A DNA stretch of 64,000 bases, taken from Alphaproteobacteria bacterium. GTDB taxonomy: Bacteria > Pseudomonadota > Alphaproteobacteria > DSM-16000 > Inquilinaceae. This document shows positions 1 to 64,000 of this stretch, piece by piece. The notes under the pieces are model-generated. The model ran no database searches. It was given only the letters and a program-made list of their open reading frames with translations, and was not told the origin of the DNA. The first letter of the stretch is position 1. The number at the start of each line of letters is the position of its first letter. The DNA is taken from the NCBI GenBank assembly GCA_028277405.1, contig JANQGH010000084.1, positions 1-64,000 of the forward strand. Reading direction: 5' to 3'. A program made the translations under genes and the position numbers.

Positions 1-34
1 TATGACAAACCAAAGATTTTCAGACTAGTGGCTT

Positions 35-1501
35 TCAAGTTGTTGAACCATCGGCGGCAAGCCAATCCGTCTCGCTGTAGATGTGCTTGGTTTCGAGGAA
101 GTCGTTCAGCCCCTCCAAACCGTGCAGCCGGCCAAAGCCGCTTTGCTTGTAGCCGCCGGTTTCGGCCTCGGCGAAAAGCCGGTTGTGGCTGTTCAGCCAG
201 ACCGTGCCGAAGCGCAAGGCGCGCGCCACCCGTTGGGCACGGCCGAGATCGCGCGTCCAGACGCTGGCGGCCAGTCCATAGCGCGTTGCATTGGCCCGCA
301 TGACCGCCTCATTGTCGTCGCCGAACCGTTCAAGCACCAGCAGCGGCCCGAACAGCTCCTCCTGGACAAGGTCGCTGTTCAGATCCTCAACCACCGCCAG
401 GCTCGGCCGGATGAAGGCACCGCCCGCGGGCAGATGGTCGGGAACCGTGCCTCGCACGACCAGTTCGCCCTCATCGCCGGCCTGGTCGAGCAGGCCGAGG
501 ATACGGTCACGATGGACCTGGTCGACCATCGGCCCCATGGCGCTCGCCGGATCCTCGCCCGGGCCCACGACCAACCCGTCCAAGGCTTGCGCCAACGCAT
601 CCTTCACCGTTTCGAACACCGTCTCGTGGACCAGAACCCGGCTGATCGCGGTACACATCTGGCCCGCCATCACGGTGGCGCAGCGCGCGATCACCGGCAC
701 GGCCTTGTCGATCTCGGCATCCGCGAAGACCAGCGAAGGCGACTTGCCGCCAAGCTCCAGAGACAGCCGTTTCAACGTCCCCGAGGCCGCCTCCATGATG
801 CGTTTGCCCGTGGCGCAAGAGCCGGTGAAGCTGATGACGTCGACCGCCTCGGACGCGACCAGCGCCTTGCCGACCGCGCTGCCGTTTTCGTTCACGGCGT
901 TGATCACGCCGGGCGGCAGCGCGTCGATCGCGGCGAACATCTCCATCATCAACGCATTCGTCAGCGAGGTCTGGGGCGCCGGCTTGATCACTGACGTGCA
1001 GCCGGCTGCAAGCGCGGGCGCCAGGCTGCGGATCAGCAAGGTGATCGGCGCATTCCAGGGTACGATGACGCCGGCGACGCCCGCAGGCTCGCGGGCAAAG
1101 ATCGACATCGCCCCTTCGTCGATCTCCGACACCCGGCCGAAGATGGCCCGTGCCAGGCCCGCATAATACCGGCATTCGGAGATCGCCGCCGAAACCTCGT
1201 GGCCGACCTCCGACCGCAGCTTGCCGCTCTCCGCGACGGCCAGATCGGTCAGCTCGGCCCGGCGCGCCTCGAAAGCGTCCGCCATGGCCAGCAACGCGGC
1301 GGCACGCCTACGCGGGCTGGCCGACCAGCCGCCCTGCTCAAAGGCCTGACGTGCGGCGGCGGTTGCGGCCTCGACTTCGGCCTCGCCACCGGCGGCATAG
1401 CGGCCGACGAGACCGCCCGTCGCCGGGTTCAGACTGTCGTCGATCAGGTTGCCGGCGCCGTCCAACCATTCGCCGCCGATCCAGTGTCGCGCATGTTGCA
1501 T
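35..1501 (-). CDS. NAD(P)-dependent aldehyde dehydrogenase
   Basis: Oxidises an aldehyde to the carboxylate in the cytoplasm; the substrate cannot be read from the sequence. The 488-residue protein has the full aldehyde dehydrogenase layout: the oxyanion Asn in PWNAP (N150), the cofactor Lys in VIKPAP (K173), the general base Glu in LELGG (E249) and the nucleophile Cys in GQMC (C283). I chose the ATG at 1501 because AAGGGGG lies about 6 bases upstream; an in-frame start at 1525 lacks such a site. It is divergent from an FAD monooxygenase, which suggests, without proof, that it handles an aldehyde from the same route. Confidence 0.92.
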   Translation of the reverse strand: MQHARHWIGGEWLDGAGNLIDDSLNPATGGLVGRYAAGGEAEVEAATAAARQAFEQGGWSASPRRRAAALLAMADAFEARRAELTDLAVAESGKLRSEVGHEVSAAISECRYYAGLARAIFGRVSEIDEGAMSIFAREPAGVAGVIVPWNAPITLLIRSLAPALAAGCTSVIKPAPQTSLTNALMMEMFAAIDALPPGVINAVNENGSAVGKALVASEAVDVISFTGSCATGKRIMEAASGTLKRLSLELGGKSPSLVFADAEIDKAVPVIARCATVMAGQMCTAISRVLVHETVFETVKDALAQALDGLVVGPGEDPASAMGPMVDQVHRDRILGLLDQAGDEGELVVRGTVPDHLPAGGAFIRPSLAVVEDLNSDLVQEELFGPLLVLERFGDDNEAVMRANATRYGLAASVWTRDLGRAQRVARALRFGTVWLNSHNRLFAEAETGGYKQSGFGRLHGLEGLNDFLETKHIYSETDWLAADGSTT

Positions 1502-1533
1502 GAATGCCCCCTTCGCTGCGATCATGGCAGAAT

Positions 1534-1583
1534 GGTTGGTGCAGGCAACAGTTCAGGTCGCCTTACCAACCGCGACTTGCACC
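1534..1583. promoter_or_regulatory. Nested inverted repeats between divergent ALDH and monooxygenase genes
   Basis: GGTTGGT at 1534-1540 is matched by ACCAACC at 1565-1571, and the overlapping GGTGCA (1538-1543) by TGCACC at 1578-1583. The arms are widely spaced, so this may be a bipartite operator or chance. No regulator gene sits beside it. The position between two divergent starts is where a shared control site is expected. Confidence 0.3.
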
Positions 1584-1617
1584 GGCACAAAAGACGTTTA
1601 CAGGAGCCCACCGGCCC

Positions 1618-2838
1618 ATGCCCTTTGACGACCCGATCATCATCATCGGCGCCGGCCCGACCGGGCTTACGGCGGCCTTGGCATTGGGGCTCGCCGGGCT
1701 GCCGGTCATGGTCTTGGAGGCCGAACCTGGCCTGACGCACGACCTGCGGGCTGGCTCGTTCCATCCGCCGACGATCGAAATGTTGACGGCGCTCGGCGTC
1801 GGCGATGCCATGCATGCAACCGGCATCCAGGTGCCGATTTGGCAGGTGCGCGATCGGGTCGAGGGCGTGGTGGCCGAATTCGATCTCGGCCTGATCGCCG
1901 ACGAAACGCCCTATCCCTATCGGCTGCATCTGGAGCAGCACCGTCTGACGCCGATGCTGCTGGATCGCCTTCAAGAGGCCGCGCCCACCGTCGAGGTCCG
2001 GTTCAACGCGCCTGTTGAGTCGGTCGCGATCGAGGACGACGGCGTCGCCGTCTCTGTCGGCGGCGGCGAGCCAGCCGCCCTGCGCGGCAGTTGGGTGATC
2101 GGCGGCGATGGCGCGCGCAGCGTCGTGCGCAAGGCCATCGGTACCAGCTTCGACGGTTTCACCTGGCCGGAGCGGTTTTTGGTTGCCAGCACCACGCATG
2201 ATCTGGGCCAGCACGGCTTTGCTGGTGCCGGCTATATCGCCGACCCGGATGATTGGGCGGCGGTCTTCAAGGTGCCAGACGAAGGGCCGCCCGGCCTCTG
2301 GCGCATCGCCTACCCGACCGACCCGGAAATCCCGGAGGCAGAGGTGCTCGACCAAGAGGCCATCCAGCCGCGCCTGGCCAAAATCCTTGAGCATGTGCCC
2401 GGCAAACCGGATCGGTTCGAGCTGAAATACGCCAGCACCTATCGGGTGCATCAGCGTGTGGCGGGCCGCTTCTTTCAGGGTCGGGCGATCATTGCCGGCG
2501 ATGCGGCGCATATCAACAATCCGCTCGGCGGCTTTGGGCTCAACGGCAGTGTCCAGGACGCCGTCAATCTGTCAGCGAAGCTGGTCGAAATCTGGAACGG
2601 CGCGGACGCGGAGCCTCTCCTCGATCTCTACGACCGCCAGCGCCGGCCGATCAACATCAAGGCCGTCCAGGCGATGAGCATCCGCAACAAAAAGATGATC
2701 GAGGAACGCGACCCTGAGGTGCGTCGCCAGCGTCTCGCCGAACTCGCCGAAACCGCCAAGGACCCGGTGAAAGCGAAGGCTTACTTGATGAACTCATCCA
2801 TGATCAATTCGGTACGCGAGGCAGCCTCGATCACCTGA
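1618..2838 (+). CDS. FAD-dependent aromatic-ring-type monooxygenase (PF01494)
   Basis: Class A flavoprotein monooxygenase of the phenol/p-hydroxybenzoate hydroxylase superfamily, 406 residues. GAGPTG at residues 11-16 is the dinucleotide fold, followed by an acidic strand end (VLEAE). GDAAH at D295 followed by NPLGGFGLN is the second FAD motif. The ATG at 1618 is preferred because the fold begins eight residues later and AGGAG lies upstream; the frame stays open to 1504 but that extension resembles no family member. The substrate is unknown. The divergent aldehyde dehydrogenase is the only contextual hint. Confidence 0.9.
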   Translation: MPFDDPIIIIGAGPTGLTAALALGLAGLPVMVLEAEPGLTHDLRAGSFHPPTIEMLTALGVGDAMHATGIQVPIWQVRDRVEGVVAEFDLGLIADETPYPYRLHLEQHRLTPMLLDRLQEAAPTVEVRFNAPVESVAIEDDGVAVSVGGGEPAALRGSWVIGGDGARSVVRKAIGTSFDGFTWPERFLVASTTHDLGQHGFAGAGYIADPDDWAAVFKVPDEGPPGLWRIAYPTDPEIPEAEVLDQEAIQPRLAKILEHVPGKPDRFELKYASTYRVHQRVAGRFFQGRAIIAGDAAHINNPLGGFGLNGSVQDAVNLSAKLVEIWNGADAEPLLDLYDRQRRPINIKAVQAMSIRNKKMIEERDPEVRRQRLAELAETAKDPVKAKAYLMNSSMINSVREAASIT

Positions 2839-2862
2839 CGCCGGATGCCGAGCCGGCGCCTC

Positions 2863-3303
2863 TTACCCCACGGGACAGGTCTTCTGTGGCAGGGCCATTG
2901 TTTGGTAAACGTCGACCCCCTCCGGAATGGTCAACCACTCCGGCTTGGATCGCGCGAAGACGTAACGCTGCGGCTGGTACCAGAATGTCGGCTGGTCGAA
3001 CGTGCCGCCTGCGATGCCGCGAAAGCCCGGTAGAAACTCCAGCGTCCAGGTCACGGTGGTGCCGCAGGTCTCGCAGAACTCGCTCTCCAGCCACCGTCCG
3101 GCATCTGACTGCAGGCGATAGGCACGCATCTTGCCCTGCAGGAACTCAACGTCCTCCGCCATGAAATAGACGGAGATGCCAAGCGCGCTGCCGGTTCGCC
3201 GCTGGCACCAGGTGCAAGAACACAGGCTGACGCGTTGCGGCTCGGCGCTGGTGCGATAGCGAACCGCACCGCAGGCGCAGCCGCCCTCGTGGATATCAGA
3301 CAT
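2863..3303 (-). CDS. GFA (glutathione-dependent formaldehyde-activating/CENP-V) family zinc protein
   Basis: Small 146-residue GFA-fold protein. The zinc cysteines are visible as GCACGAVRY near the N-terminus, CSCTWC in the middle and CETCG towards the end. Members bind zinc, and some bind glutathione adducts, but most have no proven substrate and the founding formaldehyde activity is disputed. The ATG at 3303 follows GAGGG, and the protein then opens with MSDIHEGGCACG as in relatives. It is divergent from a GST-like gene, which fits a loose thiol or detoxification theme. Confidence 0.88.
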   Translation of the reverse strand: MSDIHEGGCACGAVRYRTSAEPQRVSLCSCTWCQRRTGSALGISVYFMAEDVEFLQGKMRAYRLQSDAGRWLESEFCETCGTTVTWTLEFLPGFRGIAGGTFDQPTFWYQPQRYVFARSKPEWLTIPEGVDVYQTMALPQKTCPVG

Positions 3304-3392
3304 GTCCCACGCCCTCTTTCGATCCTGCCGACCACGAGTCATAACGGGTCTTCATCGGCGTTCAAGCACTGGCAACCGCGAAAGGGCAGATC

Positions 3393-4034
3393 ATGGCCGG
3401 CAATGGCTTCACGGTGATCGGCGTTAAGGGATACGGCTCTTCGATCGTCGAGGCCGCGCTGGAATGGGCTGGTCTGCGTTACGCCATCGAGCAAGTCGAC
3501 CCCAAGGATCTCGGCCCCGGCAGCCCACGCTTCGCCGGCATCAACCCTCTGGGCCAGGTGCCGACCCTGCTGTTGCCGGACGGCACCGCCATGACCGAAA
3601 GCGCGGCGATCATCCTGCATCTCGCCGACATCGCGCCGGAGGCTGGCCTGGCGCCACCGACCGACGATCCCGCCCGGCAAGCGTTCCTGCGCTGGCTGGT
3701 CTTTTTGGTCGCGTCGATCTACCCCACCTTCACCTATGGCGACGACCCCTCGCGCTTTGTGTCGAGCGAGGAGGCCCAGCGGGAGCTGCGGCGCGCGACC
3801 AACAATCAGCGCAAGGATCTTTGGCAGTTCGTCGAGGCGAACATCGCTCCGAGCCCATGGCTGCTGGGGCCAGGATTCTCAGCGCTCGACATCTATGTCA
3901 CAGCCATGAACCACTGGCGCCCGGGCAGATCCTGGTTTGCCACGAACTGCCCTAAGCTTCACGGCATCGCCACCGCGGCGCTTGAACTTCCCAAGCTGAA
4001 GCCGGTTTGGGAACGCAACGGCTTCACTGGTTAG
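3393..4034 (+). CDS. Glutathione S-transferase family protein
   Basis: 213-residue two-domain GST. An N-terminal thioredoxin-like half (about 1-85) contains NPLGQVPTL and the glutathione gamma-glutamyl contact motif ESAAI; a helical C-terminal half carries the conserved Asp in FSALDIYV. AAAGGG stands upstream of the ATG. The catalytic Ser/Cys/Tyr position is not obvious in the first strand, so the chemistry (conjugation, isomerisation, dehalogenation) is open. It is divergent from the GFA gene and followed by a glycosyltransferase on the same strand. Confidence 0.87.
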   Translation: MAGNGFTVIGVKGYGSSIVEAALEWAGLRYAIEQVDPKDLGPGSPRFAGINPLGQVPTLLLPDGTAMTESAAIILHLADIAPEAGLAPPTDDPARQAFLRWLVFLVASIYPTFTYGDDPSRFVSSEEAQRELRRATNNQRKDLWQFVEANIAPSPWLLGPGFSALDIYVTAMNHWRPGRSWFATNCPKLHGIATAALELPKLKPVWERNGFTG

Positions 4035-4086
4035 GCAGATCCGGCTAGACACGGGGGCGCGCACGCCGGCAATCACGCCGGAAGAC

Positions 4087-5202
4087 ATGAAGGACCCTCC
4101 AACCGTGCCGACCTCGGACAGGCCGCTCAGAATTGCGCACATCCTAAGCCACACCGCCATCAACGGTGTCGGCACCAGCCTTGCCGTGCTGATGCGCGAA
4201 CAGCATGCGGAGGGCCATACGCTCATGCTGGTGCATCGGCCTAACTGCTGGCTGGCCGAACAGCTCGCCGACTTGCCGGTCGAGTTCCTTGAGGCGCCAC
4301 TGCACACGCGCTATCGCGAGCTTTACCATGTCGGCGATACGATCCGCAGCTGGCGGGCGGACGTTATCCACACCCATGGCAGCACGGCCCACAAGTATGG
4401 CGCGATTTATCGCGTCGCGGGCAAGATACCGATCGTGGCCACGGCCCACGCCTGCCATTTCCAACTGCATTGGGTGTTCAACAACCGAGTGATAGCGCCC
4501 AGTCAGATCACCGCCGACTATCACCATCGGGTCAATCGGGTGCGCCGCCGCAATCTGCGGATCATCCATCACGCCTTCGATGTGACCACGGCGACCGTGG
4601 CGACGGATGAAGACCGGGCGACGCAGCGAGCCGATCTCGGCCTGCCGCAAGATGCCTTCGTGATGGGCATGACCGGCGATATCTGCCGGCGCAAAAACCA
4701 GCTCGATTGCGTGGCCGTGCTCGCTGCCCTTCGCGACCGTGGGGTCGACGCCCACCTGGTGCTGATCGGCGTCGGCGCGGATCGTGAGTATGTCGGCGAG
4801 ATCTGCCAGGCGATCGAGGACAAGGGGTTGCAGGATCGCGTACACCTTCTGGGTCTGCGCTTCGACGTGGTCGACCTGTTGGCGGTCTTGGATGCCTATC
4901 TGTGCACCTCAGTTCACGAGGAGGGCCCCATCGCGACGTTGGAAGCCATGGCGCGCGGCCTGCCGATCATCACGACGCGCATCGGCTGCATGCCGGCCCT
5001 GCTTGGCGACGGGCGCGGCGGCCGGATGTTCGAGGTCGGCGATAACAGCGGCATGGCCGATTTCGCGGCCGAGCTGGCGCGCGACCCTGAAATGCGGCGC
5101 CAACTCGGCGCAGCGGCGCGCGCGACCATCGTCAAGCATCTGGCGCCCGCCGCAATCGTCCCGCAGGTCGAGGCCGTTTACCGTGAAGTGATCAGGGCCT
5201 GA
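4087..5202 (+). CDS. Glycosyltransferase family 4-type protein
   Basis: 371-residue GT-B enzyme transferring a sugar from a nucleotide sugar. The N-terminal domain starts RIAHILSHTAINGVGTSLAVL, and the C-terminal GT1/GT4 domain contains VLIGVGADREYV and the donor-binding EX7E motif in HEEGPIATLEAMARG (roughly residues 277-291). Acceptor and donor are not evident. It has no polysaccharide genes beside it, although the GalU, Ugd and PMM/PGM genes near 52.4-56.1 kb could supply nucleotide sugars. The ATG follows a GGAAG site. Confidence 0.88.
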   Translation: MKDPPTVPTSDRPLRIAHILSHTAINGVGTSLAVLMREQHAEGHTLMLVHRPNCWLAEQLADLPVEFLEAPLHTRYRELYHVGDTIRSWRADVIHTHGSTAHKYGAIYRVAGKIPIVATAHACHFQLHWVFNNRVIAPSQITADYHHRVNRVRRRNLRIIHHAFDVTTATVATDEDRATQRADLGLPQDAFVMGMTGDICRRKNQLDCVAVLAALRDRGVDAHLVLIGVGADREYVGEICQAIEDKGLQDRVHLLGLRFDVVDLLAVLDAYLCTSVHEEGPIATLEAMARGLPIITTRIGCMPALLGDGRGGRMFEVGDNSGMADFAAELARDPEMRRQLGAAARATIVKHLAPAAIVPQVEAVYREVIRA

Positions 5203-5275
5203 CGACGCGGCGGATCAACCCGTGTCGATCGACAGGTATGATCTGCTCAGCTATGCGGTTTATCGATTTAGTTGG

Positions 5276-5668
5276 CTAGGAAGGCGCGGTCAGGTCCCAG
5301 AGATAGCCGTCGGGATCGAGCAGCTTCGCCGCCAGATCCCCATCATCCGTATGCCGCGGGTGCTCGATCACCGTGGCGCCTGTTTTCAGACACTCGAAAA
5401 ACGCTGCCTTGAAGTCCTGGCGCGCCCCAAACTGCAGCCTGATTGCGGCTCCATCCGCCTCCGCCGCACGCGCTCCGTCGGCGGCGCTTCCGCCAAGCGA
5501 AATCACACCAACGTCCCTCGCCCAGCCGACAAAGTCCGCCGCCGCGTCATCACAGGGCTTGGGGCGATCGTCCGGCGAACTGACGTTTGGGTTGACACGC
5601 GACAACCGACGCGTCGCACGGCCAACAACCACCCGAGCAGATGGAGCATTCGCGCGTGCGATCGCCAT
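5276..5668 (-). CDS. VOC/glyoxalase-like protein, apparently one module
   Basis: 130 residues. The last 60 or so match the second beta-alpha-beta-beta-beta module of VOC proteins, with a GATVIEHPRHTDDGD stretch and the terminal DPDGYLWDL. The first 45 residues are basic and do not show a VOC first module. AGGGGG eight bases before the ATG at 5668 supports the start, so it may be a genuine short protein that dimerises or a decayed fragment. It lies downstream of the ligase gene, same strand, after about 120 non-coding bases. Substrate unknown. Confidence 0.5.
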   Translation of the reverse strand: MAIARANAPSARVVVGRATRRLSRVNPNVSSPDDRPKPCDDAAADFVGWARDVGVISLGGSAADGARAAEADGAAIRLQFGARQDFKAAFFECLKTGATVIEHPRHTDDGDLAAKLLDPDGYLWDLTAPS

Positions 5669-5787
5669 GGTTTTGACCCCCTGTATTGTCAGATTTCGAG
5701 CGTTTGCGCTCTAAACGTGATCGGAAAAAGTAGATTCCCCACAATGAAGGCAATTTTGCGGCCATGCAATGCCGCTCGCGCCGAAGA

Positions 5788-7371
5788 CTAATCGACGATC
5801 AAGGCTTCCAGCGTCGACAGATGGTCGGCCTCGGCCGCCGGCTTGTCCCAACGGATGCGGGAAATCCTGGGAAACCGCATGGCGACACCCGACTTGTGGC
5901 GGGTCGACCGCCCGACACTGTCGAACGCGACCTCCAGCACCAGGTCCGGCGCGACGGACCGGACCGGCCCGAACCGCTCGACGGTATGGCCACGAACCCA
6001 TTTGTCGAGCTGGGCAAGTTCTTCGTCGGTAAAGCCGAAATAGGCCTTGCCGACGGGCACCAGTTCCGGTTCGCCGTCCTCGCCGGGTCGCCAGGCGCCG
6101 AACGTGAAATCGGAATAGAAGCTCGACCGTTTGCCGTGACCACGCTGGGCGTACATCAGGACGGTATCCAGGGTCAGGGGACCGCGCTTCCACTTGTACC
6201 AGGGCCCCTTGGGCCGGCCAGCGACATAGGTGCTGTCGCCGCGCTTCAGCATTACGCCTTCGATCGCGCTGTTCGCTGTCGAACTGCGCATATCGTCAAG
6301 CGTCTGCCAGTCCGGAAAGTCGATCATGGGCGACAGGTCCATGCGCCCTGGCGCGATCCGCCCGATCCATTGTTCCAGCCGTTGGCGACGGTCGTCGAAC
6401 GACAGATCGCGCAAATCCTCAGAGCCGTCGAACAGAATGTCGTAGAGCCGGACCCAAGCCGGATGCTCTTCCAGCATGCGCGCTGTCACCGTCTTGCGGT
6501 TCAGCCGCTGCTGCAGACGATTGAACGACTGGACCGCACCGTCCTGATAGACCAGCAGTTCGCCATCCAGCACGGCATCGAAATCCATGGCCTCGACGAT
6601 GTCCGGGAACGCGCCGGAGATGTCGTCGCCGGTCCGGCTGTACAGGCGCCGCTGGTCACCAAGCGCCGCCACCTGCACGCGAATGCCGTCCCATTTCCAC
6701 TCCGCCCGATAGGAAGCAGGGTCGATCGATGCCTTGTCACCATCCTCCAAAGGGTGCGACAGCATCAAGGGACGGAAAACGGCCTTGTCATCGATAGACG
6801 GCTTCGGCGCGCGGCCGTCCAACCAGGTGAACAGGTCCTCATACGGCGGCTCCAGCCCGTGCCAGAGCTCTTCGATCTCGGCGACGTCTGCATCGCCATA
6901 TTGGGCCAGCGCCACCTTGGCCAAGCGCGCGGACACGCCGATCCGCATGCCGCCGGTGATCAATTTCAAGAAGGCAAAGCGTTCGTTGGTGTCGAAGGTG
7001 TCAAGCAGTCCGGCGACCAGCGCGGGAGCCGTCGACCGGCTGGCCTCGCGCATGGTGTCGACCACCTCGCCCAGGCTGGGCACCCGGTTCGCGCCATGGC
7101 GCTTCGGCCAAATCAGCGAGACGGTTTCCGCCAGATCACCGACATAGTCGTACGACCAGCCGAACAGCGCCGGGTCCACCCGCTCGACCGCCAGCCCGCG
7201 CACAACGCCGGCCTTGACCGCCGGAAACTCCAGCCCGCCGGTCAGCGCCGCCAGCGCCCAGCCGCGGTCTGGATCGGGCACGCGGGCGAAATAGTCGGTC
7301 AAGAGGCGCAGCTTGGCATTGCGCGACGGCGTGAAGACCAACCGTTCGATCAGTTCGGCAAAGGGCGTCAT
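5788..7371 (-). CDS. ATP-dependent DNA ligase
   Basis: Seals nicks in DNA through an enzyme-adenylate. The 527-residue protein has an N-terminal helical DNA-binding domain (about 1-195), the adenylation motif KWDG with nucleophile K226, further nucleotidyltransferase motifs (VLDGELL, EGVMLKRGDS, YKWKRG) and a C-terminal OB domain. It begins eight bases after the exonuclease stop, so the two are co-transcribed. Length and partner match the ligase of the Lhr/Lig/Exo DNA-repair operon linked to cisplatin damage, but no Lhr helicase or phosphoesterase gene follows here. Confidence 0.95.
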   Translation of the reverse strand: MTPFAELIERLVFTPSRNAKLRLLTDYFARVPDPDRGWALAALTGGLEFPAVKAGVVRGLAVERVDPALFGWSYDYVGDLAETVSLIWPKRHGANRVPSLGEVVDTMREASRSTAPALVAGLLDTFDTNERFAFLKLITGGMRIGVSARLAKVALAQYGDADVAEIEELWHGLEPPYEDLFTWLDGRAPKPSIDDKAVFRPLMLSHPLEDGDKASIDPASYRAEWKWDGIRVQVAALGDQRRLYSRTGDDISGAFPDIVEAMDFDAVLDGELLVYQDGAVQSFNRLQQRLNRKTVTARMLEEHPAWVRLYDILFDGSEDLRDLSFDDRRQRLEQWIGRIAPGRMDLSPMIDFPDWQTLDDMRSSTANSAIEGVMLKRGDSTYVAGRPKGPWYKWKRGPLTLDTVLMYAQRGHGKRSSFYSDFTFGAWRPGEDGEPELVPVGKAYFGFTDEELAQLDKWVRGHTVERFGPVRSVAPDLVLEVAFDSVGRSTRHKSGVAMRFPRISRIRWDKPAAEADHLSTLEALIVD

Positions 7372-7379
7372 CGGGGGTC

Positions 7380-8402
7380 TCAGTCCACCGCGTCGTCTTC
7401 GAAGCCGACCAGCGACAGGGCCTGCGCGCGCCGGCCGGACTGGGTGACCTGATGCACCAGCGCCTCCTCCCGGCCGTGCGTCACCCAGACCTCCGGCGCG
7501 TCGACCTCGTCGATCGTGGCCAACAGCTCGTCCCAATCCGCGTGATCGGAGATGATCATCGGCAGTTCGACGCCCCTTTGGCGCGCGCGCTGGCGAACCC
7601 GCATCCAGCCGGAGGCGGCACAGACGACCGGGTCCGGCAGACGGCGCGACCAGCGATCGGCAATGGCGGACGGCGGCGCCAGCACGATCTCTCCGCGCAG
7701 GTCGCCCTTCGCGACGTCCGCCATCGGCCGCAGGTCGCCGAGTTGGACGCCTAGCCGCTGATAGAGTTCCGTCAGCGCGATCAAGGCGCCATGCAAGTAG
7801 ATCGGCCGGTCGTAACCCGCCTGGCGCAACAGGGCGATCACGCGCTGGCATTTGCCCAGACTGTAGACGCCCACCAGGTGGCTGCGTTCGGGAAAAAGGG
7901 CGACGGAGTTCAGCAGCTTGGCGATCTCATCGCCGGCGGGCGGGTGGCGGAAAACCGGCAGGCCAAAGGTCGCTTCGGTGATGAAGACATCGCACGGAAC
8001 GGGTTCGAACGGCGCACAGGTGGGATCGGCGCCGCGCTTGTAATCGCCGGAAACCACGACCCTGCTGCCGCGATACTCCAGGACCACCTGGGCGCTGCCC
8101 AGCACGTGCCCGGCCGGCACCAGGCGCACGGAGACCTCGCCGATCTCAACGGGTTCGCCATAGGCAAGCGGCTGCAAGGATGCGCCGGCCTGGTCGCCGT
8201 AACGGGCCTGCATGATCGCAAGGGTCTGGTCTGTGGCCAACACCGACGCGTTGCCGGGGCGCGCGTGGTCGGCGTGGCCGTGGGTGATCACCGCGCGGCC
8301 CGCCGGACGCACGGGATCGACGAAGAAGTCGCCCGGCACGACATGAAGGCCGCCTGGTTCGACGCGCAGCCAGCTTGCCGGCTTGGGTAAAGAGCTAACC
8401 AT
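7380..8402 (-). CDS. Ligase-associated DNA exonuclease (metallo-beta-lactamase fold)
   Basis: 340-residue nuclease of the SNM1/CPSF-like metallo-beta-lactamase superfamily, which processes DNA ends for the ligase. HGHADH (H41, H43, D45, H46) is the metal site; VVSGDY and VISEAT-like (FITEATFG) segments and the later ISDHADW supply further ligands. The ATG at 8402 precedes LRVEPGGLHVVPG, the usual family beginning; the longer open frame upstream has no family similarity. It is the first gene of the two-gene repair operon and is divergent from the pseudouridine kinase. Confidence 0.94.
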   Translation of the reverse strand: MVSSLPKPASWLRVEPGGLHVVPGDFFVDPVRPAGRAVITHGHADHARPGNASVLATDQTLAIMQARYGDQAGASLQPLAYGEPVEIGEVSVRLVPAGHVLGSAQVVLEYRGSRVVVSGDYKRGADPTCAPFEPVPCDVFITEATFGLPVFRHPPAGDEIAKLLNSVALFPERSHLVGVYSLGKCQRVIALLRQAGYDRPIYLHGALIALTELYQRLGVQLGDLRPMADVAKGDLRGEIVLAPPSAIADRWSRRLPDPVVCAASGWMRVRQRARQRGVELPMIISDHADWDELLATIDEVDAPEVWVTHGREEALVHQVTQSGRRAQALSLVGFEDDAVD

Positions 8403-8544
8403 GCCCGCTAATCTGGGACCGTGACGTTCATTCGGCCAGCATCTTGCCGAAGTCTGCTGCCAAAGGCATTGTGCGCCGGTTTTGCCCCGCCGGTCCCGGC
8501 GGCCGGCACGCTGACGACGATGGAATGACAAAAGGGGATCGCTC

Positions 8545-9471
8545 TTGCGCTCAGCAATCGCGTGCATCGGCGCTGCCCATATCGATCGAACGGCCCACGC
8601 GCTGCAGGACGTGAAGCTGGGCACCTCCAACCCCGTCCGCGTGGATGCCAGTTTTGGCGGGGTCGCGCGCAATGTTGCGGAGAATCTGGCTCGCCTGCAC
8701 TGCGATGTGGCGCTGGTCAGCCGGATTGGCCGCGATGATGCCGGCGATCAACTGCTTGCCAATCTCGAAACGCTGGGTGTCGATGTCAGCGGCGTGTGCC
8801 GGTCGGATTTGGAACAGACGGCGACCTACACCGCGCTCATCGATCTGTCCGGCGAACTGAGCGTCGGCATGGCCGACATGTCGATCTATGACGAGGTCGC
8901 GCCGGAGCTTTTCGGCGCCCAACTGGCGCCGGCACTTCTCAGCCGACCGATCTGGTTTTTGGATGCAAACCTGCCGGCGGCGGGCCTTGACCATCTGCTG
9001 AACAATAAGCCCGCGGGCAGCCTCAGCGCGATCGACGCGGTATCCGTGCCCAAGTCGCAGCGACTGACCGGCCTATTGGATCGGGTCGATCTGCTGTTCG
9101 CCAACCGTGACGAGGCGGTGGCGCTGTGCGGATTGCCGGCCACTGCGCAGATCGAGACAAGCGAGCTTGCCAACCGGCTGCGGGCCGAGGGCGCCGGCGC
9201 GGTGATTGTCTCCATGGGCGACGCCGGCGTCTTTGTGGCCTCCGACAGCGTCTACAACCATTTCGACGCGCTGCCGTCCGAAGTCTGCGACGTTACGGGC
9301 GCCGGCGACGGCATGGTCTCAGGCATCCTTTACGGTATTGCCGCCGGCCGGCGTATGGACGAGGCCGTGCGCCTCGGCCTCGCCTGCGCCTCCTTGGCCA
9401 TCGAAAGCGACCGGTCGGTCAATGAGGACCTGAGAGAGGGCGTCGTGCTGCGGCGCGCGGGTCTGCTTTAG
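8545..9471 (+). CDS. psuK: PfkB-family sugar kinase, probably pseudouridine kinase
   Basis: Phosphorylates pseudouridine at the 5' position so that PsuG can split it. The 308-residue PfkB protein begins IACIGAAHID, has the substrate-loop sequence SFGGVARNVAENLA, and carries the anion-hole signature DVTGAGDG with base D255. The SNPVRVDASFGGVARN and MADMSIYDE segments resemble E. coli PsuK more than ribokinase. Translation starts at TTG with AAAGGGG upstream. psuG lies about 2.9 kb downstream on the same strand with unrelated genes between, unlike the adjacent E. coli pair. Confidence 0.82.
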   Translation: MRSAIACIGAAHIDRTAHALQDVKLGTSNPVRVDASFGGVARNVAENLARLHCDVALVSRIGRDDAGDQLLANLETLGVDVSGVCRSDLEQTATYTALIDLSGELSVGMADMSIYDEVAPELFGAQLAPALLSRPIWFLDANLPAAGLDHLLNNKPAGSLSAIDAVSVPKSQRLTGLLDRVDLLFANRDEAVALCGLPATAQIETSELANRLRAEGAGAVIVSMGDAGVFVASDSVYNHFDALPSEVCDVTGAGDGMVSGILYGIAAGRRMDEAVRLGLACASLAIESDRSVNEDLREGVVLRRAGLL

Positions 9472-9501
9472 AAATCAGGGTTCCGGCGGCAAGCGGGATC
9501 G

Positions 9502-9885
9502 CTATTCGCAGCGGTAAAGCGTCGCCTGACCATCGGGCAACTCCGGTGCCGTCAGAGTGAATGCATCCTTGCCGGCATTGCTGATCGTCGCCTCGACCGA
9601 GATGAGATCCGAGGGATCGTCGAGTTCGGCAAAGTCGAGCAGGATGCGGTCACCCTCAAGTGCCCAGACACCGATGACCTCGACCGGATTGCCGCCACCA
9701 TTGGTCATGGCCCAGGCGCCGGACGCATAGAACGACATCGTGTCGCGGCTGACGCACTCCTCAGGCGTGCCAAGCCCCCAATAGCCGATGAAGTAGTCGG
9801 ACGTTGTCGGATCGGTACTGCTGGCCGGTGCGGTCCAAAGCGCAACGCCGGACGCGATCGCCAGCATCGGTACCCATGTCTTCAT
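9502..9885 (-). CDS. Small exported protein of unknown function
   Basis: I do not recognise a family. The 127-residue product starts with a clear Sec signal peptide (MKTWVPMLAIASGVALWTAP) and a probable cleavage near ASS-TD. The mature part of about 100 residues has two cysteines, one in the EECVSRD segment and one at the penultimate YRCE, which could form a disulphide, and several beta-prone stretches. It is convergent with the pseudouridine kinase gene and divergent from the carotenoid oxygenase. Confidence 0.7.
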   Translation of the reverse strand: MKTWVPMLAIASGVALWTAPASSTDPTTSDYFIGYWGLGTPEECVSRDTMSFYASGAWAMTNGGGNPVEVIGVWALEGDRILLDFAELDDPSDLISVEATISNAGKDAFTLTAPELPDGQATLYRCE

Positions 9886-10057
9886 GGCTTCTTCTCCCCT
9901 TCCCCCGATTTCTGCAGATCTCCAGGTCCTGGAATCGCCGCGGGCTCAAGTCAGATCACGGCTCCAACACCTCGTTTTGCAGTGCCTTACGTCTTGGTAA
10001 CGTGAAATAGTCGAGCACAATCGTAGCCCGCGCGATGAAGGGAGCGGCAAGACCGCA

Positions 10058-11452
10058 ATGACTTGGACCTCGGACAATCCTCACCTTAGCGGCAATTTCG
10101 CGCCGGTATTCGATGAACTGAGTACGAGCGACCTGCCCGTAATCGCGGGCGCGATCCCAGGCGACTTGAGCGGCGCGTACATGCGCAACGGCCCCAACCC
10201 GATGTTCAAGCCCCTGTCCTACGCCTATCCTTTCGACGGCGACGGCATGATCCATGTCGTATATCTGGACAATGGGCGGGCGCGCTATCGCAACCGTTTC
10301 GTCCGAACACGAGGACTGGTAGCCGAGCAGAGAGCCGGACGGGCCATCTATGGCGGCACGCTCGCGCCTGTGCCCGTCGATCCCGCGCTCGTCGAACCCG
10401 ACGGCGACCCCGGGCCCTTCAAGAACGGCGCGTTCGTGGGCATCGTTCGGCATGCCGGCCACATCCTCGCACTCTTGGAGGTCTCAACAGGTTATGAGCT
10501 GACGCCAGAGCTCGACACGATCGGCGAATGGTCGCCGGGCACCGACGAACCCATCGAAATCGGCGCGCACACGCGGCGTCACCCCGCGACCGGCGCGCTG
10601 TTCGGCGTTACCTACGGGATCGACGAGCCGTTCGTCCGGTTTCAGGAGATCGACGCGTCCGGCCGGCTCGTGAACTCAACAAAGGTCCCGCTCGCCGCAG
10701 CGACCATGATCCATGATTTCATTCTGACCGAGCGGCACATCGTGGTGCTGGCGGGGCCGGCGGTTTTCGACATGGCGGCCGCGCAAGCCGGGCAGTCACC
10801 GATACAATGGCGCCCGGAACTGGGCACGCGCATCGGTCTTCTGCCGCTGAACGGCGACGCCGTGCGCTGGCTTGAGGCGGAGCCGTTTTTCGTCTTTCAC
10901 TTCGCCAACGGCTTCGAACACAAGGGCCGGCTGACCATCGACTATGTCCGCCACCAATGGCTACATTTCGGCGTCGGCCCCGCGCAGTCGATCCCGCCGA
11001 GGCTGCATCGTTTAGCCATCGATCTGTCGTCCGGGCGCATCGACGATCAGTGCGTCTGCGATGCCGTCGTCGAGTTTCCAAGGGTCGATGACCGCCGCAA
11101 CGCCACGCCCACGCGGCACGTCTACATCCCGACCCTGACCGACCGTTGGACGCTGGACCGGTCGACATCGGCGACCTTCAACACCATCGCCCACATGAAT
11201 CCGGAATCCGGCGATGTCGCGCTGCACGATTTCGGCAACAGGCTGGTCGGCGAGCCGGTGTTCATCCCGAAGCCGGGGCTCGACGGCGAACAAGACGGCT
11301 ATCTGGCAGTCTTCATCTACGATCCCGCGTCCGACGTCAGCACCTTCACGCTCTTGGACGCGGCCGATGTCACGGCAGACCCGGTTGCCGTTGTCGCACT
11401 TCCACGCCGCGTGCCGCAGGGCCTGCACGGGGCCTGGATGCCGAACCTCTGA
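10058..11452 (+). CDS. Carotenoid cleavage oxygenase family protein
   Basis: Non-haem iron dioxygenase (RPE65/CCO, seven-blade propeller) that cleaves a carbon-carbon double bond in carotenoids, apocarotenoids or stilbene- and lignin-like compounds. The four iron histidines are visible at H171 (GAHTRRH), H219 (MIHDF), H281 (FHFANG) and H457 (LHGAW). YMRNGPNPMF and FDGDGMIH near the N-terminus are family landmarks. At 464 residues it is the usual length. No carotenoid biosynthesis gene is in the window, so the substrate may be an aromatic olefin. Confidence 0.92.
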   Translation: MTWTSDNPHLSGNFAPVFDELSTSDLPVIAGAIPGDLSGAYMRNGPNPMFKPLSYAYPFDGDGMIHVVYLDNGRARYRNRFVRTRGLVAEQRAGRAIYGGTLAPVPVDPALVEPDGDPGPFKNGAFVGIVRHAGHILALLEVSTGYELTPELDTIGEWSPGTDEPIEIGAHTRRHPATGALFGVTYGIDEPFVRFQEIDASGRLVNSTKVPLAAATMIHDFILTERHIVVLAGPAVFDMAAAQAGQSPIQWRPELGTRIGLLPLNGDAVRWLEAEPFFVFHFANGFEHKGRLTIDYVRHQWLHFGVGPAQSIPPRLHRLAIDLSSGRIDDQCVCDAVVEFPRVDDRRNATPTRHVYIPTLTDRWTLDRSTSATFNTIAHMNPESGDVALHDFGNRLVGEPVFIPKPGLDGEQDGYLAVFIYDPASDVSTFTLLDAADVTADPVAVVALPRRVPQGLHGAWMPNL

Positions 11453-11461
11453 CGCCCGTCG

Positions 11462-11884
11462 TTACGAGGCCTCGGCCTTCGCCTTCAAGCCCTCGGCGAA
11501 TTTCTGAAACGCCTCGGTCATGTCGGGCAGCGACTTGCCGATCAGGGCCAGCATGGGGCCGCTGAACACCTCGCGCATGTCGAAGTGAACCGTGCCGTTC
11601 TCACCTGGGCTTAGCGAGAAGGTTCGCTCGCCCTTGAACAGGCCCAGTGGCATGCCGCCAGCCCAGACCATGCGATTGCCGGGTTCGAACTCGGTCACCT
11701 TGACCGGAAACGCGCGGCCCGGCGACAGCTTCGAAAACGCCTTGATCTTCTGCCCTGGCGCGATCTCGCCTTCGATCTTGTCGCAATAGGGGTCGAAGCT
11801 GGGATAGGCACTGGCGTCGGTCAGGATCGACCAGACGGCTTCGGGTGAGGCGTTGATCGTTGCGGCGGCTTGAAACTGCTTCAT
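11462..11884 (-). CDS. SRPBCC (START-like/AHSA1) family protein
   Basis: 140-residue helix-grip protein that probably binds a hydrophobic ligand in a cavity. It opens FQAAATINASPEAVWSILTD, the usual first strand and helix, and ends with a long C-terminal helix (TEAFQKFAEGLKAKAEA). The ATG at 11884 is preferred to the in-frame 11944 start because that extension is low-complexity. It follows the ArsR gene on the same strand by about 56 bases. ArsR-SRPBCC pairs are common, with the regulator controlling its neighbour. Confidence 0.86.
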   Translation of the reverse strand: MKQFQAAATINASPEAVWSILTDASAYPSFDPYCDKIEGEIAPGQKIKAFSKLSPGRAFPVKVTEFEPGNRMVWAGGMPLGLFKGERTFSLSPGENGTVHFDMREVFSGPMLALIGKSLPDMTEAFQKFAEGLKAKAEAS

Positions 11885-11940
11885 CGGATCGGTCTTTCTG
11901 GTGGGGGATGGTCGGCTATGTGGGCGGCGCAAGGGCGTGC

Positions 11941-12276
11941 TCACGCCGGCCCCTTGGAACGATCATGGGATCCGGCGGCCATCACCAGTCGGGCCAGCGC
12001 CTCGTCCCAAAAGGAATCCAGCCAGTCCCTGGCCGCGTCGAAACCGGTCGGGTCCAGGCGGAACAGATTGCGGTTGCCTTCGCTGCGATGGGTGACCAGA
12101 TCAGCCCGCTCCAGCACCCGCAAATGCTTGGACACCGCCGGCCGGCTGATCGGCAGTTGGGCGGCGATCTCACCCACCGACATCGGCCCCGGCGCCAGCA
12201 GCCTGACGATGCGCCGACGCGCCGGACTGCCCAACGCATCCAGCGTCGCCTCCTGCATCGGCGTGAGATCGAGCAT
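11941..12276 (-). CDS. ArsR-family transcriptional regulator
   Basis: 111-residue winged-helix repressor. The DNA-binding core runs from LGSPARRRIVRLLAPGPMSVGEIA through the recognition helix ISRPAVSKHLRVLE to a wing. No metal-binding cysteine motif is seen, so it belongs to the metal-independent (SdpR/SRPBCC-linked) branch. The ATG at 12276 is chosen because the GTG at 12312 would lie within the predicted -10 element. A strong dyad in its own promoter suggests autoregulation together with the downstream SRPBCC gene. Confidence 0.88.
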   Translation of the reverse strand: MLDLTPMQEATLDALGSPARRRIVRLLAPGPMSVGEIAAQLPISRPAVSKHLRVLERADLVTHRSEGNRNLFRLDPTGFDAARDWLDSFWDEALARLVMAAGSHDRSKGPA

Positions 12277-12310
12277 GGCTGGCAACGGGGTTGTTGGTAA
12301 CTCTGGAGCC

Positions 12311-12340
12311 ACCGTAACTTTGTAGTTACGGAAATGTCAA
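12311..12340 (-). promoter_or_regulatory. arsR promoter with embedded operator dyad
   Basis: On the minus strand a perfect -35 TTGACA lies at 12340-12335 and a -10-like TACGGT at 12316-12311, with an 18-base spacer. Between and across them is a perfect dyad, CCGTAACT (12312-12319), TTGT, AGTTACGG (12324-12331). An ArsR dimer bound here would block polymerase, so this is a likely autoregulatory operator. It also lies about 60 bases before psuG on the other strand. Confidence 0.6.
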
Positions 12341-12389
12341 GCCAAGGCCATTGACCCTCGCCTGCACCGCAGGCATGTACGCCCACGCA

Positions 12390-13340
12390 ATGACATCACA
12401 TCAGTTTCAAACAGAGGACGCCGACAACCTGATAGCGATCGCGCCTGAGGTTGCCGACGCGCTGGCCGCCGGGCAGCCAGTCGTGGCCCTGGAAAGCACC
12501 ATCATCGCCCATGGCATGCCCTTTCCGGACAATCTGGAAACGGCCCGCCAAGTCGAGACGCTCATCAGGGACGAAGGCGCGGTCCCGGCCACGATCGCCG
12601 TCCTGAAGGGCCGCCCGACGGTCGGCCTGTCGGAGGCGGAGTTGCATTACCTGGCGACCGCGAAGGATGTCGCCAAGCTGAGCCGGCGCGACATGGCGGT
12701 CGCGCTCGCGCGCCGTCTCGACGGTGCCACCACCGTCGCCACGACCATGATGATCGCGCATCGGGCCGGCATATCGGTGTTCGCCACCGGCGGCATCGGC
12801 GGTGTCCATCGGGGTGCGGAGGGCAGCTTCGATGTGTCCGCCGACCTGCATGAACTGGCCCGGACCCCGCTTGCCGTGGTCTGCGCCGGCGCGAAGTCGA
12901 TCCTCGACCTGCCCAAGACGCTGGAGGTGTTGGAAACGCTCGGCGTGCCGGTTGTCGGCCACGGCACCGACACGCTGCCGGCCTTCTACGCCACGACCAG
13001 CGGCCTTGCCCTTCACCACCGGGCGGACACGCCGGCCGAACTGGCGGAGATCTTCCACTGCCAGCGCAGGCTTGGCGACGCGGGCGGCGTGGTCATTGCC
13101 AACCCGGTGCCGGAGGCGGACGCCCTGCCCGCCCGCCGGATCGACAAAGCCGTCGAGGACGCCTTGGCGGAGGCGCAAGCGGCCGGCATCGAGGGCAAGG
13201 AAATGACGCCCTTCCTGCTGGCACGGCTTGCCGACATCACCGCCGGCGAAAGCCTGCGCGCCAACATCGCGCTGGTGAAGAACAACGCCGTGCTGGCCGC
13301 CCGGGTCGCCTCGACGCTGTGTCGGCTTCAGGCGGCCTAG
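12390..13340 (+). CDS. psuG: Pseudouridine-5'-phosphate glycosidase
   Basis: Cleaves pseudouridine 5'-phosphate reversibly to ribose 5-phosphate and uracil, the second step after PsuK. The protein matches E. coli PsuG along its length: VVALESTIIAHGMPFPDN, GAVPATIAVL, KLSRRDM, GATTVATTM, VFATGGIGGVHRGAE, CAGAKSILDLPKTLE and VIANPVPE. The start is uncertain. ATG 12390 (316 residues) fits best before the conserved IAPEV; ATG 12375 and TTG 12351 are in frame, and none has a strong ribosome site. Confidence 0.93.
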   Translation: MTSHQFQTEDADNLIAIAPEVADALAAGQPVVALESTIIAHGMPFPDNLETARQVETLIRDEGAVPATIAVLKGRPTVGLSEAELHYLATAKDVAKLSRRDMAVALARRLDGATTVATTMMIAHRAGISVFATGGIGGVHRGAEGSFDVSADLHELARTPLAVVCAGAKSILDLPKTLEVLETLGVPVVGHGTDTLPAFYATTSGLALHHRADTPAELAEIFHCQRRLGDAGGVVIANPVPEADALPARRIDKAVEDALAEAQAAGIEGKEMTPFLLARLADITAGESLRANIALVKNNAVLAARVASTLCRLQAA

Positions 13341-13397
13341 ATCCGTCTGACGACGACTCAGATTCGCGGACTGCCCGACGGCAACCCGAGGGGCGGT

Positions 13398-16052
13398 TCA
13401 GTTACCCAAAAGGCCGCGCCCAAGCCCTTCCAACAGCTGCTGCGGGCTGCCACCCCCGCCATCCTGGCCGCCCGCGCCCGGCAATAGCTGTTCCAGCGAG
13501 GGCACGCCGCCTTCGCCCGAAAGGCCGCGCAAGGCGTCGATCGCCCCTTGCGGGTTTTCGATCAGGCTCTCGATCGTCGACGGGTTGATTTCAAGCCGGT
13601 ATTGCGGGTTGTCGAAGCTGCCGGTCACGCGGATCGGGATCGCAAGGCCGTCCTGGACCTGCCCGCCCTGTCCTTCCAGGGTCGCGACCAGGGTCGGCAC
13701 GAACAGGAAGTCGAGCTGGCTCGACGGCAGGCTGGCCGTGCCCTCGCCCGTCATCCGGAAGATCGGTGCCAGCATCACCAAATCGTTGGTCGACGCCAAA
13801 CCGTTGGTAATGGTCGTCGTGGCGCTGAGCTCGGCGAAGTCCGTCGACAACGTCTCCAGCATCCCCGGGTTGCTCAACGCCTGCACCGGGTCGCGCAGAA
13901 TGCCGGCGATGTTGATGCCGTTGATCGAGCCGTCACGAAACATGAAGCTGCCATTGCCGCCCAGGCTGGACAGGATCGCCGACCTCGTCTCCCCGGCGCC
14001 TGTCAATGACAGGTCGATGCTGGCCGTGCCCGACAACCAGTCCGTATCGGCGAAGGTGCTGAGGAACGGCCGCGCGGCGACTCCCGCGACGGCGACATTG
14101 AGCCCAATACTGCGGTCGGCGGCGTTGGCGGAGAAGCTGCCCCCGATGCTGCCGTCGTTCACGGCCGTGTCCGCGATGACCAGGGCCAGCGCGCCATTGT
14201 CAATCGTCAGATCGACTGAGGTCGGCCCGGTGACCACGCCGGAATAGGCCAGCGCCTCGGCGGAGACATCCAGATCAACCGCGACCTCGTTCAGCATGTC
14301 GTAGCGGGAAGCCGGGGCTCCACCCGCGTCGCCGCCCGAGGCTGCGCCGGAGCCCCCAGCGGACGAGGCACCTCCGCCTCCGCCGCTTCCCGCACTAAGC
14401 GCATCGATATCGACGCGGCCGAGCGCGACGGTGCCGTTCACGGTCGGTATCGGCTCGCTGGCCATGGTCAGGTTGGCTGTACCCGTCAGATCGTCGGCGG
14501 AGAAGGACAGGTCGGACATCGTCAGCGTCTGGCTCTGCGCGTTGATCGCGCCATTGGCGCTCACCCGGTCGACCGGCATATCGCCCGCCGGCATGCCCAG
14601 CCAGGCCATCAGCCCGGACAGGGACGGCACATTGACATCGACGGTGCCCGACACTGCCTGCCCAACGGCATCCGCCTGGCCGTCGAACGAGAACGTCGCT
14701 TGGTCGGCCGTGACCGTGAAGCGCGCCGGAACTGCGCCTTCGGTCGCCGCCTCAACGCTGCCGACTGAGCCATCGACGCTGACCGCACGGCCGTTCAGCA
14801 CAGCATCGAGCGTCAGGTCGGTGCCCGCATCGCGCCCTGACATTGAGAACGAAGCGTTCAACTGCTCCAGTTCTGCCGTGCCGCCGTCGGGTCGGCTGGC
14901 ATGGACCAGCCCATCGCGCACCGTGACATTGATCGTCCCGTCGACCGTCTGCTGCAGCGCCTGCGCGTCGTCGCCCTCCGCGGTGATATCGATCTCCGCA
15001 TCGACCAGGCCGCCGATCCGCTGAATCGCATCGGTCCCGGTGGTCGGCAGCACAGCCAGGTCAAAGCCGCTGGCCTGCAGTTGGGCCGTGACCTGCTGCG
15101 GCGGGCCGGGGGCGAAACTGGCCGAGCCGGTAACGGTGGCGTCATCGATCGCAAGGTTGATGTTGTCGACCTGAAAGCCGCTGGGATCGCCCGCCAGGTC
15201 GGCCGTCAGGCTCAATGTTTCGAACGGCGGCCGCTCGTCCGCCGGCATCGACAGGAAGTCGGCCACGGCCGCGATCGACGGGACTTGCACGTCGACCGTG
15301 CCGGCAAAACCGCCGCCGGACTGGCTGCCGTCGATCTGCGCCGTGGCGACCGGCGACTGGAAATCCACCGCGAGGCTGCCCTGCCCTGCCATTAGGTTGG
15401 CTATCTGATCGGCATGGACGGAGAGATCGACCGGCTGGCCGTTGACCGTGGCGCCGCCGTCCAGATCGACCGCCCCTTCTTGCGTCAGGCTGCCGGTCAG
15501 GCGGCCATCCGCGACGGAGATGTCCGGCCCTTCAGCCGGCAGCCGTGTGAACGTGACGCTGACACCCGACACGTCGATCGAGTCGACCGCGGCGCCGAAA
15601 CCGCCATCGCCGACGGCTTCGTCGTCGTTCGGTGCCACATCGCGGTCGTCCCCCGGCTGTGGCGGTGCGCCCTGAAACGCCCAGTTCACGGAACCGTCTT
15701 CGGCCTCTTCGAGCGCGACAGTCAGGTCGCTGACGACCACGCTTTCGACCACCACGTTGCCGGAGATGAGGGGCCACAGGGCAACATCTGCCTCGGCCGT
15801 ACCCAGCGTCAAGAACTCGCTCGCCTGGCCGCCCGGCACGTTGGCGATCGCCAGACCCTCGATTTGGGCAGACGGCGAGGGTAGCAGGCGCCACGACACC
15901 GACTCGATGGTCGCCTCTCGGCCGGTTTCCCGTTCGATCGAGTCGACGATGCGGTCGGCAACCATGCCCCCGGTCAGTGGCGGCACGGCAAAAAGTGCAA
16001 TGATCAGCAGCACGACGAGACCGCCGATAATCCACAGCAACCACCGAAGCAT
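13398..16052 (-). CDS. AsmA family envelope protein
   Basis: 884-residue inner-membrane-anchored protein of the AsmA/TamB bridge-like lipid transfer group, thought to act in outer-membrane lipid homeostasis. One N-terminal membrane segment (LLWIIGGLVVLLIIALFAV) is followed by a long periplasmic beta-rich region. The C-terminal AsmA_2 region includes a run with SINGINIAGILRDP. A Gly/Ser/Ala-rich linker occupies about residues 551-581. AAGGAG eight bases before the ATG at 16052 fixes the start over the in-frame 16097. Confidence 0.88.
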   Translation of the reverse strand: MLRWLLWIIGGLVVLLIIALFAVPPLTGGMVADRIVDSIERETGREATIESVSWRLLPSPSAQIEGLAIANVPGGQASEFLTLGTAEADVALWPLISGNVVVESVVVSDLTVALEEAEDGSVNWAFQGAPPQPGDDRDVAPNDDEAVGDGGFGAAVDSIDVSGVSVTFTRLPAEGPDISVADGRLTGSLTQEGAVDLDGGATVNGQPVDLSVHADQIANLMAGQGSLAVDFQSPVATAQIDGSQSGGGFAGTVDVQVPSIAAVADFLSMPADERPPFETLSLTADLAGDPSGFQVDNINLAIDDATVTGSASFAPGPPQQVTAQLQASGFDLAVLPTTGTDAIQRIGGLVDAEIDITAEGDDAQALQQTVDGTINVTVRDGLVHASRPDGGTAELEQLNASFSMSGRDAGTDLTLDAVLNGRAVSVDGSVGSVEAATEGAVPARFTVTADQATFSFDGQADAVGQAVSGTVDVNVPSLSGLMAWLGMPAGDMPVDRVSANGAINAQSQTLTMSDLSFSADDLTGTANLTMASEPIPTVNGTVALGRVDIDALSAGSGGGGGASSAGGSGAASGGDAGGAPASRYDMLNEVAVDLDVSAEALAYSGVVTGPTSVDLTIDNGALALVIADTAVNDGSIGGSFSANAADRSIGLNVAVAGVAARPFLSTFADTDWLSGTASIDLSLTGAGETRSAILSSLGGNGSFMFRDGSINGINIAGILRDPVQALSNPGMLETLSTDFAELSATTTITNGLASTNDLVMLAPIFRMTGEGTASLPSSQLDFLFVPTLVATLEGQGGQVQDGLAIPIRVTGSFDNPQYRLEINPSTIESLIENPQGAIDALRGLSGEGGVPSLEQLLPGAGGQDGGGGSPQQLLEGLGRGLLGN

Positions 16053-16213
16053 TGTTCCATCTCCTTCTGGCCGGCCGAGACCAAGGCCTGTACGCACAAA
16101 TTGCGCTGATCTGATGACGCGTGCTTATCAGATTCGCGCTAATTGTTGGTGACCGATCTGCGTCCGTCGCTCGGCGCGACGGCCTCAGGCCCAATCCAAC
16201 TCTTGATTTGTAG

Positions 16214-16237
16214 AGATATTTTAAGCTTAAAATATCT
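16214..16237. promoter_or_regulatory. 24-bp perfect palindromic operator of the aryl-CoA operon
   Basis: A perfect 24-base palindrome with half-site AGATATTTTAAG and an AAGCTT centre between 16225 and 16226. It starts 45 bases before the SDR start codon. A -10-like TAAAAT (16228-16233) lies inside it, so binding would block transcription. The same palindrome recurs at 24723-24750 upstream of the hydroxylase. The MarR protein of this operon is the likely binder (inference). Confidence 0.75.
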
Positions 16238-16258
16238 TGGGGAGGATCGAAACAGATC

Positions 16259-17056
16259 TTGGCATCAAACAGCTCCGATAGCGCCGGCAAACTGCCATTT
16301 GAAGGACGTCACGCCGTCGTCACCGGCGCCGGAAGAGGCATCGGCGCGGCGATTGCTGACAGGCTGGCGGCCGGCGGCGCCACGCTGTCGCTAACGGGTC
16401 GTGGTCGCGAAGCGATCGAACGGCGGGCGGAATTGCTTCCAAGCGCCATTGCCGTGTCGATGGATGTCACGGACCCAACCTCCGTCGAAGAGGGCTTCAC
16501 GGCCATTGTGGAACGCCATGGGCCGGTCGATATCCTGGTCAACAATGCCGGCGCCGCCGAAAGCGCCCGGTTCATCGACAGCGACGACGCGCTGTGGCAG
16601 CGCATGCTGGCGGTGAATCTCTTAGGACCCCGCGCCTGCATCGGTGCCGTGCTGCCCAGCATGCTGGATCGCGGCCGGGGCCGTATCATCACCGTTGCGT
16701 CGACCGCCGGCCTCAAAGGCTATGCCTACACGACGGCCTATTGCGCGGCCAAGCATGCCGCCGTTGGCCTGACCCGTGCCTTGGCGCTGGAAACGGCGCG
16801 GACGGGCGTGACGATCAATGCGGTCTGCCCCGGCTTCACCGACACCGATCTGGTCGCCGACAGCGTCGCCAAAATCGAACGCCATACCGGACGCACCAAG
16901 GAGCAGGCGCTGAAGGAACTGACGCGCTTCAACCCGCAAGGACGCCTGATCGACCCCGCCGAGGTCGCGGCGGCCGTTGCCTATCTGTGCAGCGATGAGG
17001 CCGCCGGCATGACCGGCCAGGCCCTGGCGATCGCAGGCGGCGAGGTGATGTCGTGA
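16259..17056 (+). CDS. Short-chain dehydrogenase/reductase, first gene of the aryl-CoA operon
   Basis: 265-residue classical SDR, NAD(P)-dependent. TGAGRGIG at about residues 22-29 is the cofactor motif, NNAG follows, and the catalytic triad is the Ser in VASTAG with Y161 and K165 (YCAAK). In this operon it would suit oxidation of a 3-hydroxyacyl-CoA-type intermediate. The start is TTG with GGGGAGG about 13 bases upstream; no ATG is available before the cofactor motif. Its stop overlaps the next gene by four bases (GTGA). Confidence 0.9.
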   Translation: MASNSSDSAGKLPFEGRHAVVTGAGRGIGAAIADRLAAGGATLSLTGRGREAIERRAELLPSAIAVSMDVTDPTSVEEGFTAIVERHGPVDILVNNAGAAESARFIDSDDALWQRMLAVNLLGPRACIGAVLPSMLDRGRGRIITVASTAGLKGYAYTTAYCAAKHAAVGLTRALALETARTGVTINAVCPGFTDTDLVADSVAKIERHTGRTKEQALKELTRFNPQGRLIDPAEVAAAVAYLCSDEAAGMTGQALAIAGGEVMS

Positions 17057-17538
17057 CCGCCGATTTGAAGCCGCGACCCGCCGCATCCGGTGCTGCCGAA
17101 GTCCGGCTGTGGCTGCGCCTGCTGGCCTGCACCAACGAGATCGAGGGCGAGCTGCGCCGTCGCCTGCGCCAGAGCTTCGACGTCACCCTGCCCCGCTTCG
17201 ACTTCATGGCCCAGCTTGACCGCGCGCCCGACGGCCTGACCATGGGCCAGATCAGCCGCAGCATGATGGTCACGAACGGCAACGTCACGGGCATTGCCGA
17301 ACGGCTGGCAGCGGAAGGCCTGATCGAACGGCGCAGCAGCCCGGACGACAAGCGCACCGTGCGCGTCACCTTGACCGAGGCCGGCCGACGCGCCTTCGCC
17401 GACATCGCCGCCGTCCACCACGGCTGGGTCGCCGACCTGTTCGACGGGCTGAACGAGCAAGAGCGCGATCAGCTTGCCGACCTGCTCGCGCGGCTGAAAA
17501 CATCGGTCGCCAAACACACGGAGGATCGGCCGGCATGA
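17053..17538 (+). CDS. MarR-family regulator, likely CoA-thioester-responsive
   Basis: 161-residue winged-helix protein. Helices at [21 protein letters not shown] and the DNA-binding core ([20 protein letters not shown], then the wing with [19 protein letters not shown]) are MarR-type. It starts at GTG overlapping the SDR stop and ends in a four-base overlap with the next gene, so it is translated with the catabolic enzymes. MarR proteins in similar clusters (HcaR, CouR) sense aryl-CoA esters; I infer that this one binds the palindromes at 16.2 and 24.7 kb. Confidence 0.9.
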
Positions 17539-18344
17539 CCCCATCGACGTATGTCGCCAAGCATTTCGACTGGGCCGTAGATGACAGGATCGGCACGATC
17601 ACCCTGAACCGGCCGGAACGGAAGAACCCACTGACGTTTGAGAGCTATGCGGAGCTGCGCGACCTGTTCAAGGCGCTGCGCACCGATGAAGTGCTGAAGG
17701 CAATCGTCATCACCGGCGCCGGCGGCAATTTCTGCTCCGGCGGCGACGTGCACGAGATCATCGGGCCGCTGACTCGGATGGACATGCCCGACCTGCTGGC
17801 CTTCACCCGCATGACCGGCGATCTGGTCAAGGCCATGCGCGCCTGCCCCCAGCCGATCATCGCGGCCGTCGAAGGCGTATGCGCCGGCGCCGGCGCGATC
17901 CTGGCCATGGCCTCGGACCTGCGCATCGGCACGGCAGAGACCAAGACGGCCTTCCTGTTCACGCGGGTCGGCCTTGCCGGCTGCGACATGGGTGCCTGCG
18001 CCATGCTGCCCCGGATCATCGGCCAGGGTCGCGCGGCAGAACTGCTTTACACGGGTCGCGGCATGAGCGGCGCGGAAGGCGAGCGTTGGGGCTTTTTCAA
18101 TCGCCTGGTCGGCGCCGGAGAAACGCTCGCGGCCGCGACCGAGCAGGCAGCAAGGCTGGCCAACGGCCCGACCTTCGCCCACGGCATGACCAAAACCATG
18201 CTGCACCAGGAATGGTCCATGGGTCTGGACGAGGCGATCGAGGCCGAGGCGCAGGCTCAAGCGATCTGCATGCAAACGCAGGATTTTCTTCGCGCTTACA
18301 AGGCTTTCTCGGAAAAATCGAAACCTGTGTTCGAGGGCAACTGA
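17535..18344 (+). CDS. Crotonase-fold (enoyl-CoA hydratase/isomerase) protein, non-canonical active site
   Basis: 269-residue crotonase-family enzyme acting on a CoA ester. The first oxyanion-hole segment [17 protein letters not shown] is intact. At the two places where hydratases carry catalytic glutamates, this protein has [12 protein letters not shown] (Ile instead of Glu) and [10 protein letters not shown] (Thr instead of Glu). It is therefore probably not a simple hydratase; a hydrolase, isomerase or ring-opening role is possible. It overlaps the MarR gene (ATGA) and the dehydrogenase gene (TGATG). Confidence 0.88.
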
Positions 18345-19519
18345 TGACCGATCTCAGCTTCCTCGACTGGCCTTTCTTCGACGACCGGCATCGGGATATC
18401 GCCGATCGCCTCGACGCCTGGGCCAGCCAGTCACTGACCCAGGTCGATCATGGCGACGTCGACGCGGCCTGCCGGGATCTCGTCCAACGGCTTGGCCATG
18501 ATGGTCTGCTCAATGCCTGTGTGGCGCCGACGCCGAGCGACCGGCTGGACGTGCGCACCCTCTGCCTGACGCGGGAGACCTTGGCCCGCTATGACGGCCT
18601 GGCGGACTTCGCGTTCGCCATGCAGGGGCTGGGCGCCGGCCCCATCAGCCTGTTCGGCAGTGCGGAACAGCGCGAGACGTGGCTGCCCAAGGTGGCTGCC
18701 GGCGAGCCCATTGCCGCGTTCGCCCTGTCGGAGCCGGAGGCGGGGTCGGATGTCGCCGCCCTGGCGACGACGGCCGAGCGCGACGGCAACCATTTCGTGC
18801 TGAACGGCACCAAGACCTGGATTTCCAACGGCGGCATCGCGGATTTCTACATCTTGTTCGCCCGCACCGGTGAGGCGCCGGGCGCGCGCGGCCTGTCGGC
18901 CTTCGTGGTCCCGGCCGATGCGCCGGGTCTTGAGATCGCCGAACGCATCGAGGTTATCGCCCCTCACCCCCTGGCCACTTTGGCGCTCCGGGACTGCCGC
19001 CTGCCGGCAGACACGCTGATCGGCCAGGGCGGCGACGGCTTCAAGATCGCCATGGCGACGCTGGACGTTTTCCGCTCCACGGTCGGCGCGGCGGCGCTCG
19101 GCTTCGCCCGGCGCGCGCTCGACGAGACCCTGGCCCACACCAGCACCCGCCACCTGTTCGGCGCACCCTTGGCCGACCTGCAGATGAGCCAGGCGCGGCT
19201 GGCCGACATGGCCACCCAGGTCGATGCCAGCGCCCTGCTGGTCTACCGCGCCGCTTGGACAAAGGACCAGGGCGCGGCCCGGGTCACGCGGGAAGCCGCC
19301 ATGGCCAAGATGCACGCCACCGAGGCGGCCCAACAGGTCATCGACAGCGCCGTGCAGCTTCATGGCGGCCTGGGCGTGACCAGCGGCCAGATGGTCGAGC
19401 GGCTGTACCGCGAGATCCGCGCCCTGCGCATCTATGAAGGCGCGACGGAGATCCAGAAGCTGGTGATCGCGCGCCAGACCCTGGCGGACTTTCAGGCCGG
19501 CCAGGGAGGCTCGCCGTGA
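18344..19519 (+). CDS. Acyl-CoA dehydrogenase
   Basis: FAD enzyme that introduces a double bond into an acyl- or cyclohexenyl-CoA. The 391-residue protein has the N-terminal helical domain, the FAD/substrate segment [16 protein letters not shown], the [11 protein letters not shown] loop and the C-terminal [15 protein letters not shown], where the Glu after GAT is the short-chain-type catalytic base. The start at 18344 shares one base with the preceding stop, and the gene runs into the ligase gene by GTGA overlap. In this pathway it would act on the reduced ring or its opened product. Confidence 0.93.
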
Positions 19520-21138
19520 CGGAGGCTTCCTTCGACAGCTTTGCGCGCGATCATCTGCCGCCGCGCGATCAATGGCCGGACCTGATCCAGGGCCCGGACA
19601 CGACCTATCCGGCCCGGCTGAACGCTGCCGTCGAGTTCGTCGACAAATGGGCCGCGCAGGACCCCGACCGTCCGGCCGTTCGCTGGCCCGATGGCCTTTG
19701 GACATACGGAGATTTAGCCAAGAAGATCAATCGCATCGCCAACGTCCTGACCCAGAAGCTGGGCCTGATCCCCGGCAACCGCGTGCTGCTGCGGGCCGCC
19801 AACAATCCGATGATGGTGGCCTGCTATTTCGCGGTCTTGAAGGCCGGCGGCATCCCGGTCGGTACCATGCCGCTGTTGCGGTCGCGCGAGTTGGAGACCA
19901 TCGCGGCCAAGGCACAGATCCGGCTGGCGCTCTGCGACGCGGACCTGACTGACGAATTGCAAGACGCCATGGCGCGCGGCACGACGCTGGAGCGGATCGT
20001 GGCGTTCTCCGGCGACGGCTCGGAAGACCAAGAACTCGAGCGTGCGATGGCCGGGGTGCCGGACAGCTTCAAGGCCACCGACACCGCCGCCAACGATGTC
20101 GCCCTGATCGCGTTCACCTCCGGCTCGACCGGCAAGCCAAAGGCAACGATGCATTTTCATCGCGACCTGCTGGCGGTTTGCGACACGTTCTCCAAGCACA
20201 TCCTGAAGCCGGAGCCCAACGACATCTTCTGCGGCAGCCCGCCGCTGGCCTTCACCTTCGGGCTTGGCGGGCTGGTGCTGTTCCCCTTCCGGGTCGGCGC
20301 CTCGACCTTCCTGATGGAAAAGCCGTCACCGCCGCTGCTGGGCGAGGCCATCGGGCGGTTCAAGCCGACCGTCTGCTTCACGGCACCGACCGGCTATCGG
20401 GTCCTTGCCCAGATGGTTCAGGACGGCGAGGTCGATCTCGCCAGCTTGCGCAAATGTGTCTCGGCCGGCGAGACGCTGCCCGCCGCGACTTTCGAGGCCT
20501 TCAAACAGGCGACCGGCCTGTCGATCATCGACGGCATCGGCGCCACCGAGATGCTGCACATCTTCATCTCCGCTGCCGGCGAAGACATCCGGCCCGGCTC
20601 CACAGGCAAGCCGGTGCCCGGCTACGAGGCAAGCGTGGTCGACGACGCCATGAACGAGCTAGCCCCGGGAACCGTCGGAAATCTGGCCGTGCGCGGGCCG
20701 ACCGGCTGTCGTTATCTAGCGGATGAACGGCAGCTTAAATATGTCAACAAAGGATGGAACTTAACCGGTGATGCTTATGTCATGGATGAAGAGGGCTATT
20801 TCTGGTTCCAGGCCCGCGCCGACGACATGATCGTGTCTTCCGGCTATAACATCGGTGGGCCGGAGGTCGAGGATGCCCTGCTTACCCACCCCGATGTAGC
20901 CGACTGCGCGGTGGTCGGCGCACCCGACCAGGCCAGAGGCCAGATCGTCAAGGCGTTCGTCATCCTGGCGGCCGGCGTGGTCGGCGATGAAGCCAAGGTC
21001 AAGGCCTTGCAGGATTTCGTTAAGGGCGAAATCGCGCCTTACAAATATCCGCGCGCGATCGAGTTCGTCAGCGCGTTGCCGCGCACCGAGACTGGCAAGG
21101 TCCAGCGCTTCAAGCTGCGCCAGCAGGAGGATGCGTGA
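19516..21138 (+). CDS. Aryl-CoA ligase, 2-aminobenzoate/benzoate-CoA ligase family
   Basis: Activates an aromatic acid with ATP and CoA in two steps through an acyl-AMP. The 540-residue ANL enzyme has the P-loop-like [14 protein letters not shown], the motif [14 protein letters not shown], which is typical of benzoate and 2-aminobenzoate-CoA ligases, the hinge region [17 protein letters not shown] and the C-terminal catalytic Lys in TETGKVQR. It starts at GTG overlapping the dehydrogenase stop. With the hydroxylase at 22.4-24.7 kb it points to 2-aminobenzoate as substrate; salicylate or benzoate are alternatives. Confidence 0.9.
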
Positions 21139-21530
21139 TGGCTCACCGCGTATTGCAACCCAGTAACTGGGCCAAGCCCAAGGGCTATGCCAACGGCATC
21201 GAGGCGACCGGCCGGCAGATCTTCATCGGAGGCCAGATCGGCTGGGACGCGGACCAGCGCTTCGTCGCCGACGACTTCGTCGGCCAGGCGCGCCAGGCGC
21301 TGGCCAACATTGTCGCCGTGCTGGCAGAGGCCGACGCCGGGCCGGAGCATATCGTGCGCCTGACCTGGTATGTCGTCGATATGGATGAGTACAATGCTTG
21401 CCAGCGCGACCTCGGCCGCGCCTACCGCGACGTCATCGGCCCGCACTATCCCGCGATGGCACTGATCCAGGTGGTCCGGCTGGCCGAGCCGAAGGCACGG
21501 GTGGAGGTCGAAGCGACGGCGGTGGTTTAG
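21138..21530 (+). CDS. RidA/YjgF family protein lacking the canonical arginine
   Basis: 130-residue RidA-fold protein, last gene of the six-gene operon. The fold is recognisable from IFIGGQIGWD, the helix with QARQALANIVAVL and the C-terminal VEVEATAVV. RidA deaminases use an Arg in a P-A-R-S motif to hydrolyse imines; here that stretch reads YPAMALIQVVRL, with Met in place of Arg. It may bind an enamine or CoA product without RidA-type catalysis. AGGAGG seven bases upstream selects the ATG at 21138 over the GTG at 21135. Confidence 0.88.
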   Translation: MAHRVLQPSNWAKPKGYANGIEATGRQIFIGGQIGWDADQRFVADDFVGQARQALANIVAVLAEADAGPEHIVRLTWYVVDMDEYNACQRDLGRAYRDVIGPHYPAMALIQVVRLAEPKARVEVEATAVV

Positions 21531-21633
21531 ACCGTGTGCTCACAGATGGACACGCCTGCCTTCCAGCCACTTGCCGGCTTTGTGTGGCCCGGCTGATGAT
21601 GCCGCTGTTGCGGGGCAATCGGATACCCTGCGA

Positions 21634-22155
21634 CTACTGCTCTAGTCCTAATTGCGACGTGAAGGACACAGATGTCCAGTCATTGGCGTCGAAGGTCACA
21701 TGATTACGCCGTTGGTCAGAGTCCGGTAAAGTAGCGAGCCAAAACTTGGCGGCAGGAGCATTGTCGGTCAGCCACGCTATTTCCCAATCTCCGCTGTGGT
21801 TTTCCAGGATTGAACGGAGCGCCGCCCTGCCTAAGCCTCTTCTTTGGTAAGGCCGAAGTACGCAAAACTCAGCCATAAACCAGCAGGGGCTTCTTTCTCT
21901 TATCGGGCAATGGCTTATGACAAGCGCAAAACCAACAATCTCTCCGTTGAGGTAGAAGAGATAAGGGTGCTCCCAAAACCGGTCGAGCATGTCATAGTCG
22001 TAAAGGCCAAGAGAATTGACCGGGAAGACCGACTGCGCGGCCATGTCGTAGAGATAAAACTGGATCAGATTGCCGAAGACGGGTTTGCAGGACGCGTCGA
22101 CCGCAACCACTTTGAAGTCATCGATTTCGCGGCTCTTCGGCACGGATTCCCTCAA
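21634..22155 (-). CDS. GNAT family N-acetyltransferase
   Basis: 173-residue acetyltransferase-like protein. The acetyl-CoA pyrophosphate loop is visible as RPYQRRGLGRAALRSIL, preceded by the strand MAEFCVL. The substrate is unknown. The gene is noticeably richer in A and T than its neighbours and stands alone between the two halves of the anthranilate-type cluster on the minus strand, which suggests later acquisition. The start is uncertain: TTG at 22155 opens the frame and no strong ribosome site is seen. Confidence 0.72.
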   Translation of the reverse strand: MRESVPKSREIDDFKVVAVDASCKPVFGNLIQFYLYDMAAQSVFPVNSLGLYDYDMLDRFWEHPYLFYLNGEIVGFALVISHCPIRERSPCWFMAEFCVLRPYQRRGLGRAALRSILENHSGDWEIAWLTDNAPAAKFWLATLPDSDQRRNHVTFDANDWTSVSFTSQLGLEQ

Positions 22156-22396
22156 AGAGAAGACCCTGTCAGACTAGGCGGGAGACACTCTCGGAGCAAT
22201 ATGCGCTCGTTTGAGACGACCAGCCCGTGGAAAGCAGAATTATGTTGTAGCGGGAATCGGACTTTGAGCGGTTCCTAGACGGGATCAAGAACTGCCGCGG
22301 GGTTGCCACTCAATATCAGAGGCGAGGCGCGGATGTCCCCGCAGTCATCAGGCTGGCGGCCATCCCGTTCTTTTTGGGCGTCCAGGCTGCCAGGTC

Positions 22397-24697
22397 CTAA
22401 ACCGCGCCCAGCATCTCCTTTTCGCGCTCCAGCAAACGCAGATACTGCTCGCGTCCAGTGAGATAGGGGTTGGGCCACCATTGGGCCTCGTAGCCCTGGG
22501 CGCCGGCGGCGTGCAGCGTCCAGTAGGGATCGGCGAGATGCGGCCGGGCCAGCGCCACCAGATCGGCGCGGCCGGCGGCCAGGATCGAGTTGGCGTGGTC
22601 GCATTCGAAGATGTTGCCGACCGCCATGGTGGCCAGCCCGGCCTCGTTGCGAATGCGGTCCGAATAGGGTGTCTGGAACATGCGGCCATAGACCGGCTTG
22701 GCCTCGATCGAGGTCTGGCCGGCCGAAACGTCGATCAGGTCGGCGCCGTGGTCGCTGAACGCCTTGGCGATGGCGACCGCGTCCTCGCCGTCGATGCCCT
22801 CGGGCACCCAGTCGGTAGCCGAGATGCGCACGGACAGCGGCCGACCCTCCGGCCACGCGGCACGCACGGCGTCGAACACCTCAAGCGGATAGCGCAGGCG
22901 GTTTTCCAGCGAGCCGCCATAGGCGTCCGTGCGCCTGTTGGTCAGCGGCGTGATGAAGGCGCTCAACAGATAGCCGTGGGCGCAGTGCAGTTCGGCCATG
23001 TCGAACCCGGCCTCGGCACCGCGCTTGGCCGCCGCGACGAACTGGTCGCGCACCAGGTCCATCGCCGCACGGTCCATCTCGACCGGGGTCTGGTTCTCCG
23101 GCGCCCACTTCACCGGCGACGGCGCCAGGATCGGCCAGTTGCCGCTGTCGAGCGGCACATCGTAGCCTTCCCAGCCGACCTTGGTGGACCCTTTCGGTCC
23201 GGAATGGCCCAGCTGCAGGCAGATCCTGGCCTGCGTGCTGGCATGCACGAAGTCGACGATGCGCTTCCATTCGGCCGCTTGTTCGTCGGTGTAAAGGCCG
23301 GCGCAGCCCGGCGTGATGCGGCCCTCCGGCGAGACGCAGGTCATTTCGGTGAAGATCAGGCCAGCACCGCCAATGGCGCGGCTGCCGAGATGGACCATGT
23401 GGAAGTCGTTGGGCATGCCGTCGCGGGCGCTGTAGGTCGCCATCGGGCTGACCACGACCCGGTTCACCGTCTCCATGCCGCGCAGCCGGAAGGGCTGGAA
23501 CATGGGCGGGATGGCGATCTGCTGGGGCCGGCCGGTCATGTGCTCGCCCAGCCAGCGCTCATACGCCTCCAGATAGGCCGGGTCGCGCAGGCGCAGATTG
23601 TCGTGGCCGATCCGCTGGCTGCGGGTCAGCAGGGAGTAGGTGAACTGCTCCGGCTCCAGCGCGTCGGCATACCGGTCGACATGTTCGAACCATTCGGTCG
23701 AGTTGCGGGCCGCCGACTGGATCTTCAGCACCTCGATCCGACGCTCGTCTTCATAGTCGGCAAGCGCCGCCTTCACGTTATTGCCATGCTTTTCGAACGA
23801 TTCGGCCAGCGCGATCGCGTCTTCCAGCGCCAGCTTGGTGCCCGATCCGATGGAGAAGTGCGCCGAATGCGCCGCGTCGCCCATCAGCACGATGTTGTCC
23901 TTGACCCAGGTCTCGTTGATGACGCGCGGAAAGCTGATCCAGGCAGAAGAGCCGCGCAGATGCTTGGCGTTCGACATCAGCGGATGGCCGTCCAGCCACG
24001 GGCCGAACAGCTTTTCGCAGAACGCGATGCTCTCTTCCGCGTCCGCCTCGGCCAGCCCTGCCGCCTCCCACGTTTCCTCCCGCGTCTCGACGATGAAGGT
24101 CGAGGTCTCCTTGTCGAACCGGTAGGCGTGTGCCTGGAACCAGCCCCATTCGGTCTTCACGAAGATGAATGTGAAGGCCTCGAAGATCTTGTGCGTGCCG
24201 AGCCAGACGAACTTGTTCTTGCGCACCTCGATCTGCGGCTTGAAGGTGTCGGCGAATTGGGTGCGGATGCGGGAATTGATGCCGTCCGAGGCGACGATCA
24301 GATCGGCATCGGCGAACTGGTCGAGCGCGCCCGGATCGATCTCGATATCGAACACCAGCTTCACGCCTAGCGCCTCGGCCCGCGCCTGCAGGATGTTCAG
24401 CAGCCGCTTGCGTTCGATGCCGCAAAAGCCGTGGCCGGTCGAGGTGATGGTCCGGCCCTTGAAGTGGACGTCGATATCGTCCCAGTCGGCGAAATTGTCG
24501 ATGATCTCGGCCTGGGTCTCGTCGTCTCCGCCGCGCAGATTTTGAAGCGTCTCGTCGGAGAACACGACGCCCCAGCCGAACGTGTCGTAGGGCCTGTTGC
24601 GCTCGTAAACCGTGATCTCGTGGCTGGGATCGGCCTTTTTCATCAAGATGGCGAAATAGAGCCCCGCCGGGCCGCCGCCGATGCACACGATCTTCAT
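22397..24697 (-). CDS. Bifunctional aryl-CoA hydroxylase/reductase (2-aminobenzoyl-CoA monooxygenase/reductase or salicylyl-CoA 5-hydroxylase type)
   Basis: 766-residue fusion. Residues 1 to about 390 form a class A FAD monooxygenase (GGGPAG near residues 7-12, [18 protein letters not shown] as the second FAD motif). From about 395 onward it is an old-yellow-enzyme FMN barrel ([28 protein letters not shown]). This architecture is that of 2-aminobenzoyl-CoA monooxygenase/reductase, which hydroxylates and then reduces the ring. The ATG at 24697 follows AAAGGGAG. A TTGGCG/TAAAAT promoter with a 17-base spacer overlaps the 24.7 kb palindrome. Salicylyl-CoA is the alternative substrate. Confidence 0.93.
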
Positions 24698-24722
24698 GAC
24701 CGAACAGTCTCCCTTTCCTGTA

Positions 24723-24750
24723 CGAGATATTTTAAGCTTAAAATATCTCG
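24723..24750. promoter_or_regulatory. 28-bp perfect palindromic operator between hydroxylase and glycerate kinase
   Basis: A perfect 28-base palindrome centred on AAGCTT (24736/24737). Its inner 24 bases are identical to the palindrome at 16214-16237. On the minus strand a -35-like TTGGCG, a 17-base spacer and a -10 TAAAAT place it over the -10 region of the hydroxylase promoter. On the plus strand the glycerate kinase starts 64 bases away, so both directions may be controlled. Confidence 0.8.
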
Positions 24751-24813
24751 CCGCCAAGCCTTGCCAAGTCCGGCGTTGGCATCGGGGGAACCTCGACCCT
24801 ATAACTGGTCCAT

Positions 24814-26091
24814 ATGACGCTCAACGACCCGCGTGGATTCCTCGGCGACCTGTTCAAGGCGGCCCTTTCGGCCGTCACCGCCGAAGGCTGCGTGCCGGCC
24901 AATCTGCCCTCACCGCCCAAGGGGCGCACGGTGGTGGTCGGCGCCGGCAAGGCGGCCGCCGCGATGGCGCAATCGGTCGAGCGACACTGGAACGGACCCT
25001 TGGAGGGCCTGGTCGTCACCCGCGACGATCACGGCGTACCATGTGCGCGGATCGAGGTGATTGAGGCCTCTCACCCCGTCCCTGACGAACGCGGCCAGGC
25101 GGCCGCTGGCCGCATCCTCGACCTGGCCCAGGGGCTGGGCGAGGACGACCTGCTGCTGTGCCTGATCTCCGGCGGTGGCTCGTCCCTGCTCGCCGTGCCG
25201 GCGCCCGGCCTGAGCCTGGACGACAAGCGTGTCGTCAACCGGGCCTTGCTGCGATCCGGCGCGTCTATCGATGAGATGAACACGGTGCGCAAGCATCTGT
25301 CGGCGGTAAAGGGCGGCCGATTGGCGGCAGCCGCCTATCCGGCACGCGTAGTAACGCTCGCAATTTCGGACGTGCCTGGCGACGACCCGTCTGTCATCGC
25401 GTCCGGCCCGACAGTGCCGGACCCGACAAGCTCGGCCGATGCCGTGGCAATCTTGGAACGCTACGGCATCGAGGTGCCGCCGGCGGTAACGCTGCATCTC
25501 GCGGACCCCACCAGCGAAACGCCGCCGGCCGACCATCCGGCATTCGCCCGGGCCGAGTACCAACTGATCGCGACACCCATGATGGCCCTAAGCGCGGCCG
25601 CCGACGCCGCCCGACGTGCCGGCGTCGAGCCCATCATCCTGGGCGATGCCATCGAGGGCGAAGCGCGGGAGGCCGGCACCGTTCACGCCGGCATCGCGCT
25701 GAGCGTGCGCCAACATGGCCAGCCCCTGTCGGCACCGGCCGTGATCCTGTCCGGCGGTGAAACCACCGTGACGGTGAAGGGCGACGGTCGGGGCGGCCGA
25801 AATGCCGAGTTTCTGTTGGGTCTGACTCTGGCCTTGAAAGGAGCCGCCGCCGTCACCGCGCTTGCCTGCGATACCGACGGCATCGACGGGTCGGAGGACA
25901 ATGCCGGTGCCATCTGCGATCCCAACACCTTGCAGCGCGCAGCGGAGGCCGGCCTGGACGGCCAAGCCATGCAGGCGAACAACGATGCCTACGGTTTCTT
26001 TACGGCCTTGAACGATCTGATCGTCACCGGCCCGACCCGCACGAACGTCAACGATTTCCGCGCCATCCTGATTGAGGCCCCGACGACATGA
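24814..26091 (+). CDS. Glycerate 2-kinase (GckA/MOFRL type, DUF4147)
   Basis: Phosphorylates D-glycerate to 2-phosphoglycerate with ATP. The 425-residue protein shows the family sequence [14 protein letters not shown], the glycine loop [32 protein letters not shown], the MOFRL-domain segment [14 protein letters not shown] with [12 protein letters not shown], and [14 protein letters not shown]. It is divergent from the aryl-CoA hydroxylase across the palindrome and overlaps the following GST by ATGA. Why a glycerate kinase should share that control region is unclear. Confidence 0.93.
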
Positions 26092-26744
26092 GCGACTACA
26101 CCCTGTTTTATTTCCCCGGTAACGCCAACATCGCCCCCCATGTCGCACTGGAAGAGGCCGGTGCCTCCTACGAACTCAGCCTTGTCGACCGGAAAAGCGG
26201 CGGCCTGCGTGACGCCGGCTATCTGGCGCTGAACCCCAACGCCCGCGTGCCTACCCTGATCGACCATACGCTGGGCGATCTGGTGATCTATGAGGCCGCC
26301 GCGATTTGCCTGCACATCAACGACCGGCATCCCGACGCCGGCCTGTTGCCGCCCGTCGGCACGCCGGAACGCGCCCGGGCCCTTCAATGGCTGATCTGGC
26401 TGACCAACACGCTGCAGGCCGAACTGCTGGTCTATCACTATCCGATGCGCCACGTGACCGAGGACGCTGCGATCGACACGGTTCGCGCAAAGGCCAATGA
26501 GCGTCTCGACTCTCAGTTCGCCATCGTCGCCAACGCGCTGGAGCAAACCGGCGCCTATCTGGCCGGCCAGGATTACAGCATCGCCGACGCCTATCTGACC
26601 ATGTTGTGCCGGTGGGCCGGGCGCCTGGCGAAACCGCCGCGCACCTATCCCGCGTTGAACCGGCTGGTCGACGCGGTGCTCGCCAGGCCCGCCGTCGATC
26701 GGGCCTATCAAACCGAAGGGGTCAAGCTGCCCTACGTTGCTTGA
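26088..26744 (+). CDS. Glutathione S-transferase family protein
   Basis: 218-residue GST. The N-terminal half begins YTLFYFPGNANIAPHVALEEAG and contains NPNARVPTL and IYEAAAICLHI (glutathione contacts). The C-terminal helical half includes the conserved Asp in DYSIADAYLTM. It starts inside the last four bases of the glycerate kinase gene, so the two are translationally coupled. A role as an isomerase for a ring-cleavage product is possible, but nothing in the sequence decides it. Confidence 0.88.
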   Translation: MSDYTLFYFPGNANIAPHVALEEAGASYELSLVDRKSGGLRDAGYLALNPNARVPTLIDHTLGDLVIYEAAAICLHINDRHPDAGLLPPVGTPERARALQWLIWLTNTLQAELLVYHYPMRHVTEDAAIDTVRAKANERLDSQFAIVANALEQTGAYLAGQDYSIADAYLTMLCRWAGRLAKPPRTYPALNRLVDAVLARPAVDRAYQTEGVKLPYVA

Positions 26745-26784
26745 GCCCCCATTTTTCCTTCGTATGCCAAACAGGAGTTCGTCC

Positions 26785-27252
26785 ATGACCGGAACCGTCG
26801 CCGCCCGCCTTGCCGAAAAGGGCATCGTCCTGCCCGAGGCCGTAACGCCCGTCGCCAGCTATGTGCCGTGGGTGATCACCGGCAACCTGCTGTTCATCTC
26901 CGGCCAAGTCCCGTTCAAGGAGGGGACGTTGAGCCATACCGGCCATCTGGGCGGCAACCTGACGGTGGACGAAGGCTATGACTGCGCGCGGGTCTGCGCG
27001 CTGAACATACTGGCGCAGGTGAACGACGCCCTGAACGGCGACCTGGACCGGGTCAGTCGGGTGGTGAAACTGACCGGATTTGTCGCCTGCACGCCGGACT
27101 TCGGCGACCAGCCCAAGGTGATCAACGGCGCCTCCGAGCTGATGGCCGAGGCGTTCGGCGACAATGGCCGCCATGCGCGGGCCGCTGTCGGCGTGCCGGC
27201 CCTGCCGCTGAACAGCGCGGTCGAGGTCGAGGCGATCTTCGAGTTGGGCTGA
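26785..27252 (+). CDS. RidA family protein with canonical arginine
   Basis: 155-residue RidA-like protein of the YjgF/TdcF group (YP-type, with VPWVITGNLLFISGQVPFK). The segment HARAAVGVPALPLNSAVEVEAI keeps the arginine that RidA uses to hydrolyse reactive enamines and imines, unlike the copy at 21.1 kb. AGGAG before the ATG at 26785 selects this start over an in-frame ATG at 26737. It is the third gene of the glycerate kinase-GST-RidA run. Confidence 0.9.
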   Translation: MTGTVAARLAEKGIVLPEAVTPVASYVPWVITGNLLFISGQVPFKEGTLSHTGHLGGNLTVDEGYDCARVCALNILAQVNDALNGDLDRVSRVVKLTGFVACTPDFGDQPKVINGASELMAEAFGDNGRHARAAVGVPALPLNSAVEVEAIFELG

Positions 27253-27332
27253 CTTGCCGGGCGGCGCCTTGCCGGATTGCCGACGGCGCCCATCTTGTTG
27301 TCTCTGCCCACCGACATGCCGGAACGTTTCGC

Positions 27333-28514
27333 ATGGCTGACGGCGACGCGCCGCTGACACTGACGCTGGAAAAGACCATCAACACCGTTCCGGCGGTGGA
27401 CTGGGACCGGTGTGCCGGCGACGACAATCCGTTTGTCAGCCACGCGTTCCTGTCCGTCTTGGAGGAGTCCGGGTCGGTCAAGGCCGAAACGGGCTGGCTG
27501 CCCCAACATCTGGTGCTGCGCGACCCTGCCGGACAGGTCGTCGGCTGCGTGCCGCTTTATCTGAAGGGGCATTCCTACGGCGAGTACATCTTCGACCATG
27601 GCTGGGCCGATGCGTTCGAGCGGGCCGGCGGCCGCTATTATCCAAAGCTGCTGTCGGCCATCCCGTTCACGCCGGCAACAGGCCCGCGCCTGCTCGTCGC
27701 CGACACGCCGGACACCTCGTTCCACAGGCGTGCCTTGATCCAGGCGCTGCAGCAGGTGGTCGAGCAAACCGGCGTCAGCAGCCTGCATGTCAACTTTCCG
27801 ACCGAGGACGAGTGGAAGGCCTTCGGCGCGGCCGGCTGGCTGCAACGGTACGGCCAGCAATATCACTGGGTGAATGACGGCTACGGGACCTTCGACGATT
27901 TCCTAAACGCGCTTAGTTCCCGCAAGCGAAAGAACATCCGTAAGGAACGCCAGCGCGTGCGCGACGCCGGGGTGGAGCTGATCGCGCTGCAAGGCGACGA
28001 TCTCAACGAGGACCATTGGGACGCCTTCTTCCACTTCTACATGGACACCGGCAGCCGCAAATGGGGCCAGCCCTACCTGACCCGTGCGTTCTTCTCCCTG
28101 CTCGGCGAAAAGCTGGCGGACCGGGTCGTGCTGATCATGGCCCGCCATGATGGCGATTGGATCGCCGGTGCACTGAACTTGGTCGGCAGCGACGCCATCT
28201 ACGGCCGCAACTGGGGCTGCAACAGCCATTTCCGCTTTTTGCATTTCGAGGCCTGCTATTACCAGGCCATCGACTACGCCATCGCCCACGGCCTGAAGAC
28301 CGTCGAGGCCGGCGCGCAGGGCGAACACAAGGTCCAGCGCGGCTATCTGCCGACGCGCACCTACTCCGCCCATTGGATCGCCGACCCCAACTTCCGCGCC
28401 GCCATCGCCAACTTCCTGGAACGCGAGGGCCAAATGGTCGACTGGGAGATCGCCGCCCTGTCGGAGGCGACGCCCTTCCGCCGAACCGATGGCGAGCCCA
28501 CAGACGGCTGTTGA
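27333..28514 (+). CDS. FemAB-like GNAT protein, DUF482/PF04339
   Basis: 393-residue protein of the peptidogalycan biosynthesis/recognition family, a FemAB-related acyltransferase fold. Family hallmarks visible are NPFVSHAFLSVLEESGSV, YIFDHGWADAFERAGGRYYPKLL, the lysine-rich SSRKRKNIRKERQRV and RNWGCNSHFRFLHFEACYYQ. The function is not established for any member I can name. It ends an apparently co-directional group after the RidA gene with an 80-base gap, and is convergent with the binding-protein gene. Confidence 0.88.
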   Translation: MADGDAPLTLTLEKTINTVPAVDWDRCAGDDNPFVSHAFLSVLEESGSVKAETGWLPQHLVLRDPAGQVVGCVPLYLKGHSYGEYIFDHGWADAFERAGGRYYPKLLSAIPFTPATGPRLLVADTPDTSFHRRALIQALQQVVEQTGVSSLHVNFPTEDEWKAFGAAGWLQRYGQQYHWVNDGYGTFDDFLNALSSRKRKNIRKERQRVRDAGVELIALQGDDLNEDHWDAFFHFYMDTGSRKWGQPYLTRAFFSLLGEKLADRVVLIMARHDGDWIAGALNLVGSDAIYGRNWGCNSHFRFLHFEACYYQAIDYAIAHGLKTVEAGAQGEHKVQRGYLPTRTYSAHWIADPNFRAAIANFLEREGQMVDWEIAALSEATPFRRTDGEPTDGC

Positions 28515-28547
28515 TCACCCAGATCCCCCGCCGCAAGGCGGTGCCCC

Positions 28548-29843
28548 TTACAACAGCCTAAGCTCGCCGCCGACCGGGATTTCCGGCGCCGTCACGTTGG
28601 TGGTGATGACGAGGTCGAAACCACTGTCGGACTGTTGCCACTGCCCGGCCACCAACGGGGTCTTGGTGACGTTCGGCACCGGATCGTCGCGCCAGTCGAC
28701 CGGGCCGACGATGGTTGCCAGGTCCGTGGTCTGGATGGCCTCCAGGTTGGCGCTGGGGTCATCCAGGTCGGCGGAGCGCGACACCACGTCGGCGACGACC
28801 TCGAACAGCGCATGCTTGAAGCCGATCGGCTGGGTCCAGGGACGGCCCGATTCGGCCATATAGCCGTCGGCCAGCTCGCGCGCCGACTGACCGGTCAGGC
28901 TCGAGGAGAACGGGTGGTTGGGCGTCCACCAGATCTCCGTCGTCAAATCGTTGCCCCGGCCGCCCAGGGAGTCGATGACCGACGGGAACAGCAAAGCCTT
29001 GCCGATGGTCACGATCTTGGGCTGGAAACCCTGCTGTGCCGACTGGGCCCAGAAGGTCGCGAAGTCGGGCGGGATCATGTTGCCGGTGACGATATCGACA
29101 TTGCCGTCCTTGAAGGCCGAGATCTGTGCCGTGAAATCTTCAGACAGAGGCTGGTAGCGGCCGGGATCGACCAGGTCGAACCCGTGCGCGGCCAGCGCCG
29201 GCGGGAAGCCGAGTTCGGCGTCGCCCCAGGCGTTGCCATCCGCGTCGTTGGGGAACAGCCCGCCGACGCGCGGCGCCACGTCGCCCTGCTGCCACATGGC
29301 CAGGAAGGCCGCGATCACGTCCTCCAGACCCCAGAAGAAATGGTAGGTCCAGTCGAACCCGACCGCCGGGTCGCCGCTGCGGCCGAAGAAGTAGGGCTGC
29401 CACGGGCAGTCGGTGGTGATGCAGGGCACCTCGTTGATCTCGGCCTGGTCGGCCACCGGGTTGGTCGTGTCCGGTGTGGAGGCCGCGACGATGATGTCGA
29501 CTTCGTCGGACAGGATCAGTTCCGCCGCGACCTCGGCCGCGCGGTTGGGGTTGGACTGGCTGTCCATCGAGATGATCTCGATTTGGACGGTGCGGCCGTT
29601 ATTGTCGATGCCGGCGTCGAACAGCGGTTGGACCTGGCTCAGAATGTAGGGATCGGCCTCGGCAAAGCCGGCCAGCGGCCCGGTTTGCGGGCTGACATGG
29701 CCGACCCGGATTACCGGGTTCTGTGCATAGGCGCGGGTATGGCGCAGGATCGCCGGCGCCGCGACCGCGGCGGCCGACGCGCTGAGAAACGTGCGGCGGC
29801 GAAGTGCCGGGGTCGTCAGCTTGCTCTTGTCTTTCGCGGTCAT
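28548..29843 (-). CDS. ABC transporter substrate-binding protein, LivJ type, Tat-exported
   Basis: 431-residue periplasmic binding protein of the Peripla_BP_6 family that binds branched-chain amino acids, aromatic acids or amides. The N-terminus has a twin-arginine signal (RRRTFLSAS near residues 15-23) and a cleavage after AYA. The mature part begins IRVGHVSPQTGPLAGF. It is the last gene of a five-gene operon, overlapping the dehydrogenase gene by four bases. No ABC permease or ATPase gene occurs in the window. Confidence 0.9.
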   Translation of the reverse strand: MTAKDKSKLTTPALRRRTFLSASAAAVAAPAILRHTRAYAQNPVIRVGHVSPQTGPLAGFAEADPYILSQVQPLFDAGIDNNGRTVQIEIISMDSQSNPNRAAEVAAELILSDEVDIIVAASTPDTTNPVADQAEINEVPCITTDCPWQPYFFGRSGDPAVGFDWTYHFFWGLEDVIAAFLAMWQQGDVAPRVGGLFPNDADGNAWGDAELGFPPALAAHGFDLVDPGRYQPLSEDFTAQISAFKDGNVDIVTGNMIPPDFATFWAQSAQQGFQPKIVTIGKALLFPSVIDSLGGRGNDLTTEIWWTPNHPFSSSLTGQSARELADGYMAESGRPWTQPIGFKHALFEVVADVVSRSADLDDPSANLEAIQTTDLATIVGPVDWRDDPVPNVTKTPLVAGQWQQSDSGFDLVITTNVTAPEIPVGGELRLL

Positions 29844-30793
29844 GATTTCCTCCCATTTTCAGGTTCGTTGCCTGTTTGTGGTGCGTCCAACGCGTCGCTC
29901 ATGGCCCGGAGATGGCGGGTAACGCGCTGGCGCAGCGCGTCTGCCTGCTCTGCCGTCCAAACGCGAAAGCCATGGCCGGTCTTCATGCCCAGCCGGCCCT
30001 CGGCAACGATTTCGCGGTGGATCGGCAAGGGCTCGGATGACCGGTCGAGCGCCGGCAGCACATGGTCATGGATGTCCAAGGTCAGGTCGGTGCCGACCAG
30101 GTCCGCGTTCTCCAGCGGTCCCAAGACGGCCAGCCGGCGGCCGAAGCTCGCTTTCACGACCGTATCCACGGTCTCGGCATCGCAGACGCCCTCGCCGACC
30201 AAGGCGATCGCTTCGCGCCACAGCGCATGCTGAAGCCGGTTGCCGACGAAACCGGCGATATCCTTTTTGACATGGACCGGCGTTTTGCCGACCGACGTCA
30301 GCAGGGCCATCATGTGCGCGATGGTCTCGTCGGACGTACCATCGGCCTGTACGACCTCGACCAGGGGGACCAGATAAGGCGGGTTCCACCAGTGCGTACC
30401 GACAACGCGGTGCCGGGTCTCAATCCGTTCGGCGATCTGACCGATGGGGATGACCGAGGTGTTGCTGGCCAGAAGTGCGTCAGGCCGGGCCGCCCGTTCC
30501 AGGTCGGTGAAGATCGACTGCTTTAGGGCAAGCTTTTCCGGCGCGGCCTCAAACACGATATCGGCCATCCCGACCGCCTCGGAGAGGTCGGAATGCCCAG
30601 AGACCTGGTTGACCGCGTCGGCATTTTGGCCAAGCGCCGCCAGGTTGTCGGCGATGCGCTGATGCAAGCTGGCCAGGCTCTCCGGCTGGGGATCGAAAAC
30701 GCGGACCGAATGACCGGCCGACGCGAAGACTTGGGCGATGCCGTGGCCCATCAGACCGGCACCGACGACCGCGATGATCTCGCGTCCGGTCAT
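29840..30793 (-). CDS. 3-hydroxyacyl-CoA dehydrogenase family protein
   Basis: 317-residue NAD-dependent dehydrogenase. GAGLMG at 11-16 binds NAD; the catalytic His and its partner Glu are in GTHWWNPPYLVPLVEVV; GFVGNRLQHALWREA marks the C-terminal dimer domain. The WWNPP variant is common in members acting on substrates other than fatty acyl-CoA. The ATG at 30793 overlaps the SDR stop by four bases, and its own stop overlaps the binding-protein start. Likely oxidises a hydroxy acid or its CoA ester in this operon. Confidence 0.9.
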   Translation of the reverse strand: MTGREIIAVVGAGLMGHGIAQVFASAGHSVRVFDPQPESLASLHQRIADNLAALGQNADAVNQVSGHSDLSEAVGMADIVFEAAPEKLALKQSIFTDLERAARPDALLASNTSVIPIGQIAERIETRHRVVGTHWWNPPYLVPLVEVVQADGTSDETIAHMMALLTSVGKTPVHVKKDIAGFVGNRLQHALWREAIALVGEGVCDAETVDTVVKASFGRRLAVLGPLENADLVGTDLTLDIHDHVLPALDRSSEPLPIHREIVAEGRLGMKTGHGFRVWTAEQADALRQRVTRHLRAMSDALDAPQTGNEPENGRKS

Positions 30794-31590
30794 CCCGCCG
30801 TATAGCCGCCGTCGGCGTGCAGAATGTGGCCGGTATAAAAGTCCGAGGCCTTGGACGCCAGGAACAGGAGCGGACCGGCCAGATCCTCGGGCTCGCCCAG
30901 GCGCCCCTTTGGTACACGCGTCAGGAAACCGGCGCGCACGCTTTTTGCCTCCTCGGTGTCCTCGAACATCCACGCCGTCAGCGGCGAGCGGAAGACTGTG
31001 GGCGCGATGGCGTTCACCGTGATGCCGGTTGGCCCAAGCTCGCAGCCAAGCGCCTTGGTAATGCCGTTCACGGCCGCCTTCGAGGCGCAATAGGCGGTGT
31101 AGCCGGCGGGGTGGCCCAGAAGGCTGCGCGCGGAGCTGAGCAGCACGATCTTGCCGCCACGTCCCTGCGCCTTCATCCGTTCGGTCGCGGCGCGGCAGAG
31201 CAGCCAGCTTTGGGTCACGTTGGCGTCCATCACGCCGGTGAAGGCCTCGACCGACATCTCGTCGATCTTGGCGACCTGGTTCATACCCGACGCAACCACC
31301 AGGATGTCGAGCGCGCCGAAGGCGTCCACCGCCTGGGCAACCAGGGCCGCGCAGGCCGCCTCGCTGTCCGGGCGCGTGTTCGCCTCCACCACCTCGGCAC
31401 CGCCGCCCCGGCATTCGCGCGCGATCTCGCCCAGCGCCTGGGCATTGCCCGCGGCCAGCACCAGCTTGCAGCCGGCCTTCGCCAAGACGCGCGCGGCGAC
31501 CATGCCGAACGCGCCGGAGGCACCGGTGATCAGGGCGACCTTGCCCGAAACGTCGAACAGGCCGAGCGGGTTGTCTTGCCAGTCGGTCAT
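30790..31590 (-). CDS. Short-chain dehydrogenase/reductase
   Basis: 266-residue SDR with ITGASGAFG as the cofactor motif (near residue 22), the Ser in LLSSARS and YCASK as the catalytic pair, and a C-terminal HILHADGGYTAG typical of the family. The usual NNAG is replaced by VASGMN. It overlaps the cupin gene upstream and the dehydrogenase gene downstream by four bases each, so it is part of a tightly coupled operon. The substrate is unknown. Confidence 0.9.
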   Translation of the reverse strand: MTDWQDNPLGLFDVSGKVALITGASGAFGMVAARVLAKAGCKLVLAAGNAQALGEIARECRGGGAEVVEANTRPDSEAACAALVAQAVDAFGALDILVVASGMNQVAKIDEMSVEAFTGVMDANVTQSWLLCRAATERMKAQGRGGKIVLLSSARSLLGHPAGYTAYCASKAAVNGITKALGCELGPTGITVNAIAPTVFRSPLTAWMFEDTEEAKSVRAGFLTRVPKGRLGEPEDLAGPLLFLASKASDFYTGHILHADGGYTAG

Positions 31591-31937
31591 GCGGCAGCCC
31601 CCGGCGGATACGGCATCACCACCAACATCGTGCAGACATCGTTGCCGCGATTGACGGCCTCGCGGACTTCGCCGGCCGGGATGGTGCACGAATCCATGCG
31701 CCCCAGAACGGTTTCCTCGCCGCCGATGATGACCGTCATCTCGCCGGACAGGATGACGTAGACCTTCTCGATCGGTGACGCGTCGGGGCCGGCGCCGCCG
31801 CCCGGCAGGTAATGGGACAGGCCGACCCAAGCGGTCTCCGGCCCGCCCTCCTCGAAACCCTGAAGGCGCAGCGAGCGAACGTCGCGATGGTTCGGCGCCT
31901 CGTAGGGCTCGGCTTTGGCGAAGCGTTTGACCAGCAT
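31587..31937 (-). CDS. Cupin-domain protein without the usual metal histidines
   Basis: 116-residue single-domain cupin. The two barrel motifs are recognisable as the region around IEKVYVILSGEMTVIIGGEE and CTIPAGEVREAVN. In the first motif, where metal cupins have His-x-His, this protein has GPDASPIEK, so metal binding as in dioxygenases is doubtful. The ATG at 31937 shares one base with the cyclase stop (TGATG); a longer open frame upstream is not protein-like. It may bind a small ligand or act as an auxiliary isomerase. Confidence 0.85.
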   Translation of the reverse strand: MLVKRFAKAEPYEAPNHRDVRSLRLQGFEEGGPETAWVGLSHYLPGGGAGPDASPIEKVYVILSGEMTVIIGGEETVLGRMDSCTIPAGEVREAVNRGNDVCTMLVVMPYPPGAAA

Positions 31938-32776
31938 CAGAACGCTTCCCCGGCCTCGATGCGGTAGGCTTGGTTCCGGTCGATCATCGCCACCAGGCGG
32001 ATAATGCAGCCATCGCCGCGATCCCAGTTCCAAGGGAAAAAGGCGAAGGTGCAGCGCTTGCCGGTGACCGCGTCGAGATCGCCGCCAACGTTTTCGATGC
32101 CCAGAATCCCGGCCCGGAACAGCTTTTGGTGCACGGGTTCCCAATCCGGGAAATCATCCGTCCAATCGTTGCCGCCGGACCATTCCTTGTATTCGTCGGC
32201 CAGGTGCGGCAACAGCGGGCCGTTGCGTTGCGGGCCGATCGCTGTGGCCAGCGGATGGTCGTTGGCCTGGGTGTCGTGGCCGACCACCTTGACGCCCTTT
32301 TCGATCATCCAGTCGGCTGCGGACGGGACCAGGCCGGGGCAATACGGGAAATAGTCGCCGTCCTCATACAGCTTGTGCCAGCCGGTATTGATGATCAGTA
32401 CGTCGCCGGGACGGATGGCGTGGCCGCAGGCCTGCTCCAAATCGTCGCCGGTGATCGGCTCCCACTTTTTCTTGGGTAGCGGCACAACCAGGCCGGAGCC
32501 AAAGAAGTGCGGCAGCGGCACCTCGTCGATGAACGGCGTGCCCTGCACCACATGGGCCGGCGCGTCGATATGGGTGGTGACATGCATGGTGGTGGTCAGC
32601 GTCTGCGACAGCACGCCGGACTTGGCCATATAGTGCATGCGCTCAATCCGCACGTCGCGGAAGTAAGGCCAGTTCGGGCACTGAAAGCCGTAGCGATGGG
32701 ACAGGTTGTAGAACTCCAGCCCCATCGGGTTGTCCAGATTGCCCTGAAACTCGATGCCCCTGACCGTCACCGACAT
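31937..32776 (-). CDS. Cyclase family protein (kynurenine formamidase-like, PF04199)
   Basis: 279-residue metal-dependent hydrolase of the cyclase/kynurenine formamidase family. The signature HVTTHIDAPAH supplies metal ligands; further conserved pieces are GDVLIINTGWHK and VVGHDTQANDHP. Members hydrolyse formamides, lactones or cyclic amides. GGGAGG six bases before ATG 32776 supports this start; ATG 32806 with GAAAGG is a real alternative. It leads the five-gene operon. Kynurenine formamidase would link to anthranilate, but the sequence alone does not establish that. Confidence 0.87.
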   Translation of the reverse strand: MSVTVRGIEFQGNLDNPMGLEFYNLSHRYGFQCPNWPYFRDVRIERMHYMAKSGVLSQTLTTTMHVTTHIDAPAHVVQGTPFIDEVPLPHFFGSGLVVPLPKKKWEPITGDDLEQACGHAIRPGDVLIINTGWHKLYEDGDYFPYCPGLVPSAADWMIEKGVKVVGHDTQANDHPLATAIGPQRNGPLLPHLADEYKEWSGGNDWTDDFPDWEPVHQKLFRAGILGIENVGGDLDAVTGKRCTFAFFPWNWDRGDGCIIRLVAMIDRNQAYRIEAGEAF

Positions 32777-32822
32777 ACCGACCCTCCCATGAACTTGCGC
32801 CGTCATGGCGCCTTTCATCTTT

Positions 32823-32855
32823 GTATCGTATATTGATACATATGTATCGTTATAC
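32823..32855. promoter_or_regulatory. 21-bp-period repeat operator in the cyclase/dioxygenase divergent region
   Basis: GTATCGT begins at 32823 and again at 32844, exactly 21 bases (two helical turns) apart, and the second copy continues to GTTATAC. Inverted GATAC copies at 32835 make a 14-bp palindrome, GATACATATGTATC (32835-32848). The tract is strongly A/T-rich against its surroundings and lies about 45-80 bases before the cyclase start. Two regulator subunits bound on one face of the helix would fit; the regulator is unknown. Confidence 0.55.
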
Positions 32856-33006
32856 GGTCAACGACGTTCCCTGCCAACGTCCCCATCGTTTCAAGGCGGC
32901 ATCTCGGGATCGGGTCCTTGCAAGGGCTTTCAACCCAGCGCAGACTTGATGCACCGGCGCGATGCGAGGGCCCGAAATGCAGACGCGAATGGCAAGGGAT
33001 CGATCA

Positions 33007-34176
33007 ATGAACGACGCCGTTTGGATCAGCGAGCAAAGCTGCGCGATCGACGCGTTTCGTGATGCGGTTGAGCGCACGACGACGGCGGAGATGGTGCCGC
33101 TGGCGGACGAACTGGCCGCCAACATCCCGATCTATGACGGTGACCGCATCCGCCGGTCGATCGATCGGCCGGAGCATTCGAAGGCCTATATGGCCGAATG
33201 GAACCAGGTGTTCGCGAACGGGCCGGGTGTCATCGCGGTCCGCAACGCCATCGACGATACGGCCTTGATCGATGACGTGACGGATATCCTGAACCGCATC
33301 ATCGAGCAGGAAGCGGCGACCCAGGCGGGCAGCGGCGACCACTTCGCGGCCGCCGGCGCGAACGCCCGGATCTGGAACGCGCACGAGAAGCTGTGCATGG
33401 CCTCGCCGGAGCTGTTCGCGCGTTACAACGCCAACGATATCGTGCCGCTGGCCAGCCGGTCATGGCTGGGCCCGCGCTATCAGATCACCGCCCAGGTCAA
33501 CCTCGTGCGCCCTGGCGGCCAGGCCCAGGTCAGCCACCGCGACTATCACATGGGGTTTCAACCCGTCGAAGACCTTGAGCAGTATCCGGCGTCCGTCCAC
33601 GCCCTGTCCCCTGCCCTGACCCTGCAGGGGGCGATCGCGCATTGCGACATGCCCGAGGAGACCGGGCCGACCAAGCTGCTGCCCTATTCCCAAACCTACC
33701 TGCCCGGCTATATCGCCAGCACACTGCCGGTGTTCCGCGCCTATTTCGAGGCGCATTGCGTCCAGCTGTCGCTGAACAAGGGCGACATGATCTTCTTCAA
33801 TCCCGCCGTCTTTCACGCGGCCGGCGAGAACCGATCGGCGGACGTGGATCGGCTGGCGAACCTGTTGCAAGTCGGCTCCGGCTACGGCCGGTCGATCGAG
33901 ATCGTCGACCGGACGCGCATGAGCCTGGCGCTTTATCCGACGCTGCTCGCCTTCAAGACATCCGGCAAGCTGGACGCGCGGGAGGTGGAAAACGTCGTCC
34001 AGGCCTGCGCCGAAGGCTATCCCTTCCCCGCCAATCTCGACATCGACTCACCGCTCAGCGGCATGGCACCGCCCAGCCAACAGGACGTGATGCGTGAGGC
34101 GCTTGCAGAAGCATGGCCGCATCAGCGGTTCGAACAGGCGATCAATAAGCAACAGGCGCGCAAACGGTCGCATTGA
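33007..34176 (+). CDS. Phytanoyl-CoA dioxygenase (PhyH)-family Fe(II)/2-oxoglutarate enzyme
   Basis: 389-residue oxygenase expected to hydroxylate a small substrate using iron and 2-oxoglutarate. The iron triad is visible as HRD (H177, D179) in VSHRDYHMGF and the distal H270 in FHAAGENRS, whose Arg would hold 2-oxoglutarate. AAGGGAT nine bases before ATG 33007 fixes the start. It is divergent from the cyclase operon across the repeat operator, suggesting joint control, and it ends just before a MarR gene on the other strand. Confidence 0.9.
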   Translation: MNDAVWISEQSCAIDAFRDAVERTTTAEMVPLADELAANIPIYDGDRIRRSIDRPEHSKAYMAEWNQVFANGPGVIAVRNAIDDTALIDDVTDILNRIIEQEAATQAGSGDHFAAAGANARIWNAHEKLCMASPELFARYNANDIVPLASRSWLGPRYQITAQVNLVRPGGQAQVSHRDYHMGFQPVEDLEQYPASVHALSPALTLQGAIAHCDMPEETGPTKLLPYSQTYLPGYIASTLPVFRAYFEAHCVQLSLNKGDMIFFNPAVFHAAGENRSADVDRLANLLQVGSGYGRSIEIVDRTRMSLALYPTLLAFKTSGKLDAREVENVVQACAEGYPFPANLDIDSPLSGMAPPSQQDVMREALAEAWPHQRFEQAINKQQARKRSH

Positions 34177-34191
34177 GCGCGGCGCCGGGCC

Positions 34192-34632
34192 TCAAGACAG
34201 CGTCAGCAGGTCTTCGCGCAGGCGTGCCGGGTTGGCGTCCGGCAACTTCATTTCCAGCGCATCATGTGTCGCGCGCCAGACGGGCAAGGCGGCCACCAGA
34301 AGTTCGCGTCCCGCATCGGTCAACAGCAAGCGCCGGCCACGCCGATCCTCCTTGTCCTGTGCCACAGCGATTAGTCCCCGCCGCTCAAGCGGCTTCAAAT
34401 TCGCGGTCACAGTCGTGCGGTCCATTGCCAGCAACGGCGCCAAATCGCTGATCCGTGGCGGGTTCGGGCGGTTGAGCGCGGTCAGCACGGAGAACTGCCC
34501 GTTGGTCAGGCCGAGCGGCCGCAAGGCGTCGTCGAACAGACGCGCGACCGTCCGCGCAGCCCGCTGAATATAGAGGCAAAGGCACCGATCACGCACGTCG
34601 TGGGTGGCTTCTAACGGCAGGTCATCGCGCAT
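34192..34632 (-). CDS. MarR-family transcriptional regulator
   Basis: 146-residue winged-helix regulator. CLCLYIQRAARTVARLFDDALRPLGL is the dimer helix, FSVLTALNRPNPPRISDLAPLLAMDRTTVT the DNA-binding helices, and DKEDRRGRRLLLTDAG the wing. ATG 34632 is used; GTG 34641 is three codons longer. A 12-bp dyad 14 bases upstream suggests that it represses itself and the divergent DUF1428 gene. The effector is unknown; two GST-like or DUF1428 neighbours hint at electrophile or oxidant sensing. Confidence 0.88.
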   Translation of the reverse strand: MRDDLPLEATHDVRDRCLCLYIQRAARTVARLFDDALRPLGLTNGQFSVLTALNRPNPPRISDLAPLLAMDRTTVTANLKPLERRGLIAVAQDKEDRRGRRLLLTDAGRELLVAALPVWRATHDALEMKLPDANPARLREDLLTLS

Positions 34633-34645
34633 GCCAGCCACTTAC

Positions 34646-34657
34646 GTTGACATCAAC
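34646..34657. promoter_or_regulatory. MarR-type operator dyad
   Basis: GTTGA-CA-TCAAC is a perfect dyad with a two-base centre, the size and form common for MarR sites. On the plus strand it contains TTGACA (34648-34653), a consensus -35 for the DUF1428 gene starting at 34710. On the minus strand it lies just upstream of the marR start. Confidence 0.5.
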
Positions 34658-34709
34658 ACATTAGTCAATCAGATTGCGATGGCCAAACCTCAGATGAAAG
34701 GAGCGCCCA

Positions 34710-35066
34710 ATGCCTTACGTCGATGGATTTCTGCTGGCCGTTCCCACCGATAACAAGGGCGCCTACAAGGCCTTTGCGGAGCAGATGTGGCCGATAATAA
34801 AGGACCTCGGCGCGCTCGCCATGTGGGAATGCTGGGGTGACGACGTACCGGACGGAGAGGTCACCTCCTTCCCAATGGCCGTGAAAAAAGCGGACAACGA
34901 GGTGGTAGTCTTCGCCTGGATAGAATGGCCCGACAAGGCGACCCGCGACGCCGGCAACAAGAATATGATGAACGATCCCAGAATGGCGGAGATGGATCCG
35001 AACAATATGCCATTCGACGGAATGCGCATGATCTTCGGCGGGTTCGAGGTGTTGGCAAAGTTTTGA
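34710..35066 (+). CDS. DUF1428 domain protein
   Basis: 118-residue protein of the DUF1428 family (YbaA of E. coli belongs here), with no established function. Nearly the whole family profile is visible: MPYVDGFLLAVPTDNKGAY, ECWGDDVPDGEVTSFP, the central VVFAWIEWPDKATRD and the C-terminal MPFDGMRMIFGGFE. The fold is a ferredoxin-like dimeric alpha-beta barrel. AAAGGAG before the ATG is a strong ribosome site. It is divergent from a MarR gene with a shared operator and is followed by a GST gene. Confidence 0.92.
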   Translation: MPYVDGFLLAVPTDNKGAYKAFAEQMWPIIKDLGALAMWECWGDDVPDGEVTSFPMAVKKADNEVVVFAWIEWPDKATRDAGNKNMMNDPRMAEMDPNNMPFDGMRMIFGGFEVLAKF

Positions 35067-35107
35067 GGGCGCGCTCTCCCAGACAGCAGTTCGAGAGATA
35101 ATGTCCG

Positions 35108-35758
35108 ATGACGATTGAGATCGCTGCGTTTCGATGGGCACCGCCCGCCGCCCAAGGCTATGTAAAGGATTTGCGCGTAAGGTGGGCGTTGGAGGAAGCG
35201 GCGCTGCCGTACGAGGCGGTGTTGATAGACGGTCGAACCCGCGATGCGGACGGCTATCGCGCCTGGCAACCCTTCGGCCAGGTTCCCGCCTATCGCGATG
35301 ACGATGTCGAGATGTTCGAGTCCGGTGCCATCGTGCTGCACATCGCGGCCAAGTCCGAGGCGCTGGCGCCGCGCGATGCGGCGGGACGCGCGCGCGTTAG
35401 GAGCTGGGTTTGCGCGGCCATGAGTACCGTCGAACCGCAGGTACAGAACTTCAACCAGTTCCGAGGCGCAAAGGCCGACGAGGCCTGGGCTTGGGAACGT
35501 CGGTCACAGGTCGAAGCACGGCTGAAGCACCGCTTGGCGGCGCTGTCCAACTGGCTCGGCGACAAGTCCTTTCTCGAAACCCAGTTCACGGCCGGCGATC
35601 TCATGATGGCCACCGTCTTGCGCGAGGCGGATGACGGCTTGATGTCGGCGTTCCCAACTCTGATCGCCTATCGCGAGCGCTGCTTGGCCCGACCCGCCTT
35701 TGGCCGCGCGCTGGAAGCTCAGCTAGAGACGTTCCGCGAAAACGCCCCAGCGCAATAG
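35108..35758 (+). CDS. Glutathione S-transferase family protein
   Basis: 216-residue GST. The N-terminal domain has RWAPPAAQGYVKDLRVRWALEEA, QPFGQVPAY and MFESGAIVLHIA (glutathione-binding Glu-Ser). The C-terminal domain has the Asp in FTAGDLMMATVLR. It follows DUF1428 by 41 bases on the same strand and is probably co-transcribed, under the MarR operator. A detoxification role fits the context but is inferred. Confidence 0.88.
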   Translation: MTIEIAAFRWAPPAAQGYVKDLRVRWALEEAALPYEAVLIDGRTRDADGYRAWQPFGQVPAYRDDDVEMFESGAIVLHIAAKSEALAPRDAAGRARVRSWVCAAMSTVEPQVQNFNQFRGAKADEAWAWERRSQVEARLKHRLAALSNWLGDKSFLETQFTAGDLMMATVLREADDGLMSAFPTLIAYRERCLARPAFGRALEAQLETFRENAPAQ

Positions 35759-35776
35759 CCCCCTTCGCCGCCAGAT

Positions 35777-36463
35777 CTAGCCTCTGGCCGCCGCGACCTG
35801 CGCCAACGGCCCCAGATTCAGCCAGGCCGCCAGCTTTGCTGCGATCTGGCTTGGGCCGATCGCCTCCAGCCTCCCGCATTCGACGGCCGCCCCAACGGTG
35901 ATGTCGCCGCGATAGACATGGATCATGTCGCGAAGGGTGGCCGCCAGGTATAGATCCACGTCAAAGCCGGGATCGGTGACACATAGATCCTTGGCCCCGT
36001 CCTCGTTCAGGAACCAATAGCGGGCCTTGTGGGCCGGCTGGTCTGTGAACTCAAGCGCGACAACGGTGCGCCCTGCACCGAACACCGCCGGATCAATGCA
36101 ATGCTCCAGGCCCCAGATCAGCAGGCCGAGATCCAGCTCGCCCTCCGTCAGGTCGCGCCGGGTCCAACGTCGGCCCCAGGTGCCGAGGGCCAGCACCAGG
36201 GGCATGAACTCCGCGCCCGCCTCAGTCAGATGATAAGTCCAGGATCGTCCGCTGTCTGATCGCCGGCGTTCGACGATGCCCTCCGCCACGAGAAGGCGCA
36301 GGCGCTGGCTGAGCAGGGTCGACGACATCAGCGGCACGCCGCGCTGGATGTCGGAAAACCGGTGCGAACCGACACCGATATTGCGGATCACCAGCGCGGT
36401 CCAGCGCTCGCAGAACAGTTCGGACGCCTTCGCGATCGGGCAGAACTGGCCATAAGTCTTCAT
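35777..36463 (-). CDS. HxlR-family transcriptional regulator with C-terminal extension
   Basis: 228 residues, about twice the length of a minimal HxlR protein. The N-terminal 110 residues are the HxlR winged helix: CPIAKASELFCERWTALVIRNI, FSDIQRGVPLMSSTLLSQRL and YHLTEAGAEFMPLVLALGTWG. The remaining 110 residues resemble SCP2-like sterol-carrier domains seen in long HxlR proteins and may bind a hydrophobic effector. It is divergent from the methyltransferase gene, its likely target. Confidence 0.9.
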   Translation of the reverse strand: MKTYGQFCPIAKASELFCERWTALVIRNIGVGSHRFSDIQRGVPLMSSTLLSQRLRLLVAEGIVERRRSDSGRSWTYHLTEAGAEFMPLVLALGTWGRRWTRRDLTEGELDLGLLIWGLEHCIDPAVFGAGRTVVALEFTDQPAHKARYWFLNEDGAKDLCVTDPGFDVDLYLAATLRDMIHVYRGDITVGAAVECGRLEAIGPSQIAAKLAAWLNLGPLAQVAAARG

Positions 36464-36496
36464 CGCGCACCTCCTGCACCAACTCTTCGCGATTTG

Positions 36497-36514
36497 GCAG
36501 TGGCCGTCTACTGC
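36497..36514. promoter_or_regulatory. Possible HxlR operator
   Basis: GCAGT (36497-36501) and ACTGC (36510-36514) form an inverted repeat with an 8-base spacer between the divergent hxlR-like and methyltransferase starts; more TGCA-containing words follow. The arms are short, so this is only a candidate site. Confidence 0.3.
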
Positions 36515-36586
36515 ATTTCCTGCACTAAACGTCGCAATGAAACGCCGCTATCGTGCTGGCCTCGCCACCAGCAACGGAGTGCGAAG

Positions 36587-37396
36587 ATGGTGCAACCACA
36601 CAACGAAGCGGCCGCAGATGTTTGGGGCCACTCGGGCGCCGCCTATGACTTCATCAGCTTTGGCCTGTCGGATGGTCTCTCCCATGCCGTTCAAGCGCTG
36701 TGGCCGCGCCCCGGCGAACAGATCCTGGATGTCGCGACCGGCACGGGCTGGACCGCGCGACTGGCGGCCCAGCAGGGCGCGTCGGTCACGGCCGTGGATA
36801 TCGCCGACCCGCTGTTGGATGCCGCGCGGCAGCTCTCCAGCCATATCGAACCTGCCATCACCTTTCGCCATGCGGACGCCGAGGCCCTGCCCTTCGCAGA
36901 CGCCGCGTTTGACGGCGTGATCTCGACCTATGGCGTCATGTTTGCAGGCAAGCCGCAGGTCGCAGCGGCGGAACTGGCGCGGGTGGCGAAGCCGGGCGGC
37001 CGATTGGTCCTGCTGACCTGGTTGGACGACACGGAGGGCTATATTCCGTCCTTCTTTGCCATGATTGGAAAGTACGCCGGCGGTCCGCCGCCAGAGGTTT
37101 CACCCCTGGTTTGGGGCAACGCGGAATGGCTGACGGAAACGCTCGGTGGGCATTTCGATCTTGCCATCAACGAGCGGATCACCACCCTGCTTGCGCCGGA
37201 TGCGGATACACTCTGGCAGAAGTATCGCCACGGTTTCGGGCCGATGGATCGCGCGATCTCGGGGTTGGCCGACGATGCCGTCCGGGCATTTCAGCAAGAC
37301 TTCGAAGATTTCCACGCCGCCTATGACACCGGGCATGGGCTGGTGATCGATCGTAAGGCGCTGCTGGTTCAGGGCACACGGCACGTGTCCGACTGA
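36587..37396 (+). CDS. Class I SAM-dependent methyltransferase
   Basis: 269-residue methyltransferase of the Methyltransf_11/UbiE-like group. Motif I is ILDVATGTGWTARLAAQQGA with the acidic end of strand 2 in VTAVD; motif II HADAEALPFADAAFDGV and motif III ELARVAKPGGRLVLLTW follow. The methyl acceptor is unknown. The ATG at 36587 has GGAG upstream; the frame is open further but overlaps the divergent regulator. Probably controlled by the adjacent HxlR protein. Confidence 0.9.
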   Translation: MVQPHNEAAADVWGHSGAAYDFISFGLSDGLSHAVQALWPRPGEQILDVATGTGWTARLAAQQGASVTAVDIADPLLDAARQLSSHIEPAITFRHADAEALPFADAAFDGVISTYGVMFAGKPQVAAAELARVAKPGGRLVLLTWLDDTEGYIPSFFAMIGKYAGGPPPEVSPLVWGNAEWLTETLGGHFDLAINERITTLLAPDADTLWQKYRHGFGPMDRAISGLADDAVRAFQQDFEDFHAAYDTGHGLVIDRKALLVQGTRHVSD

Positions 37397-37526
37397 GCCG
37401 ACGTTCATTGCCAGCGGAAACAGCCGACAAGAGGTCGACGAGAAGATGCGCGCGCAAACCGCTTTGGCTTTTTGCCGCTGCCGAACCATGATGCGGTGAT
37501 CACACACCGTCTTGAGGAGCTGTACC

Positions 37527-38273
37527 ATGGCCGACATCGCACTCGTAACCGGCGCGGGGTCCGGCATCGGCCGGCATACGGCCTTGGCGCTGGCAAAGGC
37601 CGGCTATCACGTTGCCCTCTGCGGCCGCAGGGCGGTCGCCTTGACCGAGACCAAGGCGCTGGCGGACGACGCCTCCACCATCGCGGACTTTCCTTGCGAC
37701 GTGACCGACGAAGCCGCGGTCGACCGGCTCTTTTCGGATATCGAGAAGACGTTTGGGCGGCTCGACGTGCTGTTCAACAATGCCGGCGTGAACGTGCCGA
37801 CGATCCCGTTTGGCGACGTGACCTTCGACCAATGGCGCACGGTCATCGACATAAACCTGACCGGGGCGTTCCTGTGTGCCCGAGGCGCCTTCAACCTGAT
37901 GCGGCGCCAAACGCCCCAAGGGGGGCGCATCATCAACAACGGGTCCGTCTCCGCCCATGTGCCGCGGCCGGGCTCGGCCCCCTATACCGCGTCGAAACAC
38001 GCCATAACCGGCTTGACCCGATCGATCTCGCTGGACGGTCGGCCCTACAACATCGCTTGCGGACAGATCGATATCGGCAACGCCGCCTCCGAAATGACGG
38101 CCCAGATGACCGCGGGCGTGCCGCAAGCGGACGGTTCGATCAAGCCGGAGCCGACCATCGACGTGAAGCTGGTGGCTGACGCGGTCGTGAACATGGCCAA
38201 GCTGCCGCTTACCGCCAACATTCAGTTCATGACCATCAAGGCCACAACGATGCCGTTCATCGGGCGCGGTTAA
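37527..38273 (+). CDS. Short-chain dehydrogenase/reductase
   Basis: 248-residue [12 protein letters not shown] is the cofactor loop, NNAGVNVP the structural motif, and [23 protein letters not shown] carries the catalytic Ser, Tyr and Lys. GAGGAG precedes ATG 37527. The following decarboxylase gene starts 56 bases on, in the same direction, so the two may form one transcript. The substrate is not evident; an aromatic or alicyclic alcohol would fit the neighbour. Confidence 0.9.
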
Positions 38274-38329
38274 CAGGCCCGACCGCGCCCTCGGAATGGG
38301 GTCGCCGCAAACAGCGAAGGACCGGCACA

Positions 38330-39328
38330 ATGCTTGGCAAAATCGCGCTTGAAGAGCATTTCGCGACCGACGAGACGATCGATCAGGCCTCGCAGGCGGT
38401 TCCGGCCGCGCACTGGCCGGAACTTCGCGACCGGCTCGCCGACCTGCATGAGGGCCGCCTGCGGCAGATGGACGAAAACGGCATCGAGCTGGCGATACTC
38501 TCGCTCATTACGCCGGGGGTTCAGGGGATTACCGACACAGCCCTGGCGATCGATGTCGCCCGCCGCGCCAACGACTTTCTGGCCGAACAGGTCGCCAAAC
38601 GGCCGGACCGGTTCCAGGGCTTTGCCGCCCTGCCGATGCAGGACCCGGACGAAGCGGCGCGCGAGCTGGAGCGCTGCGTTCACGCGCTAGGCTTCCGCGG
38701 CGCGATGGTGAATGGCTTCAGCGAGACCGGCTCGACCTCGGCGTTACTCTACTACGATTTGGAGCAGTACCTGCCGTTCTGGGCCACGGTTCAGGACCTC
38801 GGCGTCCCGTTCTATCTGCACCCGCGCAACCCCTTGCCCCAGCACGCGAAGATCTATGACGGGCATCCCTGGCTGTTGGGGCCGACATGGGCGTTCGGCC
38901 AGGAAACGGCCGTCCATGCCCTGCGCCTGATGGGGTCGGGGCTGTTCGACAGATATCCCGCGCTGCAGATCATCTTGGGGCACCTCGGTGAAGGCCTGCC
39001 CTTCTCCCTTTGGCGGATCGACAACCGCCTGGCGTGGCTGAAGGAACCACCCCAGCACAGGGGGCGGCAAAAGATCGCGCACTATGTCCAAAACAACTTT
39101 CATCTGACGACGTCGGGCCAGCTTCATACGCCGAGCCTCGTCCAGGCGATGCTCGAGATCGGGTCGGACCGCATCTTGTTTTCCACCGACTGGCCGTTCG
39201 AAAACATGAACCATGCGGCGGACTGGTTCGACAGCGCCGGCATTAGCGAGCTCGATCGCGCCAAGATCGGCCGCCGGAACGCGATCACGCTGTTCAAGCT
39301 CAAAGACGTGCTTGGCGGAGATGGCTAG
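38330..39328 (+). CDS. Amidohydrolase-family aromatic acid decarboxylase, gamma-resorcylate decarboxylase type
   Basis: 332-residue PF04909 enzyme that removes CO2 non-oxidatively (and reversibly) from a dihydroxybenzoate. It agrees closely with 2,6-dihydroxybenzoate (gamma-resorcylate) decarboxylase of Rhizobium: metal ligands E8 and H10 (LEEHF), H164 (YLHPRNPLPQ) and D287 (STDWPFEN), with H218 (GHLGEGLP) in the active site, all at the same residue numbers as I recall for that enzyme. The next step, resorcinol catabolism, is not encoded in the window. 2,3-dihydroxybenzoate decarboxylase is the nearest alternative. Confidence 0.88.
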   Translation: MLGKIALEEHFATDETIDQASQAVPAAHWPELRDRLADLHEGRLRQMDENGIELAILSLITPGVQGITDTALAIDVARRANDFLAEQVAKRPDRFQGFAALPMQDPDEAARELERCVHALGFRGAMVNGFSETGSTSALLYYDLEQYLPFWATVQDLGVPFYLHPRNPLPQHAKIYDGHPWLLGPTWAFGQETAVHALRLMGSGLFDRYPALQIILGHLGEGLPFSLWRIDNRLAWLKEPPQHRGRQKIAHYVQNNFHLTTSGQLHTPSLVQAMLEIGSDRILFSTDWPFENMNHAADWFDSAGISELDRAKIGRRNAITLFKLKDVLGGDG

Positions 39329-39352
39329 CTGAAGGTTCGGATCGTACGGCGA

Positions 39353-39368
39353 TTTGACACGGGTCAAA
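39353..39368. promoter_or_regulatory. FNR/FixK-like box upstream of P-type ATPase
   Basis: TTTGAC-ACGG-GTCAAA is a perfect dyad in the FNR/CRP-family format (TTGAY-N4-RTCAA). Its centre is about 78 bases before the ATPase start. A -10-like CATAGA at 39392-39397 would put transcription start near 39403, placing the box close to -42, the class II activator position. This predicts induction at low oxygen. Confidence 0.55.
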
Positions 39369-39438
39369 GACGATTGGGCGGTGTGTCCCCACATAGACCC
39401 GGATCCGGAAATCCCGTTGCGATGAGAAGGAACCGAGC

Positions 39439-42204
39439 TTGTCCGTTCTTGAGCGGAGTGTCCTGCGCGAGAGCCCATCGAGCGTCGCTGCCGACGATCG
39501 GCCTTGGCATGCGCTGTCGGCCGACGACGCCCTTACCACCCAAGAAAGCAGCCCCAATGGATTGGGCGATACGGAAGCAGAGGCGCGGCTCGATAGGCTA
39601 GGCCCCAACCGACTGCCGGCCCCGAAGCGTCGCGGACCGCTGCCCCGGTTCCTGGCGCAGTTCCACAATGTCCTGATCTATGTGTTGCTGGGCGCAGCGG
39701 TCGTCACGGCGGTGCTGGGCCATTGGATCGACGCCCAGGTAATTCTGGCCGTGGTCTTGGTGAACGCCATTATCGGGTTTATTCAGGAGGGCAAGGCGGA
39801 GAACGCCCTGGCCGCCATCCGCAACATGCTGGCGCCCAAGGCCAGTGTCGTTCGCGACGGCAGGCGAAAGACGGTTTCGGGCGAGGATCTGGTGCCCGGC
39901 GATGTGGTCCTGCTGGAAGCCGGTGCCCGAACGCCCGCCGACGTCCGGTTGATCGAAGCCAAGAACCTGAAAATCGATGAGGCCGTGCTGACCGGTGAGT
40001 CGGTCGCTGTGGAAAAGGACGTCGCACCCGTCGGCGAAACGGTGGCGCTGGGCGACCGGACATCAATGGCGTTCAGCGGGACATTGGTGACCTATGGCCA
40101 CGGAAAAGGGGTGGTCGTCGCGACCGGCGGCCAGACCGCCATCGGCCGCATCAGCGGCATGCTGTCCGAGGTCACCACCCTGCAAACGCCGCTGACCCGG
40201 CAGATGGACGAGTTTGCCAAATGGCTGACCGGGTCGATCGTGGCGATCGGGGCGCTTGTGCTCGCGTTCGGCCTGCTGGTCCATGGTTACGACTTCAACG
40301 AGATCTTCATGGCGGTGGTCGGCCTGTCGGTCGCGGCCATTCCGGAAGGCCTGCCGGCGATCCTGACCGTCACGCTCGCGATCGGCGTGCAGGGCATGGC
40401 GCGACGCAACACGATCGTCCGCCGCTTGCCCGCCATCGAAACCCTCGGCTCGGTCTCCGTCATCTGCTCGGACAAGACCGGCACGCTGACGCGCAACGAG
40501 ATGACGGCCGTCTCCATCGCCACGGCGCGGCGGCTGTTCAAGGTCAGCGGCGTCGGCTACGCCCCGCTCGGGTCCATCTCGCTGGACGGGCAAGAGATCG
40601 ATCTCGAACGCTACCCGTTGCTTTTGGAGATCTCGCGCGCCGCCCTCTTGTGCAATGACGCAAACCTGCACGAGGTCGAGGGCGACTGGGCCATCGAGGG
40701 CGACCCGATGGAGGGGGCGCTGCTGACCGCCGCGGCAAAGGCCGGGTTCGACCACCACACCGAAACCCAGCGCTACACCCGCACGGACGTAATCCCGTTC
40801 GATTCCCAGCATCGGTTCATGGCGACCCTGCACCATGACCATGCTGGCGATGGCTTCATCTACGTGAAGGGCGCCCCGGAGCGCATTCTTGAGATGTGCT
40901 CGCACCAGCGCGGGTTCGACGGCGATGTGGACCTCGATATCGACTATTGGCATGCGCGGGCGGAAGAGATCGCGGCCGGTGGCCAGCGGGTTCTCGCCGT
41001 CGCGACCAAAGAGACCAGCAGCGACCACACGGTGCTGAACTTCGACGATGTCGACAACGAGCTTACTTTTCTGGGCCTGTTCGGCCTGATCGACCCGCCG
41101 CGCGAGGAGGCGATCACCGCCGTTGCGGAATGCCAGGCCGCCGGCATTCAGGTGAAGATGATCACCGGCGACCACGCCGCGACAGCCACGGCGATCGCCG
41201 GCCAACTCGGCTTGGACAATCCAAACGCGGCCCTGACCGGGCGCGATCTGGACACGCTGGATGACGAGACGCTGCGTCGCCGCGTCCAGGATACGGCCGT
41301 CTTCGCCCGCACCAGCCCCGGGCACAAGCTGCGCCTGGTCATGGCGCTGCAGGCCGGCGGCGCGGTCGTGGCGATGACCGGAGACGGCGTCAACGATGCG
41401 CCAGCGCTGAAGCGCGCCGATGTCGGCGTCGCGATGGGGCGAACCGGTAGCGAGGCGGCGAAAGAAGCCTCTGAGATGGTGCTGGCCGACGACAATTTCG
41501 CCACCATCGCCCAGGCCGTGCGGGCCGGGCGCACCGTCTACGACAACCTGAAGAAGGCAATTCTGTTCATCCTGCCGACGAATGGCGGACAGGCCCTGAT
41601 CATGATCGCCGCCATCCTGCTTGGCTTCACCTTGCCGATCACGGCGGTTCAGATCCTGTGGGTCAACATGGTGACGGCGGTGACCTTGGCCTTGGCACTT
41701 GCCTTTGAGCCGGCGGAACCGAACGTGATGCGGCGACCACCCAGAACGTCAAGCGATGCCATTCTGTCCAGGTTCCTGGTCTGGCGCGTCGTCTTCGTCT
41801 CGGTCGTGTTTCTCGCCGCCCTATCCTTCAAATTCGCGCTGGCCCAGGCGCAAGGCGCCAGCATCGAAGAGGCGCGCACCATCGTCGTCAACACGCTGGT
41901 CGTGCTTGAGATCTTCTATCTGTTCAGCGTTCGCTACCAGACCACGACATCGATGACCTGGCAGGGCGTGAAGGGAACGCCGGCCGTCCTGATCGCGGTC
42001 GGCACGGTGATCGTCCTGCAGCTCATCTTCACCTATGTGCCGTTCATGGAGGCCTTCTTCGACACCCGTCCGCTCAGCTTTTTCGAGGGCGTTCAGGTGA
42101 TCGCCACCGGCATCGTGGTCTTCTTCATCCTCGAGGCCGAGAAATGGGTGCAGGCGAAGATGAATGGCCGAAATGGCGGGGAAGCACCGGCGGCACAAGG
42201 GTAG
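39439..42204 (+). CDS. P-type cation-transporting ATPase, P2A (calcium-pump-like)
   Basis: 921-residue membrane pump. Visible in order: cation-ATPase N-domain (LSADDALTTQESSPNGLG), actuator TGES at 185-188, transmembrane helix 4 with AAIPEGLPAI, phosphorylated D345 in DKTGTLT, the nucleotide domain with KGAPERI, the hinge MTGDGVNDAPALKRADVGVA and a C-terminal cation-ATPase domain. The PEGLP helix is the SERCA/PMR1 form, so calcium or manganese export is most likely. The start is TTG with GAAGGA upstream. An FNR-like box precedes it. Confidence 0.94.
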   Translation: MSVLERSVLRESPSSVAADDRPWHALSADDALTTQESSPNGLGDTEAEARLDRLGPNRLPAPKRRGPLPRFLAQFHNVLIYVLLGAAVVTAVLGHWIDAQVILAVVLVNAIIGFIQEGKAENALAAIRNMLAPKASVVRDGRRKTVSGEDLVPGDVVLLEAGARTPADVRLIEAKNLKIDEAVLTGESVAVEKDVAPVGETVALGDRTSMAFSGTLVTYGHGKGVVVATGGQTAIGRISGMLSEVTTLQTPLTRQMDEFAKWLTGSIVAIGALVLAFGLLVHGYDFNEIFMAVVGLSVAAIPEGLPAILTVTLAIGVQGMARRNTIVRRLPAIETLGSVSVICSDKTGTLTRNEMTAVSIATARRLFKVSGVGYAPLGSISLDGQEIDLERYPLLLEISRAALLCNDANLHEVEGDWAIEGDPMEGALLTAAAKAGFDHHTETQRYTRTDVIPFDSQHRFMATLHHDHAGDGFIYVKGAPERILEMCSHQRGFDGDVDLDIDYWHARAEEIAAGGQRVLAVATKETSSDHTVLNFDDVDNELTFLGLFGLIDPPREEAITAVAECQAAGIQVKMITGDHAATATAIAGQLGLDNPNAALTGRDLDTLDDETLRRRVQDTAVFARTSPGHKLRLVMALQAGGAVVAMTGDGVNDAPALKRADVGVAMGRTGSEAAKEASEMVLADDNFATIAQAVRAGRTVYDNLKKAILFILPTNGGQALIMIAAILLGFTLPITAVQILWVNMVTAVTLALALAFEPAEPNVMRRPPRTSSDAILSRFLVWRVVFVSVVFLAALSFKFALAQAQGASIEEARTIVVNTLVVLEIFYLFSVRYQTTTSMTWQGVKGTPAVLIAVGTVIVLQLIFTYVPFMEAFFDTRPLSFFEGVQVIATGIVVFFILEAEKWVQAKMNGRNGGEAPAAQG

Positions 42205-42257
42205 CGATTGATGCCTTGTCGGACCTTGTGCTCGTGAGTTCGCGGGGCTTTTGGCTC

Positions 42258-42929
42258 TTACAGGTCGAGCCCCTCGGCCGCGACCCGAAACTCGTTCAGC
42301 CGCGCCGCTAGGTCGTCCGCGATCCCGGCGATCTCGTCCTGCCGCGCCGCGTCGAAATTGACGATCAGGGCCAGCCGGTCCCACAGGTCCAGGTAAGCCG
42401 TGCAGGAGGGGTACGGTGCGACCTCCTCGTCGGTGCAGGTGATCAGGCCCCTCACCTCGCCGCCTTCGACCAGTACGTTCCAATCCTGCACGTCGGCGTC
42501 GCTGAGCGGGCCGCGGACGGGCTGCAAGCCTCCCTGCGCCAGGTCGAGATCGTCGATCGACCAATGGCCGCGTTCCACGCCTTGTTCGAACCGCTGCTCG
42601 ACCGTCAGGCCGAAATTCAGGGTGGTGAGATTGGCCAGGACGACCGGGCCGAAGCCCGGCTCGTCGAGCGTGCCTTCCATTTCCGGCGTGACCGGCCCCA
42701 TGTCCGGCAGCACGAAGAACAGGTTGACCGACCCTACCGGGCCGTCGCTTTGCAGCTCGCGGTTCCAGATATGCTCCGCCGGGATGGTCAGCGGCTGATC
42801 GCCGATTTCCAGCCTCACATATTCCGTTTCGGCGCCGGCGGCGGCCGGCAGGAGGGCCGCAATAAGCGCGCCCGCCGCAAAAGCCGGTCGGCTACTCCAC
42901 AAGCGCGGGCTCTTTCGGCTTGCCCGCAT
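42258..42929 (-). CDS. Exported protein of unknown function
   Basis: I do not recognise the family. The 223-residue product has a signal peptide (about 1-33, ending PAAAGA) and a mature, acidic region. Two cysteines (GLITCTDEE and YPSCTAY) may pair. The gene starts 38 bases inside the 3' end of clpA in another frame, so it is probably translated from the clpA transcript by coupling, although a clpA-independent role is likely because the product is exported. It is convergent with the ATPase gene. Confidence 0.72.
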   Translation of the reverse strand: MRASRKSPRLWSSRPAFAAGALIAALLPAAAGAETEYVRLEIGDQPLTIPAEHIWNRELQSDGPVGSVNLFFVLPDMGPVTPEMEGTLDEPGFGPVVLANLTTLNFGLTVEQRFEQGVERGHWSIDDLDLAQGGLQPVRGPLSDADVQDWNVLVEGGEVRGLITCTDEEVAPYPSCTAYLDLWDRLALIVNFDAARQDEIAGIADDLAARLNEFRVAAEGLDL

Positions 42930-45222
42930 CGTCGGGCGAGCCGTCGTCGGAAAAGGCGAAGGTCAGTTCGTCGTCCTTCACGTCGACCCGGACGACCCCG
43001 CCCTTCACCAACTCGCCGAACAGCAACTCGTTGGCCAGCGGCTTCTTGACATGTTCCTGGATCACCCGCGCCAGGGGCCGGGCCCCATAGAGCCGGTCAT
43101 AGCCCTTGACCACCAGCCATTTGCGCGCGGCGTCGCTGAGCTCGATCGACACGCGACGATCGGCAAGCTGGTCCTCCAGTTGGATGATGAACTTGTCGAC
43201 GATCTGCAGCACGATTTCTTCGGTCAGATGACCAAAGCCGATGATCGCGTCCAGCCGGTTGCGGAACTCTGGCGTGAACATGCGGTTGATCGCCTCGGTA
43301 TCCTCGCCCTCGCGATGCTCGCGGCCGAAGCCGATGGCAGCCCGGCTGAGATCCGCCGCGCCGGCATTGGTGGTCATGATCAGGATGACATTGCGGAAAT
43401 CGACGGACTTGCCGTTGTGGTCCGTCAGCTTGCCGTAATCCATGATCTGCAACAGGATGTTGTAGATGTCCTGATGCGCCTTCTCGATCTCGTCCAGCAG
43501 CAGCACACAATGCGGGTGCTGGTCGACCGCGTCGGTCAGGATGCCGCCCTGGTCGAAGCCGACATAGCCGGGCGGCGCGCCGATCAGTCGGCTGACGGAA
43601 TGCCGCTCCATATACTCCGACATGTCGAAGCGGGTGAGTTCGATGCCGAGCAGGTGTGCAAGCTGGCGTGCTACCTCGGTCTTGCCGACGCCGGTGGGAC
43701 CTGAGAACAGGTAGTTGCCGATCGGCTTTTCCGGCTCACGCAGACCGGCCCTGGCCAACTTGATCGCGCCGGCCAGCGCGCCGATGGCCTCGTCCTGGCC
43801 GAAAACCAGGGTCTTCAGGTCACGCTCCAAGGTCTTCAGCACCGACTTGTCGTCGCGGCTGACGCTCTTGGGCGGAATGCGGGCGATCTTGGAGACCATC
43901 GCCTCCACATCTTTCACCGTGATCTGTTTCTTACGCCTCGACGGCGCCAGCAGCATCTGCGCCGCGCCGACCTCGTCGATCACGTCGATCGCCTTGTCGG
44001 GCAGCTTGCGGTCGGAGATGTAGCGCGACGACAGTTCCACCGCACTGCGGATGGCGTCGTTGGTGTAGCGGACGCGGTGGTGTTCCTCGTAGTAGGGCTT
44101 CAGCCCCTTCAGGATCTTCACCGCATCGTCGATCGACGGCTCGTTGATGTCGATCTTCTGGAACCGGCGCACCAGCGCGCGGTCCTTTTCGAAATAGTTG
44201 CGGTATTCCTTGTAGGTGGTCGAGCCGATGCAGCGCAGCGTGCCCGAGGCCAGGGCCGGCTTCAGCAGGTTCGAGGCGTCCATGGCGCCGCCAGAGGTGG
44301 CCCCGGCCCCGATCACGGTATGAATCTCGTCGATAAACAGGATGGCCCCGTCATGAGCCTCCAGCTCCGCCAGCACAGCCTTCAGCCGCTCTTCGAAGTC
44401 GCCGCGATAGCGGGTGCCGGCCAGCAGCGCGCCCATATCGAGGGCGAAGATCGTGGCACCTTCCAACACGGCCGGCACGTCGCCGTCCACGATGCGCTTG
44501 GCCAGGCCCTCGGCAATGGCGGTCTTGCCGACGCCCGGCTCGCCGACATAAAGCGGGTTGTTCTTCGACCGCCGGCACAGGATCTGGATGGTGCGCTCGA
44601 CCTCCAGGTCGCGCCCGATCAACGGGTCGACCTTGCCGTCGCTGGCCTTCTTGTTGAGGTTGACGCAGTAGGCGTCAAGCGCCTCGTTGGCCTTGCCACC
44701 CTCTTGGCCGCCGTCCTCCTTGCGCCCGCCTTCGGCGGAATCCTGGGTCTCGGCGCCGGCAACGGGCCGCGCCTCGCTGCGCTGGGGGGATTTGGCGATG
44801 CCGTGGGAGATGTAGTTGACCGCGTCGAAGCGGGTCATGTCCTGCTCTTGCAGGAAAAAGACCGCATGGCTTTCGCGTTCGGAGAACAGGGCCACCAGCA
44901 CGTTGGCGCCGCTGACCTCTTCGCGGCCTGAAGACTGCACATGGATGGCCGCACGCTGCAACACGCGCTGGAAGCCGGCCGTGGGCTTGGCGTCATCGCC
45001 ATCATCACCGATCAGATTGGTCAGCTCTTCATCCATGTAGGCGACCAGATCGGCCGTCAGCTTTTCGATGTCGACGGAACAGGCCCGCAGCACGGCAACC
45101 GCGTCCTTGTCCTCGACCAGCGCCAGCAGCAGATGCTCCAACGTCGCGAATTCGTGCCGCCGCTCGTTGGCCAGCCGAAGTGCCCGATGCAGTGTCTGTT
45201 CCAGATCACGGGACAGCATCAA
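42892..45222 (-). CDS. clpA: ATP-dependent Clp protease ATP-binding subunit ClpA
   Basis: AAA+ unfoldase that feeds proteins to ClpP. The 776-residue protein has the N-domain repeat (about 1-140, opening [14 protein letters not shown]), first AAA module with Walker A GEPGVGKT (K233), second AAA module with GPTGVGKT (K514), and the ClpP-docking IGF loop in AAIGFGRE. There is no ClpB-type middle coiled coil. clpS lies 76 bases upstream on the same strand, the usual alphaproteobacterial order. No clpP gene is in the window. Confidence 0.97.
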
Positions 45223-45298
45223 AAGTCCTTTCCATGCCCGGCCCTTGCGAGGCCGATACCGGGGCGGGCCTCAGCCCATATTTGAGTGTGCGCCCTGT

Positions 45299-45631
45299 TC
45301 ACGCTTTTTCCAAAACACATTGCAGTGGATGTTGGTGCCGCTTGGCCAGATCCATCACCTGGGTGACCTTCGTCTCGGCCACCTCGAAGGTGAAAACGCC
45401 ACAGACGCCGACGCCACGGCGATGAACGTGCAGCATGATCTGCGTTGCTTCTTCACGGCTCTTGGCGAAGAAGCGTTCCAGCACGTGAACGACGAACTCC
45501 ATCGGCGTGTAGTCGTCGTTCAGCATCAAGACCTTGTACATCGCCGGTTTTTGGGTCTTGGGCTTCTCTTCGATGATGACGCCCGTATCGGGCCGGCCGT
45601 CACCCTCGCGCGTGGGACCGGCATGGGGCAT
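45299..45631 (-). CDS. clpS: ClpS adaptor of the N-end rule
   Basis: Adaptor that delivers proteins with bulky N-terminal residues to ClpA. The family core is visible: [43 protein letters not shown] and the C-terminal helix with [11 protein letters not shown]. The start is uncertain. ATG 45631 gives the usual length of 110 residues with a flexible N-terminal arm, but ATG 45712 and 45700 are in frame and no strong ribosome site decides. Confidence 0.93.
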
Positions 45632-45748
45632 CGACCGGACGGTCCGGCTCCACCGCATGGGGGCCATCCGCCGGGCGATCCAATCGGGTTTTGAGTCCAT
45701 CCGCTTTGCCATTGCCCAATCATATGAGATTGAACCGGCAAACGTGAA

Positions 45749-45763
45749 GACCTTGACAAGGTC
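45749..45763. promoter_or_regulatory. 15-bp palindrome upstream of clpS
   Basis: GACCTTG-A-CAAGGTC is a perfect odd palindrome. It lies 118 bases before the chosen clpS start, or 37 before the longer one. It may be an operator or a small hairpin in the leader; no matching regulator is nearby. Confidence 0.35.
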
Positions 45764-45797
45764 GCGGCGCGCGCCAACGGGATTTGGCGCACGCAAA

Positions 45798-45825
45798 AAC
45801 GCCGCCGGCAAGAACCGGCGGCGTT
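45798..45825 (-). terminator. Rho-independent terminator of the phasin gene
   Basis: An 11-bp G+C-rich stem (AACGCCGCCGG and its complement) with a 6-base loop. Read on the minus strand it is followed by a run of five T. It stands about 85 bases beyond the phasin stop codon and upstream of clpS. Confidence 0.8.
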
Positions 45826-45908
45826 CGCTCGTCGCAGTGTCGGGGCTCTAAGGGGAGGAACCGCCCCTCGACGCGACGTTAGAGGCTGCCAACAGCCTCC
45901 GCGTTGGA

Positions 45909-46457
45909 TTAGGAAGCGCGGGCGAAGCTGTCGACCGTCGCATTGACCCGCGCGTTCAGCGGGGCCATGGCCTCGTTGGCGACCTTCACGGTCATTTCCG
46001 ACAGCTTGGTGCTCTCGGCCACGAAACCGTCGAAGGTCTTGCGCGCATAGTTGCTCTGCAGATCGACGACCTCGTTCAGCGACTTGGCGGTGACCATGGC
46101 CTTGGTCGTGCCGACAGTCTCTTCGAAGGTCGACTGGCCGGCGTCGAACACGGTACGGCCCAGATCCTCAAGACCCTTGGCGAAGGCCGTGCCGGCGGCG
46201 AAATAGGCGTCAACATTGCCCTTGCCATACTCAGCAGCGTCCGACCAGAAGGTGAACAGCTGGCTGGAGGCCTTCTCGAACTGCTCGCGGCCCGCCGAGA
46301 GGCCCTGCTCGATGTTCTTGGAGACCGCGTCCTGGCTTGCCTTCACGGCCGTTTCGACGGTGGTCTTGGCGTTCTCAACAGTCTCCTCGACCGCCTTGGT
46401 CACGGTTTTGGCGGCCGTTTTCCCGACTGGCGCACGGGTGGTCTTCGGTGTGGTCAT
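45909..46457 (-). CDS. Phasin family protein
   Basis: 182-residue amphipathic, helix-rich protein that coats polyhydroxyalkanoate granules (Phasin_2 type). A Lys/Thr/Ala-rich N-terminal arm (about 1-35, with several TVETAVKA-like repeats) precedes the phasin domain around FEKASSQLFTFWSDAAEY and the QSNYARKTFDGFVAE segment. GGAGAG before ATG 46457 sets the start. Two TGC-rich palindromes upstream resemble PhaR sites and a strong terminator follows, in keeping with an abundant, regulated product. Confidence 0.92.
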   Translation of the reverse strand: MTTPKTTRAPVGKTAAKTVTKAVEETVENAKTTVETAVKASQDAVSKNIEQGLSAGREQFEKASSQLFTFWSDAAEYGKGNVDAYFAAGTAFAKGLEDLGRTVFDAGQSTFEETVGTTKAMVTAKSLNEVVDLQSNYARKTFDGFVAESTKLSEMTVKVANEAMAPLNARVNATVDSFARAS

Positions 46458-46535
46458 GTCGCTCTCTCCACATTGCTTGGCCGGATCATCCCGGCGATCG
46501 TTTGGGGGGCAGGATCGGCTAACACTTATCTCTTT

Positions 46536-46609
46536 TGCTGCACTGCAGCATGGCGCATACATAATCAGTCGAGTGCGCGTGTCAACGGCTTTTTTGTGCA
46601 CTGCACAAA
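46536..46609. promoter_or_regulatory. Two PhaR-like TGC-rich palindromes upstream of the phasin gene
   Basis: TGCTGCACTGCAGCA (46536-46550) and TTTGTGCACTGCACAAA (46593-46609) are perfect odd palindromes sharing the core TGCACTGCA, with centres 58 bases apart. They lie 79-152 bases before the phasin start. The PHA regulator PhaR of Paracoccus binds TGC-rich dyads upstream of phaP; these match that style. No phaR gene is in the window. Confidence 0.65.
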
Positions 46610-46742
46610 TTTCTTCTATGCGCCGGATTCCGCAAAAGGATTCGTGTTTGTGCTTGACCGGTACGACTGAGTTGTCGCCAACTCCCGGACCGTCGATCCG
46701 GCGGTACATGGCCGGGAATCAGGGGCAGGAACAGCGCACCAC

Positions 46743-47522
46743 ATGACCTACTGCGTCGGCATACGGGTAAGGCAAGGGCTGGTCGCCTTGGCGGACGGTC
46801 GCGTCACGACAGGCAGCCAGATGGCGTCGGCGCGCAAGGTCACGCTGTTCGGTGAGGACCCGCACCGGTTCTTCATCATGACCTCGGGCCTGCGCAGCGT
46901 GCGCGACAAGGTCTTGGCCTATCTGGCGCACGATCAGGATCTCACAACCGACCATTCGTTCGCCAGGATGCTCGATGCCGTCGGCGCCTTCACCGATTGC
47001 CTGCGGCGTGTGGCCGAGGAAGATGAAGAGGCCCTGACGAAGTCGGAGCTGACGTTCAATCTGCACGCCATCATCGGCGGCCAGTTGAGCCAGGACCGCG
47101 CGCCGACGATGTTCCTGATCTATCCCGAGGGCAACTGGATCGAGGTCGACGAGCGCACGCCCTATCTCTCGATCGGGGCGACGACCTACGGCAAGCCGAT
47201 TCTGGACCGTGCCCTGAGCTATGACACCGAGATCCGCCATGCGCTGAAACTGGCCTACCTGTCGTTCGACTCGACCCGGTTCAGTTCGACCGATGTCGGC
47301 TTTCCGATCGACATGCTCAGCTATTCGGTCGAGGACCGGCGCTGGCGCGAGGACCATTTCGCCTATGACGATCTGGTCGACGAACGCCAATGGTGGAACC
47401 GGAATATCACCGAACTGGCCGAGCGCATGCCGGACGGGCCGTGGGCGCGATCCCTGCTGGCTGGCTCGGACGATCGGGTTACGGCTTTCCCAAGCGCGGT
47501 TTCCGACGATCCGGACCGCTGA
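46743..47522 (+). CDS. Anbu proteasome-type protease
   Basis: 259-residue Ntn-hydrolase related to proteasome beta and HslV subunits (ancestral beta subunit, Anbu). It begins MTYCVGI; removal of Met would expose the nucleophile Thr1, with Asp17 (LADGR) and a Lys near 31 (SARK) as partners. The length and the C-terminal MPDGPW are family-like. Anbu genes usually accompany alpha-E, circularly permuted ATP-grasp and transglutaminase genes; none is adjacent here. Substrates are unknown. Confidence 0.88.
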   Translation: MTYCVGIRVRQGLVALADGRVTTGSQMASARKVTLFGEDPHRFFIMTSGLRSVRDKVLAYLAHDQDLTTDHSFARMLDAVGAFTDCLRRVAEEDEEALTKSELTFNLHAIIGGQLSQDRAPTMFLIYPEGNWIEVDERTPYLSIGATTYGKPILDRALSYDTEIRHALKLAYLSFDSTRFSSTDVGFPIDMLSYSVEDRRWREDHFAYDDLVDERQWWNRNITELAERMPDGPWARSLLAGSDDRVTAFPSAVSDDPDR

Positions 47523-47669
47523 CGGGCTCAGAAGAGCCGGCACGCAACAAAACCGTCACGCCACCGTAAGAAAAGCCCCACGGTCGACTCTTAGTCTTGC
47601 CGTCTTCGATCCATCTGGTGCCGAGCCGTGACCTGCGGCCGGGCTTTTTTTCATGGGAGATCTGGGGGC

Positions 47670-49934
47670 ATGGGCAAGATGAAGCTGCTGCGCGGCGTAC
47701 GGTCATTCGCTGGCAAGGGGGGCTTGCTGGCCTCGACCGCGATTCTCATCGGCATCACCGGCCACGCGGCCTTGGCGCAGGGCGGCGGCCAGTATTTCGA
47801 GCGCGTTGCCACCGTGCCGGTCTTCATCAACCTGCCCGACGGCGCCGACCCTACGACCGAGACCGTGGCCGAGATCATCGCCGCGACGGCGGACGGCATG
47901 ACGCTGGCCTACACCGACAGCCCGGGTGACGCGATCGGCATTTTCGACATCAGCGATCCGACCGATCCGATCCCCTCCGGCCGCGTCGATCTCGGTGGCG
48001 AGCCCACCTCCGTCGCGATCTCCGGCGGCACCGTCTACGCCGCCGTGAACACGTCGGAAAGCTACACCGCGCCCAGCGGCTTCGTCGGCGCGATCAGCCT
48101 GTCGGACCGGACCATGGGCGCGCAATGCGACGTCCAGGGCCAGCCGGATTCGATCGCGGTCAGCCCGGACGGCAGCTACCTCGCCGTGGTCGTGGAGAAC
48201 GAGCGCGATGAAGATCTGAACGACGGCGAAATCCCGCAAGCGCCGCCAGGCCATCTCGCCGTGTTTGCGCTGGGTGATGACGGCACGATCACAAACTGCG
48301 ACGCGGCAACCATCGTTGATATGACCGGCCTGGCCGACGTGGCGCCGAGCGATCCGGAACCGGAATATGTCGACATCAACAGCGACAACATCGCGGTCGT
48401 GACGCTGCAGGAGAACAACTACCTGGTGCTCGTCGATCTCGCCAGCGGCTCCGTCACCGGTCATTTCTCGGCCGGCACCGTCGATCTCGACGCGATCGAC
48501 GCGACCGAGGAAGGCATCATCAGCGGCAGCGACAGCCTGAGCGACGTGCCGCGGGAACCGGACGCCGTGACCTGGCTCGATACCAGCCGCTTCGCGACGG
48601 CCAACGAGGGTGACTATCTCGGCGGATCGCGTGGCTTCACGATCTTCAGCACCGACGGCACTGTCCTGTTCGACAGCGGCGAAGACCTGGAGTATCTGGG
48701 CATGAGCTACGGCCACTACCCAGAAGACCGGGCCGAGAACAAAGGCGTCGAGCCCGAGGGCATCGATTTCGGCCAGTATGGCGATGACGCGCTGATCTTC
48801 GTTGCGTCTGAACGGGGCAACTTCGTCGCCGTCTATCAGGACAATGGCGCCGACGCCGCGCCCGACCTGCTGCAGTTCCTGCCGACGGCCGTCGGGCCGG
48901 AGGGCCTGCTGACCCTGCCGGGCCGCGACATGTTCATCGTCGCCACGGAGGTGGACGAAGAGGATAACGGCCTGCGCGCCACCCTCGCCTTCTACACCCG
49001 CACGGCGGATAGGGATGGCTATCCGACGCTTGTGTCGGATGTCGACCCGGCGACCGGCGCACCGATCGGCTGGGGCGCCCTGTCCGGCCTGGTCGCGGCG
49101 GCCGATGATGCGAACACGCTCTACGCGGTCAGCGACAGCTTCTATGCCACGTCGCGCATCTACACCATCGACCTGTCGTCCACGCCGGCCCGGATCACCG
49201 ATTTCGTCGAACTGACACGGGACGGTGAGCCGGTGGGCTATGACCTGGAAGGCATTGCCCTGCGCGACGATGGCGGGTTCTGGCTGGCGTCGGAGGGCCA
49301 TCCCGGCAATGAACGCTCGAACTACGTTTTCGGTGTCAATGCGGATGGCGTGATCGAGCAAGAGATCACCCTGCCCGACGACCTCGTCGCCCAGGCCGTA
49401 CGCTTCGGCTTCGAGGGCGTGGCGAGCTGGGCCGATGAGGGCGGCGAGCGGCTGATCGTCGCGATCCAGCGCGAGTGGGCGGACGACCCGGACAACCAGG
49501 TAAAGCTGGGCATCTACGACCCCAGTTCGGAGACCTGGAGCTTTGTCGGCTACCCGATCGCGGAGCCGATGTCCGAGCGCGGCGGCTGGGTCGGCCTGTC
49601 CGAGATCACCTATCTCGGTGACCAGCGCTTCGCCCTGATCGAACGGGACAACCAGCCGGGCATCTATTCGGCCCACAAGGTGGTGACGGTCATCTCGCTG
49701 GACGGCGTCGATCCGGTGCCCTACGGCCAGACCTTGCCCGTGGTCGAGCCGACGGTGGCGATCGACCTGCTGCCTCTGTTGCGGGCCAGCAATGGCTGGA
49801 TCTCGGACAAGCCGGAGGGGCTGGCCGTCACGTCCGACGGCTCAGTCTACCTGATTACGGATAATGACGGTGTCGATGATGCAACGGGCGAAACACTCCT
49901 GTTGAACATCGGCTCAGCCGACCAGCTTCAATAA
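47670..49934 (+). CDS. Exported esterase-like/phytase-like beta-propeller protein
   Basis: 754-residue secreted or periplasmic protein with a signal peptide (cleavage near AALA-QG). The N-terminal half (about 40-420) is a propeller with repeated blades such as EPTSVAISGGTVYAAVN and PDSIAVSPDGSYLAVVV. The C-terminal half (about 450-750) matches the esterase-like phytase domain (PF13449): YDLEGIALRDDGGFWLASEGHPG, FGFEGVASW and DKPEGLAVTSDGSVYLITDNDG. Phosphoesterase activity is possible but unproven for the family. ATG 47679 is an alternative start. Confidence 0.86.
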   Translation: MGKMKLLRGVRSFAGKGGLLASTAILIGITGHAALAQGGGQYFERVATVPVFINLPDGADPTTETVAEIIAATADGMTLAYTDSPGDAIGIFDISDPTDPIPSGRVDLGGEPTSVAISGGTVYAAVNTSESYTAPSGFVGAISLSDRTMGAQCDVQGQPDSIAVSPDGSYLAVVVENERDEDLNDGEIPQAPPGHLAVFALGDDGTITNCDAATIVDMTGLADVAPSDPEPEYVDINSDNIAVVTLQENNYLVLVDLASGSVTGHFSAGTVDLDAIDATEEGIISGSDSLSDVPREPDAVTWLDTSRFATANEGDYLGGSRGFTIFSTDGTVLFDSGEDLEYLGMSYGHYPEDRAENKGVEPEGIDFGQYGDDALIFVASERGNFVAVYQDNGADAAPDLLQFLPTAVGPEGLLTLPGRDMFIVATEVDEEDNGLRATLAFYTRTADRDGYPTLVSDVDPATGAPIGWGALSGLVAAADDANTLYAVSDSFYATSRIYTIDLSSTPARITDFVELTRDGEPVGYDLEGIALRDDGGFWLASEGHPGNERSNYVFGVNADGVIEQEITLPDDLVAQAVRFGFEGVASWADEGGERLIVAIQREWADDPDNQVKLGIYDPSSETWSFVGYPIAEPMSERGGWVGLSEITYLGDQRFALIERDNQPGIYSAHKVVTVISLDGVDPVPYGQTLPVVEPTVAIDLLPLLRASNGWISDKPEGLAVTSDGSVYLITDNDGVDDATGETLLLNIGSADQLQ

Positions 49935-50008
49935 ACCAACTGGCGGGTGCGGGAGCGGCGGCGCGAGCCGACGTTGCCCGCAACTCGGTCCAAATCTGAA
50001 CTGACCTG

Positions 50009-50031
50009 CCGGCCGCTAAAACAGCGGCCGG
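50009..50031. terminator. Hairpin between convergent genes, overlapping a stop codon
   Basis: CCGGCCGCT, loop AAAAC, AGCGGCCGG: a perfect 9-bp stem. It sits 75 bases after the phytase-like gene and contains the lipoprotein stop codon. No T-run follows on either strand, so termination is plausible but not certain. Confidence 0.4.
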
Positions 50032-50720
50032 TGGCCGATCAGGCCGTCTGCGCCGATCGTCAACGTGTAGCAAGGCTCGACCGAGGCGTTGTCGAGCGCG
50101 CAGCGGCCGCCGCCATCGCGAGGCGAGACGAACCGGCGCGGCTGCGGCCACGGAATCCCGGTCGGGTCCAGCGCCCGCAGCACTGCAGCGAACTGCAGCG
50201 GATCGGGCTGATTGCCTTGCAGGACATAGCCGGTCAGGAAGAACGCCCCGTCGTTGCAGCCGGCCACCAGCCACCAATTGTCGCGCGAGTGCAGCACCCG
50301 GCCGACCGGTGGCGGACCGAACACATCGTCGGCCGTCATCGCCGTTCGAAGCTGGGTCAGCGCGCCTTCGTCGATGCGCCGCTCCGCCCGGGGCACGGCC
50401 AGCAGGTCCGCGGGAATGTTGGCGAACGTGGTGAACTGCCCGCGCCCGGTCAGCGTGACGCCGCGATCGATCACTTCGGTGAGCGTGGCGCCGGCGCCGG
50501 CGTCGGCCACCACGTCGATGCTGCGCTTCTGGGCGTCGACCGGCGCGTTATAGACATACCGGTAATGATCGCCGCCCCCGGCCTCGCAAGCCGTGCGGAT
50601 ATCGTCGGCCCGCATATAGCTGAAAAGCGTCGCCCGATAGTCGGCAATGGTCTCAGGCGGCCCGAGATAGCTGCAACCTGCCACAAAAGTGGCGGCAACA
50701 AGTGCGATGACGGTTTTCAT
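50016..50720 (-). CDS. Putative lipoprotein of unknown function
   Basis: 234-residue product with a type II signal peptide: MKTVIALVAATFVAGCSYL, where VAGC is the lipobox and C16 the acylated residue. The mature part has further cysteines (TACEAGG, VAGCNDG, GRCALD, EPCYTL) that may pair. I do not recognise the family. It is divergent from the DD-carboxypeptidase gene, suggesting an envelope role by context only. ATG 50720 is preferred because the lipobox follows at the right distance. Confidence 0.78.
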   Translation of the reverse strand: MKTVIALVAATFVAGCSYLGPPETIADYRATLFSYMRADDIRTACEAGGGDHYRYVYNAPVDAQKRSIDVVADAGAGATLTEVIDRGVTLTGRGQFTTFANIPADLLAVPRAERRIDEGALTQLRTAMTADDVFGPPPVGRVLHSRDNWWLVAGCNDGAFFLTGYVLQGNQPDPLQFAAVLRALDPTGIPWPQPRRFVSPRDGGGRCALDNASVEPCYTLTIGADGLIGHRPLF

Positions 50721-50867
50721 AGGGCCGGAGTCTACCATCAGGCCGGTGTCACAGTGAAGACACGCCTCCGCTAGCCCGATCATCAGAGAGTCCGCTTGAA
50801 CCATATGCCATAGGTCTCTGGCAAAACTGCATTTTCTGGCAATTCGCGCTGGACACCGATTCGCGGT

Positions 50868-52412
50868 TTGCGTATCCTGATCGCACAAGTTGCAAACAAA
50901 ACCAGAACAAGGCTCGTGCCCGTGTTCGGACAGCATTCGCAAGGCAAAAGTGGCAGGGCACCGCAAACCGCTTTGCGCCACGGCCTGATGGCCCTGGTGC
51001 TGATCGGCGTTCTGGCCTGCCTGGCCATCATCGGCGCGTTGCAAACGGCGAACGCGCAGGTCGGCAGCAACCGCTACTCCGCCATCGTCATGGACGCGGT
51101 GACGGGCGAGGTGTTCTTTTCACGCAGCGCCGACCGGCGGCTCTATCCGGCGTCGATGACCAAGATCATGACGCTTTACCTGACCTTTCAGGCGCTGGAG
51201 CGGGGTGAGCTGCGGATCAATCAGGCGCTGCCGGTGTCGCGGCACGCCGACAACCAGCCGCCGTCGCATCTGGCTTTGTCGACTGGGTCCACCATCGAGG
51301 TGGAGGATGCGATCTATGCGCTGGTGACCCGTTCCGCCAACGATGTGTCGGTGGTGCTGGCCGAGGCAATCGGCGGCACCGAAAGCGGCTTTGCCCAGAT
51401 GATGACGGCCCAGGCGCGCCGGCTGGGCATGGACAACACCACGTTCCGCAACGCGTCGGGCCTGCCGGATAGCGGCCAGATTTCGACGGCTCGGGATATG
51501 GCCCGTCTGGCGCAGGCGATCTGGCGCGATTTCCCGCAGTATTATGGCTACTTCGATACCGAGACCTGGAGCTATCGCGGCACCAGCCATCGCAATCACA
51601 ACCGTCTCCTGGGCACCTATGCCGGCATGGACGGGCTGAAGACCGGCTATATTCGGGCCTCTGGCTTCAACCTGGCCGCATCGGCCGTGCGCGGCGAGTT
51701 GCGGCTGGTCGCGGTGATGTTCGGCGGCTCAACGGCCGACGAGCGCAATCGCCACGTGGCCAGCATACTGGACAATGCTTTCGCCACCGACCGCGCGCAA
51801 CATCTGATCGTTCACGGCAGCATGCCGTTCGTGCCGCCACTGCCCGGGCGCCGGCCGTGGGGCGGGCTGATGGCCCAGGCAGAGGCCGAACAGTTGGCCG
51901 CCCTGACCGCGAGCCTGGTGCAAACCAGCGCCGTAGCGCCGAGCTTTCCGGCACTGGCGGTGCCGGACGCCGGCCCTGTCCCCTCCGCCATGGCCGACGT
52001 GCCGCTGCCGGTGAGGCCACCGGTGTGGCTGCGCAGTCCGGCGACCGCGGCGCTGCCGCTGGACGGCCAACCGCTGGAGGCGTTGATCGAGACCTATGTC
52101 TTTGAGCAGGGCAGCTCTGCAACCGAAGAAAGTGCGCCGCCAACCGCCCTGTTCGAGGACGGCTGGGGCATCCAGATCGGCGCGTTCCACACGGTGGACG
52201 AGAGCCGCTATGCAATGACGGTCGCGGCCCAACACGCACCGACCGAGCTTACCGGCTCCGACCCCTCCATCGTCGAGGTGACGACGGTGGATGGCCCGCT
52301 TTACCGCGCCCGCTTCATGGGCATGGACGGCCAGTCGGCCGCAGCCGCCTGCAATCGGATTCGCGCGGTCGGCGGCCAGTGCGTGCAGATCGCCCCCGAC
52401 AGCGCGTCCTAA
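50868..52412 (+). CDS. D-alanyl-D-alanine carboxypeptidase with C-terminal SPOR domain
   Basis: Penicillin-binding protein of the PBP5/6 type that trims peptidoglycan stem peptides in the periplasm. The motifs are SMTK (S96, K99), SAN (S156-N158) and KTG (K258-G260). An N-terminal membrane/signal helix (MALVLIGVLACLAIIGAL) precedes them. A Pro/Ala-rich linker leads to a C-terminal SPOR domain (GWGIQIGAFHTVDESRYA), which binds denuded glycan at the septum. The start is uncertain: TTG 50868 opens the frame, and GTG 50916/50922 or ATG 50988 are alternatives. Confidence 0.92.
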   Translation: MRILIAQVANKTRTRLVPVFGQHSQGKSGRAPQTALRHGLMALVLIGVLACLAIIGALQTANAQVGSNRYSAIVMDAVTGEVFFSRSADRRLYPASMTKIMTLYLTFQALERGELRINQALPVSRHADNQPPSHLALSTGSTIEVEDAIYALVTRSANDVSVVLAEAIGGTESGFAQMMTAQARRLGMDNTTFRNASGLPDSGQISTARDMARLAQAIWRDFPQYYGYFDTETWSYRGTSHRNHNRLLGTYAGMDGLKTGYIRASGFNLAASAVRGELRLVAVMFGGSTADERNRHVASILDNAFATDRAQHLIVHGSMPFVPPLPGRRPWGGLMAQAEAEQLAALTASLVQTSAVAPSFPALAVPDAGPVPSAMADVPLPVRPPVWLRSPATAALPLDGQPLEALIETYVFEQGSSATEESAPPTALFEDGWGIQIGAFHTVDESRYAMTVAAQHAPTELTGSDPSIVEVTTVDGPLYRARFMGMDGQSAAAACNRIRAVGGQCVQIAPDSAS

Positions 52413-52428
52413 CCATTCAGCCGTCGCG

Positions 52429-53826
52429 TCAGTGCCCACCGCCCACGAAGTTCGGGCTGGGAATGCCGCTGGCCTCTAGCTGATCGACGACCTGCGCTTT
52501 CAACCGTTCAAGCCCGTCCTCTGTCTGGCTCTCGGCCCGGACCACCAGCACGTCCTGGGTGTTGGACGCACGCATCAGCCACCAGCCATCCGCCGTATTG
52601 ACGCGCACACCGTCGATGCCGTTGACCTCCACCCCGGCAGCGGCCAGCCGGTCCTTGACCTCGTCCACGACCGCGAACTTGCGTGCCTCGTCGACCTGAA
52701 ACCGCACCTCCGGCGTGTTGACCATCTGCGGCAGACGCTTGCGATAGGCCGACAGTGGCTCGCTGCCCCGGCTGACCAGGTCCAGCAGACGGACACCGCA
52801 GTAAAGGGCGTCGTCGAAGCCGTACCATTTGTCGGCAAAGAAGATGTGGCCGGACATCTCGCCGGCGAGCGGTGATCCGGTTTCCGCCATCTTCGCCTTC
52901 AACAGCGAGTGGCCGGTCTTCCACATCAGGGGCTTGCCGCCAGCCCTGGCGATCTCGTCGTAAAGCACCGTGCTGGCTTTCACGTCGGCGATGATGGTGG
53001 CGCCCTGATGGTCCTTCAGCACGTCGGCGGCATAAATGGCCAGCAACTGGTCGCCCCAGATGATCTCGCCGTCCTCGTCGACCGCGCCGATCCGGTCGCC
53101 GTCACCGTCAAAGCCGATGCCGACATCGCAGCCATGCTCCGCCACCGCGCGTTGCAGGTCGACCAGATTCTCGGCCACGGTCGGATCGGGGTGGTGATTG
53201 GGGAAGTCGCCGTCGATCTGGTCGAACAGCAAGATATGCTCACCCGGCAGCCGCGCGGTCAGCCGACGCAGAATCTCGCCGGACGCACCGTTGCCGGAAT
53301 CCCAGGCGACCTTCAGCGCGCGCGGACCGTGATAGTCCTGCAGCAGCCGGTCGACATAGGTGTCCCTGATATCGAGCGACCGTTCGCTGCCCGCGCCGTC
53401 GACGAAATCACCGGCGGCGGCGATGCGGCCGATTTCCTGGATCTGGTCGCCATAGACCGGGCCTTTCGACGTCACCATCTTGATGCCGTTGTAATTCGGC
53501 GGGTTGTGCGAGCCGGTGATCTGAACGCCCGCCGCCGCGCCCGTATGCTTGTGGGCGAAATACAGCATCGGCGTCGGCCCCAGCCCGACCCGTGTGACGG
53601 AAAGGCCCGTCGACACCAGGCCTTCCGTCAACGCGGCCTCCAGGGCCGGCGAGCTGTGGCGCCCATCGTAGCCCGTGCAAACCTCCGTGCCGCCGTCGCG
53701 CACGATCATGGTGCCGAAAGCGCGGCCGACCGCGCGCGCATCCGCCTCGCTCAGGGTCTCGCCGACGATGCCGCGAATGTCGTACTCGCGAAGAAGCGTC
53801 GGATCGAACTCGTACGCGTCGCTCAT
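52429..53826 (-). CDS. Phosphomannomutase/phosphoglucomutase
   Basis: Interconverts hexose 6- and 1-phosphates, feeding GDP-mannose or UDP-glucose synthesis. The 465-residue phosphohexomutase has the phosphoserine loop TGSHNPP (S106), the metal loop DGDGD (D240, D242, D244) and the sugar-binding GEMSGHIFF. AlgC-type enzymes have the same length and motifs. Its start overlaps the ugd stop by four bases (ATGA), and with galU upstream it forms a glucose 1-phosphate to UDP-glucuronate route. Confidence 0.93.
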
Positions 53827-55175
53827 GATGCCAGTTCCCTATCCAATGTTGCTTCGACCGCCGGTCGCACGGGCGGCCGGCCGATGGAGTGGTAGGTGAT
53901 GCCGGCCCCTGCCATCTCGTCCGGCTGATAGATGTTGCGCATATCGACCAGCACGGGCGAGCGCAAAAGGGTCTTCATCCGCTCAAGATCCAGCGCGCGG
54001 AACTCGTTCCACTCGGTGACAATAACGGCGCAATCGGCCCCGTCCATCGCGTCGTGGGCGTTTCGGCAGAACGCGACCTCGGACAGATGGTTCGCCGCTT
54101 CCTCCATCGCCGCCGGGTCATAGGCCCGAACCACGGCACCGGCCTGTTGGAGCAGCGGCACGATGTCCAGGCTGGGGGCCGCGCGCATATCGTCGGTGTT
54201 CGGCTTGAAGCTGAGGCCCAGGATGGCAATCGTCTTACCGGCAACCGACCCGCCACACGCTGCGACGACCCGGCCGGCCATGCCGCGCTTGCGATCCTCG
54301 TTCGTGGCCACGACCTGCTCGACGATCCTTTGCGGCGTGCCGAAATCGCGCGCGCTGGTGGCGAAGGCCAGCGTATCCTTGGGAAAGCAGGAGCCGCCAT
54401 AGCCCGGACCGGCATGCAGGAACTTGCGGCCAATGCGGCCATCCAAGCCGATGGCACGGGCCACGTCCTGAACATTGGCGTCGGCCTTCTCGCACAGGTC
54501 CGCGACCTCGTTGATGAAGGTGATCTTCGTCGCCAGGAAGCTGTTGGCGGCGTATTTGGCGATCTCGGCCGTTTCCAACGTGGTCTCGACCATCGGCGTT
54601 TCCTGCAGGTAGAGCGGCCGATAGAGCTGGCGCAGCACGGCGGCCGCCCGCTCGGAGTCAACGCCGATCACGACCCGGTCGGGCCGCAGGAAATCGGCGA
54701 TGGCGGACCCCTCGCGCAGGAATTCGGGGTTCGACGCCACATCGAACGCCGCATCGGGGCGGGTTCTCGTGATGGTCTCGGCAACCTTGCGCCCGGTCCC
54801 GACCGGCACGGTCGACTTGGTCACGACGACGGCGTAGCCGGTCAAGGCGGCGGCAATCTCCTCCGCCGCGGCAAAAACATAGGTCAGATCGGCATACCCG
54901 TCGCCCCGGCGTGACGGCGTTCCGACGGCGATGAACACGGCGTCGGCCCCATCGACCGCCGACTTGAGGTCCGTGGTGAAGGACAGATGACCGTTGCGGA
55001 CGTTCTTGGTGACCAGGTCATAAAGACCGGGCTCGTAGATCGGGATATCGCCCCGGCGCAGGCGTTCGATCTTACGCTCGTCCTTGTCGACACACACGGT
55101 CTCGACCCCGAACTCGGAAAAACAGGCGCCCGAAACCAGCCCGACATAGCCGGTTCCAATCATTGCGATGCGCAC
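53823..55175 (-). CDS. UDP-glucose 6-dehydrogenase
   Basis: Oxidises UDP-glucose twice with NAD to UDP-glucuronate. The 450-residue protein starts IGTGYVGL (G7, G9, G12), contains the catalytic Cys in GGSCFPKD (C263) with a conserved Lys in the preceding [15 protein letters not shown], and ends with the UDP-binding domain. It is the middle gene of galU-ugd-PMM/PGM, 68 bases after galU and overlapping the next gene. The product would serve exopolysaccharide or uronic acid synthesis. Confidence 0.96.
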
Positions 55176-55243
55176 GTGCTAACCCTTTCTGGTTTTTTTC
55201 TCGATGGAACGATGTTGGCCAGGCCCTTGTCACCAGCCCCTTG

Positions 55244-56113
55244 TCAGATGTGAGCCTTGATCCGATCGCGCACCTTATCCGCCAGATCCGGCCGATCCAG
55301 CGCTAAGACGAGGTTGGCGGCCACGAATTGTGCTTTGTCGCCGCAATCGAACCGGTCGCCGGTGAAGCGAAGGCCGTGGAACGGGTGGTCGCCGAGCAGT
55401 CTCGCCATGGCATCCGTGAGCTGGATCTCACCACCGGCACCTGTTTCGTGCCGGTCCAGATAAGCAAACACGTCCGGCGGCAGGATATAGCGTCCGACGA
55501 TGGACAGGTTGGACGGCGCCTCAGCCGGCGCCGGCTTTTCGACCAGCCCCTTCACCGACGCGGCCGTGCCGTCATCGGTCTCGACATCGATAATGCCGTA
55601 GCGGTCGGTGAGGTCCTTCGGCACCTCCCGCACCGCGACGATGGCCCCGCCCAACCGACTATGGGCATCGACCATCTGCTTCAGCACGCCGGGTCTGCCC
55701 CGAAAAAGCTCATCCGGCAGCAACACGGCAAACGGCCGGTCACCAACCACGTGGCGCGCGCACCAGACGGCGTGGCCAAGCCCCAGCGGTTCCGGCTGGC
55801 GAACAAGGGCGTAACTGCCGACAGGCAGGTCGGCGGACCTGGCATCTTCCAGCGCGGCCGCCTTCTGTCGCCGCTCCAGGGTTTCATAAAGCTCGGTGTG
55901 ATGGTCGAAATGGTCCTCGATTTCGCTTTTGCCCCGGCTGGTCACGAAGACGAACTCGGTGATACCGGCCTCCTTCGCCTCATCGACCGCATATTGGATC
56001 ACCGGTCGATCAACGACCGGCAGCATCTCCTTGGGTACTGCCTTGGTCGCCGGCAGAAACCGCGTGCCGAGACCTGCAACGGGGAACACAGCCACTTCGA
56101 TGGAACGGGACAT
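55244..56113 (-). CDS. galU: UTP-glucose-1-phosphate uridylyltransferase
   Basis: Makes UDP-glucose from UTP and glucose 1-phosphate. The 289-residue protein carries the nucleotidyltransferase signature FPVAGLGTRFLPATKAVPKE, the VVDRPVIQYAVDEA segment, VLLPDELF for metal binding and VEKPAP. AGGAAGG before ATG 56113 is a clear ribosome site. It leads the three-gene nucleotide-sugar cluster with ugd and the phosphohexomutase. Confidence 0.96.
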   Translation of the reverse strand: MSRSIEVAVFPVAGLGTRFLPATKAVPKEMLPVVDRPVIQYAVDEAKEAGITEFVFVTSRGKSEIEDHFDHHTELYETLERRQKAAALEDARSADLPVGSYALVRQPEPLGLGHAVWCARHVVGDRPFAVLLPDELFRGRPGVLKQMVDAHSRLGGAIVAVREVPKDLTDRYGIIDVETDDGTAASVKGLVEKPAPAEAPSNLSIVGRYILPPDVFAYLDRHETGAGGEIQLTDAMARLLGDHPFHGLRFTGDRFDCGDKAQFVAANLVLALDRPDLADKVRDRIKAHI

Positions 56114-56177
56114 CGGACCTTCCTGGTTGGCGAGAGGAGATTTGGCGGGACCTTCGATCGGGCCACGAGGTTGGAAA

Positions 56178-56891
56178 CTAACCCTTTAACAGTACATCTT
56201 TCGCTTCGTTCAGTTTTGTCGCGAGATAGCCGGAGCCACCTTGGTCCGGATGGACCTTCAGCATCAAGCGCTTATGTGCGGTACGGATCTCGTCCTCGGT
56301 CGCGCCCTCCTCCAGGCCGAGAATCGCGAGCGCCTCGTCGCGGGTCATGGCGCCGGTCTGTGGCCGCGGCGGCCGTTCACTGCGGCTGCCTGTCTGGCCG
56401 CCGGCCTCGTCGCGCCATTCGGCGCCGAACCGGCGATCGAGATAGGCCTCCAGCACCTGGGCCGATTGCTCGTCGGACGTGACTTCACCGGCAAGCTGGT
56501 GCAAGTCGTCTTCGGACATGGCATCCAGCGACTGTCCCTCGAACCTTCCCTCTTTCACCGTGCCCGACATGGCGCCGCTGTCATGGTCGAGCGTCATGCG
56601 AATGAAGCGCGTATCGATGCTGGAGACACGTCCGGCACTGCCGCCCTGAGCGGCCTTCATCCGGTCGAACGCCGTGCGGAAATTGCGCAAGAGCGGCCAG
56701 AGGAAAAACAGCAACGGCAGAATCAGGGCCAGCCGGCCAAAAGCGACCAGCAGGACGATCACGGCGAGGATCAGCACGATCGCCGCGTAGCGCGCCGCCT
56801 TGATGACCGTCTTCGGGTCGGCGTTGACGAACCAACTCGCGATCAGGATCAGCCCGACCAGCGCGCCAACACCGAGAACCAAGGCCCCCAT
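56178..56891 (-). CDS. Membrane-anchored J-domain protein
   Basis: 237-residue type III J-protein. Two to three hydrophobic segments lie in the first 70 residues (LGVGALVGLILIASWFV; a long one around AAIVLILAVIVLLVAF), a charged middle follows, and the C-terminal J domain has HPD at about 214-216 (KVHPDQGG). The layout recalls Tim14/Pam18 and DjlA, which stimulate DnaK at membranes. It follows the VWA gene by 11 bases, downstream of mipZ, and so probably works in or near cell-envelope processes. Confidence 0.9.
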   Translation of the reverse strand: MGALVLGVGALVGLILIASWFVNADPKTVIKAARYAAIVLILAVIVLLVAFGRLALILPLLFFLWPLLRNFRTAFDRMKAAQGGSAGRVSSIDTRFIRMTLDHDSGAMSGTVKEGRFEGQSLDAMSEDDLHQLAGEVTSDEQSAQVLEAYLDRRFGAEWRDEAGGQTGSRSERPPRPQTGAMTRDEALAILGLEEGATEDEIRTAHKRLMLKVHPDQGGSGYLATKLNEAKDVLLKG

Positions 56892-56902
56892 CGTTTTCTA
56901 TC

Positions 56903-57625
56903 CTAGCGTTTGCCGACCTGGTTGGTCAGTTGCAAGGCGGCACCGCCCTGCCGCCGACCATAGTCGGCCAATGCCTTGTGACCGCCGGCGGCATAAACCG
57001 CCACGGCCCCCAGCAACTCCTTCAACTGCTTCGCGCTCGACATATCGAACGGGCTGTAGGCGCCGCCTGAGAGACGCGCGATCTGTTGGAACACGCGACC
57101 GGCGATCGGATCGCCCCGTTCGTGGAACATGAAGACGGGGACGCCAAGCAGCCCCAGCTCGCCTGCCTTGTGGCAAACGGCGTCGACATCCTCTTCGAAG
57201 GCATCGCCAACGAATACCATGGCGTTGACCTTCTGTTTCTTGGTCGTGTTGATGGCATGGGACAGGATGCGTCCGATCTGCGTCTTGCCGCCGAGGCATC
57301 GTACCCGAACCATCCGGTCCGCCAAAGCGCGGCTGTCGGAGATAAAGGGTGTGGTCTTGCATTCCCGAAAACCGCGATAGAAGACCAGTTGGACATCCAG
57401 CCCGCCGAGGGCGGCTGTCGCTTCAAACATCTCCGCCTGCAGATGGCAAGCGCGGTCCCAGGTCGGCTCGCGGCTCGCCGTGGCATCCATGGCAAAGATC
57501 AGGCGGCCGCGCTGGCCAGCGCCGACAGCCGGCTTTGGCGCCGCCGCGACGGCGCGCAGAAACGCGTTGACGTCGGACGAACTGGACGCCGATTCCGAGG
57601 GTAGCTTGTCGCGGTTCCGACTCAT
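56903..57625 (-). CDS. VWA-domain protein
   Basis: 240-residue von Willebrand A-type protein. The metal-ion site begins DATAS (D47, T49, S51) after strand LIFAM, and further fold elements are GLDVQLVFYRG, GGKTQIGRIL and VNAMVFVGDAFEED. There is no signal peptide, so it is cytoplasmic. The function is unknown; VWA proteins usually mediate metal-dependent protein contacts. It lies between mipZ (31 bases upstream) and the J-protein gene in one apparent operon. Confidence 0.85.
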   Translation of the reverse strand: MSRNRDKLPSESASSSSDVNAFLRAVAAAPKPAVGAGQRGRLIFAMDATASREPTWDRACHLQAEMFEATAALGGLDVQLVFYRGFRECKTTPFISDSRALADRMVRVRCLGGKTQIGRILSHAINTTKKQKVNAMVFVGDAFEEDVDAVCHKAGELGLLGVPVFMFHERGDPIAGRVFQQIARLSGGAYSPFDMSSAKQLKELLGAVAVYAAGGHKALADYGRRQGGAALQLTNQVGKR

Positions 57626-57656
57626 GTCCCTAACTTAGGGCGCCAAGGCGCGTTCG

Positions 57657-58538
57657 TCAGCCCAGATAGGACCGTTTGCCCCCGAAATGCCCTTCGAGAT
57701 CGATTGCATCGAGCAAGCTTCGCACCTCTTGGCGGGCCGCCAGATGGCTCATTGTCAGGCCGCCGGCGATCGCGCCCTCGCGCAGGTCCATCAGCGTCAG
57801 CCCCATCAAATAGAGTTCGCGGAAGATCACCCGTTCGCCGAAGCCGTTCAGGAGGCGAAATCCAATGCGTTTTGCCAAGCGCGCCAAAAGGTCGCCCATG
57901 TCGCGCTTGTTGCGCGCATCCAACGCGCTGAGGCGGTTGCGCATCACGATCCAGTCGATCGAGCCGCGATCGGCGATCATGCGGCGCTTGCGCTGCTCCC
58001 AAACCGTCTCGGCATAGGTGCTCGGCTGCAGGATCTCCAGCGTTTCCGGATCGACGGTGGCCAGCACGTCCAGGTCGACGAAGCTGTCGTTCAAGGGTGT
58101 CACCAGCGTGTCCGCACGTGCATGCACCACGCGTGACAGGTGCGTATCGCTGCCGGGCGTGTCGACCACGATCGCATCGCAGGCCGTACCCAGCGTCTCG
58201 AACGCCTCGGCGACCGTCTGTCGCTCCTCCTCCTGCGCGAAGGCTACGCTGACGGCCTGACTCGGCATGACGGGGATGATTTCCGGCATCGGCAGATCCG
58301 CGCCGGTCTTCTCGGCCGTGCGGCTGCGGCGCTCGACAAATCGGCTGAGGGTCCCTTGGCGCGCGTCGGTGTCGATAGCGCCGACACGCCGACCGTCCCG
58401 CATCAGCCCGACCATGATGTGCAAGGCGGTGGTGGATTTGCCGGACCCGCCCTTTTCGTTGCCGACCACGATGATGTGGGTGCCGTCGCCGGTCGGACGC
58501 GGTTCCGGCATGGGCAGGGTCGGCGGCAAGGTCGACAT
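57657..58538 (-). CDS. mipZ: Division-plane positioning ATPase MipZ
   Basis: ParA/MinD-type ATPase that forms gradients from the ParB-marked poles and blocks FtsZ, placing the division site in alphaproteobacteria. The 293-residue protein has the deviant Walker A KGGSGKST (K29, K34), IDTDARQGTLSRF, VVDTPGSDTHLSR and the MipZ-specific RKRRMIADRGSIDWIVMRNRL. It leads an operon with the VWA and J-domain genes and is divergent from the TAXI gene. Confidence 0.95.
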   Translation of the reverse strand: MSTLPPTLPMPEPRPTGDGTHIIVVGNEKGGSGKSTTALHIMVGLMRDGRRVGAIDTDARQGTLSRFVERRSRTAEKTGADLPMPEIIPVMPSQAVSVAFAQEEERQTVAEAFETLGTACDAIVVDTPGSDTHLSRVVHARADTLVTPLNDSFVDLDVLATVDPETLEILQPSTYAETVWEQRKRRMIADRGSIDWIVMRNRLSALDARNKRDMGDLLARLAKRIGFRLLNGFGERVIFRELYLMGLTLMDLREGAIAGGLTMSHLAARQEVRSLLDAIDLEGHFGGKRSYLG

Positions 58539-58615
58539 GCGCAGGTGTCCAACTGATGACGATTCGGATTGAGCCTAGAATAGGTGGTTCGATCACGGCC
58601 TGGCCAGACAACATC

Positions 58616-58648
58616 ACATAGACGCCATTGCTTCGTGACATAGATGCC
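58616..58648. repeat. Imperfect direct repeat with 22-bp period
   Basis: ACATAGACGCC (58616-58626) and ACATAGATGCC (58638-58648) match at 10 of 11 positions and are 22 bases apart, between the divergent mipZ and TAXI starts. Two helical turns of spacing suggests tandem regulator sites, but chance cannot be excluded. Confidence 0.35.
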
Positions 58649-58767
58649 TTATGGTTGGCAAAAATGTGAATCAGGGCTACGTCAGGGTGTGAAGCGCCGG
58701 GCGTTGGCACCGAAATCACCGGCTCTTCGCGTAGAGCAAGAAACACTAAACAGGGAGTTACACTTTC

Positions 58768-59772
58768 ATGCTTCATCGTTTTACGACCCCGGCCGTTGCC
58801 GCGGCGGCACTGTTGGCCGTTGGCTTTGCCCAGTCCTCGACCCCCGCGCAGGCGCAAGAGGGGTGCGACCGCTCCGATTTTCCGGAGAGCTTTACGGTCG
58901 GAACGGCGAGCCAAGGCGGCACCTATTTCACCTACGGCTCCGGCTGGGCGAACATGGTCGCCGAAGAGCTGGGCCTGAACGCCGGTGGCGAGGTGACCGG
59001 CGGCCCCGTGCAGAATCTGGCCCTGGTTCAGACCGGCGATCTGGAATTCGGCATGACGACTATGGGACCGGCCAGCCTCGCGCTCGCCGGGGAAAGCCCG
59101 CTGGCGCCCGGTCTGGTTCACGACCAGGTTCGCGCGATCTTCCCCATGTATGTGACGCCGTTCAAGATCATGACCCTGGCGTCGAGCGGCATCGACAGCA
59201 TCGGCAGCATTCCCGCCGGCGCCACGATCGGCGTCGGTCCGGCCGGCGGCACGTCGGACACCTACTTCCCCGCCATGCTGGAGTTGTTGGGCGTCGAGTT
59301 TGACAAGCAAAATGGCGGCGCGTCCGACCTCGCCGGCCAGTTGCAGGACGGCCTGATCGACGTCTTCGCCTTCGCCGGCGGCGTGCCGATCTCGGCCTTC
59401 AGCCAGCTTGAAGCCCAGGTGGACGTGAACATCTTCGGCTTCAACGAGGATGAGATCGCAGCCGTTGTCGAGGCTTTCCCGGTCGCGCCGTTCGACATCC
59501 CGGCTGACACGTACACGTCGACCGACGCGGATGTGCCGACGGTTTCGATGTGGAACTTCGCAATCGGTTCCGCGGACTTGCCGGACTGCTTCGTTTATCA
59601 CGTCGTCGGCACCGTGATGTCGAACAACGACGCCATGCGGCAGATCCACTCCGCGGCAGCCGCGACCTTGCCGGAGAATCATACCCAGAACCCGCTGATT
59701 CCCTGGCATCCGGGTGCCGTCCTCTGGTTTGAGGAGAACGGCTACGACATCGACGACGGTCTCGAAGGCTAG
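58768..59772 (+). CDS. TAXI family TRAP transporter solute-binding protein
   Basis: 334-residue periplasmic receptor for a TRAP transporter. A signal peptide ends near PAQA-QEG. The TAXI core is visible: FTVGTASQGGTYFTYGSGWA, ELGLNAGGEVTGGPVQNL, LEFGMTTMGPASLA, ATIGVGPAGGTSDTY and FPVAPFDIPADTY. CAGGGAG lies before the ATG. TAXI receptors bind dicarboxylates, glutamate or aromatic acids. The fused permease follows after a hairpin. Confidence 0.94.
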   Translation: MLHRFTTPAVAAAALLAVGFAQSSTPAQAQEGCDRSDFPESFTVGTASQGGTYFTYGSGWANMVAEELGLNAGGEVTGGPVQNLALVQTGDLEFGMTTMGPASLALAGESPLAPGLVHDQVRAIFPMYVTPFKIMTLASSGIDSIGSIPAGATIGVGPAGGTSDTYFPAMLELLGVEFDKQNGGASDLAGQLQDGLIDVFAFAGGVPISAFSQLEAQVDVNIFGFNEDEIAAVVEAFPVAPFDIPADTYTSTDADVPTVSMWNFAIGSADLPDCFVYHVVGTVMSNNDAMRQIHSAAAATLPENHTQNPLIPWHPGAVLWFEENGYDIDDGLEG

Positions 59773-59781
59773 GCCGAGACA

Positions 59782-59811
59782 CAGCCGGTTCCAGGCCCGG
59801 CTGCCCGTTTT
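59782..59811 (+). terminator. Hairpin between TAXI receptor and permease genes
   Basis: CAGCCGG, 8-base loop, CCGGCTG, then CCCGTTTT. It lies 9 bases past the receptor stop codon. A partial terminator or mRNA-stabilising hairpin here would make the receptor more abundant than the permease, as is common for binding-protein transporters. Confidence 0.5.
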
Positions 59812-59962
59812 GCGATCGTAGATCGGGCCGCCGGGCCGATGACCCGGCGCCGGTTCGGTGGCCAACCATGCCGACAGTGCGAGACTGTTTTGCCTGGCCG
59901 ATCCCGCCGGCGATGATACCCTGAGCCAACGTCGCAACAACATCCGGGGTGAGCGATAGGCC

Positions 59963-62218
59963 ATGAGCACACAAGGCACGCCACCAACCGAACCGGAAGG
60001 CCCGAAGATCGACACCAGCGCTGTCGATGAAGAGCCGCCGGCGTCGAACGAACGTCACCTCGCCGGCTGGGCACTGTGGCTGTTCTTCACCTTCGGCGTT
60101 CTCTACACCTTCTTTCATCTCTACAGCCTGAACGTCGCGCCGCTGGAGACCTGGACCTTCCGGATCCTGCACGTGGCCGGCGGCCTGGTTATCGGGTTCG
60201 GGCTGATGGCGGCCTGGTCCGCCGACCATATGCGCGAGGAGGGGCACAAAAGCCCGATCCAATATCCGGCGGCCGTTATCGCGATCATCGCCATTGCATA
60301 TGCGACGTTTTGCATTGCCTACGCCTATGTCGGCCAATCGCTGCTTGGCCAGGCGAACCCTCCGCCCTGGGTGTACGGCACTATCGATCTCGGGTTTATC
60401 AGCCTGTCGCTGTTCGGCGTCTGCCTCTGGGCCGCGACGGTTATCGGTATCCTGAGCGGCTGGGCGCTGCGCGGCACCGCCAAGCGCGTACTGTGGAGCG
60501 ACTGGGTTTTGCTTGTGGCCTCAATCCTGGTCGCTGCCTACCTGATCCCGCAGCTTGATCGCGTGCGCATGAGCGCCGGCACCCCGTTCGCCCTGACGCC
60601 GGATTTCTGGGTCACCTTCAGCGGTGTGCTGCTGATCCTGGAACTGACCCGCCGCGTCGCGGGCCTGGCGCTGGTGATAATTTCGATCATCTTCATCGCC
60701 TATGCCTTTCTCGGGCCCTGGCTGCCGGGCTTTCTGGCCCATCAGGGCTACGACATCGAACGGTTCTTCACCTACGTCTATACCGACAACGGCATCCTGG
60801 GGCCGACGACGGCGGTGTCGTCGACCTACATCATCCTGTTCATCTGCTTTGCCGCGTTTCTGCAGTTTTCCGGCGTCGGCGCCTATTTCGTGAACTTCGC
60901 CTTCGCCGTCGCCGGTAAGGCGCGCGGCGGGCCGGCCAAGGTCGCCGTCTTCGCGTCGGGCCTGATGGGCATGATCAACGGCACGTCGGCCGGTAACGTC
61001 GTGGCCACCGGCAGCCTGACCATCCCGCTGATGAAGAAGGTCGGCTATCGGCCGCGCTCTGCCGGCGCGATCGAGGCGGCGGCCTCGACCGGCGGCCAGA
61101 TCATGCCGCCGATCATGGGCGCGGGCGCCTTCATCATGGCGGAGATCACGGGCATTCCCTACACCGAACTGGTGGTCGCCGCGCTGATCCCGGCCGTGCT
61201 CTATTTCATGTCGATCTATTTCATGGTCGATTTCGAGGCCGTGCGCACCGGCATGCGCGGCATGCGCAAGGACGAACTGCCGGAGCTGCGGCGCCTGCTG
61301 GCCCAGATCTATCTGTTCATTCCGATCATCATCCTGATCGGTGCCCTGTTCATGGGTTACTCGGTCATCCGGGCCGGTACGCTGGCCATCGTGGCGGCCG
61401 CCGTCGTGAGCTGGCTGACGCCGGCGAAGTACCGCGACAGCACCTCCCAGCGCATGGGTCCGTGGAACATCATCAAGGCGCTGGAACTGACGGCGCGCAT
61501 GTCGATCCAGATCACGGCGGTCTGTGCCTGCGCCGGCATCATCGTCGGGGTGATCTCGTTGACCGGCGTCGGTGCGCGGTTCTCGTCGCTGCTGTTGGGC
61601 GTCGCCGACAGTCCCTGGCTGCCGGCCAATATCGGCCTCTTGCTGGCCATGGTCTTCGCCATGGTCATCTCGATCGTCCTGGGCATGGGCATGCCGACGA
61701 CGGCGGCCTATGCCGTCGCCGCGTCCGTGGTCGCTCCCGGCTTGATCGAACTGGGCATTCCGGTCCTGGTGGCGCACTTCTTCGTGTTTTACTTCGCCGT
61801 CATCTCGGCGATCACGCCACCGGTCGCGCTTGCCTCGTACGCTGCCGCCGCGATCTCGGGCTCCGATCCGATGCGCACGTCGGTGACATCGTTCAAGCTC
61901 GGCCTGGCGGCCTTCATCGTGCCCTACATGTTCTTCTACAGCCCCGCCATGCTGCTGGAAGGGAACTGGGCCGCTATCATCCATGTCGGCGCCAGCGCCT
62001 CGATCGGTGTCTATCTGCTGTCCGGCGCCGTGCAGGGTTGGTACTTCGGCCGTCTCGGCGCCCTCCTGCGCCTGGCCCTGCTTGCCGGCGCCCTGTTCCT
62101 GATGAGCGGCGGCTGGCTGACCGACGGGGTCGGCATCGCGATCGCGGTGGCCGTGGCCGGCTATCAGCGTCTGGTCGCGGAGCGGGAGACATCGGCCACC
62201 GAGAAACGGAGTGCTTGA
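59963..62218 (+). CDS. TRAP transporter permease, fused DctQ-DctM type
   Basis: 751-residue inner-membrane protein. A small four-helix (DctQ-like) part occupies roughly the first 190 residues; the remaining large part is the DctM domain with about 12 segments, including GMINGTSAGNVVATGSLTIP, GGQIMPPIMGAGAF and GMGMPTTAAYAVAA. Uptake is driven by a sodium or proton gradient with the TAXI receptor. Its last codons overlap the acyl-CoA synthetase start by 8 bases, implying the imported compound becomes a CoA ester. Confidence 0.95.
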   Translation: MSTQGTPPTEPEGPKIDTSAVDEEPPASNERHLAGWALWLFFTFGVLYTFFHLYSLNVAPLETWTFRILHVAGGLVIGFGLMAAWSADHMREEGHKSPIQYPAAVIAIIAIAYATFCIAYAYVGQSLLGQANPPPWVYGTIDLGFISLSLFGVCLWAATVIGILSGWALRGTAKRVLWSDWVLLVASILVAAYLIPQLDRVRMSAGTPFALTPDFWVTFSGVLLILELTRRVAGLALVIISIIFIAYAFLGPWLPGFLAHQGYDIERFFTYVYTDNGILGPTTAVSSTYIILFICFAAFLQFSGVGAYFVNFAFAVAGKARGGPAKVAVFASGLMGMINGTSAGNVVATGSLTIPLMKKVGYRPRSAGAIEAAASTGGQIMPPIMGAGAFIMAEITGIPYTELVVAALIPAVLYFMSIYFMVDFEAVRTGMRGMRKDELPELRRLLAQIYLFIPIIILIGALFMGYSVIRAGTLAIVAAAVVSWLTPAKYRDSTSQRMGPWNIIKALELTARMSIQITAVCACAGIIVGVISLTGVGARFSSLLLGVADSPWLPANIGLLLAMVFAMVISIVLGMGMPTTAAYAVAASVVAPGLIELGIPVLVAHFFVFYFAVISAITPPVALASYAAAAISGSDPMRTSVTSFKLGLAAFIVPYMFFYSPAMLLEGNWAAIIHVGASASIGVYLLSGAVQGWYFGRLGALLRLALLAGALFLMSGGWLTDGVGIAIAVAVAGYQRLVAERETSATEKRSA

Positions 62219-63821
62219 GCGCGCAGCCAACTACGAGGCACTTGCCCAGGGCTTTCGGTGGCCGGTTCCCGACCGCTTCAACATCGGCGTCGACGTCATC
62301 GACAGCCATGCCGACGGCACAGGCCGGCTGGCGCTGACCGAGGTCGGTGCCGACGGCGCCATCCGAAAGACCAGCTTCGATGATCTGAAGCGGCTGACCA
62401 ACCGCCTAGCGAACGCCTTTACTGGCCTTGGTGTGGCACGGGACGACCGGGTCGCGATTCTGCTGTCCCAATCGCTGGAGACCGCCGTCGCCCACGGCGC
62501 CACCTACAAGGCCGGCCTGATCGCCCTGCCCCTGTTCACCCTGTTCGGCGAGGAGGCGCTGGAGTTTCGGCTGACGGACAGCGGTGCCTCGGTTCTGATC
62601 ACGGATCAGGAAAACTGGTCGAAGCTCGCCCCCATCCGCGACCGGCTGCCCGCGCTGCGCTGTGTTCTCGTAATCGACGGTGCGCCGGAAGGAACAACGG
62701 ACTTTTGGCACGCGATTGATGCGGCCAACGACACTTTCGTGCCGGTGGACACGGGCGCCGAAGATCCGGCGCTGATCATCTACACCTCCGGCACGACGGG
62801 TCAGCCGAAGGGGGCGCTGCACGCCCACCGTGTCTTGCTGGGCCATCTTCCCGGCGTCGAACTGCCGCAGAACTTCTTTCACGCCGACCCGCGACGGTCA
62901 TCGGGCGACCATTTCTGGACGCCGGCCGATTGGGCCTGGATCGGCGGCCTGTTGGATGTGCTGCTGCCGGCCTGGCATCACGGTTATGCCGTGCTGGCCC
63001 ACCGCATGGGCAAGTTCGACGCCGATAGGGCCTTTGCGCTGATGCGCGACCATCAGGTACGGCATTGCTTTTTGCCGCCGACCGCCTTGAAGCTGATGCG
63101 TCTTGCCGACCCGACACCGTTCGAGGGCCTGCGCTCAATCGGATCGGGCGGCGAGACCCTCGGTGCGGAGCTGCTGGACTGGGGCCAGCGCACCTTCGGC
63201 CTGACCATCAACGAGTTTTACGGCCAGACCGAATGTAATCTGGTCGTCGGCAATTGCGCAGACCTGTTTCCGCCGCGGCCCGGCTGCATGGGACGGCCGA
63301 TCCCCGGCCATGAGGTCGCGATCATCGACGACACCGGCGCGCCGCTGCCGGCCGGCGAGATCGGCCAGATCGCGGTTCGACGGCCGGACCCGGTGATGTT
63401 CCTCGGCTATTGGAACAATCCGGCGGCGACCGAGGCCAAGTTCGTCGGCGACTGGCTGATCACGGGCGACACCGGACGGGCGGACGATAACGGCTATCTC
63501 TGGTATGTCGGCCGCGATGACGACGTCATCACCACCGCCGGCTATCGGGTTGGTCCTGGCGAGATCGAGGACTGTCTGGCCGGCCACCCCGCCGTGGCGA
63601 TGGCGGCGGTCGTCGGCGTCCCCGACCCGGTACGGACGGAAATCGTCAAGGCCGTCATTGTGCTGAAGCAAGGCGTAACCGGGGATGCGGCCCTGAAGGA
63701 AGAGATCCAAGCCTTCGTCAAGCGGCGGCTGGCGGCGCACGAATATCCGCGCATCGTGGCGTTCGCCGACAGCCTGCCCATGACCACGACGGGAAAGATC
63801 ATCCGCCGCGCCCTGCGTTGA
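62211..63821 (+). CDS. Acyl-CoA synthetase (AMP-forming, medium-chain-like)
   Basis: 536-residue ANL ligase. A phosphate loop IIYTSGTTGQPKG, NEFYGQTECNLVVGNC (motif near the acyl pocket), the hinge YVGRDDDVITTAGYR and the C-terminal catalytic Lys in TTTGKIIRR are visible. The closest style is medium-chain acyl-CoA synthetase. It starts at GTG with ACGGA upstream, inside the permease gene's end. The substrate is presumably the acid brought in by the TRAP system; acyl chain or aryl group is not decided. Confidence 0.9.
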   Translation: MLERAANYEALAQGFRWPVPDRFNIGVDVIDSHADGTGRLALTEVGADGAIRKTSFDDLKRLTNRLANAFTGLGVARDDRVAILLSQSLETAVAHGATYKAGLIALPLFTLFGEEALEFRLTDSGASVLITDQENWSKLAPIRDRLPALRCVLVIDGAPEGTTDFWHAIDAANDTFVPVDTGAEDPALIIYTSGTTGQPKGALHAHRVLLGHLPGVELPQNFFHADPRRSSGDHFWTPADWAWIGGLLDVLLPAWHHGYAVLAHRMGKFDADRAFALMRDHQVRHCFLPPTALKLMRLADPTPFEGLRSIGSGGETLGAELLDWGQRTFGLTINEFYGQTECNLVVGNCADLFPPRPGCMGRPIPGHEVAIIDDTGAPLPAGEIGQIAVRRPDPVMFLGYWNNPAATEAKFVGDWLITGDTGRADDNGYLWYVGRDDDVITTAGYRVGPGEIEDCLAGHPAVAMAAVVGVPDPVRTEIVKAVIVLKQGVTGDAALKEEIQAFVKRRLAAHEYPRIVAFADSLPMTTTGKIIRRALR

Positions 63822-63962
63822 CGGCCGCTTGACGGCGGAAATCCTTGATTGGCGCCGGCTCTCCGATCATTTTCCGAACGACGCCACGGATTGATTTGGG
63901 CCCACCGATGGTCCAGGCTTGTCGGCCTGGGCATGGCCCCTGAACGACGGACAAAGAACACG

Positions 63963-64000
63963 ATGATTTGGAACAAGCTGCTCGGCGAATTCATCGACAT
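63963..64000 (+). CDS. N-terminus of SPFH-domain (YdjI/virion-core-like) protein, cut by the window
   Basis: Twelve codons only: MIWNKLLGEFID. This is the usual opening of the SPFH/YdjI-like family (MGxWxKLxGEFIDIIEW), flotillin-related proteins of unknown role. The gene would continue beyond the window. The weak AAAGAA ahead of the ATG and the short length limit certainty. Confidence 0.5.
   Translation, partial: MIWNKLLGEFID

What the first reader, a model, noticed from the sequence alone, without database searches (positions are those of the whole stretch)
39353..39397. FNR/FixK-like class II promoter before a calcium-type P-ATPase
A perfect TTTGAC-N4-GTCAAA dyad stands about 42 bases before a start predicted from a CATAGA -10. 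Cation pumps of this type belong to low-oxygen regulons in other bacteria (for example CtpF in the mycobacterial DosR regulon). It predicts oxygen-controlled cation export in this organism.
Basis: partly seen in the sequence, partly recalled or inferred. Interest (0 to 1): 0.55.

Follow-up and report, generated by a model that had tools for sequence, protein, structure and literature searches.

The report
Low-oxygen switch before an ion pump
A DNA site of the kind read by a well-known bacterial oxygen sensor stands before an ion-pump gene, much as in Pseudomonas aeruginosa, so it is most likely a new member of a known kind rather than a new system.

Summary
The dyad TTTGAC-ACGG-GTCAAA is exactly where reported (39353-39368), alone in a short intergenic gap before a P2-type ATPase gene. 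It fits the FNR/FnrL site class. The genome has two FNR-type regulators (four cysteines, ETVSR recognition helix). Its 40 TTGAY-N4-RTCAA sites include ones before hemN, ccoN, pyruvate formate lyase, three universal stress proteins, narK, PhaC and two Na+/H+ exchangers. In this set, -10-like hexamers peak at the class II distance. The P. aeruginosa homologue beside lasR (inferred PA1429, a listed Anr-regulon gene) carries TTTGAG-ACAG-GTCAAA 73 bp before its ATG. Weak points: the window's own -10 (CATAGA) matches 3 of 6 and lies 24, not 22, bases after the dyad core; only a minority of relatives have the site; "calcium-type" is unproven, because the M6 aspartate of LMCA1 and SPCA1 is Ala/Ser/Thr in all 80 aligned members. 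Verdict: real and probably oxygen-controlled. The principle is already known from Anr-PA1429 and DosR-CtpF, so this is a new member of a known kind, of low interest. The open point is which ion the pump moves.

The parts
39353..39368 (+). FNR/FnrL-type dyad TTTGAC-ACGG-GTCAAA (core TTGAC-N4-GTCAA 39354-39367)
   Evidence: site class matches FnrL ChIP-chip sites listed in PMC2908626
39392..39397 (+). weak -10-like hexamer CATAGA, 24 bases after the dyad core
   Evidence: 3 of 6 matches to TATAAT; no sigma-70 promoter called
39426..39431 (+). probable ribosome-binding site GAAGGA
   Evidence: read from the sequence; inference
39439..42204 (+). P2-type cation ATPase gene, 921 aa, TTG start; ion unknown
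   Evidence: Pfam Cation_ATPase_N/C, E1-E2_ATPase, Hydrolase; best NCBIfam PMR1-type 665.7 bits, cut-off 798.3; LMCA1 and SPCA1 are the best solved relatives
38330..39328 (+). upstream neighbour, Amidohydro_2 gene; not part of the regulatory unit as far as seen

Best explanation
The dyad is a binding site for an FNR/FnrL-type Crp-family regulator. When oxygen is scarce, the regulator's [4Fe-4S] form dimerises, binds the dyad upstream of the ATPase promoter and activates transcription, probably from a class II or near-class II position. The result is low-oxygen induction of a P2-type cation pump, together with universal stress proteins, Na+/H+ exchangers, pyruvate formate lyase, PHA synthase and the high-affinity oxidase. 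Shown here: the dyad, its place, the regulator genes, the other sites and their downstream genes, and a matching site in P. aeruginosa. Inferred: binding, activation, oxygen as signal, direction of transport and ion.
For: Two FNR-type proteins with four cysteines and ETVSR, matching solved FNR chains at 1e-37 for one of them. 40 N4 sites against 12 and 18 with other spacers, 31 of 40 intergenic. Downstream genes include hemN and ccoN above their equivalog cut-offs, and Usp, PFL, NarK and PhaC. -10 scores peak at the class II distance over 38 orientations without the window, z 3.9, 0 of 2000 shuffles. The P. aeruginosa homologue next to lasR, 56% identical, has TTTGAGACAGGTCAAA at -73, and PA1429 is listed in the anr regulon (PMC8087004). 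4 of 18 named plasmid relatives have a perfect site at a transcription-unit start, against 0 for every other spacer. TTGAC-N4-GTCAA sites are bound by FnrL in vivo in R. sphaeroides (PMC2908626 Table 2).
Against: The window's own -10 is poor and lies 24 bases from the core, not 22. Only 2 of 80 genome-contig relatives have a perfect site, 7 of 80 at <=1 mismatch, not clearly above other spacers. N5 sites are also mostly intergenic (9 of 12), and when a downstream gene is required the N4 excess over controls is p 0.09. Neither FNR-like protein reaches the FnrL equivalog cut-off.
Confidence: 0.72

Rival explanations
1. Another Crp/Fnr-family member that reads the same kind of site, such as the FtrB-like protein on C8 or a FixK/DNR-type protein, is the main regulator, so the signal is redox, NO or something else rather than oxygen through FNR.
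For: The C8 protein is an FtrB equivalog without cysteines, with two perfect N4 sites between it and a NarK-family gene. FNR, FixK and DNR sites are called virtually identical in PMC2908626.
Against: Two FNR-type proteins with the cysteine set are present, and the sites also stand before hemN and ccoN, which are core FNR targets in alphaproteobacteria.
Confidence: 0.13
2. An FNR-type regulator binds here but not as a class II activator: it represses, or acts on a start site elsewhere.
For: Weak -10 at 24 bases from the core; several R. sphaeroides FnrL targets are repressed (PMC2908626 Table 2).
Against: The gap is short, with no better promoter found, and the inferred PA1429 homologue has GATAGT at 22 bases.
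Confidence: 0.1
3. Chance dyad: no regulator binds it, or its left arm TTGACA is only a -35-like hexamer.
For: About 0.4 perfect 12-base dyads are expected in the genome and 1 is found, the same as for the reversed control. N5 and N6 counts imply that roughly 12-18 of the 40 core sites could be background.
Against: TTGACA 39354-39359 has no -10 at 16-18 bases. The dyad is in a 110-bp gap before a homologue of a listed Anr-regulon gene that has a matching site.
Confidence: 0.05

Closest known systems
Anr regulon of Pseudomonas aeruginosa, gene PA1429
   Same: Homologous pump (56% over 892 residues); FNR-type dyad at a similar distance, TTTGAG-ACAG-GTCAAA at -73; listed among anr regulon genes (PMC8087004 Table 1, passages).
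   Different: The dyad there has one half-site mismatch and a better -10 at 22 bases (GATAGT); the neighbours are different (lasR). That L198 is PA1429 is inferred from its place beside lasR (PA1430, recalled); the copy read lies on a plasmid.
FnrL regulon of Rhodobacter (Cereibacter) sphaeroides
   Same: Site class TTGAY-N4-RTCAA including TTGAC-N4-GTCAA; targets ccoN, hemN/hemZ, uspA and fnrL itself (PMC2908626 Tables 1 and 2, passages).
   Different: The P-type ATPase named in that core regulon is a heavy-metal one (RSP0690), not a P2 type; the C. sphaeroides 2.4.1 homologue on plasmid pC shows no site.
CtpF in the DosR regulon of Mycobacterium tuberculosis
   Same: A P2-type ATPase induced by hypoxia with a dormancy regulon (PMC9180918, PMC4119724, passages).
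   Different: DosR is a response regulator (recalled), not a Crp/Fnr protein. The CtpF sequence was not compared here.
LMCA1 (lmo0841) and human SPCA1 Ca2+-ATPases
   Same: Best solved relatives, alignment over nearly the whole protein.
   Different: The M6 aspartate is replaced by Ala 747 here and by Ala/Ser/Thr in all 80 aligned members.

Membership tests
FNR/FnrL-type binding site | TTGAY-N4-RTCAA dyad | tested here: met
   perfect at 39354-39367
FNR/FnrL-type binding site | the genome encodes an FNR-type regulator with the cysteine set and E..SR helix | tested here: met
   L002 and L004; both below the FnrL equivalog cut-off
FNR/FnrL-type binding site | bound by the regulator at low oxygen | not testable with these tools
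   needs gel shift or ChIP
class II FNR-activated promoter | dyad centre about -41.5, i.e. -10 hexamer 22 bases after the core | tested here: inconclusive
   best hexamer CATAGA at 24 bases, 3 of 6; the regulon as a whole peaks at 22
Ca2+-transporting P2A ATPase | score above a Ca2+-ATPase equivalog cut-off | tested here: not met
   PMR1-type 665.7 of 798.3; SERCA-type 599.9 of 703.4
Ca2+-transporting P2A ATPase | M4 glutamate (PEG.P) and M6 asparagine-aspartate pair | tested here: not met
   E303 and N743 present, aspartate replaced by A747
Ca2+-transporting P2A ATPase | Ca2+-dependent transport | not testable with these tools
   needs assay
type II (P2) P-type ATPase | Cation_ATPase_N/C, E1-E2 and phosphorylation motif DKTGT | tested here: met
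DosR-type dormancy regulon | DosR response regulator and its site | not tested
   only the functional parallel (Usp genes and a P2 ATPase behind like sites) was seen

The most novel reading that the evidence does not exclude
The ATPase belongs to a widespread P2 subfamily that lacks the Ca2+-site M6 aspartate, pumps an ion other than Ca2+ (for example Na+, K+ or Mg2+), and is recruited again and again, by separate gains of FNR-type sites and by linkage to Usp and Na+/H+ antiporter genes, into low-oxygen survival regulons: an ATP-driven ion-balance module for cells whose respiration has stopped.
Probability: 0.25. Interest if true: 0.5.

Novelty: new member of a known kind. Interest (0 to 1): 0.22.

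Why it matters
It adds a further, probably alphaproteobacterial case (class inferred, not tested) to the pattern that bacteria switch on a P2-type pump when oxygen runs out, as Pseudomonas does with PA1429 and Mycobacterium with CtpF. It also points to a testable gap: the pump's ion is assumed to be calcium, but a residue that the solved Ca2+ pumps LMCA1 and SPCA1 carry is missing throughout the aligned members of this subfamily.

Tried and rejected
A whole-window count of the dyad at up to 2 mismatches gave no excess over shuffles. A site search in a fixed 400 bp upstream of 80 relatives gave only 2 perfect and 9 <=1-mismatch loci at N4, close to other spacers (N8: 3 and 7). A weight-matrix version gave 9 of 80 at score 10 or more, against 1-7 for other spacers. 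Counting at the start of the transcription unit sharpened it for 18 named plasmid relatives but not for the 80. Of the 18, six were fetched first and twelve afterwards, chosen by me for spread from 60 listed records of 228. One of the 18 (L197) has no annotation; I used match starts for L197 and L206.

Of the five same-family relatives whose ATPase upstream I scanned (L118, L119, L120, L121, L133), none has a perfect site. G008 (L118) has TTGACGCAGATCAT 22 bp before its called start, and L133 has a 1-mismatch site about 775 bp upstream. For the minus-strand loci the scan looked at the wrong end; one search repeated it at the right one.

The idea that the FnrL ChIP target RSP4201-4 of C. sphaeroides is this ATPase was dropped: that target is on plasmid P004 near 51.7 kb in the paper, while the homologue is at 7.5 kb of plasmid pC. 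The idea that a FixK target of Sinorhizobium (SMa1163, recalled) is a homologue: no paper found. The idea that the Burkholderia low-oxygen locus (recalled) holds this ATPase: the two papers searched did not show it. Phrase searches for an FNR regulon with a cation-transporting ATPase and a universal stress protein found no paper.

M6 counts leave out L059, so they are 79 relatives plus the window. In the Methylocystis plasmid relative (L206) an Asp stands one place earlier (NLVDG).

Full report
Observation. The window is bases 1-64000 of contig C55 of a 6.2-Mb draft genome. TTTGACACGGGTCAAA lies at 39353-39368 between an Amidohydro_2 gene (38330-39328) and a 921-aa P2-type ATPase gene (39439-42204, TTG start, probable ribosome-binding site GAAGGA 39426-39431). 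The dyad is perfect. By genome-wide count alone it is not remarkable: one 12-base match in the genome and one for the reversed control, with about 0.4 expected (my arithmetic).

Regulators. Scanning the genome with HTH_Crp_2 gave 33 matches. I read the seven best as proteins. Two, both on contig C98, carry the FNR features: L002 (cysteines 24, 27, 35, 123, counted from an inner start) and L004 (14, 17, 25, 113/114, likewise), each with ETVSR in the recognition helix. L002 matches the solved 'FNR type regulator' chains at 1e-37 over residues 21-245 and FixK2 at 1.6e-36. Against NCBIfam both hit FnrL best but stay below its cut-off of 300 bits (178.7 and 267.4); a third gene, on C8, is an FtrB equivalog (333.4 bits, cut-off 211).

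Regulon. TTGAY-N4-RTCAA occurs 40 times, against 12 with N5, 18 with N6 and 3 for the reversed N4 pattern, so perhaps 12-18 of the 40 are background. With a home-made gene caller, 31 of 40 N4 sites are intergenic, 9 of 12 N5 and 5 of 18 N6; the non-coding share of the surveyed sequence is 12%. The N4 set differs from the pooled controls at p 0.012 for intergenic place and p 0.09 when a downstream gene within 350 bp is required. I scanned 40 proteins against Pfam in four calls: 37 genes next to sites, plus L002, L004 and a second reading of the C8 gene. Downstream genes include hemN, ccoN, a formate C-acetyltransferase, three Usp genes, an S30AE-type gene, POR, PhaC, two Na+/H+ exchangers, a NarK-family gene and the C8 FtrB-like gene. 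hemN and ccoN pass their equivalog cut-offs. Other sites stand before genes with no known link to oxygen (solute-binding proteins, glycosyltransferase, gamma-glutamyltranspeptidase and others), and nine sites are inside called genes. One of these nine, in the called frame of L002, lies about 120 bp before its more likely inner start.

Geometry. Scoring -10 likeness at each distance from the dyad core over 38 site-to-gene orientations, with the window left out, gives one outstanding peak at 22 bases, the class II distance (z 3.9; 0 of 2000 base shuffles). The N5/N6 controls (21 orientations) show no clear peak among the distances printed (19-25): -4.26 at 22 bases, against -4.33 and -4.37 at 19 and 20. 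I had seen the peak before testing it; 22 is also the distance expected from recalled class II architecture. The window's own best hexamer is CATAGA at 24 bases, 3 of 6, so this promoter fits class II only loosely.

Relatives. The nearest genome-contig relative (L037, 78% identical, labelled Porticoccaceae) has TTGACTGAGATCAA at -75 from its ATG. The P. aeruginosa homologue next to lasR (L198; inferred to be PA1429) is 56% identical and has TTTGAGACAGGTCAAA at -73, with GATAGT 22 bases after the core (the hexamer was read by eye). Counting at transcription-unit starts, 4 of 18 named plasmid relatives have a perfect N4 site and 7 of 18 have one with at most one mismatch; other spacers give 0 and 0-2. 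Among 80 genome-contig relatives the figures are 2 and 7, against 0-2 and 1-6. The site is therefore recurrent but sporadic: some lineages have it, most do not.

The pump. The protein has all type II domains but is below the equivalog cut-offs for PMR1-type and SERCA-type Ca2+ pumps. Against LMCA1 and SPCA1 the M6 aspartate aligns with Ala 747. In 79 relatives plus the window that column is Ala 60, Ser 15, Thr 5, and the P. aeruginosa homologue has Ser. The M4 glutamate is kept in all 79 members aligned at that column. The M5 position is Glu in 64, Gln in 15 (the window among them), Asp in 1. Ca2+ is therefore not established as the ion. PMC5770612 (passage) says PA1429 affects calcium homeostasis, citing work I did not read; as that homologue also lacks the aspartate, the missing residue does not by itself exclude a calcium role.

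Neighbourhood of relatives. Among 17 annotated plasmid relatives, a universal stress protein gene is within the fetched stretch in 5 (L199, L204, L205, L208, L211) and a Na+/H+ or cation:proton antiporter in 4 (L200, L204, L210, L211); L203 has pflAB and L195 an Hsp20 gene. In the window's genome such functions are scattered but carry the same kind of site. This fits a low-oxygen or energy-stress role, though no control family was counted.

What is known. PMC2908626 (passages) gives the alphaproteobacterial FNR regulon and FnrL ChIP-chip sites, several of the TTGAC-N4-GTCAA form, and says that FNR, FixK and DNR sites are virtually identical. PMC8087004 (passages) lists PA1429 among anr regulon genes. 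PMC8575079 (passages) lists it with a single 'U' for the anaerobic response; the plain text does not show in which of the two columns. PMC9180918 and PMC4119724 (passages) describe CtpF as DosR-controlled and hypoxia-induced. Oxygen control of such a pump through an FNR-family factor is thus already known in kind.

Verdict. Most likely a true FNR-type site and a low-oxygen-induced pump (confidence 0.72). It is a new member of a known kind, with a weak -10 and an open question about the ion.

Noticed in passing
G000:C66:113476-113531 (L191 3007-3062): Three tandem TTGAC-N5-GTCAA palindromes within 56 bases between two divergent genes; looks like a multi-operator of another repressor or activator.
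   Followed up: no
window 31926-31941: A weaker FNR-like dyad: on the minus strand its core reads CTGAT-GCTG-GTCAA, about 96 bp before the gene 30790-31830 (-).
   Followed up: no
L199, L204, L205, L208, L211, L200, L210, L203: Relatives of this ATPase on plasmids often sit beside universal stress protein, Na+/H+ antiporter or pyruvate formate lyase genes.
   Followed up: partly
L043, L046, L205: In several relatives a small helix-turn-helix gene lies directly before the ATPase, and the FNR-type site stands before that small gene.
   Followed up: partly
L037: The closest relative found (78%) is on a short contig of a MAG labelled as a gammaproteobacterium, closer than any in the window's own family (61% at best); gene transfer or a mis-binned contig.
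   Followed up: no
window 42258-42929 (-): A 223-aa called gene next to the ATPase with no Pfam match at 0.001 and no NCBIfam match.
   Followed up: no
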